From Acidobacteriota bacterium (GTDB lineage: Bacteria > Acidobacteriota > Holophagae > Acanthopleuribacterales > Acanthopleuribacteraceae): a stretch of 64,000 bases of DNA. Every line of letters begins with the position of its first letter. The first letter of the stretch is position 1. The stretch is taken from positions 62,001 to 126,000 of the forward strand of contig JAGQSC010000035.1 in the NCBI GenBank assembly GCA_020439745.1, read 5' to 3'. Position numbers and translations under genes: made by a program. A model generated the notes under the pieces. That model was given only the letters and a program-made list of their open reading frames with translations. It ran no database searches and had not been told where the DNA came from. Positions 1 through 64,000 of the stretch are shown in pieces.

Positions 1-96
1 GCACGTAATGCGGACATCAAACTACACGCCTGCACACTTGCCTATTGGGCTTGCTGCTACAGCTGGGTGCTGGAATCTGGAATCTGGCCGCTGTTT

Positions 97-630
97 TCAG
101 AACCCCTGTTTGCGGTTGAGCCACAGGTCGGTCACCCACTTGGCGAAGATCTCCATATCCACCAGGTAATGCTTAAGATCGTCGTCCCACCACACCCCAT
201 ACTCTTTGCGCGATTTGGGGTTCTGCCGCACCTGGTGGCGGAACTGGTGCGGTGTGAAGGGAATCTTGCGGCACACGTCGGTCAGGTAAAACAAACCCTT
301 TTTCGTCAATAGCTCGTTGCCGTCCCACTTATTGTTGACTTTCAAAATCTTAAAGAACTTGTCGCTCTCGAAGTATGGGGCAAAGTTCTTCATGCGAATG
401 ACCCAAACGCTGAGAATTTTTCGCACACCCATTTCCTGCCAGGCCGATTTTCCTTCCGACAGCATCTCTTTGGCTTTTTTGCGAAGGTCTGCCGAGTCGA
501 TGCCCAGCTTCTTGCAAACGGGATTCATCAGATAAATGCCGTCCTCTGCCAACAGCTCATCGGGGGTCATATCGTCCGGAACATCGCGGAGTTCCATTTC
601 GATGGGATCAAAAATCTTGCGTTTTACCAT
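97..630 (-). CDS. Unknown protein, two-module family (paralogue A)
   Basis: I do not recognise this 177-residue family. It contains two copies of one module of about 65-80 residues. Each opens with a motif like (D/N)E(L/M)L..(D/K)G(I/L)(Y/F)(Y/L)L, followed by a cysteine-containing helix ('PVCKKLGI', 'DVCRKIPF') and a basic helix. The first copy ends in 'VIRMKNFAPYF', the second in 'YLVDMEIFAKWV'. The Tyr-Leu-x-x-Val-x-x-x-Leu pattern followed by a basic helix resembles a MerR-like helix-turn-helix, so nucleic-acid binding is possible but only inferred. No signal peptide or membrane segment is visible. The ATG at 630 follows a strong SD (GAGGAGAT) and lies 13 bp beyond the stop of paralogue B, so the two are probably one operon. 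A longer in-frame start at 672 would overlap paralogue B and is less likely. Confidence 0.8.
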   Translation of the reverse strand: MVKRKIFDPIEMELRDVPDDMTPDELLAEDGIYLMNPVCKKLGIDSADLRKKAKEMLSEGKSAWQEMGVRKILSVWVIRMKNFAPYFESDKFFKILKVNNKWDGNELLTKKGLFYLTDVCRKIPFTPHQFRHQVRQNPKSRKEYGVWWDDDLKHYLVDMEIFAKWVTDLWLNRKQGF

Positions 631-643
631 GATCGAAATCTCC

Positions 644-1207
644 TCAGGCCTCTTCCTTCCAGATCTTCTCAATCCATTTTGAGAAGGGCTCCATGTCTAC
701 CAAGTAGGTTTTGTAATCGGGATCTTTCCAGACACCGTATTCTTCCTTGGAACGCTTGTTGCGTCTGACTTGGTATTTGATGTGGTGAGGTGTGATGGGT
801 AACTTCTCGCAAACCTCGCTGAGGTAGAAGATACCCTTTTGAGCGAGCATCTCGTTGGAATCCCATTCCGTTTCCACCGCATTGAGGCGGGGCAACATGA
901 ATTTGCGGAAATAAGGTGAGAACTTGGTCATTCGCACGATCCAATGTGACCAGGTCTTTCGAATGCCCATCGATTCCCAGGGGTCATGGCCTTTGGACTC
1001 CATGGTATGGGCTCTGCGTTTGAGATCGTGTGGCGCCAATTCCAAGGCTTTTGCCACATCTTTGAGGTAGTACACGCCTTCTGTATTAAGCAGTTCGTCC
1101 GAAGATAGACCAGGGTCCACCGACCGGAGGCTCATCTCGTCCTTGTCAAACACCTTAGGTATGTTTTTCTTTGTTTTTTCATCTTTCGAGCGATTTCCTG
1201 TAGCCAT
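644..1207 (-). CDS. Unknown protein, two-module family (paralogue B)
   Basis: This 187-residue protein is a paralogue of the downstream gene. It has the same two-module layout: 'DELLNTEGVYYLKDVAKAL' opens the first module and 'NEMLAQKGIFYLSEVCEKL' the second. A 'PH(D/H)(L/I)K' turn and a basic stretch follow each. Module 1 ends in 'WIVRMTKFSPYF' and module 2 in 'YLVDMEPFSKWI', matching paralogue A position by position. The N-terminus is lysine-rich ('RSKDEKTKKN'). The ATG at 1207 has a GGGGGAAAG sequence just upstream. No enzyme motif or export signal is seen. It lies downstream of smc on the same strand but is separated from it by a terminator-like hairpin, so independent transcription is likely. 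Function is unknown; helix-turn-helix character is inference from pattern only. Confidence 0.82.
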   Translation of the reverse strand: MATGNRSKDEKTKKNIPKVFDKDEMSLRSVDPGLSSDELLNTEGVYYLKDVAKALELAPHDLKRRAHTMESKGHDPWESMGIRKTWSHWIVRMTKFSPYFRKFMLPRLNAVETEWDSNEMLAQKGIFYLSEVCEKLPITPHHIKYQVRRNKRSKEEYGVWKDPDYKTYLVDMEPFSKWIEKIWKEEA

Positions 1208-1332
1208 ACTTTCCCCCGGTGGTTTTCCTAACTTTACACAGGATTAAACCACAAGGCAAGTCAACGTATTTATGGCTAGGACAGCCAACTTGAAGGACAT
1301 CGATAATGCGAAATCAAACTGCATAACATATC

Positions 1333-1356
1333 AAAAAGGGGTTTTGGGTGAAAACC
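1333..1356 (-). terminator. Rho-independent terminator after smc
   Basis: Read on the minus strand, a GGTTTT/AAAACC stem with a CACCC loop is followed by CC and a run of five T. It begins 14 bp after the smc stop codon. Confidence 0.6.
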
Positions 1357-1370
1357 GTTTTTACTAGAAA

Positions 1371-4300
1371 TCAATCAAAACGTACAGATACTAGCTTGGA
1401 ACAACCCGTGTTCTCCATGGTCACCCCAAATAACGAGGAAGCTGCAGCCATGGTGGGTTTCTGGTGGGTGATCACAATGAACTGGGTCTCACCTTTGAGC
1501 TCTTCAATCTTGTGGATGAAACGACTCACATTGGCATCATCAAGGGGTGCGTCCACCTCGTCCAGCAGGCAGAATGGTGAAGGTCTGAATTGGAACACCG
1601 CCAATAAGAGCGCGATCGCGGTCAGCGCCTTTTCACCACCGGACATCAACATCGCATTTTGCAATTTTTTGCCGGGCGGCTGGACCAGCATGTCAATACC
1701 CGTTTCAAGCATGTCGGACTCGTCCAACAGTTCGAGGCGAGCCTCACCACCACCAAACAAATCGACAAATATGGACCCGAAATCACGGTTGATGGCTTCG
1801 AATGCTTTCTTGAATTTTTCCACGGAAACGCGGTTTAGGTTATGAATGGTGGTCCTGATCTCGGCAATGGAGTCGATCAGATCCTTTTGCTGGTCCACCA
1901 GGAACGCATATCGAGTTTCGATTTCATCGAACTCTTCGATCGCCAGTAGGTTGACGGTACCAAGGCTCGATAACTTGCGCGTCAAGTCTTCCAGCTCAAA
2001 TCGGGCAGCATCAATGGTTTCGGGATCGAGGGGGGTTCCGGATTTGGCCAATGAGAAGGGTTCTCCCCGGTTCGACAGGAACCGATCCTCCAAATGTGCA
2101 ACTTTACTGGACAATCGTGCTGTTTCCAGTTCATAACGCCCTTGTTCAGCTCGAACGTCATCACGGTTTTGGTGGAGTTGTTTGCGCTGCGCTTCTAATT
2201 GATCGGCTGTCGTTTGTTGCTGTTTTAGTTGGGCCTCGCTCTGCTTCACCGACGCTTCGGCTTCGCTGCGTAAATGCATCAGATTTTTGATGGCTACTTG
2301 ATGCTCAGTGACTTGAGTCAAGCACGTCTGAATGTCGGCTTCCCAGGCCTTTTTTTGATCTTCACCTTTGGAAATTCGGTGTTGCAATTGTTCGCGAGTT
2401 TGCTTCAAGTGTTCCATATCGCTCTTGAGTCGTTGAACCATCAGAATCATGCCTCTGAGCTGTTCTGTCACCCGCGTCAGTTCCGTATGGGCTTCGTGAT
2501 GGGCCTGGCGTTGAATGGCCACTTGGGCTTCTAATTGGCGAACTTGTGAGGCATGGGTGGCAATCTGCTCTTCAGCTCGCGACCTTTCAGTTTCAAGGGC
2601 GCTTGCCCGATCTTTTAGTTGATGTTGATTTTGATTGAGTTGTTCGGCTTGGGATTTGTCCAAAATGACGCGTTGTTGCAGTCGCTGGTGGGTCGCTTCC
2701 ACGTGGTGCAACTGCTGTTGCAACACCATATGATCTCTTTCCAGCGCGATTCGCTTTTGCTTGATTCCATCCAGAGTTTCGGCAGCTTGTTTGGCACGAT
2801 CCTCCGCGATCACCTTCGCTTGCTCGGCTTCCGACAGCGCTTGTTCATTGGCCGTCCGGGCGGCTTGCGTATCTTGTATTTCACCCTTCATGGTCAGAAA
2901 ACCAAGGCTCTTACCCGGACTGCGGTATTGGGTCAAAGAACCCTGAACCAGTGATTTGCCGTCTCTGGCAACAAACGTTAGATGAGCATGAGCCAGGGCG
3001 AGAACCTTAAGATCCTCGACCGGGCATTCGGGTGCCAGTGCCAGATGTGCAATCAGCGGCTTGATGTGTGCTAATAAGTGATGGTCGGCACGGAGTAACT
3101 CGATGAGTAGGGTTGCGCCTGGAGGGACCTCCAGTTCTCGCGTTTCTTCGAGATTGGCAGCCAAGTTGATCACGCGATAAGTTGATCCGCTGGCTGCTTT
3201 CGACAGCAGTTCGGCTTGGCCATCGTCGTCGACAACAAATGCCTCCAAAAGATGTTCCAGCGCAGCCTCTACTGCTGCGTCATGCGTATGGTTGGAGTCC
3301 AACACGTCCCTTAGCAATTTCAAGCCTGTTCGTTGCAGGATGCGTTTGGCGTCGTCCGATACATCGCGCTTGGATTGCCAGAGCGATTCGAGATGGTTTA
3401 GTCGGTCGGTCAATGATTGCTTTTTTTGGCCGAGTTCCTGAGCCAATTGACGTGCTGAGGTGCGTTGATTCAGGGACAACTCATGTTCTTCGGTTTGTTT
3501 TTGAAGAGACTTCTGGAGTGTGTCCAACTCGACCTGTTGTTCCTGTCTCAGTGCTTCGAACTTGGTTCTGGATTGACTGAGGTCGAGGAGCTCGCGATCG
3601 TGTTCTGACAACTGCTGCATGACGCGTTTGTGTTGGTCTGCCATGGAAGCAAGCTGTTGTTGTATCTGCTTGAGTTCCGCTTCAGCAGCCATTTTGTTGG
3701 CAACGGCATCGCGATGCTGTTTATAGGACGTATCCAATTCTGACGTGACGGTCGCAAGATTCAGGGATACGCGGTCAACCACTTGCTTTTGTTGATCTTG
3801 TGTTTGACTCTGGGCAGCCAATTGGCCTTCCAAGGCCTTGTGCTCTGTGTCTCGCTCCGCGATTCGCTGAGTCAGACGGGCCTGTTCTTCGTCGGCGTTG
3901 AGGCGATCCTGAGCGTACGCTGTGAGTTGTTGTTGTCGTTCTGTTGCTTTGGATTGGCTAAACGCGATTTGGGCCTCTGCCAAGGCGATATCGCTGATGT
4001 GCTTGTTGTGTGTGGCTTCCAGCGTGCGCAGATTCTGTTCAGCGGCAATCATTTTTTGGCGCAATGCGGTGATGTTCGCGTCAAGTTTGCCAATCTCGGC
4101 GTGGATTTTGGCTTCTCGACCATTGGCATCGTTATAGGATTGAGCTAGGCGCGCGAGTTCGCGGTTCATATGAGTGAGGTCAAAGACAAGAATCGAATGT
4201 TCGAGTTCTCGCATTTCATCTTTGATGTTTTTGTAGCGTCTCGCCTTGCCGACTTGGCGATTCAAATGGGCCCGTTGTTTTTGCACTTCGTTGATGATGT

Positions 4301-4880
4301 CATTGATGCGCGTCAGATTGTCTTCAGCGGCCCTTAACTTCAGTTCTGATTCCCGCCGACGAAGCTTGTATTTGAGGATGCCCGCAGCTTCTTCGATGAT
4401 GCCACGCCTGTCGGTGGGCTTGGAGTTGATGATTTGGCCAATTCGACCTTGTTCGATGAGCGAATACGCACGTGTTCCCATACCAAAGTCCATTAAGGCG
4501 GACTGGATATCTTTCAGTCGACAAACCGAGGCATTCATCAGATATTCGGAGACCCCATTGCGATAGAGCCTCCGGGTAATCACCAGTTGGTCCTCGTCAT
4601 CGGCTTGTAAAGCTTCCAGTCTGATCCAAGTCATGGTGACTTCGGCATGGGATGATGGCTTGCGTGAAGATGAACCCGCAAAGATGACGTCTTCCATCTT
4701 GTCGCCACGCAGGCTCTTGGCACTTTGCTCGCCCAGGACCCATGAAACGGCGTCCGCTATGTTTGATTTTCCGCAGCCATTGGGCCCTACCACACACGAA
4801 ATCCCGCCCGGGAAAGTGAGCTTTGTCTTGTCGGCGAACGACTTGAACCCGTGTAATTCGAGTGATTTTAGTCTGAGCAT
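1371..4880 (-). CDS. smc: Chromosome segregation protein SMC
   Basis: SMC is the ATPase core of bacterial condensin, which compacts and segregates the chromosome with ScpA and ScpB. The 1169-residue length is typical. The N-terminal head carries the Walker A 'GPNGCGKS' at residues 32-39. Long heptad-rich coiled coils (about 165-500 and 670-1000) flank a hinge of roughly 510-660. The C-terminal head has the ABC signature 'LMSGGEKAL' and the Walker B region 'CLLDEVDAPLDD'. The ATG at 4880 gives the canonical start 'MLRLKSLELHGFKSFADK'. It lies 17 bp downstream of pyrR on the same strand, so the two are probably co-transcribed. A terminator follows the stop. scpA and scpB are not in this window. 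Confidence 0.97.
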   Translation of the reverse strand: MLRLKSLELHGFKSFADKTKLTFPGGISCVVGPNGCGKSNIADAVSWVLGEQSAKSLRGDKMEDVIFAGSSSRKPSSHAEVTMTWIRLEALQADDEDQLVITRRLYRNGVSEYLMNASVCRLKDIQSALMDFGMGTRAYSLIEQGRIGQIINSKPTDRRGIIEEAAGILKYKLRRRESELKLRAAEDNLTRINDIINEVQKQRAHLNRQVGKARRYKNIKDEMRELEHSILVFDLTHMNRELARLAQSYNDANGREAKIHAEIGKLDANITALRQKMIAAEQNLRTLEATHNKHISDIALAEAQIAFSQSKATERQQQLTAYAQDRLNADEEQARLTQRIAERDTEHKALEGQLAAQSQTQDQQKQVVDRVSLNLATVTSELDTSYKQHRDAVANKMAAEAELKQIQQQLASMADQHKRVMQQLSEHDRELLDLSQSRTKFEALRQEQQVELDTLQKSLQKQTEEHELSLNQRTSARQLAQELGQKKQSLTDRLNHLESLWQSKRDVSDDAKRILQRTGLKLLRDVLDSNHTHDAAVEAALEHLLEAFVVDDDGQAELLSKAASGSTYRVINLAANLEETRELEVPPGATLLIELLRADHHLLAHIKPLIAHLALAPECPVEDLKVLALAHAHLTFVARDGKSLVQGSLTQYRSPGKSLGFLTMKGEIQDTQAARTANEQALSEAEQAKVIAEDRAKQAAETLDGIKQKRIALERDHMVLQQQLHHVEATHQRLQQRVILDKSQAEQLNQNQHQLKDRASALETERSRAEEQIATHASQVRQLEAQVAIQRQAHHEAHTELTRVTEQLRGMILMVQRLKSDMEHLKQTREQLQHRISKGEDQKKAWEADIQTCLTQVTEHQVAIKNLMHLRSEAEASVKQSEAQLKQQQTTADQLEAQRKQLHQNRDDVRAEQGRYELETARLSSKVAHLEDRFLSNRGEPFSLAKSGTPLDPETIDAARFELEDLTRKLSSLGTVNLLAIEEFDEIETRYAFLVDQQKDLIDSIAEIRTTIHNLNRVSVEKFKKAFEAINRDFGSIFVDLFGGGEARLELLDESDMLETGIDMLVQPPGKKLQNAMLMSGGEKALTAIALLLAVFQFRPSPFCLLDEVDAPLDDANVSRFIHKIEELKGETQFIVITHQKPTMAAASSLFGVTMENTGCSKLVSVRFD

Positions 4881-4897
4881 GAATCCAATGAATCGCG

Positions 4898-5449
4898 TTA
4901 AGTGGCGGACTCTTCGTAAAGGTAAATACCGGTCTCTTGGTCAGGCGCATTGATTCGGACGCGCACCCCTTCGCGCCTGGACGTGGACAGGGTCATTCCC
5001 ACATAGTCTGCGCGAATAGGCAACTCGCGGTGACCACGATCTACGACCACGGCGAGACGTACTAGTTTCGGTCGACCCTGAGCGACAATCGAGGTTAGTG
5101 CCGCCCGAACGGTACGACCGGTGAAAAGCACGTCATCAACCAAGATGATCTCGCGATTCTTGACTGCGAATGGGATTTCCGTTTGACGGCTAAAAGGCTC
5201 AAAGGCCGAATCGATCATGTCGTCCCTGTAAAGCGTGATATCCATGTATGCGACGGGTACATCCACGCCTTTTACCTCCGAAATTCGTTTGGCCAAATAG
5301 TCGGCGATTGGGGCGCCCGTTCGCATGATGCCTATCATGGCGAGGTTTTGGAAATGAAAGTCATCGGCGCAAATACGTTCCGCCATGTCGTTGAGGAGAT
5401 TCTTTAATCCCTCCCGATCGTGAATCTGTTGTTTCAATTGGAGCGCCAT
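4898..5449 (-). CDS. pyrR: PyrR bifunctional pyrimidine regulator / uracil phosphoribosyltransferase
   Basis: PyrR binds pyr mRNA in a UMP-dependent way to control attenuation in many bacteria, and also makes UMP from uracil and PRPP. The PRPP-binding loop is clear in 'ILVDDVLFTGRTVRAAL'. Other family features are 'IGIMRTGAPIADYLAKRI', 'YRDDM' and 'VVDRGHRELPIRADYVG'. The ATG at 5449 gives 183 residues and has AAGG 8 nt upstream. A start six codons earlier (5467) has no SD. A good promoter precedes it. No pyr biosynthetic gene or obvious PyrR leader target is in the window, so the target of regulation cannot be identified here. It is followed 17 bp later by smc. Confidence 0.93.
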   Translation of the reverse strand: MALQLKQQIHDREGLKNLLNDMAERICADDFHFQNLAMIGIMRTGAPIADYLAKRISEVKGVDVPVAYMDITLYRDDMIDSAFEPFSRQTEIPFAVKNREIILVDDVLFTGRTVRAALTSIVAQGRPKLVRLAVVVDRGHRELPIRADYVGMTLSTSRREGVRVRINAPDQETGIYLYEESAT

Positions 5450-5498
5450 GGCGACAACCTTAATCATAGTTTGATGACTGAATGTCAGGGAACGCGCT

Positions 5499-5528
5499 AT
5501 TCTATCGATGGCCTGCTTACCCTCGCAA
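5499..5528 (-). promoter_or_regulatory. Sigma-70-like promoter for pyrR-smc
   Basis: On the minus strand, TTGCGA (5523-5528) and TAGAAT (5499-5504) are separated by 18 bp, about 50 bp upstream of the pyrR start. It lies in the divergent gap with the methyltransferase gene. Confidence 0.5.
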
Positions 5529-5551
5529 GTGTAAGTTCGTGGGAGAGTTTC

Positions 5552-6277
5552 GTGAGACGTATGACCTATGTGGGTGAATGGAGCGTAATGCTGGTGGCCC
5601 TCATGTTACTTGCTTATGCGCTTCTGCAATTGAATGGATGGGTTTCTGTGCCTGTGGTTGACGATGCACAACGAGGTCAAATCATCCCGTCACGTCCCAC
5701 CTATGATCCTCAATTGGCACTCACATTCAACGAAGCAGATCGCGATTTATGGCAAAAGCCGGAGCAGGTGCTGGACGCCGTGGGTGATATCTCAGGTTTG
5801 CGTGTGGCTGATATTGGTTGTGGCGAGGGGTATTTCACAACTCGTTTGGTGGAGCGTGTCGGACCATTGGGTATGGTCTTCGCCACGGATATCCAAGAAG
5901 AGATGCTAAACCAACTCCATTCCCGCATTCCGCCAGAACATGCCGGTCGATTGGTAACAGTACTGGCGCCGCCCGATCAGATTGGTTTCAGCGAAGTGGT
6001 GGACATTATTTTTATGGTCCAGGTTCTGGGCGAAATTCAGGATCAGGAAGCATATCTCCAACAAGTCAAGAACGTTATGCATGACGCTTCCAGACTCGTT
6101 TTTATTGATTCAAGGACAGTGGTCGATGCCACTTCTGGATACAGCTATCCCTTGAATTTCAAGGTTTTGATCGAGTCCTTTGAGCGATTGGGTTTTGAAC
6201 TGGCTCCAGATGGCAGTCATAATTTCCTGCCTCGCCAATGTTTTTTTGTGTTTCGCGTTCGCTCTAACCGGGAATAG
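5552..6277 (+). CDS. Membrane-anchored class I SAM-dependent methyltransferase
   Basis: The C-terminal two thirds is a Rossmann-fold methyltransferase. Motif I is 'VADIGCGEGYF', an acidic residue ends strand 2 ('VFATDIQEEML'), and 'DIIFMVQVLGEI' fits motif IV. A single transmembrane segment ('VMLVALMLLAYALLQL') near residues 12-28 anchors it with the enzyme probably outside the inner membrane or at its face; orientation is not decidable here. The substrate is unknown. I chose the GTG at 5552 because GGGAGAG lies 6 nt upstream. The ATG at 5561 is an alternative, and the longer frame back to 5420 would overlap pyrR. The 3' end overlaps the convergent map gene by 14 bp. Confidence 0.82.
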   Translation: MRRMTYVGEWSVMLVALMLLAYALLQLNGWVSVPVVDDAQRGQIIPSRPTYDPQLALTFNEADRDLWQKPEQVLDAVGDISGLRVADIGCGEGYFTTRLVERVGPLGMVFATDIQEEMLNQLHSRIPPEHAGRLVTVLAPPDQIGFSEVVDIIFMVQVLGEIQDQEAYLQQVKNVMHDASRLVFIDSRTVVDATSGYSYPLNFKVLIESFERLGFELAPDGSHNFLPRQCFFVFRVRSNRE

Positions 6278-7166
6278 TGAGGATTTCAGCACCCTGGTCT
6301 GTGACCGTGATGGTGTGTTCAAACTGAGCCGACAGTTTCCCGTCCAGAGTGTACACCGTCCAGCCGTCCTCATTGTCCAATTTGGTTCGCCAGGTACCGA
6401 GATTAATCATGGGCTCGATGGTAAACGTCATACCCGGCACCAGAATACAATCAGAATCGTGGCTGGGGTAATGGCACACTTGCGGTTCTGCATGGAACAC
6501 CCTGCCGATACCATGGCCTGTGTATTCTCGAACGACACCCATGCCCAGATTCGACGCGTATTCATAAATGGCTTGACCCACAGCAATCAAACGACCATTT
6601 GGCTGAACGGCCTGAATCCCCAACTCCAACGATTTGCGTGCCGCTTCAACCACCTTTTGGGCATCAATACTGGGTGTGCCTACATATACGGTTCTTGAGG
6701 TGTCGCCGAAGAATCCGTCCAATGTCACGGTTACGTCAATATTCACAATGTCACCATTCTTCAGGACATCAGTTTCCTTGGGTATGCCATGGCATACAAC
6801 GTGGTTGATACTGGTGCAGCAACTCTTAGGGAAAGCGCCCGGTGCAATGCGCGGTAAGCGAGGGTCCGTCGGTGACTTCGGATAGTTGAGCGTGGAGGGG
6901 TAGGCGCCAGCGTCCAAGGTCATCTCGTGTACCCACTGGTCGATTTGGCCCGTATTGACGCCGGGCGCTACACGTCGACATGTTTCGTCCAGGACGTTGG
7001 CAGCTAACCGACAAGCGGCTTTCATCTTGTCTAGGTCCTGACCCTTGAGCACTTGTACATTGCGAGGCGGTCTCATGACTTCGCCTTGATCACTGACCGT
7101 GCCATGACATTTTTTGAGCTTTTTTCCGCTGCCGCACCAGCAGGGATCGTTTCTTCCTAATTTCAC
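6264..7166 (-). CDS. map: Type I methionine aminopeptidase with N-terminal SEC-C motif
   Basis: This enzyme removes the N-terminal methionine from nascent proteins. The pita-bread fold metal ligands are visible: Asp in 'NIDVTV', Asp in 'GDTSRTVYVG', His in 'GHGIGRVFH', Glu in 'FTIEPMI' and Glu in 'FEHTITVTD'. Residues 4-23 form a SEC-C zinc motif ('RNDPCWCGSGKKLKKCHG'), as in the SecA C-terminus, found in a subset of MAPs and probably placing the enzyme at the ribosome (inference). The GTG at 7166 gives 300 residues and is preceded by GAGGG at 7 nt. The frame is open from a TTG at 7190, but no SD supports that. It stands alone, convergent with the methyltransferase gene. Confidence 0.95.
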   Translation of the reverse strand: MKLGRNDPCWCGSGKKLKKCHGTVSDQGEVMRPPRNVQVLKGQDLDKMKAACRLAANVLDETCRRVAPGVNTGQIDQWVHEMTLDAGAYPSTLNYPKSPTDPRLPRIAPGAFPKSCCTSINHVVCHGIPKETDVLKNGDIVNIDVTVTLDGFFGDTSRTVYVGTPSIDAQKVVEAARKSLELGIQAVQPNGRLIAVGQAIYEYASNLGMGVVREYTGHGIGRVFHAEPQVCHYPSHDSDCILVPGMTFTIEPMINLGTWRTKLDNEDGWTVYTLDGKLSAQFEHTITVTDQGAEILTIPG

Positions 7167-7311
7167 GATAAAACCCTCACGAGCCCACAATTATCCGCGA
7201 TTGCTCGGTTTATCGCAAGCCAACCGGGCTGGTAGGGCAGGGGTTGAAAACGGGATGGGTTCCAGTTGGCAACATAGGTGCGAGCGGGGTTAGAATGAGC
7301 CTGAGGTGTTC

Positions 7312-8382
7312 ATGACTGTTCATGTGGCATTAATTTTTGGTGGGGAGAGCCCTGAGCACGAGGTGTCCATCGTTTCGGCTCGTTTCGTGGCAGCCCAATT
7401 GCGCGAGGCGGGCTACGACGTAACCCCTGTTGGTATCGATGTTTTGGGCGGTTGGCATAAGGGCGAGGACTCGTTCGTGAGCCTGGCCGAACGGGTCGAT
7501 CAAGATTTTGCGGTCGATTTGTCACAACGCGCTGCATGTTTGACGGACCTAGTCAACGGTGCCTTTGACGTGGTGTTTCCGCTTGTTCACGGTGTGACCG
7601 GCGAGGATGGAAGCATCCAAGGCATGTGTGAATTGTTCGGCATTCCTTATGTAGGGGGCGATCCCTTATGTCAGGCGCTTTGCTATGACAAGCTAAGTAC
7701 CCGAATGATCCTCAAACACTTGGGATTACCACAACCCGACTACGTTCCTGTATACAGGGACACGTTTGTGGGCGGACGATATTGGGTGTTGGACCAGGTT
7801 GAAGCCTCATTGCATTATCCGGTTTTTGTGAAACCTTCGCGGACGGGATCTAGCATAGGCATTACCAAAGCACACTCACGTAACGAGTTGATGACAGCAT
7901 TAGAAACCGCCTTTCAATACGACCGCCGGGTGATTGTGGAACAAACCATTTCAGGACGTGAAATTGAAGTCGCTCTTTTAGGTGACTTCACACCGCTTAT
8001 CTCTGCCCCGGGCGAGATTATCCCCGAGAATGAGTTCTACGATTACGATGAAAAGTACGTCAAGAATACGACGCTATTCGAAGTACCCGCATCCATGTCG
8101 GTGGAACAGCTGCAGCAATTGGCGGAATACGCAACCACCGCCTGGCGGGCCACCAATTGTTACGGTATGGCACGCGTGGATTTTATGGTGTCCGAAAGTG
8201 GTGTCTATTTGAATGAGATCAATACCGTACCTGGATTTACTGAGATTTCCATGTATCCGCGGCTACTGCGAGAAGGCGGGTTGACGCCCCCTGAATTAAT
8301 GAGCCGCTTGGTGGAGTTAGCCATCGATCGCGGCAAACACATCCGGCGATATTCGTCGCGTAGCGATTGGTACAAATCATGA
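7312..8382 (+). CDS. ddl: D-alanine--D-alanine ligase
   Basis: Ddl makes the D-Ala-D-Ala dipeptide of peptidoglycan precursors in the cytoplasm using ATP. Landmarks are the N-terminal 'LIFGGESPEHEVSIVSA', 'VFPLVHGVTGEDGSIQG', the ATP-grasp loop 'VKPSRTGSSIGI', 'VEQTISGREIEVALLGD' and the Mg-binding 'LNEINTVPGFTEISMYPRL'. The omega-loop residues 'FYDYDEKYV' carry the Lys-Tyr pair typical of D-Ala-D-Ala rather than D-Ala-D-Lac ligases. The ATG at 7312 has GAGG at 7303-7306 and gives 356 residues, the family's usual length. The stop overlaps the next ATG by the ATGA arrangement, so it heads an operon with the HU/IHF-like and MerR-like genes. Confidence 0.96.
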   Translation: MTVHVALIFGGESPEHEVSIVSARFVAAQLREAGYDVTPVGIDVLGGWHKGEDSFVSLAERVDQDFAVDLSQRAACLTDLVNGAFDVVFPLVHGVTGEDGSIQGMCELFGIPYVGGDPLCQALCYDKLSTRMILKHLGLPQPDYVPVYRDTFVGGRYWVLDQVEASLHYPVFVKPSRTGSSIGITKAHSRNELMTALETAFQYDRRVIVEQTISGREIEVALLGDFTPLISAPGEIIPENEFYDYDEKYVKNTTLFEVPASMSVEQLQQLAEYATTAWRATNCYGMARVDFMVSESGVYLNEINTVPGFTEISMYPRLLREGGLTPPELMSRLVELAIDRGKHIRRYSSRSDWYKS

Positions 8383-8669
8383 CATCCTTAATCAAGAAAG
8401 ACCTCGTGGAGGCAATCCATACAGCCCATGGCGGTATGAGTTTGGCTGAAGCGCATCATTATGTGACGGAGTTGTTGTCTCTGTTAACGGAGGCGTTTGA
8501 ACGGGGCGAACGTGTCACCATCAAGGATTTCGGTAGTTTCAGGCGTAAGCAGTTGGTGTCGCGGACGATACAACTTCCCGATGGAACGGCTACGCAGTCA
8601 CGATCCGGCGAGAAGATACAGTTTATTCCAGCGCCTGCACTCAAAACCAAGGTCAACATTGCCCCATGA
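8379..8669 (+). CDS. HU/IHF-family DNA-binding protein (IHF alpha-like)
   Basis: A small nucleoid protein of 96 residues that bends DNA as a dimer. The family pattern is intact: N-terminal 'LIKKDLVEAIHTAHGGMSLAEA', the central 'GERVTIKDFGSFRRKQ' and a C-terminal 'FIPAPALKTKVN'. The arm region has 'RTIQLPDGTATQSRSGEKI' rather than the usual 'RNPxTGE' and lacks the proline that intercalates at the arm tip, so its bending mode may differ. The ATG overlaps the ddl stop by ATGA, and its own stop overlaps the next ATG in the same way. The following MerR-like gene and tRNA-Pro recall the ihfA-merR-tRNAPro order of proteobacteria (recalled, not checked), which favours an IhfA-like role. Confidence 0.92.
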   Translation: MTSLIKKDLVEAIHTAHGGMSLAEAHHYVTELLSLLTEAFERGERVTIKDFGSFRRKQLVSRTIQLPDGTATQSRSGEKIQFIPAPALKTKVNIAP

Positions 8670-9019
8670 ATCACAGGACCAAGCGTTTCTATAAGATTGG
8701 TGAGGTGTCTGACACCTTAGGGCTTGAAGCGCATGTGTTGCGCACATGGGAAGAGGTATTCCCAGAGCTTAAGCCGAGAAAGAATCGAGCAGGTCATCGT
8801 ATCTTCACAGAGAAGGACATACAGTTGATTTCTCGCATCAAACAGTTGGTGCAAGAGGAAGGCTATACCCTAGATGGAGCCCGGCGCCAGCTTAATCGAC
8901 CGACCTTGGTTTCGATGAAAAATGAACCGTTTACGACTGATGTGACGGATGTCAAAGAGGAGCTCGAGTCCATCCGCAAGCTTCTGGAGCGCGCGCGAAA
9001 TCTGCTTGATTCGCACTAG
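8666..9019 (+). CDS. MerR-family transcriptional regulator, short form
   Basis: A 117-residue protein with the winged helix-turn-helix of MerR: 'FYKIGEVSDTLGLEAHVLRTWEEVFPEL' followed by 'RAGHRIFTEKDIQLISRIKQLV' and 'GYTLDGARRQL'. The remainder is an acidic segment and a short coiled coil ('VKEELESIRKLLERARNLL') in place of an effector-binding domain, with no clustered cysteines for metal sensing. This matches the small MerR-like proteins encoded beside ihfA in other bacteria. The start overlaps the HU/IHF stop by ATGA. The promoter of the downstream tRNA lies across the end of this gene. The target genes are unknown. Confidence 0.9.
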   Translation: MNHRTKRFYKIGEVSDTLGLEAHVLRTWEEVFPELKPRKNRAGHRIFTEKDIQLISRIKQLVQEEGYTLDGARRQLNRPTLVSMKNEPFTTDVTDVKEELESIRKLLERARNLLDSH

Positions 9020-9034
9020 TCGCTTCCCTATAAT
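9006..9034 (+). promoter_or_regulatory. Promoter of tRNA-Pro
   Basis: TTGATT (9006-9011), a 17-bp spacer and a perfect TATAAT (9029-9034) lie 15 bp upstream of the tRNA 5' end. The -35 box is inside the last codons of the MerR-like gene. Confidence 0.8.
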
Positions 9035-9049
9035 TGGTCGGGTGTTTGT

Positions 9050-9126
9050 CGGAGCGTGGCGCAGTCTGGTAGCGCACTCCCTTGGGGTGGGAGAGGTCGG
9101 AAGTTCAAATCTTCTCGCTCCGACCA
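9050..9126 (+). tRNA. tRNA-Pro (anticodon GGG)
   Basis: Seventy-seven nucleotides fold as a cloverleaf. The acceptor CGGAGCG (9050-9056) pairs with CGCTCCG (9116-9122). The anticodon stem CTCCC/GGGAG encloses the loop TTGGGGT, giving anticodon GGG at 9084-9086. The T arm contains TTCAAAT. Discriminator A is followed by an encoded CCA (9124-9126) and then eight T (9127-9134), which may end the transcript. It has its own strong promoter. Confidence 0.97.
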
Positions 9127-9202
9127 TTTTTTTTACCCATTAAGCACGTTCAGTGAATGGACATTAACGGAACGAACCCCCCCATAGAGAGGTCGCAAAG
9201 CG

Positions 9203-10207
9203 ATGAGAGTTGCAATTAATGGATTCGGACGAATTGGCAGATTGCTGCTTCGCAGTGGTATGACACGATCGGATGTGACATTTGTAGCCATCAACGATCT
9301 ATTTGAGAACGACAGACGCGCCTACTTGTTTAAGTACGATTCAACCCATGGAACGTATCCGGGCGATGTTCAATCTGAAGGCGATTATCTCGTTGTGGAT
9401 GGGCACCGAATCTTGTGCACCGCTGAAAAGGATCCGGGACGGCTGCCATGGAAGGAATTAGACGTGGATGTCGTGCTGGAAGCGACAGGTAAGTTCCTAA
9501 CGAAAGAGGCCGCTTCTAGTCATGTAGTTGCCGGCGCCAAACGCGTCATTATGTCAGCTCCTGCCAAGGATGACACCAAGATGGTGGTGATGGGTGTCAA
9601 CCATTTGGAATTAACGACTGATGACGTCTATGTGTCGAATGCTTCTTGCACGACCAATGCCCTGGCACCCGTAGCCAAGGTGTTGTTGAACAGCGTGGGC
9701 ATTGACGAAGGACTCATGACGACGGTGCATTCCGTGACTGCCAGCCAGGGTATTCTCGATATGCCCGCAAAGAAGAACCCAAGAATCGGGCGATCTGGAT
9801 TGAATAACATCATCCCATCGTCCACCGGCGCGGCTGCGGCGGTGGGTCGTTGCATTCCCGCACTCAGTGGGAAGCTGACTGGCATGGCATTCCGCGTTCC
9901 GGTACCCGATGTATCTGTCGTCGATCTGACCATACGCACGAGTGCGTCCACATCTCTGGAAGCCATTAACCAGGTGATGAAGACGGCGGCTGAAGGTGAG
10001 CTGAAGGGCATCCTTAGCTACACCGAGGAACCACTTGTGTCCACAGACCTTATTAGTACGACCTACTCGGGAGTCTTTGATGCGACTGCCGGTATCGAGC
10101 TCAATGACCGATTCTTTAAGCTGATCATTTGGTACGACAACGAGATGGGATACGCCAACCGTATGTTGGACCTGCTCGGTCATGTTGGGCAATTGAACCA
10201 GTTTTAG
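9203..10207 (+). CDS. gap: Type I glyceraldehyde-3-phosphate dehydrogenase
   Basis: Glycolytic/gluconeogenic enzyme interconverting glyceraldehyde-3-phosphate and 1,3-bisphosphoglycerate with NAD. The 334-residue protein has the dinucleotide motif 'INGFGRIGRLLLR', the active-site cysteine in 'SNASCTTNALAPV' (about residue 153) and the substrate loop 'SSTGAAAAVG'. The C-terminal 'WYDNEMGYANRMLDLL' is canonical. The ATG at 9203 follows GAGAGG. Its stop lies 13 bp upstream of the sucA start and overlaps that gene's SD, so gap and the 2-oxoglutarate dehydrogenase genes may be co-expressed. Confidence 0.97.
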   Translation: MRVAINGFGRIGRLLLRSGMTRSDVTFVAINDLFENDRRAYLFKYDSTHGTYPGDVQSEGDYLVVDGHRILCTAEKDPGRLPWKELDVDVVLEATGKFLTKEAASSHVVAGAKRVIMSAPAKDDTKMVVMGVNHLELTTDDVYVSNASCTTNALAPVAKVLLNSVGIDEGLMTTVHSVTASQGILDMPAKKNPRIGRSGLNNIIPSSTGAAAAVGRCIPALSGKLTGMAFRVPVPDVSVVDLTIRTSASTSLEAINQVMKTAAEGELKGILSYTEEPLVSTDLISTTYSGVFDATAGIELNDRFFKLIIWYDNEMGYANRMLDLLGHVGQLNQF

Positions 10208-10220
10208 GAGATCATGTTCC

Positions 10221-12905
10221 TTGGAGAGTCCCAGTTTTAGTCACTCGTTGCCCTTTATCGAATCGCTTTGGCGTCAATACCAGATAGACCCACAGTCGCT
10301 GGATCCAAGTTGGCGCCATTTCTTTATGGGCGTCTCCTTTTCAGGTGGCATGCCCGAAAGCGATGACAAGTCATTTGCCGTTTTGCAGCTTATTCGCGCT
10401 TATCGAAAATGGGGACATCTGTGGGTGCAACTGGACCCGTTGGGTGACAAACCAGCTTTCCCCCGACAACTGGAATTGCCTCAGTTTGGTTTTGATCCAG
10501 CCCAATTAAACGTAGTGGTTCCGTCGTTCGGCTTTTTGTCTGAAGCCCATTGTCAACTGGGCGAACTACTTCGCCAGCTCCAGGCCATCTATTGTGGCCA
10601 TATGGGTGTGGAGTATATGGATGGCCCTGACCTAGAAACGGAACGATGGTTCCAGTCCCACCTCGAAGGTCACAACATGGCCGGTCTTTCGCTGGATAGC
10701 AAGCGCAGGATCCTTGAGAATCTCAATCGTGCGGAGCTTTTTGAGCGGTTTCTGCACGCTAAATATGTCGGTCAAAAACGATTCTCTCTGGAGGGCGGTG
10801 AATCCCTGATACCGGCACTGGCGGAGCTTTTTGATGCATTGGGCAGGCATGGCGCGGACCAAGTGATCTTGGGCATGTCGCACCGTGGACGACTCAACGT
10901 ACTTGCGAATATCGTGGGAAAGTCCTACCAGGAGATGTTTTCTGAATTTGAACCGAACTATTTGAAAGGCGGTGTGGAAGGTGATGGAGATGTGAAGTAT
11001 CACAAGGGATATGTCACAGATTTCACCACGCCCTCAGGTCACGTGATCCACCTAACTTTAGTCGACAACCCCAGCCATTTAGAAGCGGTGGGGCCTGTGG
11101 TGAACGGATTGGCTCGCGCCCATCAGGAACATCACAAAGGATTCAAGCAGATCGTTCCCGTCGTCATTCATGGCGATGCTGCTTTCCCGGGCCAAGGCGT
11201 CGTGGCAGAGCAGTTCAACATGGCACAGTTAAAGGGTTACGCCACAGGAGGCACCGTTCACATTGTCATCAATAACCAGATCGGCTTTACCACCGATCCT
11301 ATTGATGCGCGTGGCAGTGTCTATTGCACCGATATCGCCCGACAAGCCATGGCACCGGTGTTTCATGTGAATGGGGACGATCCCGAAACAGTGGTAAGAG
11401 CCGTGCGTTTGGCAGCTGAATATCGCCAGATTTTTCAGCACGATGTGGTGATCGATTTGGTTTGTTACCGCCGTCACGGTCACAACGAAGGTGACGAACC
11501 TTCGTTTACACAACCCTTGATGGTGAAGAAACTCAAGGCACGCTCAAGTTCACGGGCCGTGTATGTGGCTGAGTTGATCAAACAGGGGAAGGTGGAAGCC
11601 GAAGTGGCTCGAGAGTTGGAACAAGCGTTCAACGCACAGCTCGAGGAAGCATTGGCCCAAGCAAAGGGCGACGTGACGGTGCCTAAAAGACCCACGGGCA
11701 GACATCTTCACGGACGTTCTAAGCAAATGACTTCGGTAGAAACCAGAGTCATCACGTCCGAATTGATGCATGCAACAGAACGGTTAACCGCGGTACCAAG
11801 TGATTTCAATATGCATCGGAAGTTGGCGCGTATCATCAACGAACGACGACAACTTGTTCACGAAAAAGGCCTCGTTGATTGGTCTATGGCTGAACAACTG
11901 GCATTTGCCACTATTTTGAAGGACGGGGTATCCGTCCGGCTTTCGGGTCAGGATGTGAAGCGAGGTACTTTTTCTCAACGCCATGCCGTTTGGTTTGACG
12001 TCAAGACAAGCCGTCCGTATGTACCCCTAGCTAACTGGGGTGCAGGCGACTTTCACATCCATAACTCGCCGCTTTCGGAGTTTGCCGTACTTGGGTTTGA
12101 ATTCGGCTTTTCATTGGCACAACAACAGCATCTAGTCATCTGGGAAGCGCAATTTGGCGATTTTGCCAATGGCGCACAGGTGATTATCGATCAGTTTATT
12201 GCCAGTTCAGAATCCAAGTGGGGTTTGGCAAGTAATCTGGTCCTCTTTTTGCCACACGGCTACGAAGGACAAGGTCCCGAGCATTCGAGTGCGCGTTTGG
12301 AGCGTTTTTTACAGCTCTGTGCCGATGACAACATGCGCGTCATGAACCTAACCCGTCCCGCCCAACTGTTTCATGCACTCAGACAGCAGGCATTGAACCC
12401 CCAACGCAAACCATTGATTGTAATGACGCCTAAGAGCTTGCTGCGCCACGTGCAGTGCGTCTCTAGCCTGGCTGAACTGACCGATCAACCCTTTCAGACC
12501 GCAATCCTGGATGGCCGAAGGTTGGATCAGGCCACGCGGTTGCTGGTATGTTCAGGTAAGATCTACTACGATTTGGTGAAGCAACGCGATGACTTGGACC
12601 TGGATATGCCCATTTTGAGACTGGAACAGTTATACCCTCTTGACGAGTCGCGACTGGTGGAACTCACAGGCGCTTGTACGCAACTCAAGCAAGTGATTTG
12701 GGTCCAGGAAGAATCCCAAAACATGGGTGCCTGGAGCTATATACAGCCTCATTTGAATCGCATTTTTGATGGTGAGGTCGGTTACGTTGGTCGCGATGCG
12801 TCTGCCAGTCCGGCCGTCGGATCGTTGCGATTGCACCAGGCCGAGCAGGCTGAAATCTTACGGACGGTGTTCGCACCGCAGTTGACAGGAGTGGTGACCG
12901 TATGA
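10221..12905 (+). CDS. sucA: 2-oxoglutarate dehydrogenase E1 component
   Basis: The thiamine-diphosphate E1 subunit of the TCA-cycle 2-oxoglutarate dehydrogenase complex decarboxylates 2-oxoglutarate and succinylates the lipoyl group of E2. The 894-residue length fits the family. The N-terminal segment 'IESLWRQYQIDPQSLDPSW' resembles the E2-binding start of SucA. ThDP-region motifs are 'GMSHRGRLNVLANI', 'GDAAFPGQGVVAEQFN' and 'INNQIGFTT', and the transketolase-like half includes 'LPHGYEGQGPEHSSARLERFL'. The only sensible start is the TTG at 10221, with AGGAG 10 nt upstream. An ATG at 10214 is out of frame and stops quickly. The stop overlaps sucB by ATGA. Confidence 0.96.
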   Translation: MESPSFSHSLPFIESLWRQYQIDPQSLDPSWRHFFMGVSFSGGMPESDDKSFAVLQLIRAYRKWGHLWVQLDPLGDKPAFPRQLELPQFGFDPAQLNVVVPSFGFLSEAHCQLGELLRQLQAIYCGHMGVEYMDGPDLETERWFQSHLEGHNMAGLSLDSKRRILENLNRAELFERFLHAKYVGQKRFSLEGGESLIPALAELFDALGRHGADQVILGMSHRGRLNVLANIVGKSYQEMFSEFEPNYLKGGVEGDGDVKYHKGYVTDFTTPSGHVIHLTLVDNPSHLEAVGPVVNGLARAHQEHHKGFKQIVPVVIHGDAAFPGQGVVAEQFNMAQLKGYATGGTVHIVINNQIGFTTDPIDARGSVYCTDIARQAMAPVFHVNGDDPETVVRAVRLAAEYRQIFQHDVVIDLVCYRRHGHNEGDEPSFTQPLMVKKLKARSSSRAVYVAELIKQGKVEAEVARELEQAFNAQLEEALAQAKGDVTVPKRPTGRHLHGRSKQMTSVETRVITSELMHATERLTAVPSDFNMHRKLARIINERRQLVHEKGLVDWSMAEQLAFATILKDGVSVRLSGQDVKRGTFSQRHAVWFDVKTSRPYVPLANWGAGDFHIHNSPLSEFAVLGFEFGFSLAQQQHLVIWEAQFGDFANGAQVIIDQFIASSESKWGLASNLVLFLPHGYEGQGPEHSSARLERFLQLCADDNMRVMNLTRPAQLFHALRQQALNPQRKPLIVMTPKSLLRHVQCVSSLAELTDQPFQTAILDGRRLDQATRLLVCSGKIYYDLVKQRDDLDLDMPILRLEQLYPLDESRLVELTGACTQLKQVIWVQEESQNMGAWSYIQPHLNRIFDGEVGYVGRDASASPAVGSLRLHQAEQAEILRTVFAPQLTGVVTV

Positions 12906-14116
12906 AAATTGAGATCACAGTCCCTCAGGCAGGAGAGTCGATCACCGAGGCGATGATTGGTAGTTGGTTCAAAGGAGACGGAGACAAGGTCGTCAAAGAC
13001 GAACCCATCGTTGAGTTTGAAACGGACAAGTCCAATCTTGAAATGGTGGCCGAAGAGTCCGGCATCTTGCGGATCTCGGTCGAAGAAGGTGCCGTGGTCC
13101 AGGTGGGTCAAGTGATTGGACATATTGACGTTCAAGCGGTTGATGGCGAAAAACCAGCCGAAGCCCCGAAACCCGCCGTGGCTCAATCCGCTCCAGAATT
13201 GTCGCCAGCCGTGCGTCGCATTGTCACCGAAGAGAATCTAGAACCTGAATCCATTGAGGGCACGGGCAAAGGCGGGAGGATCACCAAAGCTGACGCCTTG
13301 GAGGCGGCCAAAGCCAAGCCCAGTCCATCTGCTGCACCTAAGCAGCCGATGCAACCTGCGACGCCAGCTGAGCCACCTGCAGCCAAGCCTGTTCCTGCGC
13401 AATCCATTGGAGATCGTCCCACTCGCGTTGTGCCCATGAGCATGCTCAGGCGTCGGATTGCCCAGCGTTTGGTGGAAGCCCAGCACAACGCTGCAATCTT
13501 GACCACGTTCAACGAAGTGGATATGTCTGCGGTTATGGCCATGAGAAACGAATTCCAGGAAGATTTTCAGAAAAAACATGGTATCAAGTTGGGGTTCATG
13601 TCTTTTTTCGTCAGGGCATGTGTCGAGGCCTTGAAAACGATCCCCGAGATCAATGCCCGCATTGAAGATCAGAACATCATCTACAACGATTTCATCGATA
13701 TTGGCGTGGCTGTTGGTAGCGATCGTGGCCTGATCGTACCCGTCATTAGAGATGCACAGAAGATGGGTTTTGCAGAAATCGAAAACACCATTGCCGATTT
13801 TGGTAAACGCGCCCGTGAAGGCAAAATCACACTGGATGAACTCCATGGCGGCACGTTTACGATTTCCAATGGTGGTATTTATGGAAGCCTTCTCTCCACA
13901 CCCATTCTCAACCCGCCTCAGAGCGGCATCTTGGGGATGCATAAGATCGAGAAACGCGCGGTAGTAGGCGAAGGTGATCGCATTGAGGTTAAGCCCATGA
14001 TGTACGTGGCCTTGTCTTATGACCACCGAATTGTGGATGGCAAGGAAGCGGTGACCTTCCTAGTTCGCGTGAAGCAGGCACTGGAACAACCCACTCGATT
14101 ATTGTTGGAGCTTTGA
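12902..14116 (+). CDS. sucB: Dihydrolipoyllysine succinyltransferase (E2)
   Basis: E2 core of the 2-oxoglutarate dehydrogenase complex, which transfers succinyl from lipoamide to CoA. From the N-terminus: a lipoyl domain with the modified lysine in 'ETDKSNLE' (about residue 43), an Ala/Pro-rich linker, a peripheral-subunit-binding domain ('LSPAVRRIVTEENL...GKGGRITKADAL', about 100-135), a second Ala/Pro linker and a catalytic domain from about 175. The catalytic His and Asp are in 'SYDHRIVDGKEAV'. 404 residues is the usual SucB size, with one lipoyl domain. It overlaps sucA by four bases and is followed closely by lpd. Confidence 0.96.
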   Translation: MKIEITVPQAGESITEAMIGSWFKGDGDKVVKDEPIVEFETDKSNLEMVAEESGILRISVEEGAVVQVGQVIGHIDVQAVDGEKPAEAPKPAVAQSAPELSPAVRRIVTEENLEPESIEGTGKGGRITKADALEAAKAKPSPSAAPKQPMQPATPAEPPAAKPVPAQSIGDRPTRVVPMSMLRRRIAQRLVEAQHNAAILTTFNEVDMSAVMAMRNEFQEDFQKKHGIKLGFMSFFVRACVEALKTIPEINARIEDQNIIYNDFIDIGVAVGSDRGLIVPVIRDAQKMGFAEIENTIADFGKRAREGKITLDELHGGTFTISNGGIYGSLLSTPILNPPQSGILGMHKIEKRAVVGEGDRIEVKPMMYVALSYDHRIVDGKEAVTFLVRVKQALEQPTRLLLEL

Positions 14117-14118
14117 AC

Positions 14119-15507
14119 ATGTTTGATGTCGTGGTGATAGGCGCGGGACCGGGCGGTTATGTGGCTGCTATTCGGGCGGCACAACTAGGACTGAAAACGG
14201 CCTGCATCGAAAAGGGCAGCACCTTGGGTGGAACCTGCTTGAATGTGGGTTGTATTCCATCAAAAACCCTACTTCACGCGTCTGAGCTTTACCACATCGC
14301 ACAACATGACATGCAGAAGTTCGGAGTTCAAGCAGGCAACGTTTCCATAGACTTGTCGCAAATGATGGCCAAAAAAGATGAAGTGGTCGACGGATTGACA
14401 AAAGGCATCGCAGGATTGTTCAAGAAGAACGGGATCGAGTGGATTAGAGGAACTGCGAGGTTTGAAGGACCTGATCACTTAGTCGTTGATGACGGCCAAA
14501 CAGTGCAGCGGATTGAAGGGAAACACACGATCATCGCCACAGGAAGTTCGCCGATCGAGTTGCCATTCCTCAAATTCGATGAAAAAACGATCGTCAGCTC
14601 CACCGGCGCTCTTTCGTTTGCAGAAGTGCCTGCTCATTTGGTGGTCATCGGTGGTGGGGTCATCGGTTTGGAGTTGGGGTCGGTTTGGTTGCGGCTGGGC
14701 GCACAGGTGACCGTCGTCGAGTTTTTGGATCGCGTGGCACCGGGCCTTGATGACGATTTGAGTCGTGAATTGCTGAAGACGCTCAAACGCCAGGGCATGA
14801 AATTTCATTTGAGCACAAAGGCCACGGGCATTAAGGCTTCCGACACCGGCGTGGTGTTAACCGCTGAATCGAAATCGGGCGCGCTTGAACTGGCGGCTGA
14901 CAAGGTATTGGTGTCGGTGGGCCGGAAACCCCACACCTCGGGTTTGGGTCTGGAAAAAGCAGGTGTCGCACTGGATGGCAAGGGACGCATTGAAGTCGAT
15001 GGACGCTTCAAAACAAATGTGCCCGGGATCTATGCCATTGGAGATGTGATTCAAGGTCCCATGTTGGCTCATAAGGCCGAAGAGGATGGAGTGGCGTGCG
15101 TCGAATTGATTGCGGGTAAAGCAGGGCATGTGAATTACAACCTCGTGCCATCCATCATCTACACGCATCCGGAAGTGGCCGCTGTCGGGCAGACCGAATC
15201 TGAATTGAAAGCAGCAGGTGTCGCCATCAACGTGGGCAAGTTTCCATTTAAGGCCAATGCACGGGGACGCTGCGTAAACGACGACCAAGGCTTTATCAAA
15301 CTGATTGCTGATGCACAAACAGATCGGCTCCTTGGCGCTCACATGATTGGTCCCCAAGTGTCCGAGCTCATTCAAGAACTCGTTTTAGCCATGGAATTCG
15401 GCGGCAGTGCCGAGGATGTGGCGCGAACCGTCCATGGTCATCCGACCTTGTTCGAGGCGGTCAAAGAAGCTGCTTTGGATGTCGATAACCGAACCATTCA
15501 CATCTAG
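14119..15507 (+). CDS. lpd: Dihydrolipoyl dehydrogenase (E3)
   Basis: FAD enzyme that reoxidises dihydrolipoamide of 2-oxoacid dehydrogenase complexes with NAD. The 462-residue protein shows the FAD motif 'VIGAGPGGYVAAIRAAQ', the redox disulfide in 'GGTCLNVGCIPSK', the NAD motif 'VIGGGVIGLELG', 'GIYAIGDVI' and the C-terminal catalytic His-Glu in 'HGHPTLFEAVKEA'. I chose the ATG at 14119 because GGAG lies 8 nt upstream. A TTG two codons earlier is not supported. It follows sucB with no gap and closes the sucAB-lpd operon. No clear terminator is seen in the 185 bp downstream. Confidence 0.96.
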   Translation: MFDVVVIGAGPGGYVAAIRAAQLGLKTACIEKGSTLGGTCLNVGCIPSKTLLHASELYHIAQHDMQKFGVQAGNVSIDLSQMMAKKDEVVDGLTKGIAGLFKKNGIEWIRGTARFEGPDHLVVDDGQTVQRIEGKHTIIATGSSPIELPFLKFDEKTIVSSTGALSFAEVPAHLVVIGGGVIGLELGSVWLRLGAQVTVVEFLDRVAPGLDDDLSRELLKTLKRQGMKFHLSTKATGIKASDTGVVLTAESKSGALELAADKVLVSVGRKPHTSGLGLEKAGVALDGKGRIEVDGRFKTNVPGIYAIGDVIQGPMLAHKAEEDGVACVELIAGKAGHVNYNLVPSIIYTHPEVAAVGQTESELKAAGVAINVGKFPFKANARGRCVNDDQGFIKLIADAQTDRLLGAHMIGPQVSELIQELVLAMEFGGSAEDVARTVHGHPTLFEAVKEAALDVDNRTIHI

Positions 15508-15627
15508 CTCTGCGCACAGAAAGGCTTGGTGAGCCATCAGCATTGGTTCGGTCGCAAGCGCCCGTCTGTGGATCCTCATTTGGAAGATGCCAACATGAAT
15601 CTCCCTAACCTCATTTTGTGTTAACCT

Positions 15628-15643
15628 TGGATCAGTTGATCCA
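15628..15643. promoter_or_regulatory. Perfect inverted repeat upstream of GCS2-CBS gene
   Basis: TGGATCA and TGATCCA arms of 7 bp are separated by GT. They lie 50 bp upstream of the start at 15693 in the 185-bp gap after lpd. This could be an operator; no protein is known to bind it. Confidence 0.35.
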
Positions 15644-15692
15644 GTTCTAAATCGATCATGTCCTACCAGATGTGTAGGCAGGGGAGTTGGTA

Positions 15693-17615
15693 ATGGGGAC
15701 TCAAGAAGTTCGCAAGAAATCTGAGACCGATGAGCTCCATGAATTTCTAAAGCACTTGATTTCAGATCTCGGTGCCTTTGAGAAAATGCTGAATGAGGGG
15801 TTGTTTGAGGAGGGAATTCGCCGAATAGGTGCGGAGCAAGAACTCTTTTTGGTCGACCAGGACTGGCGTCCCACGCCGCTTTCCCTAGAGATCATGAAGC
15901 AGGTGGAAGATGATCACTTCACACCCGAGCTCGCATTGTTCAACCTGGAATTCAACATGGACCCCTTGGAATTCGGGGGCGACTGTCTTAGTCGCATGGA
16001 GTCCCAAATCAACCAGTTGTTGGTTCAGGCGAGGGAAGGCGCGGAAAAATGTGGTGGCAAGATCATCATGGTGGGCATCCTGCCAACCCTACACAAATCG
16101 CATTTGGGATTGGATAACATGACACCCAACCCGCGTTACTACGCATTAAACGACGCATTGAATCGCTTGCGCGGTGGACCCTACCAGTTCCACATTAAGG
16201 GTGTTGATGACATCAACGTGTTTCATGATTCGGTGATGGTCGAAGCATGTAACACGAGTTTTCAAGTTCACTTTCAAGTGGGTGTGAACGAGTTCGCGCG
16301 GTTGTATAACGTGGCCCAGACCGTGGCAGCGCCGGTTATGGCCGTGGCGGCAAATTCCCCGCTCCTATTTGGCAGACGGTTGTGGCGTGAAACGCGCATC
16401 GCGTTGTTCCAACAGTCCATTGACACCCGTCAAGTATCGCCACATCTGCGAGAGCAGGCTGCGCGGGTCCGTTTTGGGAGTGGCTGGGTCAAATCCAGCC
16501 CATTGGAGATTTTCCGCGAAGACATCTCTCGGAATCGGTCCATATTGAGCACGGCGGTGGACGAAGATCCCTTTGAAGCGCTGAGTGAGGGACGAGCGCC
16601 TACCCTAAAGGCCCTTCGCTTACACAACAGTACGATTTATCGTTGGAACCGCGTTTGTTACGGCATTTCCGACAATGGCAAGCCTCACTTGCGCATTGAG
16701 AATAGGGTACTGCCTTCGGGCCCGACGCCACGCGATGAAATGGCCAATGCGGCGTTTTGGTTTGGTTTGATGTCTGGACTTTCCCGCGAGAGTACCGATG
16801 TGACCCAAGCATTCAAATTTGATGAAGTGAAAACGAATTTTTTCTCGGCTGCGCAGTTGGGATTAAACGCGCAACTCCATTGGAAAGGCAAGACCACGAT
16901 TCCCGTGAGGCGGCTTATCTCTTCTCGACTGTTACCCCTGGCGGAGCAAGGTCTGAAGGCCGCCGGCATTGCCTCTGACGATATTGAGACGTTCTTGGAT
17001 GTGATTAAGTACCGCACACGAAGCGCTCAAACCGGTTCGCAGTGGCTGCTGACATCCTTCGAAAAAATGAAGAACGCCGGTGGGACCTTACCTGAAAAAA
17101 TGAGTGCTTTGACTGCTGCCATGGAGAAGCGTCAGTTGAGCGGCAAACCGGTTCATACCTGGAAACACGCCAGCATCAAGGAATCTGGTGGTTGGGCACA
17201 TAATTACATGCGCATTGAGCAGTTCATGAGCACCAACCTGGTCACGGTTCACGATCACGAACCTGTGGAACTGGTGGCCAATCTGATGGATTGGAACAAG
17301 ATCCGCCATATCTTGGTGGAGGACGACAAGAATCAGTTGGTAGGTGTCGTATCGCACCGAGCATTGATCAGGTTACTCGGCCGTTGCCTTTTACCAGATG
17401 AGAACGTGAAAATGCCTGCGGTATCTGAAATCATGCGTCGCAATCCACGCACGATCTCGCCCGAGACTTCAACCTTGGATGCCATTCAATTGATGCGGGA
17501 AAACGGTATTTCGTGTTTGCCTGTCATCAAGGACCACAAATTGGTGGGAGTAGTCACCGACAGTGACTTCATGTCCATTGCGGCATCGTTGATGGAGACC
17601 AATCTTAAACGTTAA
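15693..17615 (+). CDS. GCS2-like carboxylate-amine ligase fused to two CBS domains
   Basis: Residues about 20-490 match the glutamate-cysteine ligase type 2 (GCS2) fold: 'RRIGAEQELFLVDQDW', 'FNLEFNMDPLEFGG', 'SFQVHFQVG', 'AANSPLLFGRRLWRETRIALFQQ' and 'RIENRVLPSGPTPRDEMANAAFWFGL'. These enzymes join an amino acid amine to a glutamate carboxylate with ATP, but the true substrate is uncertain. Residues about 509-560 and 573-633 are paired CBS modules ('MSTNLVTVHDHEPVELVANLM', 'IMRRNPRTISPETSTLDAIQLM'), which usually bind adenine nucleotides, so energy-state control of the ligase is a reasonable inference. The ATG at 15693 has GGGGAG 6 nt upstream and gives 640 residues. It is convergent with the next gene, overlapping by 4 bp. 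Confidence 0.85.
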   Translation: MGTQEVRKKSETDELHEFLKHLISDLGAFEKMLNEGLFEEGIRRIGAEQELFLVDQDWRPTPLSLEIMKQVEDDHFTPELALFNLEFNMDPLEFGGDCLSRMESQINQLLVQAREGAEKCGGKIIMVGILPTLHKSHLGLDNMTPNPRYYALNDALNRLRGGPYQFHIKGVDDINVFHDSVMVEACNTSFQVHFQVGVNEFARLYNVAQTVAAPVMAVAANSPLLFGRRLWRETRIALFQQSIDTRQVSPHLREQAARVRFGSGWVKSSPLEIFREDISRNRSILSTAVDEDPFEALSEGRAPTLKALRLHNSTIYRWNRVCYGISDNGKPHLRIENRVLPSGPTPRDEMANAAFWFGLMSGLSRESTDVTQAFKFDEVKTNFFSAAQLGLNAQLHWKGKTTIPVRRLISSRLLPLAEQGLKAAGIASDDIETFLDVIKYRTRSAQTGSQWLLTSFEKMKNAGGTLPEKMSALTAAMEKRQLSGKPVHTWKHASIKESGGWAHNYMRIEQFMSTNLVTVHDHEPVELVANLMDWNKIRHILVEDDKNQLVGVVSHRALIRLLGRCLLPDENVKMPAVSEIMRRNPRTISPETSTLDAIQLMRENGISCLPVIKDHKLVGVVTDSDFMSIAASLMETNLKR

Positions 17616-20600
17616 TAAGTCGCGGGCAGGATGAGCGTGAATTCAGCACCTTTGTGTGGTCCTGCCGAGAAAACCGAAATGTCGCCTTTCAAATCGGCCA
17701 TCGCGTTGGCACAGAAGTGCAGACCGAAGCCATAACCTTCCGGCTTGGTTGTAAATCCGTGGGCAAAAATTTGTTCAAGTGCCTGTGTGTCGATTCCAGG
17801 CCCGTAATCTCGAATCGTAATCACAACCAGCTGCGTTTCTCGGTTTCTGCTCGCGGTACCCAACGAGATATGGATACGTGGATTCAGGGCGCCCGATCGC
17901 TGGTATGATTCGCAGGCGTTCTTAATCACATTGACCAACACTTGTAAGAACTTGCCTTTTTCCAATTGAACCAATGGTGCGTCAGCTTCTGTGCGTATGA
18001 TGTTTACATCTTCATCTATCAGGTTTGCTTCCAGGATCTTGACCGCTTGGGTAATGAGCTCAGAAACGGACACGCGTTCATAAAGTCTACCACCCGTCGC
18101 TGTTGCTTGCTGGGCGTGAATGATGTCATTCACGTGGTCAACTCTTTGACGAAGCTCAAGCAGTTCACCTGTCAAACTTCTTTTTGTGCGGTTGAGCGCC
18201 TTCGAATAGGCCGTCAAGCTCGTCAAGATCTTTTGTCCTTTTTCACTTTTGAAGAAGTCCGCGAGGTGGTTCTCATTTTCGTTCAAAAGGGCAACCAGTT
18301 TGGAAAGGTAATCCCCTTGCAATTGATCGGTGTGTTGCTGCAGGACCTGTCCTGACACGTTGATTGAGTTCATCGCGTTACCCACGTTGTGAAGCACTTG
18401 CGTGGCTACCTCAGCCATTCCGGCCGTGTGCGCGGCATCGATCAACTGGTTTTGCGTCTCCAACAATACTTGGTTCATACTTTCAAGTTCTTGTGTGCGT
18501 TCTTGCACCATAACCTTCAACTCTGTTTCGCGTAATCGCACTTGGGCATCGCGAAGCCTTACGCTGTGAAAACCCAAAAAGGCAATCGCGAGACCGATCA
18601 GGCTGTAAAACCAAATTGTTTGATGAAATTTGGGTTTGATCGTGAAATGGACGGGATTTGAGACCCTATAATCCGAGCCTGGGCGATGTGAGCGCACACG
18701 AAATTCATAGTCCCCTGGAGGGATTCGAGTGTAGTGAGCTTTGCGTTCCTCACCAGCCTGAATCCATTGGTTGTCATAGCCCTCAAGTCTATATTCGAAG
18801 GCCAGTTCGTCAACGCGATTGAATGTGGGCGCCGTATAAGTGATTTCTAGTCGGTCCGCTCCAGAACTCAATGTATCACCCTCATTGATTGTTTGTTGGT
18901 CAGCCACAACAGAAACAATAAACGGAGTCGGAACCCGGACATTTTTGATCGGATTGCTCGGCGTGGCTACCACTATGCCGTTTGATGTAGGAAACCAGAC
19001 GGAGCCATCTTGGGCGAGGAGACCTGATTGGGTTCCACCAAAATTGCACTCCACACTGCGCATACCTTCAGCTTTGCCCAGGCGTTTGTAGGGGAGTTCC
19101 TGGCCACGACCCAACGCGACGCTTCTGGCGCGATCTTCATTGAGACGGATGAGGCCGCGATTTCCCGTCAACCAGAGATCGCCCGTATTGTCTGGGATGG
19201 TGGTGAATACGTTGTTGTCAGGAAGACCTTGTGCCGTAGTCAACTCGTGGAAACGGACTCCGTCAAAAAAGAAAATACCGCCACCTTCACTGGCACACCA
19301 GAAAGTTCCATCAGGGTTACCAAGAAACGACAAAATCCTGGGATAGACCAATCCCTCATCGACACCCATCTTTCGAAGGCTTCCATTGCGAATCAAATAG
19401 ACGCCATCACCGTCGGTGCCGGCCCAGATATCACCGTCCGACTCACTTAGGAGACCCATGATGAAGTTATTGTCTAACGGTGGTCCCCAGGATTCCGCGT
19501 TTCGACCGTCCAGCTCCGCGATGGCTAAACCACCACCAAATGTTGCTATTAGCATGCGTCCGTCTTTGGTTTCTGCAAAGGCCCGCACATTATCGTTGGG
19601 TAACCCATCTGCCTGGGATAGATGCTGCCATTTTTCACCGGATACGATGTAGATTCCGTTGTTCCGTGTGCCGACCCATATCTGATCCCGGGAATCGGTG
19701 TACATGGCTCGAATAAACGCTGCCGGTACATCTGTGGTGCGTATTTGTCCCTTTTCGACCCTTGAAACGCCTTGGTCTGTGCCAACAAACACGCCCTGAC
19801 GGGTTTCAGCCACCGCCCAGGCATTCTTGTTCGGCAATCCTTCGTCGGTGGAGAAAACCAACAGTTCACTGTTCGATAGTTGGTGCAGTCCGTTCCAACC
19901 ACTTCCCAGCCACAGATTCCCATCCATATCCTCAAAAAGAGACCGAATGACTAGTTCATCCAGAGCTGCACCGGGTCGCGGCTTCTCAATCGCGTCGCTG
20001 TTGAGACGCGCCAGCCCCAAAGAAGTGCCTACCCATATGTGGTTGTCTCGATCCTCGGCGAGTGAAAGTACAAGATTGACTCCGGGTTTGTTCATCGACA
20101 TTTCGTGTTTCTGGAGCACACCTGCTTTCAGCGCGAAAACGGCATTGCGGGAACCAATCCAAAGCGTGCCTGATCGGTCCCTGAGCAAACACCAGATGGG
20201 ATCGAGCATTTGCGGTTTTGATGTGGCTCCATTTTTCTGGTCCCAAAACACCAGGCCACCCCTGGTTCCAACCCACAAACCAGAACCCTCTGCCTGTAAT
20301 GCCCTAACGGCTGGATCGGGAATACCATCTTCCACCCCAAACATGGTCAATGATCCATGGTCGATTCTGCCAAGGCCGAGATTGGTGGCCACCCAAAGCG
20401 ACCCGTCGTCGGTTTTGGCCAGGGCATAAGCGCGTGGATCACTCAACCCTTCAAGGTTACCGACAGGAGTAAATCCTCCCGGTCCTAAAGAAAGAACCCC
20501 ACCGCGTGTTGCAATCCAAAGTGTTTGCCCGTCTTGATCAACCAGCAGATCGTTGACAAAGTGATTACCCATTGAGGGACTGTTGGTGGTGTCATAAACG

Positions 20601-20815
20601 GTTAGCGCGATACCGTCAAATCGGACCAATCCCTCTTGTGTCCCGAACCACAGAAATCCGTCTTCTGTTTGTGCGATGGTCGTCACTGAACTTTGGGGCA
20701 GACCATCATCGGTACCCCACTGTCGGTGCATATATTGAGACATCAATCGACCCGGTTCCAATGCGTGGAGACCGCACGTCATCAATAGATTGAATAGAAC
20801 CAGACGATTCAACAT
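17612..20815 (-). CDS. Two-component-regulator-propeller hybrid histidine kinase
   Basis: A 1067-residue one-piece sensor kinase. A signal peptide ('MLNRLVLFNLLMTCGLHAL') precedes a periplasmic region of many propeller blades of the type 'DGLPQSSVTTIAQTEDGFLWFGTQEGLVRF' (split pattern: G(L/I)..xxV.......G.(L/I)W.GT..GL). These form two beta-propellers over about residues 25-650. A Y_Y_Y-type Ig domain follows (about 655-722), then one transmembrane helix (about 727-748), a coiled coil and a kinase. The phospho-acceptor is in 'VLHNVGNAMNSI' (about residue 810). ATPase boxes are 'NVIKNACES', 'DYGPGID', 'HGFTTK' and 'GYGFGLHF'. No receiver domain is attached, so a separate regulator is expected. 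The ATG at 20815 is chosen for the signal peptide and GGGAC. The signal sensed is unknown, perhaps a polysaccharide as in related hybrids. Confidence 0.88.
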   Translation of the reverse strand: MLNRLVLFNLLMTCGLHALEPGRLMSQYMHRQWGTDDGLPQSSVTTIAQTEDGFLWFGTQEGLVRFDGIALTVYDTTNSPSMGNHFVNDLLVDQDGQTLWIATRGGVLSLGPGGFTPVGNLEGLSDPRAYALAKTDDGSLWVATNLGLGRIDHGSLTMFGVEDGIPDPAVRALQAEGSGLWVGTRGGLVFWDQKNGATSKPQMLDPIWCLLRDRSGTLWIGSRNAVFALKAGVLQKHEMSMNKPGVNLVLSLAEDRDNHIWVGTSLGLARLNSDAIEKPRPGAALDELVIRSLFEDMDGNLWLGSGWNGLHQLSNSELLVFSTDEGLPNKNAWAVAETRQGVFVGTDQGVSRVEKGQIRTTDVPAAFIRAMYTDSRDQIWVGTRNNGIYIVSGEKWQHLSQADGLPNDNVRAFAETKDGRMLIATFGGGLAIAELDGRNAESWGPPLDNNFIMGLLSESDGDIWAGTDGDGVYLIRNGSLRKMGVDEGLVYPRILSFLGNPDGTFWCASEGGGIFFFDGVRFHELTTAQGLPDNNVFTTIPDNTGDLWLTGNRGLIRLNEDRARSVALGRGQELPYKRLGKAEGMRSVECNFGGTQSGLLAQDGSVWFPTSNGIVVATPSNPIKNVRVPTPFIVSVVADQQTINEGDTLSSGADRLEITYTAPTFNRVDELAFEYRLEGYDNQWIQAGEERKAHYTRIPPGDYEFRVRSHRPGSDYRVSNPVHFTIKPKFHQTIWFYSLIGLAIAFLGFHSVRLRDAQVRLRETELKVMVQERTQELESMNQVLLETQNQLIDAAHTAGMAEVATQVLHNVGNAMNSINVSGQVLQQHTDQLQGDYLSKLVALLNENENHLADFFKSEKGQKILTSLTAYSKALNRTKRSLTGELLELRQRVDHVNDIIHAQQATATGGRLYERVSVSELITQAVKILEANLIDEDVNIIRTEADAPLVQLEKGKFLQVLVNVIKNACESYQRSGALNPRIHISLGTASRNRETQLVVITIRDYGPGIDTQALEQIFAHGFTTKPEGYGFGLHFCANAMADLKGDISVFSAGPHKGAEFTLILPATY

Positions 20816-20918
20816 GATGTCCCGATGCCACTTTTTATCAGTGTACCTGAAGGGAGAGCACCAGCCAAATAAATGCATAGCTTTCCTTTGCTGGCAGAAA
20901 TCGACTATGGTTCGGTGT

Positions 20919-21812
20919 ATGAAGTCGCGGTTTAGAATTCTTGCCTTGATTTTGCCCCTGATCATAGGCACGGGGCTGTTGATCAAAAGGGCCACCTACA
21001 AATCTATGCAGGTCAACGGCATGGTCGCAGCTCGACCATGGATCATCGCCCATCGGGGGGGCGCCGGATTGTGGCCTGAAAACACTCTGGTCGCCTTTGA
21101 GGGCGCGGTTGGTTTGGGCGTGGATGCATTGGAAATGGATGTCTGGCCAACAAAGGACGGTGTTTGGGTATTGCACCACGACGAGGATGTGGGCCGCACG
21201 AGCAATGGTCACGGACCGGTTTCCGGTTTTGACTTGGAGGCATTGTCGGAATTGGATTTCGGATACCAATTCGCACCGGAATCCAACTATCCATTTCGCG
21301 GACAGGGGTTGGGCGTGCTTACTTTGGCAGAGGTGCTCCTCAAGTTTGATGACATACCCATGAGCATTGAAGTGAAAACGCCCGACAAAGAGCCACTGCC
21401 TGAGCTGGTTTCGCTACTGAAGAAGTTTCGCGCCTTGGACCGCTGTGTGATCAGTTCCTTCTATGACGAGATCATCGTGGCCCTTCGCAAATTGGAGCCG
21501 AACCTATTGACGTCTCCCACCAAATCAGAAACCAAACGCCACATTGTGGGTTACATGATGGGTGTCGACAGATTGTTTCAGCCTTTTGGTCAGGTCTATC
21601 AACTTCCCGTCGAACACGAAGGGCGTCGCATTCTTACCAAGTCTTTTGTCGACAACTGTCACGAGAGGGGACAATTGGTATGGGCCTGGACCATTGATGA
21701 TGCACAGGAAATGGGAGAACTCCTGGAAATGGGCATTGATGGATTGATCACGAACCGACCCGACATAGCCATCCAAACCGTTCGCGGAGGTGACATCGTT
21801 GATTCGATTTGA
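20919..21812 (+). CDS. Membrane-anchored glycerophosphodiester phosphodiesterase
   Basis: GDPD enzymes hydrolyse glycerophosphodiesters to glycerol-3-phosphate and an alcohol. The hallmarks are 'IAHRGGAGLWPENTLVAF', 'ALEMDVWPTKDGVWVLHHDEDV' (catalytic histidines plus Glu/Asp metal ligands), 'SIEVKTPD' and the C-terminal 'VWAWTIDDAQEMGELLEMGIDGLITNRPD'. The N-terminus 'MKSRFRILALILPLIIGTGLLI' is a signal anchor, placing the enzyme outside the inner membrane. I chose the ATG at 20919; an ATG at 20907 is equally possible, and neither has a strong SD. The last 14 bp overlap the next gene, pointing to translational coupling. It is divergent from the propeller kinase. Confidence 0.9.
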   Translation: MKSRFRILALILPLIIGTGLLIKRATYKSMQVNGMVAARPWIIAHRGGAGLWPENTLVAFEGAVGLGVDALEMDVWPTKDGVWVLHHDEDVGRTSNGHGPVSGFDLEALSELDFGYQFAPESNYPFRGQGLGVLTLAEVLLKFDDIPMSIEVKTPDKEPLPELVSLLKKFRALDRCVISSFYDEIIVALRKLEPNLLTSPTKSETKRHIVGYMMGVDRLFQPFGQVYQLPVEHEGRRILTKSFVDNCHERGQLVWAWTIDDAQEMGELLEMGIDGLITNRPDIAIQTVRGGDIVDSI

Positions 21813-22290
21813 GGACTGGCTGAGGCGTCAATCGATCCCGGAACACACCAACACCTTGAGATTGAGTCACCAAAACTTGCGTGATTTAGAGGGCTTGGCT
21901 CGATTCAGGGAACTGGAGTTTCTCGATTGTGCCCATAACGCGCTTACGGGTCTTCCCGATCTCGGTCGCAATCCCAAATTGCGCATTCTCAATATCGCCC
22001 ACAATCACATCCAAGATCTGGGACGACTACCCCATGGATTGTCTTCGTTAGATTGCAGCCTCAACGATTTGATCCGCCTTCCTGAAGGGTTGTCCAATCT
22101 ACGACAACTGTATTGCGCCGGAAACCGCCTTACCCAACTCCCAGACCTGAGCCGCTGGCCAATACGAGTGCTGGATGCGCGCAACAATCGTTTGAGCAAA
22201 ATTCCGTCACTGCCTGGATGGATAACCACAGCACTATTCGAAGGTAACCCTATCGTTGAAGACGAATCCGGAGACGATGATCCATCCTGA
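21799..22290 (+). CDS. Leucine-rich repeat protein
   Basis: A 163-residue cytoplasmic protein built of about six short leucine-rich repeats with the pattern 'L..L.LDC..N.LT.LPDL', for example 'LEFLDCAHNALTGLPDL', 'LRILNIAHNHIQDLGRL', 'LSSLDCSLNDLIRLPEGL' and 'LRQLYCAGNRLTQLPDL'. The repeats average 20-21 residues, as in bacterial LRRs that mediate protein contacts. No signal peptide and no catalytic domain are seen. The TTG at 21799 has GGAGG (21786-21790) at 8 nt, making it the best start. It overlaps the GDPD gene upstream by 14 bp and the ketosamine kinase downstream by 14 bp, so the three form a tight operon. Partner unknown. Confidence 0.82.
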   Translation: MIRFEDWLRRQSIPEHTNTLRLSHQNLRDLEGLARFRELEFLDCAHNALTGLPDLGRNPKLRILNIAHNHIQDLGRLPHGLSSLDCSLNDLIRLPEGLSNLRQLYCAGNRLTQLPDLSRWPIRVLDARNNRLSKIPSLPGWITTALFEGNPIVEDESGDDDPS

Positions 22291-23137
22291 GCTGGAAACG
22301 GCGTTTAAGGGATCCGTGGGTCTGGCTGTGAATCAGAATCTGAACATCACACCTGTGTCCGGGGGATGTATTCACCAAGCCTACAGATTGCAAACGGAAC
22401 GTCAATCATGGTTTGTGAAAATTTCAGACGCGACACACGCCGCAATGCTTGAGACCGAAGCGCAGGCTCTGAATGTGATACGCAGCACTCGGACCATTCG
22501 GACACCAGAGGTTCTGGCCTTGGATCGTTTTGACAACCTGGTGTATTTGGTCTTGGAATGGCTGGACCTGGCACCGCTGCAGGCGAGCAGCGGAGCTGAG
22601 TTAGGGCGATGCTTGGCGGAATTTCATCAGGTCCCAGTGGCGCAATTTGGTTGGGATCGAGACAACTTCATTGGCCTAACGCCGCAACTCAATGGTTGGT
22701 ATTCCAGCTGGCCAGAATTTTTCTGGGAAAAACGGTTAACGCCTCAAATAAGTGCCGCGCGGATTCGAGGCCTCGAAATCCCACAAGAAGAGTTGTGCCA
22801 CGCCGTCATGCGCGAATTGACGGATCACCATGTTTCACCTTCATGGCTTCACGGTGATCTTTGGGGCGGTAATGCGGCAGTGACCTTAGAGGGTGAGGCC
22901 GTGATATTTGATCCGGCTCTGTATGCGGGTGACCCCGAGTGTGACCTTGCCATGACCCGACTGTTCGGTGGTTTTCCGACCTCTTTTTATCGAGCATATG
23001 CGTCCGTGCATCCGCCGACTAGGGGTGCTGACCGCAGGCAGAACCTATACAACCTCTATCACGCTTTGAATCATTTCAATCTCTTCGGATCAAGTTACCA
23101 ATCGATGGTGCTCCAACTTGTACGGTTGGTGATCTGA
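22277..23137 (+). CDS. Fructosamine / ketosamine-3-kinase family protein
   Basis: These kinases phosphorylate sugar adducts on amines or proteins so that the adduct breaks down, a form of deglycation. The 286-residue length matches the family. Motifs include 'VSGGCIHQAYRL' (nucleotide loop), 'WFVKIS' (ATP lysine), 'FHQVPVAQFGWDRDNFIGLTPQ', 'WLHGDLWGGNA' (catalytic Asp) and 'VIFDPALYAGDPECDLAM' (metal-binding Asp). The 'NLYHALNHFNLFGSSY' segment near the end is also typical. The ATG at 22277 sits only 3 nt after GGAG; a TTG at 22256 is an alternative. It overlaps the LRR gene and is convergent with the dehydrogenase gene with a 2-bp gap. Confidence 0.9.
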   Translation: MIHPELETAFKGSVGLAVNQNLNITPVSGGCIHQAYRLQTERQSWFVKISDATHAAMLETEAQALNVIRSTRTIRTPEVLALDRFDNLVYLVLEWLDLAPLQASSGAELGRCLAEFHQVPVAQFGWDRDNFIGLTPQLNGWYSSWPEFFWEKRLTPQISAARIRGLEIPQEELCHAVMRELTDHHVSPSWLHGDLWGGNAAVTLEGEAVIFDPALYAGDPECDLAMTRLFGGFPTSFYRAYASVHPPTRGADRRQNLYNLYHALNHFNLFGSSYQSMVLQLVRLVI

Positions 23138-23139
23138 AC

Positions 23140-23835
23140 TTATTGGACTCGTCCCCTGAGAGGGATGCATGCGCCTGTAATATGCCCTGAATCAGGCCTC
23201 AACAAATAGGCAATTGTTTCGGCTGCCTGTTGGGTAGAAACCCATTTGGAGTAATCGGCGTCGGGCATTGCGTTGCGGTTGGCGGGCGTGTCCAGGATGG
23301 TGGGTAAGACTGCGTTGACTGTGATATGCGTGTGAAGCGTTTCTTCTGCCATTGAATCCACCAGGTTAAGCACGGCCGCTTTGGATGCGCGATAGGCGGC
23401 CATACCGGCAGTCGTATGTACCACGCTATACGATCCTACAGCCACAATGCGCCCGCCACGTTTGTGATCCATGTGCCGCAATGCTTCGCGACTGGATAAG
23501 AACGCTGTGGTTACGTTGATCTGAAACATGCGCTGCCAAGCTTCAAGTGTGGTGTCATAAGTGCTGGCCATGTCAAATCCACCGGCAATCGCACACAATC
23601 CGTCGATCGTGCCCAGTTTATCGAAAAATTCAATGACCTGTTGTTCCTCAGTCAACGCAACCCGGTGGGTATGGAAACGGGCATGGCTCGCCAATTCTTC
23701 AGAAAGGTAATCCAGTTCGCGATCGACGATATAGGTGGCGTGAACGTTGGCGTTTTCTCGAATCAGAAGCTCGCATAAACGCGAGCCGAGAGCACCTGTA
23801 CCACCTGTGACGACGATGGTCATGTTACTGAACAT
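23140..23835 (-). CDS. Short-chain dehydrogenase/reductase
   Basis: A 231-residue classical SDR oxidoreductase. The cofactor loop is 'VVTGGTGALGSRLCELL', the catalytic serine is in 'VAVGSYS' and the Tyr/Lys pair is 'YRASKAAVLNL' (Tyr-x-x-x-Lys). 'GLCAIAGGFDM' replaces the usual NNAG strand. The acidic 'VDRE' after strand 2 favours NAD over NADP, by family rule of thumb. Substrate is not predictable. The ATG at 23835 has GGAG 9 nt upstream; a second ATG lies four codons in. It is transcribed alone, divergent from the propeller diguanylate cyclase. Confidence 0.9.
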   Translation of the reverse strand: MFSNMTIVVTGGTGALGSRLCELLIRENANVHATYIVDRELDYLSEELASHARFHTHRVALTEEQQVIEFFDKLGTIDGLCAIAGGFDMASTYDTTLEAWQRMFQINVTTAFLSSREALRHMDHKRGGRIVAVGSYSVVHTTAGMAAYRASKAAVLNLVDSMAEETLHTHITVNAVLPTILDTPANRNAMPDADYSKWVSTQQAAETIAYLLRPDSGHITGACIPLRGRVQ

Positions 23836-23929
23836 AAATGATCGCTCCAGTCGTTGGATGAGCTGAGTTTAACGAATTATCGGCACTGTGTCATGCACTT
23901 CACTCAAGCTTTTCCGTGTTTTTGGCGAA

Positions 23930-26827
23930 ATGAGAATCAGGTGGAAGGTATTGAAACTCACGTGCTTAATCACAATCTGTACGTCGCTATGGGCGCTTGA
24001 TCCCAATCGTCTGATTTCTCAATATGGGATTCGGCATTACGATTTGGAGGACGGCATCCTGCAAAGCTCCGTTCAGGCAATCACGCAAACACCTGATGGC
24101 TACATGTGGTTTGGGACGCAAGATGGGTTGACACGATTTAACAGCAGATCATTCCACAACTACTCCATGGTCAGTTTGAACATTGTGGGCCTGGAAGCAG
24201 TCGGCGACCAACAGTTATGGATCGCTGCCGATGGTCGTGGATTGGTGTCTTTTGACCACGGCCAATTCACCAATATCGACGAGACATTCGGATTGGTGTG
24301 TCGGCGCATTCGGCGAATATTTCTCGACAGCGATCAGGTTTTGTGGGTGATTGGCGAAACCGGGGTCCATTTTGGTGATCTCGAGGGCTTCGAGACTCTA
24401 GCTGTGGGAAACACCGATAGCGATCCAGTGATAGACGTGGGGCAGGACAAACAGGGACGCATCTTTCTGGCGACCAGTTACCATTTGTATTTGGTAACCG
24501 ATGAAGGCGTCTCATTGTTTGCTGACGAACAAGTGACCAGTCGCGGTGTGATTGCATCCATTCGCAGCGATGCGGCAGGGAGAATCTTTGTGGCTCAGGC
24601 TCAAGGTATGGCGCGCATTGAGGGCGCACAAGTTCTTGGCGAGACCATGAGGAGCACAGGCCGATTCATCCCCATAGATCTCATCCAGGACAGAGACGGA
24701 CTCTACTGGCTCGCGTCGAGCGACGTTTTGAATCGCTACCACAACAGTCGAGTGGACGCTTTTGTCCCCACAAATCAAGCACCGGTAACGGGCATTCGCT
24801 GTTTGTTCGAAGATCGCGAAGGTAACCTTTGGGTGGGCACAGAATCAGACGGTGTTGTCCAGATTCGAAACACACCGGTGGTGACCTATGGGAAGGCTGA
24901 AGGTCTAGACAACGAAATCATTTTCCCCATCTTGGAAGATCGTGAAGGCCGCGTTTGGATGGGGGGCGAGGGTGGCAGTCTTGCCATTGTGAATGAATCT
25001 GGGATTACGTTGATGCCGCTTTTGGAACCTAGCAATCAGGCAACGGCTTTGGCGGAATCACCTCAAGGTGATATTTATGTGGGCTGCCTCAGTGGCCTGT
25101 ACCAGGTGGTGGGCGACACGTTGGAGGCCGTGAATGTAGACCTGTTGGCAGAACAAAGTATTTGGGCGTTGTTGTTTGACCGGAAGGGCGACTTATGGGT
25201 GGGGACCGTCGGTATCGGACTGTTGAAAAGAGATGACCATGGGTGGACACAATTCGGTCCTGAACGGGGTTTGCCTTCGCCTATCGTATCCGCGATCTTA
25301 GAAGATCGACTCTCTCAAATATGGGCCGCTACAGATGGTGGCGGTCTTTGTCGTATCGATGGGCAGTCGGTAGTGGTGTATGGACCAGAGCAGGGTCTCG
25401 ATCATCTAGCTATTACCTCGTTGCTTGAGGATCATCGCGGTGTGTTGTGGATTACCACTCATGGCGGTGGCATGTACCGATTCGATGGTCAACGTTTTCA
25501 CAACTACAGCATGAGTGAAGGATTGCCCGCCAATCTCGTCTATGCAGTGCTTGAGGACAACAACGGGGATTTGTGGTGTTCGAGTACTCGGGGCATCTTT
25601 CGCATTGCGCGACAGTATGTTGAACCGGGTTTTGACGGACTGGTACGATGTGAACGCTTTGGTCTGGGTGACGGGATGAGGTCCGTCGAATGCAACGGCG
25701 GTGTGCAGGCTTGTGCCATTCGCAGCAGTAATGGCAATCTTTGGTTTGCGACCATAGCTGGTGCAATTCGCATTAATCCAGCTCGCCTGTTTCGCAGTGC
25801 CACGCCCCCTTTGATCATCATCGAATCATTAACGGTGAGTGGCGAGTTGTTGGCCCCTAAGACGCATGGAATGTCCGTGGGCCCCGGCGTCAATCAATTT
25901 CAGATCGATTTCAGCGGATTGTGTTTCACCAGCCCTGAGAATGTTCGTTACAGCTATCGGCTCGATGGATTCGAAGAGGAATGGGTGCTAGCTGAGCAAC
26001 GCGCAACCGCTTACTACACGAACATTCCTCCAGGTGATTATGTATTTCACGTCCGAGCTGATAATGGCTCCGGTGTTTGGAGTGAACAGGATGCCAAGCT
26101 GCCGCTACGACTCATTCCCTACTTCAAGCAAACCAACACCTTCAAGATCTTGATGGGCGTTCTGATTGCTCTTTTGTTGGGATCCATCTACGCATGGCGG
26201 GTACGCGATACGCGTCTTCGTGAAATTGAATTAAAGGCTCTGGTTGCTGAACGCACGCAGGATTTGTGGAAAGTGACGCGAAAACTGCAGGACGCAAATA
26301 CACGCTTGGAGAAGATGTCGTTTACAGACCCGTTAACCGGTGTCGGAAATCGCAGGCGGTTTGAGGAAGTTATGGAACGGGAATGGCGCAGAGCACTTAG
26401 GAACCGCAACCCGATCTCCATCGTGATGATGGATATTGATTTCTTCAAGAGCTTTAATGACACCTACGGTCATCAGCGGGGAGACGACTGTTTGTGCCAA
26501 GTAGCCAGCGCGCTTTCTGAGCATCTCAATCGAGCCACCGATGTCATAGCACGGTATGGTGGCGAAGAATTTGTGGTGTGTTTGCCAGAGACCGATATAC
26601 AGGGTGCCTTTCGAGTCGCAGACGTCATGCGTTTGCACGTAACCCAACTGGGTGTCGCCCATAGTGGGTCAGAGATCAGTGACTGTGTCACGATTAGTGC
26701 GGGTGTCTCGTCAACTGTCCCGGACGAAGCGATGAAATGGCAAGATTTGGTGGAACGAGCCGATCAGGCGTTGTACCAAGCCAAACGACTGGGGCGAAAT
26801 CGCGTGGAGCGGCTGGAATACACCTAG
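23930..26827 (+). CDS. Two-component-regulator-propeller diguanylate cyclase
   Basis: A 965-residue hybrid sensor making cyclic-di-GMP. After a signal peptide ('MRIRWKVLKLTCLITICTSLWAL') come propeller blades such as 'DGILQSSVQAITQTPDGYMWFGTQDGLTRF' (split pattern as in the neighbouring kinase), forming two periplasmic beta-propellers to about residue 640. A Y_Y_Y domain follows (about 655-730), then a transmembrane helix (about 737-757), a coiled coil and a GGDEF domain (about 795-960). The active-site loop is 'RYGGEEFVV' and an RxxD inhibitory site ('RATD') lies five residues before it, so product inhibition is likely. 'FTDPLTGVGNRR' marks the domain start. The ATG at 23930 is chosen for the signal peptide. 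A terminator follows. Confidence 0.9.
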   Translation: MRIRWKVLKLTCLITICTSLWALDPNRLISQYGIRHYDLEDGILQSSVQAITQTPDGYMWFGTQDGLTRFNSRSFHNYSMVSLNIVGLEAVGDQQLWIAADGRGLVSFDHGQFTNIDETFGLVCRRIRRIFLDSDQVLWVIGETGVHFGDLEGFETLAVGNTDSDPVIDVGQDKQGRIFLATSYHLYLVTDEGVSLFADEQVTSRGVIASIRSDAAGRIFVAQAQGMARIEGAQVLGETMRSTGRFIPIDLIQDRDGLYWLASSDVLNRYHNSRVDAFVPTNQAPVTGIRCLFEDREGNLWVGTESDGVVQIRNTPVVTYGKAEGLDNEIIFPILEDREGRVWMGGEGGSLAIVNESGITLMPLLEPSNQATALAESPQGDIYVGCLSGLYQVVGDTLEAVNVDLLAEQSIWALLFDRKGDLWVGTVGIGLLKRDDHGWTQFGPERGLPSPIVSAILEDRLSQIWAATDGGGLCRIDGQSVVVYGPEQGLDHLAITSLLEDHRGVLWITTHGGGMYRFDGQRFHNYSMSEGLPANLVYAVLEDNNGDLWCSSTRGIFRIARQYVEPGFDGLVRCERFGLGDGMRSVECNGGVQACAIRSSNGNLWFATIAGAIRINPARLFRSATPPLIIIESLTVSGELLAPKTHGMSVGPGVNQFQIDFSGLCFTSPENVRYSYRLDGFEEEWVLAEQRATAYYTNIPPGDYVFHVRADNGSGVWSEQDAKLPLRLIPYFKQTNTFKILMGVLIALLLGSIYAWRVRDTRLREIELKALVAERTQDLWKVTRKLQDANTRLEKMSFTDPLTGVGNRRRFEEVMEREWRRALRNRNPISIVMMDIDFFKSFNDTYGHQRGDDCLCQVASALSEHLNRATDVIARYGGEEFVVCLPETDIQGAFRVADVMRLHVTQLGVAHSGSEISDCVTISAGVSSTVPDEAMKWQDLVERADQALYQAKRLGRNRVERLEYT

Positions 26828-26828
26828 C

Positions 26829-26848
26829 GCCCCGCTTCGGGGTTTCTT
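26829..26848 (+). terminator. Rho-independent terminator after diguanylate cyclase gene
   Basis: GCCCCG, loop CTT, CGGGG stem followed by TTTCTT, starting two bases after the stop codon. Confidence 0.75.
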
Positions 26849-26866
26849 CAAAGCTTTACAAGAAAT

Positions 26867-26894
26867 TTGCAATCGACACACTTTCGATTAGAAT
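26867..26894 (+). promoter_or_regulatory. Candidate promoter for the BNR-repeat gene
   Basis: TTGCAA (26867-26872), a 16-bp spacer and TAGAAT (26889-26894). Between it and the start codon lies an inverted repeat, AATTGAC (26925-26931) and GTCAATT (26948-26954), of unknown meaning. Confidence 0.35.
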
Positions 26895-27009
26895 ACCAGC
26901 CGTATCGCCCGGCGCCATTGTATGAATTGACTTTGTCATTTTTCTGGGTCAATTGTTTGGGTAAACGGCGCCTCCGTGATGATCGACTCGGTTTGAAAGG
27001 AAACTCACT

Positions 27010-30000
27010 TTGCAACGATATAAGTACGTACTTCTCGCCACTGTTGGTGTGATCCCATTTTTCTTTTTGAATACAACACCAGCACGACCCGTTTCCCAGA
27101 AACAGAAGTTACACGAAGAAGGAGACGGGCCGAAGCAGGACCAGCCCGCAGAAGCGGCGGCCTATTGGCAGATGAGGCTGGAAACGCCAGGGAACGAGAA
27201 TCCGGCTCAACTGAACTGGTCTATCAAGCGCGAAGTAGCTTCGCGGAAGCAAAGTGGAGACCTGCCACCTGTGGCGTTTGAAGATTACGGGCCCGGCAAC
27301 TTTGGAGGTCGCATTCGTACTATTGGTGTCAATCGTCTGAATCCAGACGTGATGTTGGTGGGCGGTGTGAATGGCGGTATTTGGAAAACACTGGATGGTG
27401 GGAAAAGCTGGGCAGCAAAAACAGATTTCCTGCCTAATCTTGCCATTTGCAGTATGGTTGTTGATCCTGATCAACCTAACCGCGTGTTTGTGGGCACCGG
27501 CGAAGGCTTTTTCAATTTTGACGCAGCCAGAGGTATGGGCGTTTTTGTTTCTGAAGACTTTGGCGAAACCTGGACTCATCTTTCAAGCACACAATCCGCC
27601 GATTTCTATTACGTCAACCGACTTGCTCGCATTCCGGGATCCAATGTGCTGATGGCTGCGACGCGTTCAGGCTTGTTTCGATCCGAAGACCTGGGTGCCA
27701 GTTGGGTAGATGCTGCGGGGTTCTTTACGGACAGCCGAGGATATGTGGATCTAAAGGTGGATCCAAGTAATACGCAACGGGTATACGCATATCATTACGG
27801 ATCCTCGGCAGCTGGATCCGCCACTTCGGTCACCGTAAATGCACCGGAGTCATTGGCGGGCATGGCGCTACAAGCGGCACAAGCTGATTTTGGAGGTAAC
27901 CTCGGTAGTGTCGGTCCGATCACGGGCGACGTGGTTTTGGCCCAGGATTCCTTGGCTTGTTCAAGCCTTACCAATGCTGCAGAAATATCGGGCAAAATTG
28001 CTCTGATTGACCGAGGCAGCTGTAATTTCGTCGTAAAGGTAAAGAATGCGCAGCTTGCAGGCGCCATCGCTGTCATCGTCGTAAACAATGAGGATGGGGA
28101 CCCCATTACCATGGGCGGCAGCGATGCCACAATCACCATCCCGGCGGTCATGATCAGCCTTGCCGACGGCAATGCCGTAAAGGCAGTGCTGGATCAAGGC
28201 GTCAATGTGACCATTTCTGAATCCAATGTGGCACAACGATTTGTGGCTCGATCGACCGATGGAGGAGCCAGTTGGCAACAGCTAGGAGAGGGTCAAGGCA
28301 TCCCCACCACGAATATCTCGCGGATGGAGATTGGCATCGGCTCGGACGGGGTAGTCTATCTTTCCGTATCGGACGACAGTTCCAATCCCGCAACCCGTGG
28401 CCTTTGGAAGTCTACTGATGGGGGACAATCATTCGCCAAGACTGCATCCAATGCATCATTCATCGAACGACAAGGTTGGTACGATTTGATGATAGGCGTC
28501 GATCCCAGCGATTCCAATCGAGTATTCATGGGTGCTGTGGATGTATTTCGATCCACCGATGGCGGGGACACGATTGGCAAGGTGTCGTTCTGGGCTCCGG
28601 GTCCTGGTCAGATTTCACGCCATATTCATGCGGACATTCACGCCATTGCCTTTCACCCCACGAACCCGAGTGTTTTGTGGATAGGAACGGACGGCGGTAT
28701 CTATAAGTCAAGCGATAGCGGCAACACATTTGAAAGCCTGAATCACGACCTTCGCATCATTCAGAATTACGGCATTGCGGCACATCCCAATGGCGAACTT
28801 GTAATTGGTGGCACCCAAGATAACGGGACGCACCTCTACTTCGGCGACAAGTCAGTATGGCTTGAATGGGCCGGTGGTGACGGGGGCTTCTGTGCATGGG
28901 ACCAACAGGAACCCGATTTCGTGTATGGATCTACACCTGCGGGCGGCATGTACGGATCTGCCAATGGAGGCAGTTCGATTCAAGGAATAAACTTGCCAGA
29001 TACGGCTGGTGCCTTGTTCATTCAGCCATTTACGCTGGATCCCAACAACGGGAACCGCATGCTCGTGGGAACCAACAAGGTGTACTACTCCGAAAATGTA
29101 CGCATGATTGGGAGTGCCCAGTGGACCGCCGCTTCAGATAGCCTGGGCGCATCGGTAACTGCCACCACCTTTAGTCCGCATCAGAGCTCGGTGGCTTACG
29201 CGGGTACCACCGCTGGGCGCTTGTATGCCAATACCGCATTGGGTAGTGGGGGGCAGTTCAGCCGGGTCAACGGGTTGCCAGATACTACTGGAATTGTCAC
29301 TTGGATCGAGGTCGATCCCCACGATGTTTCCGGTCAAACACTTTATGTCACTTTTTCCGGGTACCGGGAGAACCGCGTGATGAAGTCAACCGATGGCGGT
29401 GCAAGCTGGACCTCCATCCATGGCAATCTGCCAGACATGCCCGTGCACTGTCTGTCCGTTGACCCACAGAACCCGGATCGTGTCTACCTGGGTACAGAGC
29501 TTGGTCTATGGGTAACTGATGACAATGGTGCCGCATCCGTCAATTGGCAACCATTCGAGACTGGGGCAGCTTGGACGCGCATTGTTCAGTTGCACTGGGC
29601 AGATAATGGTCGCGTCATGTGGATTGGCACCCATGGTCGGGGGACCTTTCGTATGACACGAGATGGCGTCCAACTCTCGCTGACCAACCAGCAGGTGGAA
29701 GGGGATGGCGACACCTATATCGATCTTCAAGAAACCCATCAACTACTCGTGCATTTGAACAACAAGAGTGGATTTTCATTCACTTCAGGCCAGGTAACGC
29801 TTACGTCATCTGATCCTGGACTATCGATCACACCTGGCTCCATGCCTGTCGAGCAGCTTGCTGGTCAATCGGATAGCACATTTGTATTTGAGGCGCGATT
29901 GGATTCTTTGGCCGCACCTTTGTCGCAAATCGTTCTAACGGCAACCTTTACCAGCAATGGACATCAATTCTCGCAGAACTCGTCTTTTGTTCTGGGTGCC

Positions 30001-31890
30001 GATCCCAATGTAATGGCAGGTCCATTCATGGAGGGTGCCGAGGCTGAGGGACTCATGACCCATTCATCATTGATTGGCGAAGATGACTGGTCTCGAGTGA
30101 CAAGCCAAGCACTTAGCGGAACGCAGTCATGGTTTTCAGCCAATATCGGCAGCTATGCCGACAAATCTTTAGAAACACCGGTCCTACACGTAGAAGAAAA
30201 CGACGCGATTGCGACTTTCTTCGTGTTCTACGATTTGGAAGGTGATATGCAGCAGCGCTGGGATGGTGTGGTCCTGGAAATTGAAACGCAGGACGGCTGG
30301 ACCGATCTGGGCCATCAAATCATTGGAGCCGGGTACGACGGCCAATTGTTCAACAACAATTCGCTTTACCTCCGCGACGCTTGGTCAGGCAATCAACAAT
30401 CCTGGCGCGAAGCCACGGTCAGCTTGGCCGATTATCAAGGACAGGATATTCGTCTCCGATGGCGCCTTGGTTGCGATACATCGGCCAACGAAGTAGGGTT
30501 CTGGTTGGACGATATCGCCATCTCGGGCGTGAGTTGGACGGGTGAACCCTCACCTGATCCCAATCCATGCAGTACTTGTGATGGTATCAGAGGCAGTAGA
30601 TTGGCACACGTGGCCATACTCCCACACGCACCAAGCGGATCAGGCAATGATACCTACGTGAACATTGTGAACCCAAACACCGCGCCTGTGGCGGTGGAAG
30701 TGTTTGGTTTTGGCGAAAACGGATCCGTGTTGGGTTCATGGCAATCCAGTCTTCCAGCCAACGGAAGCCTTTGGGAGGCAGCATCTGGTCTCTGGCAGGG
30801 AAGTGGCGTTTCATGGATTCAGGTAGGATCGGACCTGCCTGTGTTTGTGGCAGCAGAATTCGTGGGCGAGGGCTCGCGTTCGGCTTATGCGGCTTCGGAG
30901 ACCAGCGACGAGGTCTTCCTACCCCATGTGGCTAAGAATACCGCCCTTTTCGAAACCTACATTGCGGCCGTGAACAGTGAGCCGATCTCGTCCCAGACCG
31001 AACTGGTTCCTGCTTTAGAGACCCTGGACCCAGTGTCCCTTGGAGAAGGGCATGATGCCTATAGTCAATTGCTCGTGACCGCGACCGACTTGCTCGGTGC
31101 CGATATCGCTCAAACAGATTGGGCCGTGGTTCGCAGTGCTCCAGCCTCAGTCTCAGCGATGGAGTTTTTCTCTGTATTGCCGGCGGAAACGCAAGTTGCA
31201 TCCTTGGGCTTGAACACAAACATGTCCTCAAACGTACGTTTTGCCCATATCGCGAAGGATACCGGTATTTTCTGGACAGGCATGGTTTACATCAATGTGT
31301 CTGCAACACCTGAAACCGTGACAGAAACCTACTACGGTGACGATGGTGCTCAGTTGGCCACGCGGTCCATGACCTTGGCACCCACCGAAAAGGTGACGCT
31401 GCTGTATGACGCCAATTCTGGGTCAGAGCCCGTTCCTTCGGGCGCCGCTTGGCTTGATGTCCAAAGTACGGGTGATCTGATTGGATATGAGCTGTTTGGT
31501 GCGGCTTTTGGCGGGGCTCACGATTTCTTTGCCGGTCTTCAGGGTGACCAGCATTCGGGCACGTCGCTGGTCTTTTCGCACGTGGAATCAAGTGCAGTTC
31601 AATGGACGGGTCTTGTCGCTTTGAATGTGGGAGACGTGGCCGCCAATCTTCAGTTCGATTTGATCAGCGCTGACGGGACCGTGAAAGGCACGGCTTCGGT
31701 CGAGAATGTGCAACCAAAAACCAAAACCACGGCATTAGTGAACAATCTGTTCCCCGAGGCGTCCTTTGGGAAAGGAGACTGGGTGCGCATGACATCATCA
31801 GGCTCCCAATTCAGTGGTTTTGCGTTGTGGGGTGATCAAGCGACGGACCAACGCCAAAACCTTTCCGGTCTGGGCGCATTCATCCCTTGA
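27010..31890 (+). CDS. Giant secreted BNR/sortilin-like repeat protein with PA domain
   Basis: A 1626-residue exported protein. A signal peptide ('YKYVLLATVGVIPFFFLNTTPA') is followed by BNR/sortilin-type propeller repeats with Asp-box motifs ('STDGGASW', 'SEDFGETW', 'SSDSGNTF') over about residues 90-260 and 410-890. A protease-associated (PA) domain is inserted at about 277-407 ('GKIALIDRGSCNF...AVIVVNNED'). Then come a CARDB-like segment (about 900-990) and a jelly-roll/MAM-like domain (about 1010-1180, ending 'GFWLDDIAISGV'). Last are four related C-terminal modules beginning near 1198, 1303, 1411 and 1522 ('HVA..(T/S)..W.(T/G)....NV'). The TTG at 27010 has AAGGA about 9 nt upstream. Enzymatic activity is not evident; adhesion or polymer binding is possible. 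A hairpin follows the stop. Confidence 0.88.
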   Translation: MQRYKYVLLATVGVIPFFFLNTTPARPVSQKQKLHEEGDGPKQDQPAEAAAYWQMRLETPGNENPAQLNWSIKREVASRKQSGDLPPVAFEDYGPGNFGGRIRTIGVNRLNPDVMLVGGVNGGIWKTLDGGKSWAAKTDFLPNLAICSMVVDPDQPNRVFVGTGEGFFNFDAARGMGVFVSEDFGETWTHLSSTQSADFYYVNRLARIPGSNVLMAATRSGLFRSEDLGASWVDAAGFFTDSRGYVDLKVDPSNTQRVYAYHYGSSAAGSATSVTVNAPESLAGMALQAAQADFGGNLGSVGPITGDVVLAQDSLACSSLTNAAEISGKIALIDRGSCNFVVKVKNAQLAGAIAVIVVNNEDGDPITMGGSDATITIPAVMISLADGNAVKAVLDQGVNVTISESNVAQRFVARSTDGGASWQQLGEGQGIPTTNISRMEIGIGSDGVVYLSVSDDSSNPATRGLWKSTDGGQSFAKTASNASFIERQGWYDLMIGVDPSDSNRVFMGAVDVFRSTDGGDTIGKVSFWAPGPGQISRHIHADIHAIAFHPTNPSVLWIGTDGGIYKSSDSGNTFESLNHDLRIIQNYGIAAHPNGELVIGGTQDNGTHLYFGDKSVWLEWAGGDGGFCAWDQQEPDFVYGSTPAGGMYGSANGGSSIQGINLPDTAGALFIQPFTLDPNNGNRMLVGTNKVYYSENVRMIGSAQWTAASDSLGASVTATTFSPHQSSVAYAGTTAGRLYANTALGSGGQFSRVNGLPDTTGIVTWIEVDPHDVSGQTLYVTFSGYRENRVMKSTDGGASWTSIHGNLPDMPVHCLSVDPQNPDRVYLGTELGLWVTDDNGAASVNWQPFETGAAWTRIVQLHWADNGRVMWIGTHGRGTFRMTRDGVQLSLTNQQVEGDGDTYIDLQETHQLLVHLNNKSGFSFTSGQVTLTSSDPGLSITPGSMPVEQLAGQSDSTFVFEARLDSLAAPLSQIVLTATFTSNGHQFSQNSSFVLGADPNVMAGPFMEGAEAEGLMTHSSLIGEDDWSRVTSQALSGTQSWFSANIGSYADKSLETPVLHVEENDAIATFFVFYDLEGDMQQRWDGVVLEIETQDGWTDLGHQIIGAGYDGQLFNNNSLYLRDAWSGNQQSWREATVSLADYQGQDIRLRWRLGCDTSANEVGFWLDDIAISGVSWTGEPSPDPNPCSTCDGIRGSRLAHVAILPHAPSGSGNDTYVNIVNPNTAPVAVEVFGFGENGSVLGSWQSSLPANGSLWEAASGLWQGSGVSWIQVGSDLPVFVAAEFVGEGSRSAYAASETSDEVFLPHVAKNTALFETYIAAVNSEPISSQTELVPALETLDPVSLGEGHDAYSQLLVTATDLLGADIAQTDWAVVRSAPASVSAMEFFSVLPAETQVASLGLNTNMSSNVRFAHIAKDTGIFWTGMVYINVSATPETVTETYYGDDGAQLATRSMTLAPTEKVTLLYDANSGSEPVPSGAAWLDVQSTGDLIGYELFGAAFGGAHDFFAGLQGDQHSGTSLVFSHVESSAVQWTGLVALNVGDVAANLQFDLISADGTVKGTASVENVQPKTKTTALVNNLFPEASFGKGDWVRMTSSGSQFSGFALWGDQATDQRQNLSGLGAFIP

Positions 31891-31900
31891 CCATGAAACG

Positions 31901-31919
31901 GGGCCCCTACGAGGGGCCC
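31901..31919. terminator. Bidirectional hairpin between convergent genes
   Basis: Perfect 8-bp stem GGGCCCCT/AGGGGCCC with loop ACG, lying between the BNR gene stop and the osmC stop. T-runs are weak on both sides, so termination efficiency is uncertain. Confidence 0.55.
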
Positions 31920-32320
31920 TAACTGGGCACAGTAATTGAGAATGAAGTCGTGATGTTCACCGCGGTGAGCATACCCGCCACGCTGCAATAGGTCCCCAAC
32001 GACAGAGCAATGGCTTTCTCCATGTCAGAATCCCTAGCGTCTGGTGACGTTAGGTCAAAATGCATATGAATGTTTTCGAAGATACGTGGATACTTTTCTT
32101 GCCGTCGTTGACCCGTCATTCGAATGTCTAACTTTTCAATTGTCTTTCTGCGCTTCTTAAGGATTTCAACCACATCAACCGAAGTACAACCACCGAGTGC
32201 ATATAACACGAGCTGCATCGGTGATTGTCCCAGCTTGCGATTGCCGTCCATCACCAAGGGGTGAGTCGCGTTGGTACCTTCGAACACCATGTCTGTTCGC
32301 CAACTGATCTGCGCTTCCAT
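31919..32320 (-). CDS. OsmC family peroxiredoxin-like protein
   Basis: OsmC/Ohr proteins are small thiol peroxidases. This 133-residue member has the two conserved cysteines in 'LGGCTSVDVVEIL' and 'GTYCSVAGML', and the N-terminal 'GQSPMQLVLYAL' helix. It is nearer the YhfA branch than Ohr, whose exact substrates are not well defined. The start is the ATG at 32320 ('MEAQISW'), matching the family N-terminus; AGGGA lies 11-12 nt upstream. An open frame 40 codons longer has no family match. It is convergent with the giant BNR gene and shares a hairpin with it. Confidence 0.9.
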   Translation of the reverse strand: MEAQISWRTDMVFEGTNATHPLVMDGNRKLGQSPMQLVLYALGGCTSVDVVEILKKRRKTIEKLDIRMTGQRRQEKYPRIFENIHMHFDLTSPDARDSDMEKAIALSLGTYCSVAGMLTAVNITTSFSITVPS

Positions 32321-32428
32321 ATGTAAATAATTCCCTAATGATTCAAATATGTGATGACCTTGGCCTGCACTTTGTTTAGAATAGCACGGCCGGAATTGGT
32401 GTGTGTAAACCAATAAGGAGCTTTGCGC

Positions 32429-33247
32429 ATGGTGCAACAAAGAGTGTTTAAGACCCTTGGACTATTGTGGTTGAGCACTTTTGTTTTTTCAGTTGACCGG
32501 ACCCAAAATGACCCCAAAGCTTCTTTTGTAGCTGCAAAAACGCTGTTGGAATCCGGATACAGTGTTCAAGACTTGAGAGCTATTGATCGCGCACGATTGT
32601 TTTTTGAGGCTAGGCTCAAGGTGGCGGGCTTCGAAAAGCAGGCACATTATTATGCGGCTCTGGCAGATTATCGGGCGATCAATGCCATGAACATAGCCGA
32701 CCAGCGCGATGAGAAAGAACATCTCGCGCGTTTGGACCGGGCGATCGATCATTTGGAATGGGTGAGTAAGCGCGATAACAGCTCCGTTGAGCCGATGATT
32801 CTTCTTTATACACTTTACAGCCGGCGTATTGGCTTGAAGCCGCTATCCGCCATGTCATTGTTTGGCAAAATGGAAAAGGCGCGGGACACGGCACGCCGGT
32901 TGTCGCCGGCCAATCCCAGATTGCTGCTGGTGCAGGCCATATATGATTACCATGCACCCAAACGGTTTGGTGGTGATCGAGAAAAGGCGCATGTCGGTTT
33001 CCTAAACGCCGTTAGGGCGTTCGTCAAGGAATCACCCAGTGGTGATTCCTTAACGCCTGATTGGGGTTACGAAGATGCATGCTCTTGGCTAGGTATTTCC
33101 TACCGCGATCGAGGCGATTCATTGGCTGCACGCCAGTCTTTTGAACGCGCCGTTCAGGCCAACCCTCACTTTGCCTGGGCGCGTGACGTATTGTTGCCAA
33201 CGGTTCTTCCTAACGGCATGTCATCCAGTACATCTTCGGCGCGATAA
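32429..33247 (+). CDS. Exported TPR-like protein of unknown function
   Basis: A 272-residue protein with a signal peptide ('MVQQRVFKTLGLLWLSTFVFS') and helical repeats suggestive of TPRs. The last is 'DACSWLGISYRDRGDSLAARQSFERAVQANPHFAWA' (given as the region around residues 210-245). The middle part ('HYYAALADYRAINAM', 'ARDTARRLSPANPRLLLVQAIYDYH') also fits tandem helices and resembles exported TPR proteins found with transport systems. The ATG at 29 nt into the open frame (32429) follows AAGGAG at 8 nt. A striking inverted repeat lies within the coding sequence at 33005-33057. No operon partner is evident. Confidence 0.75.
   Translation: MVQQRVFKTLGLLWLSTFVFSVDRTQNDPKASFVAAKTLLESGYSVQDLRAIDRARLFFEARLKVAGFEKQAHYYAALADYRAINAMNIADQRDEKEHLARLDRAIDHLEWVSKRDNSSVEPMILLYTLYSRRIGLKPLSAMSLFGKMEKARDTARRLSPANPRLLLVQAIYDYHAPKRFGGDREKAHVGFLNAVRAFVKESPSGDSLTPDWGYEDACSWLGISYRDRGDSLAARQSFERAVQANPHFAWARDVLLPTVLPNGMSSSTSSAR
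33005..33057. repeat. Strong intragenic hairpin
   Basis: AAGGAATCACC (33026-33036), loop CAGT, GGTGATTCCTT (33041-33051) form a perfect 11-bp stem. It is extended across a 4-nt bulge by GGCGTT (33016-33021) and AACGCC (33052-33057). The same GGCGTT can instead pair with AACGCC at 33005-33010, so two exclusive structures are possible. The element lies inside the exported TPR-like gene. Confidence 0.8.
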
Positions 33248-33357
33248 CGCGAACCTGTTTCCCTAACCAATGTGAGCTTGCCATTGGCTAGGCAACAAGG
33301 CAACGCAAGTGTGAGCTGTGCGAACGGCTTGCTTCGTCGGTTCAGGTTTGCTCAGGT

Positions 33358-35169
33358 TTAAGGTGTCAGTTCCCTACATGCCTGAATGGCCCCTTTGACC
33401 TCATGACTGTCGCCGAGAAAGAGTTGGTCCTTGCATACGCCCCAGGATAACCCCCTGGGAAGCAGCATCAACGTCAACAAATCGGCGGTCGTACCATTGA
33501 AGACGTCCATGTCCAATCGATCGTCCTCAAAGCTGGGAAGAAATTCTGCGTTGAGTTGCGATTCGTTAGCTATGAAAAGAACCACCTCCTTCAAGCTAGC
33601 CTGATTGACCCGCACAAGCGGCACAGCCACCTGGGACAGTTTTCCTGGTACCTTGTCGACATGGCTTTCATGGTCGACGCCCAATTGTATCCATCCCTGC
33701 ACTTGGACACGGACAGGTATGCCATCAATGCTCGCTGGATCCAGCTTAAGTTGGTACCACTGAAGTTTGACCTGGTCGATTTCTTCTGTGTCAAAGCCTT
33801 CACCAAACAGGTCCAGCTGGAGATCCTCAATGTCTCCCCAAGTATTGACCCAGAATCGAGCAGGTACGGACCGTCTAAACGGGTGCTTTGACTTGAAGGG
33901 GGGCCGTGCCGATAAGCTGGGAGGTGTGATTGTTGCTGGGTCCACATCCGGTGAGATGATGGCCAGGGGTACAGCTGGACTCTCGTAGATAAAATCCATC
34001 TTCAAGGCCATCCTGACTTCGGCCAGTTCGCCTCTGAACATTCCTGGCTCGAATGCCCACTGCGATGCCGCATCGACTGCGGCCTGGTCGTAGGCTTCGT
34101 CGAGGCTACGTAGGATTTTGATGTCTTTGGGCTTGCCCGACTTGTCGATAATTAATTCCAGGATGACGTATCCATTTAAGGATTGCCCGATGGGTGGGAC
34201 GGGTTTGACCCTTTTGATAATTACGGGAGGTGTCACGTCGGGACTTCCCACGCTGGGTACGTTACTTGTGGCAACCACCGGCGAAGGTCTGGGTTTTGCC
34301 AGTAAGGCCAACCCTACTGTCAAAATGGTTGCTAGTATCAGCAAATGATGGGGCTTCATGGTTGATTTCCTACCTAAAATTTTGAGTCTTTGAATGTTGA
34401 GATTCATGCGGTGATCGGCGAGTCCGGCAAAACCGGGTTGAGAGGCAAGGGCGTGCGACTGGATCATGAATGCGAGGTCACGCCGGTAATTGTGTACACC
34501 CATCTGTTGGACGCAGGCAGCGTCACAACTCTGCTCCATATACCTAGCGGCCCATGCCGCAAATATCCATGCAAATGGATTCCACCAGAGCAAACGTTTA
34601 CCCAAGGCCAGCAGCCATATCCAGCAGTGGTCTCGGTGAATAATGTGTCTGGATTCGTGTGCAAGAAGGGTGGCAAAAGCGGGGGCATGCCGCAATGATG
34701 CACTGGCCCAAATGGTTGGCTTGGAAAGCCCAGACACCATGCCGCCGATGGGGCTATCTACCAGTCGGAGTAGGGTGGGGGTGCCATCGGGCAGAGTGAA
34801 TCGCTCTTCTGCGGTGGTTCGTGCGTGAAGCCTTCGCAAAACGACTGCGTGGCGCAGAACATCGACCACGAATACCAAAACCCCCACGCCAAAAAGCAAC
34901 GCCCACCAGGGAAGTGCATGCGTGTCAGGTACGTCGGTGACCAGGCTCTGAGCCCAGGTTACCGGGGCCTGGGCAGTAACCGTGACAACAGTGATAATGT
35001 CAGGTGGATTGGCGCCAACGGGAATTCTCACCCAATGGAGGGGGACCAACCATACCAATAACGCAACCAGCGACAGCCAAAATTTGGTGCGTGGTTTGAA
35101 AGGCGTGCTTTTGATGCTAAAAACCGCCAGAAGTGCGAATGCCGTCTGAATGAGCAGGTAATCAATCAT
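33358..35169 (-). CDS. BlaR1/MecR1-like M56 peptidase with TonB-like and STN-like domains
   Basis: A 603-residue membrane sensor-peptidase. N-terminal transmembrane helices flank a zinc site 'LLAHESRHIIHRDH' (HExxH at residues 171-175) with a downstream Glu in 'YMEQSCDAAC'. In BlaR1 relatives this peptidase cuts, or triggers loss of, the BlaI repressor. A further helix (about 310-330) leads to a TonB C-terminal-like domain ('GYVILELIIDKSGKPKDIKIL', 'AVDAASQWAFEPG') and then a secretin/STN-like segment near the end ('ASLKEVVLFIANESQLNAEF', 'LLTLMLLPRGLSW'). No penicillin-binding sensor domain is present, so beta-lactam sensing is unlikely. The ATG at 35169 overlaps the blaI-like gene by 8 bp and has AAGGA upstream. 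The ligand is unknown. Confidence 0.85.
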   Translation of the reverse strand: MIDYLLIQTAFALLAVFSIKSTPFKPRTKFWLSLVALLVWLVPLHWVRIPVGANPPDIITVVTVTAQAPVTWAQSLVTDVPDTHALPWWALLFGVGVLVFVVDVLRHAVVLRRLHARTTAEERFTLPDGTPTLLRLVDSPIGGMVSGLSKPTIWASASLRHAPAFATLLAHESRHIIHRDHCWIWLLALGKRLLWWNPFAWIFAAWAARYMEQSCDAACVQQMGVHNYRRDLAFMIQSHALASQPGFAGLADHRMNLNIQRLKILGRKSTMKPHHLLILATILTVGLALLAKPRPSPVVATSNVPSVGSPDVTPPVIIKRVKPVPPIGQSLNGYVILELIIDKSGKPKDIKILRSLDEAYDQAAVDAASQWAFEPGMFRGELAEVRMALKMDFIYESPAVPLAIISPDVDPATITPPSLSARPPFKSKHPFRRSVPARFWVNTWGDIEDLQLDLFGEGFDTEEIDQVKLQWYQLKLDPASIDGIPVRVQVQGWIQLGVDHESHVDKVPGKLSQVAVPLVRVNQASLKEVVLFIANESQLNAEFLPSFEDDRLDMDVFNGTTADLLTLMLLPRGLSWGVCKDQLFLGDSHEVKGAIQACRELTP

Positions 35170-35533
35170 GGTCCTTTTCCTTGAGCAATGATTCCAAGTA
35201 ACTGAGATCATCGAGCGAGAGCTGATCATCGTTAAAGAGCGTGGCAAACAAATCCCTTGGCCGGCCCTTGAACACCGTGTCAATAAACCGCTGCAAGTGT
35301 CGTTTTGCCATGGCTTCTTTCTTGATCAGGGGGGCATAGACAATGGTGCGACCGTAGGTCCGAACCCGTTTTAGGGCTCCTTTTTGTTCCAAGCGATCGA
35401 TGATGGTTTTTACAGTGGTATAAGCTACGTCACGCTCGGATGCCACACGTTCATGTGCTTCTGGGGCGGTCAACTCACCAGCCTCCCAAAAGAGATGCAT
35501 GACCTCTATTTCAAAATTGGACAGTTCGTTCAT
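35162..35533 (-). CDS. BlaI/MecI/CopY-family transcriptional repressor
   Basis: A 123-residue winged-helix repressor: 'LSNFEIEVMHLFWEAGELTAPEAHERV' then 'VAYTTVKTIIDRLEQKGALKRVR' and 'RTIVYAPLIKKEAMAKRHLQRF', as in BlaI. The C-terminal part ('LFNDDQLSLDDLSYLESLL') is the dimerisation region. These repressors bind TACA-N2-TGTA type operators and are inactivated by the cognate M56 peptidase encoded just downstream. Such an operator overlaps its own promoter (35542-35573). The ATG at 35533 has AGGA upstream. No CopY-type C-terminal cysteines are seen, so control by proteolysis rather than copper is favoured. Confidence 0.93.
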   Translation of the reverse strand: MNELSNFEIEVMHLFWEAGELTAPEAHERVASERDVAYTTVKTIIDRLEQKGALKRVRTYGRTIVYAPLIKKEAMAKRHLQRFIDTVFKGRPRDLFATLFNDDQLSLDDLSYLESLLKEKDHD

Positions 35534-35541
35534 GGTTCCTA

Positions 35542-35573
35542 CTACATCTGTGTTTTTATAACTACAGATGTAG
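35542..35573. promoter_or_regulatory. Paired BlaI-type operators
   Basis: A perfect palindrome CTACAGATGTAG (35562-35573) matches TACA-N2-TGTA. A second, CTACATCTGTG (35542-35552), differs at one position. The two together form 10-bp inverted arms 12 bp apart. They lie between the -10 box and the repressor start, so autorepression of the blaI-M56 operon is expected. Confidence 0.8.
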
Positions 35574-35601
35574 ATATACAATCTGAGAAACGCTATGTCA
35601 A
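35573..35601 (-). promoter_or_regulatory. Promoter of the blaI-M56 operon
   Basis: On the minus strand, a perfect TTGACA (35596-35601), a 17-bp spacer and TATATC (35573-35578). The -10 box touches the first operator. Confidence 0.75.
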
Positions 35602-35615
35602 GGGGCCAATGTCCA

Positions 35616-36989
35616 TTATTCGTGGATGTGTTCGTCGCTGAACGTCACATCTGTTTCTGCGCACATGTAGGCAAAAGTGGCAAAAGCAGCCACACTTTGG
35701 CTGAGCGCTTTTGGGTCCACCTTGTCCAGCGTGTCGTCAGCTGTGTGATGGTAATCAAAGTAGTCGGTACCGTCTTGTATGAGTGATACGACGGGCAAAC
35801 CCAGTTCCATCATGGGCCGCAAATCGGGTCCGCCATACGAATTGTTGTCGCCCATATCAACGCCAAGCGGTTTGAGGGCTTCGGCCACCTGATGCATAAA
35901 GGGAAGTGCTTTTTCACGAACGGCCGTGGTGAAGTGCCATACTGGACCTGCGCCAAAATCTGATTCGGCAGCGATCATGTGCCGATTCAATTCGGACTCA
36001 TGCTGGGCCGCATAAGCCTTGGCGCCCCAAAGGCCCTGTTCCTCATTGGCAAAAAGGACCACTCGAATCGTGCGTCGGGGCCGTTCACGCATGTTGGAGA
36101 TAAGACGTCCCACTTCGGTCACAATCGCGACGCCTGCTCCGTCATCCAAGGCTCCAGTCCCTAGGTCCCAAGAGTCCAGGTGAGCGCCCAGAAGCACCAA
36201 CTCCTCGGGCACTTCGCGGCCCTTAATTTCGCCAATGACATTGAAGGAAGAAAACATCGGGCCTTTTCTGGCCGACAAGAACAGGCGAAGGGTGACCGGA
36301 CCCCGTTTCAAGGCCAATTGAAGCTGATTGGCATCAGGATTTGAAAGAGCCGCGGCGGGAATCTGTTCGGTATCTTCGTCATAGCGTTGCAGTCCTGTGT
36401 GAGGAAACCGGTGACTATCGGTGCCTATGGAGCGGATCAACACAGCCAGGGCCCCCTTGCGGGCGGCCTCTGAAGCACCAGAGCGTCTGACTACCACTGC
36501 TTTTCCATAGCCCCGACCGGTATTGGACCTTTCCATGGCTTGATTGATAAAGACGATCTTGCCACTGACTTCCAAGGGGTCCGCACTTTTCAACGCATCC
36601 AGATTCTCAAAGGACACGACCTGTGCGGTGACGCCGTCATCCAACGTGGCCACAGAAGTACCCAATGCGGTAACCGCGAGTGGCTGGGGAAAGGGGTCCA
36701 CGATTTCACAAGTCGCTTCGCCTCGAATCCAGCTGGGATACTGGGCTTGCTCCAACCACACTTCGTCAAAGCCTAGTTCTTCAAATTTGTGCTTAGCCCA
36801 TTGGACACCGCGTAAATCATGGGACGTTCCGGCCATGCGTGGACCGACCTCAACCGTTAAGGACTCGAGAATGTCGAAGGCTCGATTGTGGTGGAGGGCC
36901 TGTTGTTGAAGCAATTCCAGCCGTGACATAGCAGGAGCCTTGAGTACTCCGTCGTCTCCCAACATCCACATGATGCACACGAAAATCAT
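35616..36989 (-). CDS. M28 family metallopeptidase with PA-like insert
   Basis: A 457-residue zinc exopeptidase of the aminopeptidase/carboxypeptidase Q group. The co-catalytic metal ligands are visible: His and Asp in 'GAHLDSWD', Asp in 'GALDDGAG', Glu-Glu in 'FANEEQGLWG', Asp in 'AAESDFG' and His in 'DYHHTADD'. A PA-like insert lies before the catalytic core ('GKIVFINQ', 'GALAVLIRS', about residues 140-240). The N-terminus 'MIFVCIMWML' is short and hydrophobic, so export is likely but not certain. AAGGAG lies 8 nt before the ATG at 36989. It is upstream of blaI on the same strand, but the strong blaI promoter between them suggests separate expression. Confidence 0.92.
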   Translation of the reverse strand: MIFVCIMWMLGDDGVLKAPAMSRLELLQQQALHHNRAFDILESLTVEVGPRMAGTSHDLRGVQWAKHKFEELGFDEVWLEQAQYPSWIRGEATCEIVDPFPQPLAVTALGTSVATLDDGVTAQVVSFENLDALKSADPLEVSGKIVFINQAMERSNTGRGYGKAVVVRRSGASEAARKGALAVLIRSIGTDSHRFPHTGLQRYDEDTEQIPAAALSNPDANQLQLALKRGPVTLRLFLSARKGPMFSSFNVIGEIKGREVPEELVLLGAHLDSWDLGTGALDDGAGVAIVTEVGRLISNMRERPRRTIRVVLFANEEQGLWGAKAYAAQHESELNRHMIAAESDFGAGPVWHFTTAVREKALPFMHQVAEALKPLGVDMGDNNSYGGPDLRPMMELGLPVVSLIQDGTDYFDYHHTADDTLDKVDPKALSQSVAAFATFAYMCAETDVTFSDEHIHE

Positions 36990-37171
36990 TTTTGAAGCTC
37001 CTTGGCGGTGGTCTCAAATTCTGGCACAAATGAGTTCCAAGTGGTTCACAATGTTCGTTCTAAAGGTTTTTTTGGTGCAGGCCGACACAAGTAATAGGAC
37101 TCTGGCATTGTGACGCGGAGCCGCATCTGATTAAATACGCATAATCATTCCGATCAAATGGACATCTGATC

Positions 37172-37966
37172 ATGCAAACAAACAACCGCATACTGATTGT
37201 CGATGACAATCGCGCCATTCACGAGGATTTTATTAAGATTCTCGATGTGGATGACGAGAACGATACGTTTGATGCATTGGCTCAGGAGCTGTTTGCCGAC
37301 CTAAAGGATAGCGACAGCTTCATATCGGAAAAACCCAAGTACCAACTGGACCACGCCTACCAGGGTGAAGAGGCCTTGAAAATGGTGGCGGCCGCAGAAA
37401 AAGACAACATGCCATACGCGCTCTTGTTTATGGATGTGCGTATGCCTCCGGGTTGGGATGGCATTGAGACCATCAAGCGTATTTGGGATACCTACCCCAA
37501 TGTGGAAGTGGTCATTTGCACGGCCTATTCAGATTATTCATGGGAGGAAATCCTCAAAAAGGTGGGTACCACCGATCAATTGATGTTCTTGCGCAAACCT
37601 TTTGACGTGATCTCGGTGAAACAGATGGCGTTGGCGTTGACCAAGAAATGGAATCTGGGGGAACAAAACCGTTCCTACGTCAATCAACTGGAATCACGCG
37701 TTGCTGAACGCACCAAGGATTTGACCCAGAAGATCGATGAGCTGGAAAAGGCAATGGCCGAGATTCGTCAGTTACAGGGCATCCTGCCCATGTGTATCTA
37801 TTGCCACAAGATCCGTGATGACGAGAATTTTTGGCAACGCGTGGATGATTACATCCAGAACCACACGATTGCAAATATCAGCCACAGTGTCTGTCCCCAT
37901 TGTTACGACCACGTGATGGCGGAAATGCTGCACGAAATCAAGATGGAGCAAGAAGGTAAGTCCTGA
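37172..37966 (+). CDS. Response regulator with C-terminal cysteine/histidine output domain
   Basis: A 264-residue protein with an N-terminal receiver ('RILIVDDNRAIHEDF', phospho-acceptor Asp in 'LLFMDVRMPPGWDG', Thr-Ala in 'VICTAYSD', Lys in 'FLRKPFDV'). Between strands 1 and 2 it has an unusually long insertion rich in acidic residues (about residues 25-55). A coiled coil ('LESRVAERTKDLTQKIDELEKAM') links to a C-terminal module 'LPMCIYCHKIRDDENFWQRVDDYI' (cut here) with a second pair in 'VCPHCYDH'. This CxxC...CPxC pattern is common at the end of response regulators and sensor proteins, and may bind metal; its function is not established. The 2H phosphoesterase gene begins at the base after its stop. 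Confidence 0.9.
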   Translation: MQTNNRILIVDDNRAIHEDFIKILDVDDENDTFDALAQELFADLKDSDSFISEKPKYQLDHAYQGEEALKMVAAAEKDNMPYALLFMDVRMPPGWDGIETIKRIWDTYPNVEVVICTAYSDYSWEEILKKVGTTDQLMFLRKPFDVISVKQMALALTKKWNLGEQNRSYVNQLESRVAERTKDLTQKIDELEKAMAEIRQLQGILPMCIYCHKIRDDENFWQRVDDYIQNHTIANISHSVCPHCYDHVMAEMLHEIKMEQEGKS

Positions 37967-38479
37967 GTGACTCACGCAATTTGGCTGATTCCAGATGATG
38001 AGTCACTGGCATCGATCAGCCGATTGGTGGCTCGCTGCTCGAGGTTCTTTGGCACTGCACCACTGAAGCCGCATCTCACCTTGCTGAGCCGATTGGGCAT
38101 CACCGATGAAAAGGTCCTGCAGCTCAAAGCCGAACGATTAGCTACGAAACTGACTCCGTTTGAAATGCAGGTTTTGGGCCTGGGGTTTCGCGCCTATATG
38201 TACCAGGCTTTTTATGTCCAATTGGAACCCAATGCGGGTTTCCAATCGGCGAGAGAACGCGCTCTTCAGGCCTATGATGTGCCTGAACGCCAATCCTTTC
38301 CCCATATTTCCCTGGCCTATGGCGACATGCCAGACGATGCAAAACGGGAGTTTCAACCCGTCATTGAACCGGACCTTCCAGAATTCATTCGGTTTGACCG
38401 GCTACAACTGGTACGACTGCAAGACCCCTATCCCGAATGGCGCGTCCTTTGGGAAAAAAACCTCAAACGAACCCCTTAA
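37967..38479 (+). CDS. 2H phosphoesterase family protein
   Basis: A 170-residue member of the 2H superfamily (cyclic phosphodiesterase / 2'-5' RNA ligase-like), recognised from two H-x-(T/S)-x motifs: 'KPHLTLL' (about residue 36) and 'FPHISLAYG' (about residue 107). These enzymes hydrolyse 2',3'-cyclic phosphates or related bonds in RNA or nucleotides; the substrate here is unknown. The GTG at 37967 immediately follows the TGA of the response regulator, with AAGG about 11 nt upstream, so the genes are coupled. The end overlaps the convergent rseP gene by 4 bp. Confidence 0.88.
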   Translation: MTHAIWLIPDDESLASISRLVARCSRFFGTAPLKPHLTLLSRLGITDEKVLQLKAERLATKLTPFEMQVLGLGFRAYMYQAFYVQLEPNAGFQSARERALQAYDVPERQSFPHISLAYGDMPDDAKREFQPVIEPDLPEFIRFDRLQLVRLQDPYPEWRVLWEKNLKRTP

Positions 38480-39804
38480 CCAGGGTTTCTCAGGACAAAC
38501 TCTTTAATAGTGTCGCTAACCAGGACCGTTCCCATCAGCCCGACCAAGAAGATGAAACCCACCATTTTGATGTTTTGCTTCATATCAAAGGAAAGATCGC
38601 GGCGGGCAACCCATTCGACCATGATGACCAGAATCTCTCCACCATCCAAGACAGGGATTGGCAATAGGTTGGCGATCGCTAGATTCAGAGACAAGATTGC
38701 CATCAACAGTACAAAAGGCCAAAAGCCCTGTTCTAGCTCTTCTTTCGCAATTCGGGAAATGGAGACGGGGCTGTTCAGTGCCTTAACCGACAGTTTCATG
38801 GAAACCAGACGGTTTATGGTTCGGAAAATGTAAGTTGAGAAAAAAACGCAGCGTTCCCATGCGGATGCGGTCGCTTCTGGCCAAGTTCTGTACAGAACCT
38901 GACTTTCGTACCCATAGGATATGCCGATCATGCGACTTCCATCTTCGAGTTCTTTCAAAGGTACCTTGAAGTCCATCAACACACCGTCACGTTCGATTCT
39001 CAAAAGGCGTGTGTCGCCATCGCCATGTTGAATCAGTTGGCTGATGACATTGAAATCACTCGTGTTCACGATGAATGCCGGCGTCTCATCGATGGCAACA
39101 ATGATGTCGTCCGGCATCAATCCCACTTCTTCGGCAGGGTAACCAGAAACAACCCTGGCTATTCGAGATCTGAAGGCCTGCCGAAACTGAATCTTGCCGA
39201 TGCCTTCAATTTCGTCGGTATCACAGACATAGGCCAAATCACGGGTTTCTCCGTTTCTTTCTACTCGGAGTCTGATGGTTTCACCTGGTGAGAGCACAAT
39301 GTCATGTAGGAGGCGCTCCCTGTCGACTACGGGTTGACCTTGTAGGTGCGTGATGCGATCACCTGTCTGGAGACCCGCCTGTGCTTCTGGACTGTCTGGC
39401 GCCACCCATCCCACCGTAAATGGTTCCCCATAGGGTTTGGGTATGTAATCAGGTTGGTGTTGCAACAAAACAAACAAACCAAAAGCAAGAAAGAAATTAA
39501 AGGCCGGTCCCATGAGCAAGACCACAAGTCTTGCGTACTTGGGTTTGTTAAGGAAATGATCCGGATCATGGGGTATGTCGTTGTGATAAAGACTCTCACC
39601 CATGAAATTGACATAACCCCCAAGGGGCAACAAATTGAACCGGTACTCCGTGTTGCCGTAACGAAAAGAGGCGAGTTTCTTGCCAAACCCAAAAGCAAAC
39701 TCATACACTCGCATGCCAAAGAATTTGGCCGCCAGAAAATGCCCCATTTCGTGAATCACGACCATGGGGATCAGGAGTAGGAGGAGGGCGAAGATTTGAC
39801 TCAA
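38476..39804 (-). CDS. rseP: RseP-type site-2 protease (M50)
   Basis: Intramembrane zinc protease of the RseP family, which cuts anti-sigma factors in the envelope stress response and clears signal peptides. The active site is 'VVIHEMGHFLAAK' (HExxH) with the partner Asp in 'NLLPIPVLDGGEI'. Two PDZ domains lie between ('DSPEAQAGLQTGDRITHL' and 'YPAEEVGLMPDDIIVAI'). Four or so transmembrane helices are visible, and 'FVFLVGLMGTVLVSD'-like hydrophobicity ends the protein. The TTG at 39804 (442 residues) has AAGGA 6-7 nt upstream, better than the GTG at 39834. dxr, bamA or other usual neighbours are not present. Confidence 0.94.
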   Translation of the reverse strand: MSQIFALLLLLIPMVVIHEMGHFLAAKFFGMRVYEFAFGFGKKLASFRYGNTEYRFNLLPLGGYVNFMGESLYHNDIPHDPDHFLNKPKYARLVVLLMGPAFNFFLAFGLFVLLQHQPDYIPKPYGEPFTVGWVAPDSPEAQAGLQTGDRITHLQGQPVVDRERLLHDIVLSPGETIRLRVERNGETRDLAYVCDTDEIEGIGKIQFRQAFRSRIARVVSGYPAEEVGLMPDDIIVAIDETPAFIVNTSDFNVISQLIQHGDGDTRLLRIERDGVLMDFKVPLKELEDGSRMIGISYGYESQVLYRTWPEATASAWERCVFFSTYIFRTINRLVSMKLSVKALNSPVSISRIAKEELEQGFWPFVLLMAILSLNLAIANLLPIPVLDGGEILVIMVEWVARRDLSFDMKQNIKMVGFIFLVGLMGTVLVSDTIKEFVLRNPG

Positions 39805-39855
39805 AACAATCCTTCTACGGCAAAAGCCGACCACAAGTTCATCAGATTATAGCCC

Positions 39856-39937
39856 GGATGCCAGATGCCAGATGCCGGATGCCAGATGCCAGATGCCAGT
39901 GTTCAGAGGTCAGAGGTCAGAGAATAGAAGTCAGACC
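39856..39937. repeat. Heptamer tandem repeat array
   Basis: About eleven units of period 7. Six are (A/G)GATGCC (39856-39897); then come AGTGTTC and four units of AGAGGTC type, ending in AGACC. A smaller heptamer run, TGGAATC TGGAATC, occurs at 71-84 near the left end of the window. Confidence 0.85.
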
Positions 39938-39943
39938 AAACAG

Positions 39944-40317
39944 GTCCCGCAGGGACCCAGGTAACGTAGCGCGGCGCGTGAGCGCCGGGTAGTGAATAAG
40001 AATCAGCATGAGTCCCGTAAGGACGGTGTTTATGTTTCGCTCCTTCGGTCAAACCAAACCGCGAAAGCCGCCAAACAAGGACGCTAAAGACGCGAAAAGG
40101 GGATGGCCTTCAATCCCGGAGGGATTGCGGGTCGTAGCCAGTGGTTGGACCGCGGCACGCGGGCCTACCCCTGGAACCAGAGCGCCCAGACCCAAGAACC
40201 CCATCGGGGTTCCGCATTGACCATGGGGCAATTTGAAGGAGTGGCACCTTAGTGCGGCGCGGGAGTGCCGAGTAGACCTGAAAGACAGCTTGAGTCCAGT
40301 CGGAACCGCATCTATGT
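39944..40317. repeat. Palindrome-rich interspersed repeat with two related copies
   Basis: Copy 1 (39966-40035) and copy 2 (40249-40317) align at roughly 70% over their length, sharing TAG-GCGGCGCG..AG.GCCG.GTAG and later TGAGTCC. Copy 1 has a perfect hairpin CGGCGC-GTGA-GCGCCG (39972-39987). The interval holds further short palindromes such as GTCCCGCAGGGAC (starting near 39943) and TCAATCCCGGAGGGATTG (starting near 40110). No transposase is present. The origin is unknown. Confidence 0.75.
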
Positions 40318-40513
40318 ATCCTCCGATTCCGTCTGCTTAATATTTTCAAGGGGCTCAAGAGAGATTTGGCTGTTCCGAGCTTTTCAGAAATGCCCAAATG
40401 TGTCGTCGCCTCAAAATACTATGGCAACCCTTGGAATCATAGTGTGGTTTGAGTGGATTACAAGTCCGTCGAATCCCCGGATGAACGCGATATTTTAACT
40501 ATGCAGGCAAATG

Positions 40514-40552
40514 AGTTAAACTTAACTTTAATTATCCTGTTTGCAAGCAAAC
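40514..40552. promoter_or_regulatory. Two 14-bp palindromes in the TSP3 gene leader
   Basis: AGTTAA-AC-TTAACT (40514-40527) and GTTTGC-AA-GCAAAC (40539-40552) lie just upstream of the GGAGG (40561) and GTG start. They may be operators or leader structures. I could not assign a convincing promoter. Confidence 0.4.
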
Positions 40553-40570
40553 CTCGAATTGGAGGCCACT

Positions 40571-43042
40571 GTGAAGAAACTGATGATCGTTGCCGGTTTT
40601 TTGGCCGCGTCCGTATCATGTTGGGCGCAATGGTTGGTGGTGACCGATTCGGCGGCTAATGCAAGCCGCGTTGAAGATGTGTTGATTGCCCTGTTGGAGC
40701 CCTATACCATCATGGACCCTGCCTCCGCAGGTAACCTCACGGTTCCTGAGTTAGCCGCATACAGTTATTTATATGTGGTTTCCAGCGACATGGCGGGACC
40801 CTGGTCATCTACGTCTTTTCAAAGCAGTTTGAACAGTGGCGCCCTGTCTTCATGGCTATTTGCCGGAGGTGTGGCGTGTCTGCAAATGGGAAGTACAGAA
40901 CCACTGGTTCACACGGCACCTGACTCGCTTCGCTTTCATCCCTCCACCAACGGATCGGGTATCGACACCAATGTGGTGGTATTCGACGATCTGGACCATG
41001 AGCTCGTTCTAGGTACCTTTGGTGGTGTGGTGCTTGATGACACATATATCGTGGGCTATGGGCCCAGCATGTTTGGTCAGCTGTCGCCTCCAAGCGGCGG
41101 GTACGCCAATTCTGGCGGTGTAAATTTGGGGACCATGCCTTCGAGCTTTCAGTTCAACATCATTGGGACCACGCCCGATTCGGGTAGTTCTGGGGCCACC
41201 GCGGCCATGGTCGAGTATGTGTTTGGCCAGGGTTATATCTTGGCCAGTGCCATCAATGCCGACACCGCGCTTTTCAACGTGACCAATGCAGAACTGTTCA
41301 CCATGAACACAATCCAATACCTCATTGGTATTCGACCGAACTTTCCTTGGTTTGTCTGTGGCACCCCGGGTCCCGACGCTGACGGCGATGATTGGGCGGA
41401 TATTTGCGACAACTGTCCCACCGTGTTTAATCCCGCGCAGATCGATACCGATGGAGATGGCATTGGTGATGCCTGTAACGATGGGATCGATGCCGATGGG
41501 GATGAATACGCAGACGCCTTGGACAATTGCCCGGCGAACTTCAATCCCGACCAAACCGATACCGATGGCGACATGATTGGTGATGCGTGCAACAGCGCCG
41601 TGGATGCCGATGGCGATGAATATGCCGATGGACTGGATAACTGTCCTGCTATTTACAATCCGCTTCAGATCGATACCGACGGCGATATGATCGGCGATGC
41701 CTGTAACGATGCGGTGGATGCGGACGGCGATGAGTATGCAGACGGATTGGATGTATGCCCCGCTTTGTTCAACCCGGCGCAGATCGATACTGACGGGGAC
41801 ATGATTGGTGATCTGTGCAACGACGCGGTGGATATGGATGGCGACGAGTACGCAGACACGCTGGACAATTGCCCGTTGATTTATAACCCCGACCAAACCG
41901 ACACCGATGGAGACATGATCGGCGATGCCTGTAACGATGCCATGGACATGGATGGCGACGAATACGCCGATGGCTTGGACAACTGCCCGATGGTGTTTAA
42001 TCCCGACCAAACCGATACAGACGGCGACATGATCGGAGACGCGTGCAATGATGCCGTCGACATGGATGGCGACGAGTACGCGGATGGATTGGATAACTGT
42101 CCGATGGTGTTCAATCCGGATCAGACCGATACGGACGGGGACATGATCGGAGACGCCTGCAATGATGCCGTCGACATGGATGGCGATGAGTACGCGGATG
42201 GATTGGATAACTGTCCAGCCGTGTTCAATCCCGATCAAGCGGACACCGATGGGGACATGATTGGAGACGCCTGCAACGATGCCATGGATATGGACGGAGA
42301 TGAGTACGCGGATGGATTGGATAATTGTCCCGCCGTATTCAATCCCGACCAAATGGATACCGATGGGGACATGATCGGAGACGCCTGCAACGATGCCATG
42401 GACATGGACGGAGACGAGTACGCGGATGGATTGGATAATTGCCCCGCTGTGTTCAATCCCGATCAAGCGGACACCGATGGGGACATGATCGGAGACGCGT
42501 GCAACGACGCCATGGACATGGATGGTGATGAGTATGCGGATGGATTAGACAACTGCCCCGCTGTGTTCAATCCCGATCAAACGGACACCGACGGGGACAT
42601 GATTGGTGATGCCTGTAACGACGCCATGGATATGGATGGCGATGAATATGCTGATGGTCTGGACAACTGCCCGATGTTGTTTAACCCGGGCCAGGAAGAC
42701 ACCGATGGTGACATGATTGGTGATGTCTGCAATAGCGCCGTGGATGCCGATGGCGATAACTACGCGGACGGATTGGATAACTGCCCCACGTTCTTCAACC
42801 CGGAACAGCGCGATAGCGATGGTGATGGCATTGGCGATATGTGCAACGACGCCATAGACTGTGACGGTGATGAGATTGCCGATGGTCTGGATAACTGCCC
42901 GGAGGTATTCAATCCACGACAAGAAGACACCGATGGCGACGGTATCGGCGATGCCTGTAACGACCCCTGGTTCTTCCCAATCCTACCCCTGTGGCCTGAA
43001 TCGCTTGACGTGAAGGGCCTGGTAGACGGATTCTGCCCTTGA
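40571..43042 (+). CDS. Exported protein with 14 thrombospondin type 3-like repeats
   Basis: An 823-residue protein. The signal peptide is '[20 protein letters not shown]'. Residues about 21-268 form an unrecognised globular domain with no catalytic motif that I can name. From about residue 269, fourteen 38-residue repeats of the type '[15 protein letters not shown]' + '[21 protein letters not shown]' follow, each with a DxDGDxxxD calcium-binding core and a CP...C pair; this is the thrombospondin type 3 pattern. The tail '[17 protein letters not shown]' has no anchor or LPXTG. Such repeats bind many Ca ions and stiffen surface proteins. The GTG at 40571 has GGAGG 5 nt upstream. Repeats 6-11 are nearly identical in DNA. 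Confidence 0.92.
41375..42970 (+). repeat. 114-bp tandem repeat array (14 units) encoding TSP3-like repeats
   Basis: Fourteen in-frame units of 114 bp. Outer units diverge; units 6-11 differ at only a few bases, suggesting recent expansion or gene conversion. Confidence 0.9.
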
Positions 43043-43050
43043 ACAGAAAA

Positions 43051-43065
43051 TGACGCAATGCGTCA
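43051..43065. promoter_or_regulatory. phaR upstream operator 1
   Basis: Perfect palindrome TGACGCA-A-TGCGTCA, 8 bp upstream of the -35 box of the phaR promoter. An identical copy lies downstream of the promoter. Confidence 0.75.
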
Positions 43066-43073
43066 AAAATATC

Positions 43074-43102
43074 TTGACTCCTATGCCGCAGCGCGTTATG
43101 TT
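43074..43102 (+). promoter_or_regulatory. Promoter of the phaR-phasin operon
   Basis: TTGACT (43074-43079), a 17-bp spacer and TATGTT (43097-43102). It sits between two identical palindromic operators. Confidence 0.65.
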
Positions 43103-43115
43103 TCCTAGTGAGAGA

Positions 43116-43130
43116 TGACGCAATGCGTCA
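43116..43130. promoter_or_regulatory. phaR upstream operator 2
   Basis: Second exact copy of TGACGCAATGCGTCA, 13 bp downstream of the -10 box and 26 bp before the phaR start. Its centre is 65 bp from operator 1, about six helical turns. Confidence 0.75.
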
Positions 43131-43156
43131 ATCGTGCCCAGGAAAGGAACGACAAC

Positions 43157-43576
43157 ATGGCTCGTCTGATTAAGAGATATGGAAGCAGGAAGCTCTACGA
43201 TACCGAAGAGAGCCGCTATATATCACTGTCGGAACTCGCGGCGATCATTCGCGACGGGGAAGAAGTTCACGTTGTCGACAACGCCTCTGCAGAAGACGTG
43301 ACCACGGTTACGTTGTCACAAGTGATTTCAGATGAGGGGCGACGCGGCGAAAGCTTCCTTTCCAAGGATCTCTTGCACGATCTCATCAGAGCTGGTGAAA
43401 GTGCGGTATCCAATGGTGTGAGACAGATTCAAGAGGGTGTGGATCGATTCGTGAAACGGTCGCTGGACAAGGTAGGACCTATCCGGCAGGCCCGCGAAGA
43501 AATGAACATCCTGAAGCAAAGAATCTCCGAATTGGAACAGGCCTTGACCCACCTCGAAAGCAAGGACAAAGAGTGA
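43157..43576 (+). CDS. phaR: PHA synthesis repressor PhaR
   Basis: PhaR senses polyhydroxyalkanoate granules: it binds PHA, and when granules are absent it represses phasin genes and often its own. The 139-residue protein has the strongly conserved N-terminal DNA-binding domain 'LIKRYGSRKLYDTEESRYISLSEL' (cut: residues 3-26) and 'VTLSQVISDEG', followed by a helical accumulation domain and a coiled coil ('REEMNILKQRISELEQAL'). The ATG at 43157 has AAAGGAA 7-11 nt upstream; the longer open frame has no support. Two identical palindromes around its promoter suggest autoregulation. The first phasin starts 20 bp after the stop, probably in the same operon. Confidence 0.95.
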   Translation: MARLIKRYGSRKLYDTEESRYISLSELAAIIRDGEEVHVVDNASAEDVTTVTLSQVISDEGRRGESFLSKDLLHDLIRAGESAVSNGVRQIQEGVDRFVKRSLDKVGPIRQAREEMNILKQRISELEQALTHLESKDKE

Positions 43577-43596
43577 AGCGGTACAAGGAGCTAAAC

Positions 43597-43968
43597 ATGA
43601 CGAACATACAAAGTGGCGTAAGAGCTATGGGTAGTGAAGTATTAGGAGTGGGTCGCAATATCTGGCTGGCAGGCCTCGGTGTTGTGGCTGTTGTCGGAGA
43701 AGAAACCAAAGAAAAATTCGGTTCGCTGGTCAAAAAGGGCCAAGCGTATAGCGACACTCAAGCGGACAGAGTCAAAAGCGTCAAGTCTTGGGTTGGCGAT
43801 ATGGAAAAGCGTGCGGCTTCCACCGGTGACAAAGTGGAAGGCATCATCCAAAAACGCGTCGAATCTGGCTTACACATGATGGGTATTCCCACACGTGATG
43901 AGATCAAATTGTTGATCGACCGCGTAGAGCGCCTGTCGGAACAGGTTGCTGAACTTAACAAACAATAA
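43597..43968 (+). CDS. Phasin family protein (short form)
   Basis: A 123-residue granule-associated protein. The diagnostic segment is 'VGRNIWLAGLGVVAVVGEETKEKFGSLVKKG', shared with the next gene and with PhaI/PhaF-type phasins of pseudomonads. A helical amphipathic stretch and a C-terminal 'MGIPTRDEIKLLIDRVERLSEQVAELN' coiled coil follow. Phasins coat PHA granules and set their size and number. The ATG at 43597 has AAGGAG 6 nt upstream; the GTG at 43573 is not supported. A hairpin between this gene and the next may reduce read-through. Confidence 0.92.
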   Translation: MTNIQSGVRAMGSEVLGVGRNIWLAGLGVVAVVGEETKEKFGSLVKKGQAYSDTQADRVKSVKSWVGDMEKRAASTGDKVEGIIQKRVESGLHMMGIPTRDEIKLLIDRVERLSEQVAELNKQ

Positions 43969-43974
43969 GATGCA

Positions 43975-43992
43975 GGAGCGCAACGGCGCTCC
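43975..43992 (+). terminator. Intercistronic hairpin between the two phasin genes
   Basis: Perfect stem GGAGCGC/GCGCTCC with loop AACG. Only a weak T-rich tail (TTGCTT) follows, so it may be a leaky terminator or an mRNA stabiliser. Confidence 0.5.
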
Positions 43993-44022
43993 TTGCTTCC
44001 AAACCATTTAAAGAGGTGACCC

Positions 44023-44508
44023 ATGGGTAAAAAAGCAAAGGTCCAAAAAGAACTGAGAGATTCGGTGCAAAAGATCTGGTTAGCCGGACTTGGTGCCTTG
44101 GCAGTGGCCGAAGAAGAAGGCTCAAAGGTCTTCAAGACCCTGATTGAAAAAGGCGAAACATATGAGCAGCGCGGCAAAGATCAACTGACACAGCTCAAAG
44201 ATCGTGTGGATGGTGCCAAAGGCCGTGCTGAAGATCAATGGGGCCGCCTGGAAGACATGGTCAATGAAACCGTTGGCCGCGCACTGAGTAAGTTAGGTAT
44301 TCCAACCCGCGAGGAAATTGCGGAGCTATCGCGAAAAGTGGAAGCTCTGCGCGAGGCGCTTCAGGGCGCAAAACCAGCAGCTAAAGAAGCGGCGCCGAAG
44401 GCAGCCGCAACGCCAAAGTCGGCTCCAAAGCCGAAGGCTGCGCCCAAACCAAAGGCAGCACCAAAGCCCAAGACTGCTAAATCATCTACGAAGTCGTCCG
44501 ATAAGTAA
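44023..44508 (+). CDS. Phasin with lysine/alanine/proline-rich tail (PhaF-like)
   Basis: A 161-residue protein. The N-terminal phasin core ('VQKIWLAGLGALAVAEEEGSKVF', cut here) and 'LSKLGIPTREEIAELSRKVEAL' match the preceding gene. The last 45 residues are Ala-Lys-Pro repeats ('APKPKAAPKPKAAPKPK') like the histone H1-like tail of PhaF. In pseudomonads that tail binds DNA and links granules to the nucleoid for even partition, and this is likely here too (inference). AAAGAGG precedes the ATG. Intercistronic hairpins lie on both sides of the gene. Confidence 0.92.
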   Translation: MGKKAKVQKELRDSVQKIWLAGLGALAVAEEEGSKVFKTLIEKGETYEQRGKDQLTQLKDRVDGAKGRAEDQWGRLEDMVNETVGRALSKLGIPTREEIAELSRKVEALREALQGAKPAAKEAAPKAAATPKSAPKPKAAPKPKAAPKPKTAKSSTKSSDK

Positions 44509-44515
44509 TGTCGAT

Positions 44516-44538
44516 CAGGGTCAGCACAACTGACCCTG
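44516..44538 (+). terminator. Hairpin after the second phasin gene
   Basis: Perfect 9-bp stem CAGGGTCAG/CTGACCCTG with loop CACAA, ending 23 bp before the patatin start. No T-run follows, so it is a candidate partial terminator or processing site. Confidence 0.45.
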
Positions 44539-44560
44539 GATCAACTTGAACGGAGGCACC

Positions 44561-45790
44561 ATGACACGACAAAGTGTTGGCTTGGCCATGGCCGGAGGCG
44601 GTGTAAGTGGCGCGATCTACGAGATCGGCGCTCTGAAAGCGCTCAGCGATGGGCTGGATGGCGTGGATTTCAACGCACTCAACGTGTACGTGGGTGTAAG
44701 TGCAGGGTCGTTTCTCGCCTCCTGTCTGGCAAACGGCATTTCGCCAGACCAATTATGTAGAACTCTTGTGCGCAGTGAACCGGGAGAACCTGAGTTCAGA
44801 CCGGAAGTTTTTCACGCACCGGCAGTTGGTCAATTCGTAAAACGTGGCTTGATGTTGCCGCGCTTGATTACGGAAGGCGTATTCGATTACCTAGAGAATC
44901 TGGGTATGCAGTCATTCACTGGAGCTATGAGTCGCGTGCTTCGTGCGCTACCCAGTGGCCTCTATACCAACGAGCCTTTGCGTAAATACCTGGAATCGAT
45001 TTTCCAAAGACCGGGTCGCACCAATGATTTTCGTATGCTGGAACGCGAGTTGTTTATTGTAGCTGCTGATCTCGATTCCGGTGAAGCTGTGGTTTTTGGA
45101 GACAACGCCAACAGTCACGTCCCCATATCTCGCGCGGTTCAATGTTCGACCGCATTGCCGGGACTCTATCCGCCTGTACAAATAGATGGTCGCTACTATG
45201 TGGACGGCGTGTTGTTAAAAACCATGCACGCATCTGTGGCCCTGCAGCGAGGCGCAAAACTCCTTTTTTGCATCAATCCCATCGTACCCATTAACACTGC
45301 CAAGGCGGCCGAAATCGGCGTCATGAAACGCGGAAAATTGGTGGATCGCGGGTTGATCCCCATAATCTCTCAATCGCTGCGAACACTGATTCATTCCCGT
45401 TTGACGGTGGGTGTGGCGGCTTATGACACGAAGTATGACGATGCAGATGTGGTTCTGTTTGAACCCTCCCGAGACGACTACAAGATGTTCTTTACCAATG
45501 TCTTCAGTTTTTCATCTCGGAAAGCCATCTGTGAACATGCTTATCATGCAACGCTTAAGAGCCTGCGAGATCGACGCGATATCTTGGAGCCTGTTTTGGC
45601 AGAACATGGTGTCAGTTACCGTGACCACATCGTCAATCAACCCAAGCGCGATTTGTGGCATGAACTCGGTGTATCCGATCGACCTGGGTCTGAAGCGACG
45701 TTGCGACTGGAGTCCGCGCTCAGAGAATTGGAACGTCAGCTCGACGCGATGAAAAACAATGAGCGTTCTTTTACGGGCACCTCAGTCTGA
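44561..45790 (+). CDS. Patatin-like phospholipase family protein
   Basis: A 409-residue Ser-Asp acyl hydrolase. It has the oxyanion loop 'AMAGGGVSGAIYEIGAL', the nucleophile elbow 'GVSAGSFLAS' (GxSxG) and the Asp-Gly pair in 'RYYVDGVLLKTM'. Families with this fold include phospholipases and some intracellular PHA depolymerases. Its place directly after phaR and two phasins makes granule turnover a plausible job, but a phospholipid substrate is equally possible. The ATG at 44561 has GGAGG 5 nt upstream. No signal peptide is seen. It is convergent with the acyltransferase gene, overlapping by 9 bp. Confidence 0.9.
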   Translation: MTRQSVGLAMAGGGVSGAIYEIGALKALSDGLDGVDFNALNVYVGVSAGSFLASCLANGISPDQLCRTLVRSEPGEPEFRPEVFHAPAVGQFVKRGLMLPRLITEGVFDYLENLGMQSFTGAMSRVLRALPSGLYTNEPLRKYLESIFQRPGRTNDFRMLERELFIVAADLDSGEAVVFGDNANSHVPISRAVQCSTALPGLYPPVQIDGRYYVDGVLLKTMHASVALQRGAKLLFCINPIVPINTAKAAEIGVMKRGKLVDRGLIPIISQSLRTLIHSRLTVGVAAYDTKYDDADVVLFEPSRDDYKMFFTNVFSFSSRKAICEHAYHATLKSLRDRRDILEPVLAEHGVSYRDHIVNQPKRDLWHELGVSDRPGSEATLRLESALRELERQLDAMKNNERSFTGTSV

Positions 45791-46924
45791 AAGAGGTCTG
45801 TCTTTCAGGTGCCAAGTGAATTCACCGCACTGCATGCGTTTCTCTTCGGCTGACATGCCCCGATAACCATAGGGTGGCTTGCGAAATCGTCGGGTCAAGG
45901 ACAAGACAAACCATCCCAGCGGCAGGTAAAAGGCTAACAAATCCCAGTCGCGTAGCCAACGCACGACCGCATTTTTGGCGGGCTTGCGGAATCGATTCCG
46001 TTCATGGCAAAGGAATAGCCATGGCCAACTCAAAGGCGTCCTGGCCCACCATTTCGTTTTCTTCATACGTTTCCAAAAGGATCTGAAATCATAAGGGCGT
46101 TTGCCATACTTCCTAACGTACTTGTTTAATTCAGCTTGAGCAGCTACGCGAATGGCTTCAGACACGCTTTTGAGTTGTGCACGATCAGGATCTTCTAAGT
46201 CTGTGATGCCGTGTTGTCGCGTCAACTCAGCGGTATCGATGGGATCGCCCACCACAAAAATCATGCGCACGGGCATGGCGGCATACCACATCCATGGGAA
46301 GAGAAAACCCAACGGAGCCGCTGGCAAGGGCAAGAACGGCACGCCAAAGAACTTGAAGACAAACCAATCGATGCCTTTAAACGTGTAACAAAAAGGGATA
46401 ATCCACTCACAGTTGATGGCATAGATCGGAATCACCGGCGTCTTGTTGCGTGCTGAGATCAGAACAAAACTCGTTGAGAAGGGTTGAAGTTGATACCTGC
46501 GATTAAAACCTTTGCCGATGCCAGGTACGCCCTCGGGAAAATAGATCAAGCGCTTTCCCGCTTTGACCAAGTGTTCAAAATTATCGAAAGTCAGATCCAC
46601 ACCACCGCCGCGTCTCCAGAAATTGTCGATGCCAAAGGGCCGCATCCACCAGGTGACCGCCAACTCCTTCTCAAACACCGAACGTAGCTTAAGCGCCGGA
46701 TTGAATTGGTCGTGTTCCCAAATCTTTGCGTCGAGGACCATGGCGTCATAGGGGAATGCGTTACCGGAGTGGTTGGGCGCCAGAATGGCTCCGCGGTCCC
46801 TAGGGATCTTGTCGGCGCCGATGAGCAAAGGGCGAAAGTAGGTTCTGAATATGTCGCCAAACACCTGCTTTTCGAGTTCTCGCAAGTATTCGGGGTCAAA
46901 GGGTTCGTACGACTCGGTCACCAT
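45782..46924 (-). CDS. PlsC-like lysophospholipid acyltransferase family protein
   Basis: A 380-residue membrane-associated acyltransferase. The catalytic motif region is 'ILAPNHSGNAFPYDAMVL', with the His and Asp wider apart than in the classic HX4D. A second motif is 'YFPEGVPGIGKGFNRRYQL', resembling the FPEG block of DAGAT/hemolysin-type acyltransferases. Hydrophobic stretches lie around 'FKFFGVPFLPLPAAPLGFLF' and 'LLAFYLPLGWFVLSL'. It probably transfers an acyl group to a glycerolipid or related acceptor; the exact substrate is open. The ATG at 46924 overlaps the preceding stop by one base (TGATG), with GGGGAG upstream; a GTG one codon later is also possible. It closes the HMGR-UbiB operon. 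Confidence 0.87.
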   Translation of the reverse strand: MVTESYEPFDPEYLRELEKQVFGDIFRTYFRPLLIGADKIPRDRGAILAPNHSGNAFPYDAMVLDAKIWEHDQFNPALKLRSVFEKELAVTWWMRPFGIDNFWRRGGGVDLTFDNFEHLVKAGKRLIYFPEGVPGIGKGFNRRYQLQPFSTSFVLISARNKTPVIPIYAINCEWIIPFCYTFKGIDWFVFKFFGVPFLPLPAAPLGFLFPWMWYAAMPVRMIFVVGDPIDTAELTRQHGITDLEDPDRAQLKSVSEAIRVAAQAELNKYVRKYGKRPYDFRSFWKRMKKTKWWARTPLSWPWLFLCHERNRFRKPAKNAVVRWLRDWDLLAFYLPLGWFVLSLTRRFRKPPYGYRGMSAEEKRMQCGEFTWHLKDRPLSD

Positions 46925-48603
46925 CACTCCCCGCGACGCAAGGCCAACACCATGGACACCACAAACAGCGCACTGTAAATGGGCCAAGGGCCCTTGGCAG
47001 CCACAAGAATGGCCGCGGCAACCATGCAGGCCCCGGCGAAAAGTGTGCCGCGTATGCCAGCCAGTGGATTGTCGGGCGGTTTGCGTGTGGATTTCTCTAA
47101 GAACCTCAATCCCTCGGTGACCAAAAGAGGTGCTTTGACTAAGGCGTCCACGACTTCAGGCGCGCCGCGCAGGCTTTCCTTGGCCAATCGAAGGGGGTTG
47201 AATTGGTTCATGAATAAGCGGCTGATGTGTTTTTTCGAGACTTCGGCCACATTGAAGCCCGGTTTGAGGACTTGGCCGACTCCCTCAAAGGTGACCAGAG
47301 CCTTGACCATGAGCACCATTTCCACAGGAAAATACATGCGGTACTGGCCGCCCAATGAGACCGATTCCATGATGAGCTGAGCCAGCGAGAAATCTTCGAA
47401 ATTGGCGCTTCGGTGCCAGCGTCGCGAAAGATCTTCGACCGCCCTACGAAATGCGGTTGGATTGCCACCTGGAGCGGGTTCCGCGACCGCAGCGATGTAG
47501 CGTGCGGCATTTTCGGCATCACCGATGACCAGGCAATAGTAGTAGTACATCATCGTGCGACGCAATTCGTCGTCAAATCGGCCGACCATTCCAAGATCAA
47601 TAAATCCGCAATCGGCATCCTTGAGCACCAACAAATTGCCCGGATGAAGGTCAGCGTGAAAGAAACCGTCTTGATACAGCATGCGAATGATGGATCCGGC
47701 ACCAAGGTCGATCAATCGGTCTCTGTCGGATTCTGGCAAGGCCTGCGCGGCTGGCGAATCGGGTCTTACACCGTCCAAGAATTGCATCGTTAGCACGTTC
47801 TTACCGCTCAGTTTTCTGTAAATCTCGGGGAAAACCACACCTTTCATGTCTTTGAAATTGGCAGCAAAAGTCTCGGCGTTGTCGGCCTCAAGCCTCAGGT
47901 CAACTTCACGCATGGTGTATTCGCAGAATTCACGTAGGACTCGCCTGGGTTGATATTGAGATAGAAAAATCTGGAGAACGCCACCCAAAAGTCTGAGCAA
48001 AGTCGCGTCACGCTTTAGGATCTGACTTATGCCTGGTTTTACCACCTTGATGATCACCTGGTCGCCTTGATAGGTGGTAGCGCGATGGGTTTGAGCAATC
48101 GAAGCCGAACCCAAGGGCCTGGGATCAACCGCTGCAAACAAGCTCAAGGCAGGCTTGCCTAAATCTTCCTCAATCAGTGACAAATAGCGCTCGTAGGTCA
48201 CCACAGGCAATCGATCGAGTAGGTTTTTCAACTCGTCGGTAATTGAGCGGGGCAAGATGTCTTCCCGCAAACTGAGTATTTGTCCCAGTTTGATATAGGT
48301 AGGGCCCAATCGTTCCAGACGGACGCGCAGCTGTATGGGAAAGGGTTGCTGCGTGAGTGATCGATCTAGGAACAGACGCATCCAGAAGGCACTGAACCGT
48401 GCGATTAGGAATCGCAGGCCTTTGGCACCGTTTTTCTTGCGTTTGTGAACGGACCTTACATAGCCACCGCAACCAAGCGCGACGATGTGATGGAGCGTGG
48501 TTAACAGGCGGCGAAAAAGCCCAGGCACACGTTTTTCCACCAGCATCTCGAAACCCTCATAGGGGTCTGGAGAGACAGATCGGGCGTTTGCGGGTTCAGC
48601 CAT
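46924..48603 (-). CDS. UbiB/ABC1 family atypical kinase-like protein
   Basis: A 559-residue member of the UbiB/ADCK group, needed for ubiquinone or other isoprenoid-lipid metabolism in several organisms. The family signature KxGQ is in 'GPTYIKLGQILSLREDILP'. The alanine-rich loop is replaced by 'PLGSASIAQTHRA', the ATP lysine is in 'VIIKVVKPG', and the metal site is 'FHADLHPGNLLVL' with 'CGFIDLGMVGRF'. Two C-terminal transmembrane helices ('LFAGACMVAAAILVAA', 'PIYSALFVVSMVLALR') anchor it. It starts 24 bp after the HMG-CoA reductase gene and overlaps the acyltransferase start, indicating one operon. Whether it acts on quinones or on another lipid is not known. Confidence 0.92.
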   Translation of the reverse strand: MAEPANARSVSPDPYEGFEMLVEKRVPGLFRRLLTTLHHIVALGCGGYVRSVHKRKKNGAKGLRFLIARFSAFWMRLFLDRSLTQQPFPIQLRVRLERLGPTYIKLGQILSLREDILPRSITDELKNLLDRLPVVTYERYLSLIEEDLGKPALSLFAAVDPRPLGSASIAQTHRATTYQGDQVIIKVVKPGISQILKRDATLLRLLGGVLQIFLSQYQPRRVLREFCEYTMREVDLRLEADNAETFAANFKDMKGVVFPEIYRKLSGKNVLTMQFLDGVRPDSPAAQALPESDRDRLIDLGAGSIIRMLYQDGFFHADLHPGNLLVLKDADCGFIDLGMVGRFDDELRRTMMYYYYCLVIGDAENAARYIAAVAEPAPGGNPTAFRRAVEDLSRRWHRSANFEDFSLAQLIMESVSLGGQYRMYFPVEMVLMVKALVTFEGVGQVLKPGFNVAEVSKKHISRLFMNQFNPLRLAKESLRGAPEVVDALVKAPLLVTEGLRFLEKSTRKPPDNPLAGIRGTLFAGACMVAAAILVAAKGPWPIYSALFVVSMVLALRRGE

Positions 48604-48627
48604 ACGTCAACGAACCCAATTGCCTAC

Positions 48628-50169
48628 TTAGCGATTTCGGCCGTACTTCTCGTGACTGGAAACCCAGTCAAGCGATGAAATAGCTGAACCCAGTGATATC
48701 TCACCGGCAAGCGCGACACCCGCCACAATCTCAGCAAACCGATTGACGCTACCGCGACCGGTGCACCCGAGTATGTTGAGACACTCACTTTGGGTCGGCA
48801 AACCTGTTCCGCCACCGTGCGTGGCAACAATCAGGGATGGAATGGTAATGGACAGATAGAGATCCCGTTCCGGGGTGAGTTCTGCATAACAGATTCCGGC
48901 TGACGATTCAGAAACGTTTGCGACATCCTGACCTGTGGCAATGAACATCGCAGTGATGCCATTGGGTGAATGGGCGCCGTTGTTGTTGGCACCAGACATA
49001 AACGCGCCTACGTTGGCCACTTGAGAATGGTAGACCAGACTCTCGGGCTCCACGCGCATGATATCAATCAGTACCTGTCTGGGAATGATGGCTTCGGCGG
49101 TGACGCGCTTGCCGCGGGTACGCATGATATTGACTTGTGACGCCTTCTTGTCGGTGGCGAAATTGGATTCTAGATAAAAATGGCGGATATTGTCGTGCTG
49201 TTCCAGGATCCAACTGCACGCTGCAAAGGTGGCTCTGCCCACCATGTTCTGACCTGCTGCGTCTCCGGTTGAATAGTTGAATCGAAGAAATGCGAACTTG
49301 TTGGAGAGGAAGGTATCGATAAACAGGAGCTTGGCAACGCTGGATGTTGCCTCTGCATGTTCGCGAATCTCGTTCATGTGTCGATCGGTCCACAACTTGA
49401 ATTCACGTGCTTCGCGGGCATTGTCAAAAATGAATACTGGAGCGCGTTGCATGCAATCCACCGAAACAGAACATGTCACGCCGCCAGACTGATTCAAAAC
49501 CTTGATGCCGCGGTTATACGAGGCGACCAAGGTACCCTCGGTGGTTGCCATAGGAATCAGAAACTCGCCTTTGGCGTATTCGCCGTTCACTTTCAAGGGT
49601 CCGGCAAATCCGATGGGCACCTGAGCGACACCCGTGAAGTTCTCAATATTTCCCTGGGTGACCGATGGGTCAAATGAGTATTTGTTGATATGAGAAAGGG
49701 TGACGCCGGTGAAGTTCTCCACGAAACGCTGACGCTGGTGAATGATCTCTTCGCTGTAGTCATTCTCACGGTCAGCCGGTATGCGAACTCGATCGGGATC
49801 TGCGTCCGAAATCGTGTCTTTTACCTTCAGATCCATGGAGCCGTATTTGACGGTTTGAAAAGAAATGGCAATTTGATGTTTGCCGCGGTCCAGGGTGAGT
49901 CCGTCAATACTTACTTTCACGACATGTCGCAGAGGAAACTCGATGGGTGTCTGAGGTGTGATTTGGCTAGGGGAAAATTCCTTTCCGTCCACATTCAGTT
50001 TGACTCGGCTGAGTTCGATGGAATGCTCGTCTATTTCGACCGCCTTCAGACCGGTAAAAGTGGCGTCCGACAATCGGTTCTTCAGACCGAAGATCACGCC
50101 CGTTGCGGTGTTCTGCAAGCTACCAAAGGTGTAGAGCTGTTTGAGAATAAGAGATGGAATCTTCAACAT
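48628..50169 (-). CDS. Hydroxymethylglutaryl-CoA reductase with extra N-terminal domain
   Basis: HMG-CoA reductase makes mevalonate, the committed step of the mevalonate isoprenoid pathway. The catalytic part (about residues 140-513) is class I-like: 'VPIGFAGPLKVNG', 'PMATTEGTLVASYNRG' (catalytic Glu), 'DAAGQNMVGRATF' (Asp), 'ATDKKASQVN' (Lys), 'VATHGGGTGLPTQ' and the C-terminal His in 'SSHEKYGRN'. The first 140 residues form a beta-rich domain I do not recognise ('TFTGLKAVEIDEHSIELSRV'). There are no membrane helices. The ATG at 50169 has GGGGG 6 nt upstream. It leads an operon with UbiB-like and acyltransferase genes. Other mevalonate genes are not in the window. Confidence 0.94.
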   Translation of the reverse strand: MLKIPSLILKQLYTFGSLQNTATGVIFGLKNRLSDATFTGLKAVEIDEHSIELSRVKLNVDGKEFSPSQITPQTPIEFPLRHVVKVSIDGLTLDRGKHQIAISFQTVKYGSMDLKVKDTISDADPDRVRIPADRENDYSEEIIHQRQRFVENFTGVTLSHINKYSFDPSVTQGNIENFTGVAQVPIGFAGPLKVNGEYAKGEFLIPMATTEGTLVASYNRGIKVLNQSGGVTCSVSVDCMQRAPVFIFDNAREAREFKLWTDRHMNEIREHAEATSSVAKLLFIDTFLSNKFAFLRFNYSTGDAAGQNMVGRATFAACSWILEQHDNIRHFYLESNFATDKKASQVNIMRTRGKRVTAEAIIPRQVLIDIMRVEPESLVYHSQVANVGAFMSGANNNGAHSPNGITAMFIATGQDVANVSESSAGICYAELTPERDLYLSITIPSLIVATHGGGTGLPTQSECLNILGCTGRGSVNRFAEIVAGVALAGEISLGSAISSLDWVSSHEKYGRNR

Positions 50170-50256
50170 GAAAAACCCCCGCCAGATATTGAGTCAACCT
50201 GAGTTTAAGAACTCAAGCGAGCATAACTTTTTGCCTTAATGATGTCAATTGAATGG

Positions 50257-50625
50257 TCATTCAGTTTCTTGTTTGGGCGTGGGCCGGTGATTGGGTGGAT
50301 TGACATTTTCTGCACCCTGACGTGTGATTCGGCGGTAGGTGAGTGGGTCAAACGTAGAGAGACAGGCCAATTCGCCTTCGCCATGTTCCATGTACACCTG
50401 CGCCAATGCGGGCATCACTGCTTCCTCGTCTTCCAACCACTGGGCCAGGCCCTTGATGTAACCGGCAGCCTCCATGAGGGTAGCCGTGGTGTATAGACGC
50501 TCAGGCGAGCGGGGCGGATAACGGTCCCTGATTTCCTTGAGACGTTTTGAAAAGAGGGCCTCGTCTATCGCCACGTGAATGCAGAAATCCTCTTTCCTGA
50601 CGGCTGGAATACGGAGTTCACTCAT
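50257..50625 (-). CDS. Small conserved-looking protein of unknown function
   Basis: I do not recognise this 122-residue protein. It is soluble, mostly helical and acidic, with 'FSKRLKEIRDRYPPRSPERLY', 'MEAAGYIKGLAQWLEDEEAV' and a Pro/Asn-rich C-terminus ('NPPNHRPTPKQETE'). No signal peptide, membrane segment or cysteine motif is present. Its ATG overlaps the stop of the exported DJ-1-like gene by ATGA, which supports it being a real, translationally coupled gene. HMG-CoA reductase starts 87 bp downstream. Confidence 0.75.
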   Translation of the reverse strand: MSELRIPAVRKEDFCIHVAIDEALFSKRLKEIRDRYPPRSPERLYTTATLMEAAGYIKGLAQWLEDEEAVMPALAQVYMEHGEGELACLSTFDPLTYRRITRQGAENVNPPNHRPTPKQETE

Positions 50626-51299
50626 TGGGGCCCAGGAAGCGATTGACCTTCGAAATGTGACAATGTTTTCCGGTCCCAGTCAATCACGAGACCTTGAGCA
50701 GTTCGTTTGGCGATTTCCGCACTAAACCACTTTTCAGTGAGAAACAGGGCTGGATCAAAGGACTTGGCACCGCCCACCGAAGTGATGAACTTCCCGTCTT
50801 GCACAAGTGAAACCGACTTGTGGACCGAAAGAGTCGGGTATCGCTTTTGCAACTCATCCTGATCCGCAGGGAACGTGGTCACGTTCATACCGTCTAACGC
50901 ACCGGATTCAGCAAGGACGAATGCGCCGTCACACAAACTAATCACAATCTGGGCTTCTTCGATACGTTTCCTGACCCAAGCCATCAGCCCTGCATTCTCC
51001 AAATCGCTGCCCATACTGTTTTCAGCTGAGGGGACCACCAGCACATCGAGTTTGGGGCAAGTTTCAAATGAGTAATCGACTTGTAGCACCAATCCTTCTG
51101 CTGTTTTCACGTGACCGCTATCGGGGGACACTAAAAAACATCGGAAATACCGGTTTGGGTCGCGATATCGAGAATGTTCAAGAATGTCGTAGGGTGCCGT
51201 TAGCTCGGTATTGTAAACACCGTTCACCACCAGAAACCCCACATCATAGACCTGCGAGAGGGCGAACAACGGTAGAAAAACAAGGCAAGCGCGCAGCAT
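50622..51299 (-). CDS. Exported DJ-1/PfpI family protein
   Basis: A 225-residue protein with a signal peptide ('MLRACLVFLPLFALSQV') and a DJ-1/PfpI domain. The nucleophile elbow is 'VISLCDGAFVLAESG' with its conserved cysteine. The core starts with 'YDVGFLVVNGVYNTEL' and includes 'LDVLVVPSAENS'. Family members act as glyoxalases, deglycases, chaperones or amidases; which applies here is unknown, and periplasmic location is unusual for the deglycase type. The 'E' of the usual Glu-Cys pair may be the 'NTEL' glutamate. The ATG at 51299 has GGAGA 7 nt upstream; the gene begins 2 bp after the fRMsr stop. Confidence 0.87.
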   Translation of the reverse strand: MLRACLVFLPLFALSQVYDVGFLVVNGVYNTELTAPYDILEHSRYRDPNRYFRCFLVSPDSGHVKTAEGLVLQVDYSFETCPKLDVLVVPSAENSMGSDLENAGLMAWVRKRIEEAQIVISLCDGAFVLAESGALDGMNVTTFPADQDELQKRYPTLSVHKSVSLVQDGKFITSVGGAKSFDPALFLTEKWFSAEIAKRTAQGLVIDWDRKTLSHFEGQSLPGPQ

Positions 51300-51301
51300 A
51301 T

Positions 51302-51760
51302 TCAGTCTCCAGCAAAGAAGTGGGCCATGATCCTTTCCAGGTATTGCTGATCGATGGCGTCGAATTGGTCTAATTGATCGCTGTCCACATCGAACACAGC
51401 CATTAACTCGCCACAACGGTCCATCACTGGCACCACTATCTCCGATTGTGAGCGGCTATCACATGCAATGTGACCGTCATATTGGTGCACATCCGCGACA
51501 ATGCGAGTCTTTTTGTCAGCAGCAACCGCACCGCACACGCCACGACCAAAATCGATGTACAAACAGCCTAGCGTACCTTGGTACGGGCCAATTTCTAGAC
51601 GTCCCCGTTTGACCAGATAGAAGCCCGCCCAGAAGTACGAGGGTAGATTATGCTTGAGAATCGCAGTAATCGTCACCATTCGCGTCAGATTGTCTTGGGT
51701 ATCTTCCAACAGAGCCTTAAGCTCGTTAAATGACTGTTCGTAAAGCGCTTGTTTGTCCAC
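51302..51760 (-). CDS. Free methionine-(R)-sulfoxide reductase (GAF-type, fRMsr)
   Basis: A 152-residue GAF-fold enzyme reducing free methionine-(R)-sulfoxide. The three conserved cysteines are in 'LGCLYID' (66), 'GRGVCGAVA' (76) and 'HIACDS' (100), exactly spaced as in the E. coli enzyme (recalled). 'FWAGFYLVKRGRLEIGPYQG' and 'SEIVVPVMDRCGELMAVFDVDS' complete the signature. I chose the GTG at 51760 because it gives the typical N-terminus ('MDKQALYEQS') and AGGG lies 6 nt upstream; a GTG ten codons earlier is possible. It is the first gene of a minus-strand run leading to HMG-CoA reductase. Oxidative damage repair is its likely role. Confidence 0.93.
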   Translation of the reverse strand: MDKQALYEQSFNELKALLEDTQDNLTRMVTITAILKHNLPSYFWAGFYLVKRGRLEIGPYQGTLGCLYIDFGRGVCGAVAADKKTRIVADVHQYDGHIACDSRSQSEIVVPVMDRCGELMAVFDVDSDQLDQFDAIDQQYLERIMAHFFAGD

Positions 51761-51842
51761 ATCAATCCCTGTAGGCAGTTCTCTAGGCACAGATCTTGCC
51801 CTATTTGTGCAGTCTGACGCAAAGCGCCAGTTAACGCAACAT

Positions 51843-51871
51843 TTGGGTTCACGGACTCAATCGTCTACAAT
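51843..51871 (+). promoter_or_regulatory. Promoter of the exported ankyrin gene
   Basis: TTGGGT (51843-51848), 17-bp spacer, TACAAT (51866-51871), 26 bp upstream of the start. Confidence 0.5.
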
Positions 51872-51897
51872 ACGCCGGTTTGATTAAGGAGGCTGCA

Positions 51898-52572
51898 TTG
51901 CTTGTTATGTGCTTTTGTTTGGTGTTTCAAGGTGCACCACCGGAAAGGGATTTGGGCACTCAATTACTCAATGCCACGAACAACAATGCGGTGGACGCCA
52001 CCGTTCGAGACTTGTTGAATCAAGGCGCCGATCCCAACTCCAAGAACCAAGATGGCGTGACACCGCTGATGATTGCGTCCTATCTTGGCAATGTTTCTAC
52101 CGTCAAATTACTCATTTCGCGCGGGGCTGATGTTGGGATCGCAGAAAGTAAGGGCAATACGGCGCTTATCTACGCACTGGCCCATGACCGCCAGGCGTCT
52201 AATGGAGAAGTGGTGGAATTGCTGCTTTCGGCTGGCGCAGATGCCAACCATGAGACCGCCAAAAAGGAAACACCACTGTTGGTATTGTGCCGAGCCGACA
52301 AGCCATCGAGCCGAACGCGCGAATTCTCAGCACTCTTTATACACGGGGCAGATGTGAATGTAGTTGATGCCGTCGGACGGACGCCCATCATGAATTTGGT
52401 AGTGGCTTCATCGGGCGATAGCCAAGCGGACCTGGAACTCTTAGAGCTGGCATTCCAACAGGCAATTGACTTCTCCATTCGCGACCATGAAGGTTTCTCA
52501 CTACAGGAGATTGTGAATATTAAGGGTGATAAGAAGATTGCCGCCTTGTTTCACAAAATTCATCAGGACTGA
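51898..52572 (+). CDS. Exported ankyrin-repeat protein
   Basis: A 224-residue protein with a short signal peptide ('MLVMCFCLVFQGAPP') and about five ankyrin repeats. The clearest are 'GVTPLMIASYLGNVSTVKLLISRGADV' (residues about 53-79), 'GNTALIYALAHDRQA', 'ETPLLVLCRAD' and 'GRTPIMNLVVASSG'. No catalytic domain is present. The cysteine in the signal region might allow lipidation, but no clean lipobox is seen. The TTG at 51898 has AAGGAGG 5 nt upstream; the longer frame from 51880 spans the SD and is rejected. Convergent with arsC. Its partner is unknown; periplasmic ankyrin proteins often bind or protect other enzymes. Confidence 0.85.
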   Translation: MLVMCFCLVFQGAPPERDLGTQLLNATNNNAVDATVRDLLNQGADPNSKNQDGVTPLMIASYLGNVSTVKLLISRGADVGIAESKGNTALIYALAHDRQASNGEVVELLLSAGADANHETAKKETPLLVLCRADKPSSRTREFSALFIHGADVNVVDAVGRTPIMNLVVASSGDSQADLELLELAFQQAIDFSIRDHEGFSLQEIVNIKGDKKIAALFHKIHQD

Positions 52573-52611
52573 AATGGAACCACGCGGATAAAGAGAGTTC
52601 GTTGATGTGAT

Positions 52612-52965
52612 CTAAGGGAGTATCTCGAGTACGCGTTCGGGAGGGCGACCAACCCTTGCTTTGTCGCCAGACACGACAATGGGTCGTTCAATCAGTTTTG
52701 GATGGGCCACCATGAGTTCGATCCATTCTGCGCGGGTTCGGGTATCATTTCGCGTGATACCCAACTCCTTGGCAAGGTCTTCACCCCACCTGATGATTTC
52801 TGTAGGCTGGCATGCCAGTTTTGTCAGGATCTGATCCAACTGCTGCCTCGAAGGCGGCTCTTCGAGATAATGGATGATGGTTGGTGTGAAGCCTCTTTCT
52901 TGAATTAGCGTCAATGTTTGACGGCTCTTGGAGCACCTAGGATTATGGAATATAGTGATTGCCAT
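52612..52965 (-). CDS. Glutaredoxin-type arsenate reductase ArsC family
   Basis: A 117-residue ArsC-like protein with the catalytic cysteine in 'IFHNPRCSKSRQTL' (residue 11), 'YLEEPPSRQQLDQIL' and the arginine-rich 'RPIVVSGDKARVGRPPE'. Family members reduce arsenate to arsenite with glutathione/glutaredoxin, though relatives such as Spx and YffB do other things; the RPI(V)V and GRPPE segments favour true ArsC. The ATG at 52965 has AAGGA 8 nt upstream; the longer frame reads into the divergent promoter region. No arsR or arsB is near. Confidence 0.9.
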   Translation of the reverse strand: MAITIFHNPRCSKSRQTLTLIQERGFTPTIIHYLEEPPSRQQLDQILTKLACQPTEIIRWGEDLAKELGITRNDTRTRAEWIELMVAHPKLIERPIVVSGDKARVGRPPERVLEILP

Positions 52966-53082
52966 GTTGATTCCTTCCCATTTTGGTGGGCCGACCATAG
53001 CACATTCATTCAGAATTGCCCGCCAGATGGGATGTCGTTTGTCATAGAATAACGGCCAACCACTTAGCGTAGGGAGGCGGCC

Positions 53083-54849
53083 TTGGTTTTTTTGTGGCTT
53101 TTGGGGTGGATGGATCAGTATGCTAATTTGCCGCCTAAACTGGACTGGCATGGCAAAAGCGAACAGTTAATCGTAGCCGAGGACCATCCTTGGATCACCC
53201 CGGTTGAGGCGACGAGTTTCCGATATACGCCTACCTACGAACAGACTTATGCGTGGCTTGATCGCCTGGTGCAAGCTCGTCCAGAGCTGAACTATGTAAC
53301 CATCGGGTTTAGCGATGGGGGCTATGCACTGAAACTGGTGATTGCGTCCAAGGACGGATTCGCGACGCCAGAAGCGTTGAAGCGAAGTGGGAAACCCACT
53401 CTCTTCGCCCAATGCGGTATTCACTCGGGAGAGATTGACGGGAAAGATGCCGCAATGATGCTCTTACGCGACATGACGGCCGTGGGTAACAAGGCAGATT
53501 TGCTAGACGGCTGTAACTTGATTGTGCTGCCCATATTCAATCCCGACGGACATGAACGGGCATCGCGTTTCAATCGCATTAATCAACGTGGCCCGGATGT
53601 CATGGGTTGGCGCACCAATAGCCGCAACCTCAACCTCAATCGAGATTATGCAAAATTGGACACGATGGAGGTCCGTTCTCTGGTTGCGTTTTTGCATCAA
53701 TGGAAACCGGATCTGTATTTAGATATTCATGTCACCGATGGCATTGACTACCAATACGACATTACCTATGGGTTTATTGGCAGCCACGGGTATTCGCCTC
53801 ATATTGCGCAATGGCTCCAGGAGGCCATGGTCCCTTTTGTGGATCGAGATCTGGCATCCATGGGCCACGTTCCGGGCCCCTTAATTTTCGCCATCGACAA
53901 CGCCGACCTTTCCAGGGGTTTACTCGATTGGATGGCTGGGCCCCGATTCTCCAATTCATACGGCGACGCTATCCATGTCCCATCTGTTTTGGTTGAAAAC
54001 CATTCACTTAAACCCTATCGGCAAAGGGTGCTTGGTACTTACGTGCTGTTGGAGTCGTGCATGCGCCTGTTGGCAGATCAACATGACATGATCTTGGAAG
54101 CAATCCAAGCTGATCAAAAAGCTAGGCCTACCGATGTCCCACTAACTTGGGCCAATCCCGATCTGCCGCCCGAGACAGTGGCTTTCAAAGGAGTAAGCTA
54201 CAAATTGGAAACATCGCCGGTAACGGGCGGGCAAGTAGTCCGTTGGCTGGGTAAACCCGAACAGATGGCATTGCCGCTGATCAAGATGAACAAACCCGGA
54301 CTGGTTGTCAGCCTGCCCAAAGCGTATTGGGTTCCAGGCCAGTGGCGTGACGTGATTGACGTTCTCAAACTTCACGGCGTGGAGATGACCTCCATAGACC
54401 ATCCCGTAAGAACGGAAGTAGAAGTGGCTCGATTTAGTGACCCTGTTTTTGACAATCGTCCGTTCGAAGGAAGAGTACGTGTGTCGTCAACTTACCAACT
54501 GAGTACTGAGGAACGGACTTTTGCACCGGGGTCAGTGCGTATTTCTACCGATCAACCGTTAAGCGAACTGATTGCGTTGCTTTTGGAGCCTGCGAGTCCC
54601 GACTCCTTGTTTCAGTGGGGGTTTTTCAATACGGTGCTACAGCGTACGGAATATGCTGAGGTTTATGCGATGGAACCTCTTGCAACTGACATGCTAAAGG
54701 ACAAGCAGCTGAAGGCTGAGTGGGAAGAAGCTCTGAACAACGATCCTGAACTTCGAGTCAATCCAAATGCGCGCCTCGATTGGTTCTATGCGCGATCGAG
54801 TTATTTTGATCGTGAGTTTTGCTTGTATCCCGTAGGGCGAGAACTCTGA
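53083..54849 (+). CDS. M14 family zinc carboxypeptidase
   Basis: A 588-residue metallocarboxypeptidase. Zinc ligands are in 'CGIHSGEIDGKDA' (His-x-x-Glu) and 'LYLDIHVTDG' (second His). Substrate-binding 'SRNLNLNRDYAKLD' resembles the NxNRD motif of the family. The following 300 residues are an extension without a clear match. The N-terminus 'MVFLWLLGWM' is hydrophobic but short, so export is uncertain. The TTG at 53083 has GGGAGG about 7 nt upstream. It is the first of four plus-strand genes in close order and divergent from arsC. Confidence 0.9.
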   Translation: MVFLWLLGWMDQYANLPPKLDWHGKSEQLIVAEDHPWITPVEATSFRYTPTYEQTYAWLDRLVQARPELNYVTIGFSDGGYALKLVIASKDGFATPEALKRSGKPTLFAQCGIHSGEIDGKDAAMMLLRDMTAVGNKADLLDGCNLIVLPIFNPDGHERASRFNRINQRGPDVMGWRTNSRNLNLNRDYAKLDTMEVRSLVAFLHQWKPDLYLDIHVTDGIDYQYDITYGFIGSHGYSPHIAQWLQEAMVPFVDRDLASMGHVPGPLIFAIDNADLSRGLLDWMAGPRFSNSYGDAIHVPSVLVENHSLKPYRQRVLGTYVLLESCMRLLADQHDMILEAIQADQKARPTDVPLTWANPDLPPETVAFKGVSYKLETSPVTGGQVVRWLGKPEQMALPLIKMNKPGLVVSLPKAYWVPGQWRDVIDVLKLHGVEMTSIDHPVRTEVEVARFSDPVFDNRPFEGRVRVSSTYQLSTEERTFAPGSVRISTDQPLSELIALLLEPASPDSLFQWGFFNTVLQRTEYAEVYAMEPLATDMLKDKQLKAEWEEALNNDPELRVNPNARLDWFYARSSYFDREFCLYPVGREL

Positions 54850-54854
54850 GCCCA

Positions 54855-55619
54855 GTGATACCTTTGGCTCATTGTCTTCGAGCGGTCATATTTGATTTGG
54901 ATGACACGTTAATGGATACGCGCGGATTGCTCGTGGACCCGGCTGCCAAGGAAGCTTGTGAGGCGATGATTCAGGCTGGACTCAACGCGAAATCACAGGA
55001 AGCCTTCCTACAGCGTCAGTCGATGTTTGAGGCCAATCCCAGAGCGGATGTCTATGAATCTCTGGTCAATCACTTCGGTATCAAGCCTGGCTCGTCGGTC
55101 AGTGAAGGAGATCTGGCCACAGTGGGCCGGAAGGCCTTCTATCATCGCGAGGTCGAACCACACATTGAATTGTTTCCGCCAGTACGGAATCTGCTCCGTC
55201 GACTTCGTTCCCGTGGTTTCAAGCTCTTTCTGGTGAGTGCGGGCTCACCCGACACCCAGCGCCAAAAAATCGAAATCCTCAACATCAGTGATGAATTTGA
55301 TGACATCTTCTTGGTTGATAGCGCTCGAGGCGAGTCCAAATTTGAGGTCATTCAAGGTATCCTAGGATTGGGGTTCCAGGCTCATACCGTATTGGTAGTA
55401 GGTGATCGAATTGACCGAGAGATCGCGGCGGGAAACCGGCTTGGTACTTGGACATGTCGCTTAAGTCACGGTGAATACAGTCACCTTGTCCCCACCCACG
55501 TTCACGAAGTGGCGCATTTCACAATCGACGAGATCAGTGCACTTGATTCGCTGCTGGAAAGCTCCGTTGTGGGTTGTGAGATTGGAAATCCACTTGCCTC
55601 GAGCAGCCAGGATGATTAA
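54855..55619 (+). CDS. HAD-superfamily hydrolase
   Basis: A 254-residue haloacid dehalogenase-like phosphatase. Motif I is 'VIFDLDDTLMDT', motif II 'LFLVSAGSP', motif III the lysine in 'ESKFEVIQ' and motif IV 'VLVVGDRIDREIAAGNRLG'. An alpha-helical cap (about residues 20-95) identifies a subclass I member. Typical substrates are small phosphorylated metabolites; the specific one is not predictable. The start is uncertain: the GTG at 54855 lies 6 bp after the M14 stop, and a TTG at 54819 inside the M14 gene is the alternative. It is probably co-transcribed with its neighbours. Confidence 0.88.
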   Translation: MIPLAHCLRAVIFDLDDTLMDTRGLLVDPAAKEACEAMIQAGLNAKSQEAFLQRQSMFEANPRADVYESLVNHFGIKPGSSVSEGDLATVGRKAFYHREVEPHIELFPPVRNLLRRLRSRGFKLFLVSAGSPDTQRQKIEILNISDEFDDIFLVDSARGESKFEVIQGILGLGFQAHTVLVVGDRIDREIAAGNRLGTWTCRLSHGEYSHLVPTHVHEVAHFTIDEISALDSLLESSVVGCEIGNPLASSSQDD

Positions 55620-55652
55620 TCTGAGGCAGTTACGCCACGAAAGGTTGATTGC

Positions 55653-57002
55653 ATGAATGTGTTGATTGTTTGTTGTTTATTGGCTTCGCATCCAGGCCTC
55701 AAATCGGGGCCCATGTTGGGACCGGTTGAGGCCATGGAAGCAACGATCTGGTTTCAGACCACTGTGTCAGCCAGGGTTCAAGTGAAGTTCTGGAAGAAGT
55801 CGAATCCTGACATGACCCAACAATCCGAACCTATGATCACCGATAAATCGTCGTTCCTGACTGGAAGCATTGTGCTCACGGATTTGGAGCCAAACACCGA
55901 TTACCAATACCAGTTGGTGATCGATGGTCAAGTTTCTGAAACATCCTACCCAACGGGCTTCAAGACCCAAAAATATTGGGAATGGCGCGATGATCCTGCA
56001 GCATTTACGGTAGCCATTGGTTCGTGCCTCTACGTCAACGACCCACCGTTTGATCGACCCGGTCCTGTCTATGGTTCGGAAGTGAATTTTGTCGATGGCA
56101 TCATTGGCACGAAACCCAATTTGATGATTTGGCTTGGGGACAACCATTATTATCGGGAGCCCGAGTTCTATGCCCGTGGGCGCATGCTCTATCGGTTTAG
56201 TCGGGTCCGAGCGGTTCCTGAATTGCAACCCTTGTGGGCTGCTTGCTCACACATCGCCATTTGGGACGACCATGACTATGGCCCCAATGATTCCGATCGC
56301 AGTTATCGCGACAAGTACCACTCACTGGAGATGTTTAAGGCGTTCTGGCCAAACCCCACCTTTGGTTTGCCCGATACGCCCGGCGTATTCACTTCATTCA
56401 TTTACCAGGATGTGGATTTTATTCTCTTGGACGACCGTTTCCATCGCGCTCCCGATAAGGATCCAGATCCCAATAAAGACTATCTGGGCCCGGAACAGTT
56501 GCGATGGCTCAAGGATCGACTGCTGGCCAGCCATGGATCGTTCAAGATTGTGGCTTTGGGTAATCAGGTGCTCAATTACCGCAGTCAGAACGAATCCTAT
56601 GCACATTACAGAGGCGAGTTCCAACAGTTCCGTACCTGGCTAGACGCTTCAGGTGTGAATGGCGTCATTTTCCTTTCTGGAGATCGGCACTTCACCGAGT
56701 TGACAAAAATTGATCGGGTTGGCTTATATCCACTCTATGAATACACCTCCTCACCGCTAACCAGTGGAACCTACTCAACGCTATCCGAAGAATTACAAAG
56801 TCCATTGCGCGTGCCTGGAACACTGGTCCACAAGGAGCGCAATTTTGGAACGCTGTCATTTTCTGGGCCGTATGGAGACCGCACACTTATCTTGCGTTGC
56901 CACAGTACTGACGGCAAGGTGCTCTGGGAACACCGCATTCACCAGGAGGAACTGAAGATACCTAACCCTTCGTCGCTGATCCAATACGAACAAACTCCGT
57001 GA
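55653..57002 (+). CDS. PhoD-like phosphodiesterase / alkaline phosphatase D family
   Basis: A 449-residue metallophosphoesterase. A signal peptide ('MNVLIVCCLLASHPG') is followed by a fibronectin-like N-terminal domain ('ATIWFQTTVSARVQV', 'DLEPNTDYQYQLVIDG') and the catalytic domain. Metal-site residues are in 'FTVAIGSCLY', 'MIWLGDNHYY' (Asp), 'AIWDDHDYGPND' and 'VIFLSGDRHFTEL'. The C-terminus has 'FGTLSFSGPYGDRTLILRC'. PhoD relatives hydrolyse phosphate mono- or diesters, including wall teichoic acid in Gram-positives; the substrate here is unknown. The ATG has AAGG upstream. The stop overlaps the next GTG by 4 bp. Confidence 0.9.
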   Translation: MNVLIVCCLLASHPGLKSGPMLGPVEAMEATIWFQTTVSARVQVKFWKKSNPDMTQQSEPMITDKSSFLTGSIVLTDLEPNTDYQYQLVIDGQVSETSYPTGFKTQKYWEWRDDPAAFTVAIGSCLYVNDPPFDRPGPVYGSEVNFVDGIIGTKPNLMIWLGDNHYYREPEFYARGRMLYRFSRVRAVPELQPLWAACSHIAIWDDHDYGPNDSDRSYRDKYHSLEMFKAFWPNPTFGLPDTPGVFTSFIYQDVDFILLDDRFHRAPDKDPDPNKDYLGPEQLRWLKDRLLASHGSFKIVALGNQVLNYRSQNESYAHYRGEFQQFRTWLDASGVNGVIFLSGDRHFTELTKIDRVGLYPLYEYTSSPLTSGTYSTLSEELQSPLRVPGTLVHKERNFGTLSFSGPYGDRTLILRCHSTDGKVLWEHRIHQEELKIPNPSSLIQYEQTP

Positions 57003-58606
57003 TTGAACGTGGACTATGGGCCATTGCTATGGCCCTGGTCATTTACGGAGGGCAGGCGATGTTTTTTCCTGCCTACCATCCTCCCGATGAGCTGGAACAC
57101 CTTGCCTTTGCGGAGTCTTATCGCCAGGGATTACACATCAAACCCAGCGATCGCCGGGTGGCCCGAGAATGGGGTATTGAAACCATTCAACGGCCGCTCT
57201 ACTACTGGTGTCTTGGGACACTGCTCCGAATAGGTAAGGCACCCGTGGATCTGAACCCTGACGTGAACATGGGTGCTCGGCATGAATTCCCACACGTGAT
57301 CACTCCGGGGAACCGTGCTTTGTGGTTGGGACGTGCTCTCTCCGTGTGCTTGGGTATGTTATTCGCCCTGGGTGCCTGGCATGTTCATCGCACCAGGGCA
57401 ACAAGAGGTCTTGCAATTGTCTTAACCTGCGTCTGGGTGTTCGCGCCTCATAGTGTTCAGGTATTTTCGAGTGTCACCAACGAGGGCGCCCTTTGGGTAA
57501 GCCTGATTTGGGCGCTTGCCCTTGGATTGGATCAACGAGACCGTGGACTTACGGCGTCAACCCCATGGCAGTGGGGCGCTCTGATTGTCTTAGGCTGGAT
57601 GATCAAAATTACGTCTTTGCTATTTATCCCAATTTGGGTTTGGTTGATTGCAGGGAACCTGAACCGAGAACGCGCGGCAAGGCGACCCATAACCATATTT
57701 CTGGTTTCGTTGGGTCTCGGTTTTGGTGCGTTCGTCACCATGCAAATCCACCGGTTGGGAGATCTGAGTGGTCAGGGACTCATGCGTCAGATGACGCCGG
57801 CCTTTTTTCACGACGCGAGTGTGCGGGAAATGGTAGGGCCCGTTATTGATGAACTTGTCTCAACCCTGCTGTTGGACTGGGGTCATCACGCCATTCAATG
57901 GTCGTGGGGTTCCTTCTTGTTCGTTGGCTTAACCCTTCTTGGAGTCATCATTGCCGCGAGCCAGAAGCAGTGGAACCATGCGGTGGTTGGGATGACGGGT
58001 GTCGTATTGGCGTTCCTTTTCTTGCTTTGGGTGTCGCTGGAGATGGCCAACGTGCAGACACGCCACGTCTGGCCGTTGTGGTCTTTGAGTTTGTTGGTGT
58101 GGCTGGTGATCAAGCCGATCAAGTTGGCGTTCCGTGTCAGTATTGTGCTACTCGGCTTGATGGTTTGCTCGTGGCTGGTGGGCTGGAACGAGGTCACCCA
58201 TGCCGATACCAACCATGCCTATCCGGATTGCTCGTATCAAGTCTTTAGAAATGCTTATGTCAAGGATCCAGTGATCGCCTATGCCTATTTGAAAAGTGGA
58301 TCCACGCAGTTGATGGATGCTGCCATAGCCTTTGAACAGAGGAACTATCGGCGGTCCTATCAGTTGGCTTCGGAGATCTTAGACCAATACGGATACGATC
58401 GCGCGCGCCTGATCGCTGCAGAATCTGCCTTGAACCTGCGCATGTTTCAGGATGTTCGGCTCCTAACCGAGCCAAAGGCACAAACAGATCCGCGGTTTGC
58501 CCGCATTTGGGTCGCATTACTTATCGCAGAAGGAGATGAAGCCAGCGCTCGAGCCTTTGAGGCACAATGGGTCTCCAGAAGTAACAAAGCGGCTGTGAGG
58601 CAATAG
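56999..58606 (+). CDS. Polytopic membrane protein, DUF2142-like
   Basis: A 535-residue integral membrane protein with about nine hydrophobic segments. The first loop holds 'HPPDELEHLAFAESYRQG', resembling the Asp-Glu loop of DUF2142 and of GT-C-type glycosyltransferases (PMT/ArnT families). Membrane segments include 'WLGRALSVCLGMLFALGAW', 'LIWALALGL' and 'LVWLVIKPIKLAFRVSIVLLGLMV'. The last 110 residues are soluble, with helices like a degenerate TPR. A role in transferring sugars from a lipid carrier is possible but unproven. The GTG overlaps the PhoD-like stop by 4 bp, so the genes are coupled. Confidence 0.82.
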   Translation: MIERGLWAIAMALVIYGGQAMFFPAYHPPDELEHLAFAESYRQGLHIKPSDRRVAREWGIETIQRPLYYWCLGTLLRIGKAPVDLNPDVNMGARHEFPHVITPGNRALWLGRALSVCLGMLFALGAWHVHRTRATRGLAIVLTCVWVFAPHSVQVFSSVTNEGALWVSLIWALALGLDQRDRGLTASTPWQWGALIVLGWMIKITSLLFIPIWVWLIAGNLNRERAARRPITIFLVSLGLGFGAFVTMQIHRLGDLSGQGLMRQMTPAFFHDASVREMVGPVIDELVSTLLLDWGHHAIQWSWGSFLFVGLTLLGVIIAASQKQWNHAVVGMTGVVLAFLFLLWVSLEMANVQTRHVWPLWSLSLLVWLVIKPIKLAFRVSIVLLGLMVCSWLVGWNEVTHADTNHAYPDCSYQVFRNAYVKDPVIAYAYLKSGSTQLMDAAIAFEQRNYRRSYQLASEILDQYGYDRARLIAAESALNLRMFQDVRLLTEPKAQTDPRFARIWVALLIAEGDEASARAFEAQWVSRSNKAAVRQ

Positions 58607-58720
58607 CGGACGCTACGCACAGATCATGGAGGTCACGTAAGCTAGGTGTTCCCGTGTCAACTGCGCGGCGTAAAGTTGTATTGCTGACTCGTTTGCCGGA
58701 CTTTCAGATCAAGACATGGT

Positions 58721-61351
58721 TTAGGGTTCCATAACCACACGAAAACCACAGTAGGAGAGGGGGGCCTGAATCCCATGCTTGCTTTCACTCGCAGCCAGAA
58801 TGGCACAGCCACCCATCGCTTTTGTGGCTGAACCATCGGTCACCCACTCGGCAAGGTTTCCGTCCAGATCGAAGGCGCCATCGGCATTGGGCTTGAATTG
58901 ACCGACTGGCTTGATCAGTGAGACGCCCTGGGGCTGTTTGGCCAAGTGGTCCTGTAAGCTTCTCGCGTCTTCCGGATTCAATGCATAACCAGCCCAATAG
59001 TCCAAGATATTACCTCCCGGCTCTTGATAGGCCTGAACTTCATCATGCTTCGGCAAACGGTAATGCTGGCTCGTCAATTCGCTAAGCCAGGCGCAATAGG
59101 CCGTGGCCTCGGCTGCCGTGATGTCGTTGGCCGGCATGTTTTCCTCGCCGGCTGGGCAGCTGTAGTCGGAGTCGAAGGCCGCAAATTGACGTTTGGTGAT
59201 TTCGAACCTTCCAATTTGGACGCGGTCGTGTGTCACCGTTTCAGGGATCAACAGCCCCTTCTCAAGTTTTCCGTAAGCACCATTAACCTGTTCGAACGAC
59301 TGACTCTTTACGATGAGGTCTAATGGCGTGTTTTCTTTGATGGGCGGCGACCTGTCTGGCCCGGTTTTGAAGAGGTAGGTGTCGAACCAAGCCAGTTCTT
59401 CTTCCACTTTTCGTTTACGGTGACCATTCTGTTGAAGGCCGTGAGGTTCTCCTGGAAACAGCACAAAACGAACGGGTGTTTTGCTGGTTTGTTGTAGCCC
59501 GCGGAAATGGAGCCAGCCCTGTTGCGTGGGTACCGCAGTGTCTTGGTCCCCATGAAAGATAAGTGTGGGTGTCGTGACCTCATTCAAGCGGTAAAAAGGC
59601 GATTTTAGGCGGTAATTATCAGGGCTATCGATGGGTGTGCCGCCAAAGTAGTAGTTATCAAAGGAAGCACCAAAGGCGCAATTTCCCCAATCAGATGCCC
59701 AGTCTACATCGCCAGCACCGGCCGAAGCCGCGAGATAGCGCTGACTGTGCACCGTGATGGCAGTGGTGAGAATGGCACCATTACTCCAGCCCATGACTCC
59801 CAGGTGGCCTTCGTCTACTAAGCCTTTAGAAATCAGCCAATCCACGCCTGCCTCGATATCTGGCACCTCCCAATCATAATAGGAGCCGTGGGCAATGGAA
59901 CTGGCGAAAGCAAGCCCGTAACCGGAGCTTCCATGGTAGTTAGGTTTCAGGATGAAAGCGCCGCGCTGGGTGTAGAGTTGATGAGGGTATGCCCAGCGAT
60001 CGCTCCAAGCGTCCAGATCCAAGCTGGCAGGACCGCCATGAATCATAACCACTAAAGGGTAACGTTTTCCCAACTCGTAACCTGCAGGGTAATAGAGCAT
60101 GCCTTCTATCCATTCATCCTTGTGTCCTTGCCACCGCACAACTTCTGTTTGAGCAGCTTGTTTGTCATTGAATGATGGATTCAGATCGGTAATGCTTCGT
60201 GCATCGTACAGTTTCGACTTCTTCAGTGAAGCGGTGTACCACTGTGTGGGAAGGCTCGCCGATGAATGGGCATAGATCACATTCAACCCACTTGGTGCCA
60301 CGATTGCGGCTTGGATCTGTCCCTGATGGGGTGTCTCGATCATCTTTCTTAAGAGAGGACCTTTTTTGTCGAAATCGTAGCGTGCCAATTTTGGATGTAC
60401 GCCATCAGCCAGTAGCGTGATGAAGCCTTGGTCCGTGAAACTAGGGCTACGGAATAGTCCGCGGTCCCAATCGATGGAAACCGGCATCTCGATTCCTGTG
60501 GCTAAGTCCACTTCATAGAGCTCGGAAACGGTCGCGAAAAAGTATCTGGAATCATCACTGCGTTCCACCTGAACAAAGAGGCGTTTACCGTTGGGGGTGA
60601 AGAAGTATGAAAATGGCAGGATCTTGTCCCGCCTTTCGAAAAGCACCACGGGATCCTGCCCCTGTCGATGCAGCATGATTTGGGGTGGTTTCGCCTGGTC
60701 GTACTCAAAACTGGCACTTTGTTCGTGAACGGTGACCATGGTGGCGCCGTCGTTCGATGCTGCAAAAGATTCAATGCGGTCCGTATTGCTCGTAATCCGG
60801 GCGATCTTCTTCGTTTCCGTGTCCAAGGTATAGATTCGAACAGGAGCTTCATGAGTCAAATCATCGATGGCTTTGCCTTGATCTTTGTTTTCTTTTTGCT
60901 GGGTCTCATGGAACCCAATGTCTTCTTGCTTTAACAAAAAGACTCTGCTGGGTCCCGTCCATTGGTAATTTTGAATGGCGCGTTTTTCCGTGGTTAAAGG
61001 CCAGGGTTCGCCACCTTGCAAGGGCAGGATCCAAAGCTGGGGTCCGTTTGGTTCGCCCGATTGTTCGCGAGCTGATAAGAACGCGATTTGACGATCGTCA
61101 AGGGACCATGACGGGGCGGTACAGCTGATCTCGCCCCGTGTCAGTTGATGGGTCTGTCCGCTAGCTAAATCCACAACGAATAGGTGATCCACAAACGCAT
61201 TCTTCTCTGAGTCAAACGCACTTTTTACATAGACAGCTCTGGTCTCGTCGTGCGAGATCGCAAAACTTGATGCAGATTCTGCCTGAATCATGTCGTTTAC
61301 GGTCCACAGGCTGCCTTCACCTGAAAGAAACCACATGCATAGAACAATCAT
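58721..61351 (-). CDS. Exported S9 peptidase fused to an FGE-sulfatase-type domain
   Basis: An 876-residue protein. A weak signal peptide ('MIVLCMWFLSGEGSLW') is followed by a beta-propeller (about residues 25-400, 'AFLSAREQSG', 'APSGLNVIYAHSS'). Then comes an alpha/beta hydrolase of the prolyl oligopeptidase S9 family: nucleophile in 'VMGWSNGAIL' (about 520), Asp in 'FHGDQDTAVP' (about 602) and His in 'PGEPHGLQ' (about 635). The last 170 residues match the formylglycine-generating-enzyme fold: 'FEITKRQFAAF', 'DITAAEATAYCAWLSELT', 'YRLPKHDEVQAY', 'GAFDLDGNLAEWVTDG' and 'YCGFRVVM'. The FGE half probably serves binding or scaffolding, as the catalytic Cys pair of true FGE is not evident. AGGAG lies 8 nt before the ATG at 61351. 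Confidence 0.9.
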   Translation of the reverse strand: MIVLCMWFLSGEGSLWTVNDMIQAESASSFAISHDETRAVYVKSAFDSEKNAFVDHLFVVDLASGQTHQLTRGEISCTAPSWSLDDRQIAFLSAREQSGEPNGPQLWILPLQGGEPWPLTTEKRAIQNYQWTGPSRVFLLKQEDIGFHETQQKENKDQGKAIDDLTHEAPVRIYTLDTETKKIARITSNTDRIESFAASNDGATMVTVHEQSASFEYDQAKPPQIMLHRQGQDPVVLFERRDKILPFSYFFTPNGKRLFVQVERSDDSRYFFATVSELYEVDLATGIEMPVSIDWDRGLFRSPSFTDQGFITLLADGVHPKLARYDFDKKGPLLRKMIETPHQGQIQAAIVAPSGLNVIYAHSSASLPTQWYTASLKKSKLYDARSITDLNPSFNDKQAAQTEVVRWQGHKDEWIEGMLYYPAGYELGKRYPLVVMIHGGPASLDLDAWSDRWAYPHQLYTQRGAFILKPNYHGSSGYGLAFASSIAHGSYYDWEVPDIEAGVDWLISKGLVDEGHLGVMGWSNGAILTTAITVHSQRYLAASAGAGDVDWASDWGNCAFGASFDNYYFGGTPIDSPDNYRLKSPFYRLNEVTTPTLIFHGDQDTAVPTQQGWLHFRGLQQTSKTPVRFVLFPGEPHGLQQNGHRKRKVEEELAWFDTYLFKTGPDRSPPIKENTPLDLIVKSQSFEQVNGAYGKLEKGLLIPETVTHDRVQIGRFEITKRQFAAFDSDYSCPAGEENMPANDITAAEATAYCAWLSELTSQHYRLPKHDEVQAYQEPGGNILDYWAGYALNPEDARSLQDHLAKQPQGVSLIKPVGQFKPNADGAFDLDGNLAEWVTDGSATKAMGGCAILAASESKHGIQAPLSYCGFRVVMEP

Positions 61352-61399
61352 TGATTCAACTCCTAGATCAAGGGCTCATTCTAGTATGAGATGTTTCAA

Positions 61400-62635
61400 T
61401 CACCATAGGTTTTGGGTGATGAACACTTTCTGATCCTGGCCGATGGCAATCCCCACGCCCTGTCTTGAGTATTGTGCGCCTAGTAAGTTGCGACGATGGC
61501 CTGGACTCTCAATCCAACCTTGAACAGCTGCTTCGGCTAGTTCTTGTTCTTGCAGCCATACATGCTCTACGTGTTTCACGCCTTTTTGTACATAGTACGA
61601 AGAGCTCTTGAATAGGTGGCCCTGGTAAATGTTCTCGCCTAAGCCAATTTTTGTTTGGCCATCCAGAGTCTTGCCAATGATCTCGTAACCTGCCGATTCC
61701 GCCCGGCGAGTGGGATCTTCTCCGCGCGGATTGACGTGGTCGATGAAGGCGTGATCGGCCATGTCCTTACTGTGCAAGGCAGCAATCTGTGCGAGTCGAT
61801 CGTCGTAGTCGAGGGAGGTGAGACCCAGTTTGGCGCGAAACAGATTCACTTTTTCATGGACGAGCAAAGCGACGCGGTTTGTATTGATGAGCGGTTGTTG
61901 GTGTGCGTTGTCAACAATGGTCTCAAATTGCTCGTCGATGGCCTTTTCAATATCTGGGTATGTCTTCCGAACGACTGCGCTGTCCAAGAGTATCCGATGA
62001 AATCCCGCTTTTACCAGGGCCTGCAGGGCAGTTCTGTTGTTGTGATTGGCAATAAATAGGTCGGCACCTGCCGCGATCAGCGGTTCAAGTGCGTCGCTTT
62101 CTCCTTCTGCTGCGGCAATATGAAGAGGCGTGCGTCCTTCATGGTCTTGTGCGTTGACCCGAGCACCAGCTTGAATAAGTGTCTTGATCGTTGGCACGTC
62201 TCCCGAATAAACGGCGTGATGCAGAGGTGTCGCGCCACGTTTGTCAATCGACTGAATTTGACTGCCTCGGTCGAGTAACAATTTGGTCAGCTTTGCGTTC
62301 CCGGCGCGTGCGGTCCAAAAGATGGGAGTTTTGTGGTCTGTACCGGAGATATTGGGGTCGGCGCCCCGTTGGAGAAGGGTGCGGGTGAGATCGGGCAGAT
62401 CTGAATAGACCGCCCAGTGCAAAGCCGTATCGCCGAAACGATTTTTAGCGTTGGGGTTGATGGTGCCCTCCAAGAAGACATGCACTTGATCTTTGTCACC
62501 CCGCATGATGGCCAATACAAACGCTTCGTCGCTATAGGGCATCAATTTCTTGACCGCTGCTTCCATTTCGGGTGCCGGACTGGTGTTGCAAGTGACCAGC
62601 AACAGACCAATCCATAGAAAGCGCGGTTTCTTCAA
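61400..62635 (-). CDS. Lipoprotein with ankyrin repeats and a CAP/SCP domain
   Basis: A 411-residue protein. The N-terminus 'MKKPRFLWIGLLLVTC' is a lipoprotein signal with lipobox LVTC, so the protein is probably lipid-anchored in the envelope. Six or so ankyrin repeats (about residues 45-220) follow, for example 'GDTALHWAVYSDLPDLTRTLL' (cut), 'GATPLHHAVYSGDVPTIKTLI' and 'GRTPLHIAAAEGESDALEPLI'. From about 265 a CAP/SCP-like domain begins ('VHEKVNLFRAKLGLTSLDYD', 'AALHSKDMADHAFIDHVNP', 'GENIYQG', 'GWIESPGHRRNLLG'), containing the paired His/Glu residues of the family. The TTG at 62635 has AAGGAG 8 nt upstream; a GTG eight codons earlier lacks an SD. It follows the S9-FGE gene's promoter side, 48 bp upstream on the same strand. 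Confidence 0.88.
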   Translation of the reverse strand: MKKPRFLWIGLLLVTCNTSPAPEMEAAVKKLMPYSDEAFVLAIMRGDKDQVHVFLEGTINPNAKNRFGDTALHWAVYSDLPDLTRTLLQRGADPNISGTDHKTPIFWTARAGNAKLTKLLLDRGSQIQSIDKRGATPLHHAVYSGDVPTIKTLIQAGARVNAQDHEGRTPLHIAAAEGESDALEPLIAAGADLFIANHNNRTALQALVKAGFHRILLDSAVVRKTYPDIEKAIDEQFETIVDNAHQQPLINTNRVALLVHEKVNLFRAKLGLTSLDYDDRLAQIAALHSKDMADHAFIDHVNPRGEDPTRRAESAGYEIIGKTLDGQTKIGLGENIYQGHLFKSSSYYVQKGVKHVEHVWLQEQELAEAAVQGWIESPGHRRNLLGAQYSRQGVGIAIGQDQKVFITQNLW

Positions 62636-63137
62636 GATAGGTTCTCCTTTTTTCTCCACTTATCTCATTTCGCATTGTCGATTGAGATGTTTCGGATTGT
62701 TTGAACGTTTTCCACGGTTTGCGCAACTATCTGTCGTCTTCTCCTAAAAACGCCCGCCCTTTATGTCTCAATACTCTCATCCAATCAAAGATCCTAAGTG
62801 GTTTAAATTAAAAGAATTGTATTTGCCAGTCGATTTGCTCAACGAAGGGCGCGATGGGTAATCTCAGATCCATCAGTTAAGGAATCGAAATGAACATTTT
62901 TTGTTAACGCCATTCAGGTTCAGGATCATTGAGTGTTTTCGGTCCGGTCCCTGAGGGTGGTTAATCACTGTTCAATATGAATGCCATGACGCACGCACCC
63001 TCAAGGCGTTCAGGCAAGAATTGAAACGTGCCTTGATGATTCATGTCGTTCGGTAAAGTGCGACTTTTTGTTGCCGGCTGACTTGTCCTCATCGAATTTG
63101 GAACTTATTGTGAAGATAAACCAAAGTGGAGAGTCCT
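62636..63137. other. Intergenic region between divergent genes
   Basis: About 500 bp, AT-richer than its surroundings, lying between two genes that are transcribed away from each other. No open frame with an SD, tRNA or strong hairpin was found; only short repeats and possible promoter fragments are visible. Confidence 0.5.
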
Positions 63138-64000
63138 ATGCGCAGATCGTTGTGGGTGTCGTGGTTGGCAGTATTTTCATTCAGCCAGTCTGAACCACCT
63201 GATACTGAGATTATCCAACCTAAAGGCGAGTTGCATATCGTCAAGGGACAGTCGTTCCACTTTATGGGCAATGGAATTGGGCCTGAAGGCCTCAGTTATG
63301 CTTGGGAGTTCTGTGCGGATTTCGATGCCTGTCTGATGACTGGCCAGGAAGTGGACTTTTCTTTCGAAGAAGCGGGTATCTATGAAGTTATTTGCTATGC
63401 ATCCAATCAAGGACTGGAGGATCCAACCCCTGCTCGTGTAACCGTGCATGTTTATGATCAGAACGTGATGCCACGGATCAATATTCAAGAGCCACCCTTA
63501 CGTGATTCAGTGGCTTATGTGGGTGATACCGTCTATTTTCGCTGCGAAGCGACAGATGAAGACGACAACAGCCCATCGGTCTTTTGGACGTTTGCCCATG
63601 ATCCGAATTTCCGTGTGGACGGGCTCGAAATGAACTATCAGATACCTGCGGCGGGCACCTATGTAATTAGTTCGGTTGTGACCGACGATTCCGGTCAACA
63701 ATCCCGTGATTACCGCATTGTGCGTGCCTATTCCCGCCAGGATGGCGTACCCCCGCTGCCCAGGATCACTTTTCCTGCGGACGGAGCGGCAATTATGTCG
63801 GGCGAAAGCATCTCTCTAGACGGCGAGGTGATCGATCCAGACTCTAGTGACGCCACGGTTTCGTGGCTGATCAGCGATGGGCGCCGGTTTGACGGCACGT
63901 CAGTGCCATCCATCTCCTTCTCTCGACCGGGTCGATATACCATCTCCATGATAGCCTCGGACAGTCGCGGGAGTCGGACCACATCGGTGAAGTTGTATGT
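63138..64000 (+). CDS. Exported PKD/Ig-like domain protein (partial, 3' end off window)
   Basis: The reading frame starting at the ATG at 63138 is open to the end of the window (287 codons seen). AGAG lies just upstream. The first residues 'MRRSLWVSWLAVFSFSQS' are a signal peptide. Three successive PKD-like Ig domains of about 85-90 residues follow, with patterns such as 'GQSFHFMGNGIGPEGLSYAW', 'GDTVYFRCEATDEDDNSPSV' and 'GESISLDGEVIDPDSSDATV'. Each domain ends in 'AG(I/T)Y(E/V)' or 'PGRYTIS'. These domains usually form rod-like surface or secreted proteins; any catalytic part would lie beyond the window. Confidence 0.85.
   Translation, partial: MRRSLWVSWLAVFSFSQSEPPDTEIIQPKGELHIVKGQSFHFMGNGIGPEGLSYAWEFCADFDACLMTGQEVDFSFEEAGIYEVICYASNQGLEDPTPARVTVHVYDQNVMPRINIQEPPLRDSVAYVGDTVYFRCEATDEDDNSPSVFWTFAHDPNFRVDGLEMNYQIPAAGTYVISSVVTDDSGQQSRDYRIVRAYSRQDGVPPLPRITFPADGAAIMSGESISLDGEVIDPDSSDATVSWLISDGRRFDGTSVPSISFSRPGRYTISMIASDSRGSRTTSVKLY

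What the first reader, a model, noticed from the sequence alone, without database searches (positions are those of the whole stretch)
58721..61351. S9 peptidase fused to a formylglycine-generating-enzyme-type domain
The catalytic triad of the S9 hydrolase is complete and a ~170-residue FGE-sulfatase fold follows without the expected FGE cysteine pair. It may be a substrate-recruiting or protein-binding domain of an exported peptidase. I do not recall this architecture being characterised.
Basis: partly seen in the sequence, partly recalled or inferred. Interest (0 to 1): 0.6.

Follow-up and report, generated by a model that had tools for sequence, protein, structure and literature searches.

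The report
Peptidase with inactive FGE-like tail
This gene encodes a protein-cutting enzyme of a known family that carries, permanently fused to its end, a relative of a sulfatase-activating enzyme that has lost the parts needed for that reaction; the pairing is real and old, and nobody seems to have studied it in the laboratory.

Summary
Window 58721-61351 (-) is one uninterrupted 876-aa frame: short hydrophobic start, beta-propeller, S9 catalytic domain (S523/D604/H637), then about 176 residues of FGE-sulfatase fold lacking the FGE cysteine pair. It is not an artefact. About 80 proteins with the same end-to-end architecture were found, mainly in Acidobacteriota/Aminicenantes but also in MAGs assigned to KSB1, Latescibacterota, Gemmatimonadota, Planctomycetota and others. 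In all 82 aligned members the triad and the elbow GWSNG[ASG] are invariant. The fused proteins form one clade (SH-aLRT 100) against S9-only peptidases of the window's class. In the 199 genomes searched, every close match to this FGE-like subtype lies at the end of such a peptidase. The domain is more conserved than the propeller, but mostly at fold-core positions: no conserved Cys pair or His. Best reading: an exported S9C-like oligopeptidase with an integral, non-catalytic pseudo-FGE module that shapes or stabilises the enzyme or binds a partner; the module's role is inferred only. The combination POP + 'formylglycine-generating sulfatase' was listed in a 2014 survey figure (PMC4522959), so the architecture is not unseen; the subfamily definition given here is the new part.

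The parts
58721..61351 (-). Whole gene: S9C-like peptidase with C-terminal FGE-like domain, 876 aa
   Evidence: ORF; Pfam; 56% identity full-length orthologue in the same genus
61360..61364 (-). AGGAG, candidate ribosome-binding site 8 bases before the ATG
   Evidence: read from the sequence
61310..61351 (-). Short hydrophobic N-terminus (residues 1-14), weak export signal
   Evidence: mean hydropathy 2.37 over 10 residues, no Lys/Arg; 61 of 70 members have a clear hydrophobic N-terminal segment
60194..61300 (-). Beta-propeller (residues 18-386)
   Evidence: AlphaFold2 model mostly strands, pLDDT mostly above 90; Foldseek to S9C structures; PD40/TolB-like hits
59372..60160 (-). S9 alpha/beta-hydrolase catalytic domain (residues 398-660)
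   Evidence: Pfam Peptidase_S9 E 1.2e-39
59783..59785 (-). Catalytic Ser523 in GWSNGA
   Evidence: invariant in 82 of 82; GWSN-G-[ASG] elbow
59540..59542 (-). Catalytic Asp604
   Evidence: 82 of 82
59441..59443 (-). Catalytic His637
   Evidence: 82 of 82
58724..59254 (-). FGE-like domain (residues 700-876), lacking the FGE Cys pair
   Evidence: Pfam FGE-sulfatase; AlphaFold2 pLDDT 91.5, pTM 0.89; Foldseek hits at E below 0.01 only to the FGE/PvdO/EgtB/ToxD/TvpA/PorK fold
61400..62659 (-). Upstream same-strand gene: ankyrin repeats + CAP domain; 48 bases between the genes; same order in the congener
   Evidence: locus L007

Best explanation
The protein is an exported oligopeptidase built on the S9C plan: a beta-propeller filters short peptides into a Ser-Asp-His hydrolase domain. 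The C-terminal FGE-like domain is a catalytically dead (pseudo-FGE) module that is a fixed part of the enzyme. Most likely it works non-catalytically, by packing on the hydrolase/propeller body or a neighbouring subunit, so that it shapes oligomer assembly or substrate entry, or by offering a binding face for a peptide, glycan or surface partner. Shown: fusion, triad, subfamily signature, absence of the FGE cysteine pair, purifying selection on the domain. Inferred: export of this particular protein, peptidase activity, and the module's role.
For: Full-length relatives with the same architecture in most of 52 genome-contig loci, four of them in records titled as complete genomes or chromosomes (L052, L063, L079, L084), and in 39 of 396 phylum genomes, one copy each. 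Triad and GWSNG[ASG] invariant in 82 of 82. The fused set is one side of a branch, SH-aLRT 100, against 28 S9-only peptidases from the window's class. All 15 phylum-sample matches to the FGE-like profile above 100 bits lie in long frames (724-978 aa); the next match is another FGE protein at 76 bits. Conservation (mean commonest-residue share): S9 0.72, FGE-like 0.62, propeller 0.54. No conserved His column; after GG there are only 18-22 residues to GFR and no Cys pair, whereas FGE needs copper and its active-site cysteines are Cys336/Cys341 (PMC4505483). Structure: S9C fold, 8wt1 TM 0.87 by target; FGE fold.
Against: The model coordinates could not be inspected, so contacts between the FGE-like domain and the body are not shown; pTM of the full model is 0.76. 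A novel catalytic use of the fold without Cys or His cannot be excluded. Column 753 is Cys in 44 of 82 members, though it is Val/Ala/Leu in most others. No substrate or ligand is known and the gene neighbourhood gives no hint across phyla.
Confidence: 0.72

Rival explanations
1. The FGE-like domain is a recruiting domain: like the C-type-lectin fold of variable proteins, it binds a polymer, glycan or protein and brings the peptidase to its substrate or to the cell surface.
For: FGE fold is a known binding scaffold (TvpA 2y3c is among the Foldseek matches; also PorK, a structural part of a secretion ring). Domain lacks the known catalytic residues.
Against: Recruiting domains are usually shuffled between enzymes and lost easily (general knowledge); here the subtype was found only with this one peptidase subfamily and is more constrained than the propeller. 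No sign of targeted hypervariation: no template copy of the 3' end in the window.
Confidence: 0.3
2. The domain is a still-active enzyme of the FGE superfamily with a changed chemistry (as EgtB and others differ from FGE), acting on the same peptide the S9 domain cuts.
For: Superfamily is chemically diverse; PvdO and ToxD are the best single-sequence PDB matches of the domain; several invariant polar residues (E717, T719, Q722, E771, N781, E835, R871).
Against: Those residues mostly belong to the generic FGE core motifs (EVT.aQ, GN..EW, GFR); no conserved Cys pair or His in the domain; the C-terminal part that carries the FGE cysteines is shortened.
Confidence: 0.08
3. The fusion is an assembly or gene-calling artefact, or a recent chance fusion in one genome.
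For: None found.
Against: Orthologue in another species of the genus (L007, 56% identity) and full-length members in many phyla, including records titled as complete chromosomes.
Confidence: 0.01

Closest known systems
S9C carboxypeptidases / acylaminoacyl peptidases (8wt1 Geobacillus, 7ep9 Fusobacterium S9Cfn, 5yzm Deinococcus)
   Same: Beta-propeller plus alpha/beta-hydrolase body; best PDB matches by sequence profile and fold
   Different: 26% identity or less; elbow GWSNG[ASG] instead of GGSYGG; extra C-terminal FGE-like domain
Formylglycine-generating enzyme SUMF1 and its paralogue SUMF2/pFGE (1y4j)
   Same: FGE fold
   Different: FGE-like domain is shorter (about 176 aa), lacks the cysteine-bearing C-terminal segment and is fused to a peptidase
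PvdO, ToxD, EgtB, CalU17, TvpA, PorK/GldK
   Same: Members of the same fold family; best fold matches
   Different: Different proteins with their own chemistry or structural role; the solved ones are not S9 fusions
Prolyl oligopeptidase + 'formylglycine-generating sulfatase' architecture of Kaushik and Sowdhamini 2014 (PMC4522959)
   Same: Lists the same pair of domains in annotated bacterial POPs (Figure 3 legend)
   Different: Named only in a legend abbreviation; whether those proteins belong to this subfamily could not be checked; no discussion of it in that section and no experiment

Membership tests
Peptidase family S9 | Ser-Asp-His triad in that order in a C-terminal alpha/beta-hydrolase domain behind a beta-propeller | tested here: met
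   S523, D604, H637 in 82 of 82; Pfam and fold
Subfamily S9C | Motif GGSYGG around the serine (PMC12871690) | tested here: not met
   GWSNG[ASG] in 82 of 82; it fits none of the S9A-D motifs listed there exactly, though body fold and sequence are nearest S9C
Subfamily S9B (DPP) | Motif GWSYGGY (PMC12871690) | tested here: not met
   Asn follows Ser; the Gly-Gly-Tyr is not kept
Subfamily S9A (POP) | Motif GGSXGGLL (PMC12871690) | tested here: not met
   GWSNG[ASG]I
S9 peptidases | Peptidase activity on short peptides | not testable with these tools
   needs an assay
FGE-sulfatase fold (PF03781) | Profile and fold match | tested here: met
   50 of 50 members match at E 0.001 or better; Foldseek 30 matches at E 0.001 or better
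Functional FGE (SUMF1) | Active-site cysteine pair (Cys336/Cys341) in a copper-dependent enzyme (PMC4505483) | tested here: not met
   no Cys pair after the GG motif in any member; segment of 18-22 residues only
EgtB-type iron enzymes | Iron-binding histidines | tested here: not met
   no conserved His column in the domain
Diversity-generating retroelement variable protein | Near-copy template repeat of the 3' end and a reverse transcriptase nearby | tested here: inconclusive
   no template repeat of the last 600 bases within the window; reverse transcriptase not searched for genome-wide

The most novel reading that the evidence does not exclude
A distinct, undescribed S9 subfamily (GWSNG[ASG] elbow) in which a pseudo-FGE domain has become an obligate part of the peptidase and sets its specificity or assembly: the FGE fold used as a structural or regulatory module of a protease.
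Probability: 0.45. Interest if true: 0.5.

Novelty: new variant of a known kind. Interest (0 to 1): 0.36.

Why it matters
It defines, with about 80 sequences, a peptidase subfamily in poorly cultured bacteria, found mainly in Acidobacteriota. It would give a clean case of an enzyme fold turned into a permanent non-catalytic part of another enzyme, and it warns against inferring sulfatase maturation from such genes.

Tried and rejected
Assembly artefact: rejected. Diversity-generating retroelement target: no template repeat within the window. Conserved operon that would name the substrate: none across phyla; blocks are shared only inside Saccharicenans/Aminicenantes and inside small groups. Plasmid-borne relatives: only S9 peptidases without the tail, no record covering 80% of the query. 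Direct literature searches for S9/POP with FGE/SUMF1 gave nothing except PMC4522959.

Full report
Observation. The frame at window 58721-61351 (minus strand) reads 876 residues without a stop from an ATG preceded by AGGAG. Pfam sees Peptidase_S9 at residues 458-660 (E 1.2e-39) and FGE-sulfatase at 722-839 (E 5.9e-14, well above the curated cut-off). The window is part of contig C16 of a 5.1-Mb genome. Relatives labelled 'same phylum' by the genome search have the same frame length and score as public Blastocatellia and Saccharicenans records (compare L036 with L088 and L049 with L092), so the host is most likely an acidobacterium in the broad GTDB sense (inference).

The fusion is real and old. 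A species of the same genus has it at 56% identity over the whole length (L007). A scan of bacterial genomes returned 52 relatives, nearly all matching end to end at 36-48% identity; those that do not are mostly cut by contig ends. They come from Acidobacteriota, Aminicenantes, KSB1, Latescibacterota, Krumholzibacteriota, Gemmatimonadota, Planctomycetota, Rhodothermota/Balneolota and a few single MAGs whose assignment may be a binning error (for instance L085 'Arcobacter', which sits inside Bryobacteraceae in the tree). Four are in records titled as complete genomes or chromosomes. In 396 genomes of the phylum 39 have it, always one match; in the window's own class only the window's genus was found to have it full length. 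At E 1e-150 no S9-only member of the subfamily appeared: all matches run to the end of the profile.

The peptidase half. Ser523, Asp604 and His637 are invariant in all 82 aligned members, as is Gly-Trp-Ser-Asn-Gly followed by Ala, Ser or Gly. [quoted passage not shown] the motif here matches none exactly. S9-only peptidases of the window's class carry GxSxGG forms. In a tree of the catalytic domain the 60 fused proteins used are one side of a branch with support 100, separate from 28 S9-only proteins; these outsiders come only from the window's class, and several of them sit on long branches, so the test is limited. By profile and by fold the closest solved structures are S9C enzymes (8wt1, 7ep9, 5yzm). 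AlphaFold2 gives the full protein mean pLDDT 91, pTM 0.76.

The FGE-like half. The isolated domain is predicted with pLDDT 91.5, pTM 0.89, and its structural matches with E below 0.01 are all in the FGE fold family: ToxD, PvdO, CarF, TvpA, EgtB, OvoA, CalU17, PorK, FGE itself and its paralogue. All 50 members scanned hit PF03781. Invariant positions are mostly the generic core of the fold (E717-x-T-x-x-Q, W755, G831-[NS]-x-x-E835-W, G847, G869-[FLI]-R871). Between GG and GFR there are only 18-22 residues, and no member has a Cys pair there. In human FGE the active-site cysteines are Cys336 and Cys341 and copper is required (PMC4505483). No His column is conserved. So neither the FGE cysteine pair nor a histidine site is present. 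Yet the domain is better conserved (0.62) than the propeller (0.54), so it is needed for something. In 199 phylum genomes every match to this domain subtype above 100 bits is in a frame of 724-978 aa, as expected for such a peptidase; the next match, 76 bits, is another FGE protein.

Context. There is no conserved neighbourhood across phyla. In the window and its congener the gene follows a gene for ankyrin repeats plus a CAP domain (48 bases between the two in the window) and faces a membrane protein gene. Most relatives have a hydrophobic export signal; that of the window protein is short.

Mechanism. I take it to be an exported oligopeptidase with an obligate non-catalytic pseudo-FGE module. 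Obligate one-to-one fusion and mostly fold-core conservation favour an integral structural or gating part over a freely shuffled recruiting tag, but binding is not excluded, and no interface could be inspected.

Prior knowledge. A survey of about 3,000 prolyl oligopeptidase homologues lists 'FGS-Formylglycine-generating sulfatase' among domains found with annotated bacterial POPs (PMC4522959, Figure 3 legend), without discussion in the section on domain architectures. No experimental work was found in the held library. Hence: new variant of a known kind, moderate interest.

Noticed in passing
window 61400-62659 (-): Ankyrin repeats fused to a CAP/SCP domain, directly upstream of the peptidase and in the same order in the congener (L007); an uncommon combination in its own right.
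   Followed up: partly
G000:C51 (L002): Serine/threonine kinase fused to an FGE-sulfatase domain, also without the FGE cysteine pair after RGGA.
   Followed up: partly
G000:C25 (L003): EgtB-like FGE protein next to an EgtD-like methyltransferase: probable ergothioneine pair.
   Followed up: no
G170:C9:79816-82296: Member of the family read with ten internal stops in the search: pseudogene, frameshifts or poor assembly.
   Followed up: no
L047, L049, L055, L057, L058, L064, L081, L082: In Saccharicenans/Aminicenantes the gene is followed by a tRNA nucleotidyltransferase-like/HD-domain gene in a block conserved within that group.
   Followed up: no
L043, L048, L085: A TonB-dependent-receptor-like gene lies directly downstream on the same strand in three related loci.
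   Followed up: no
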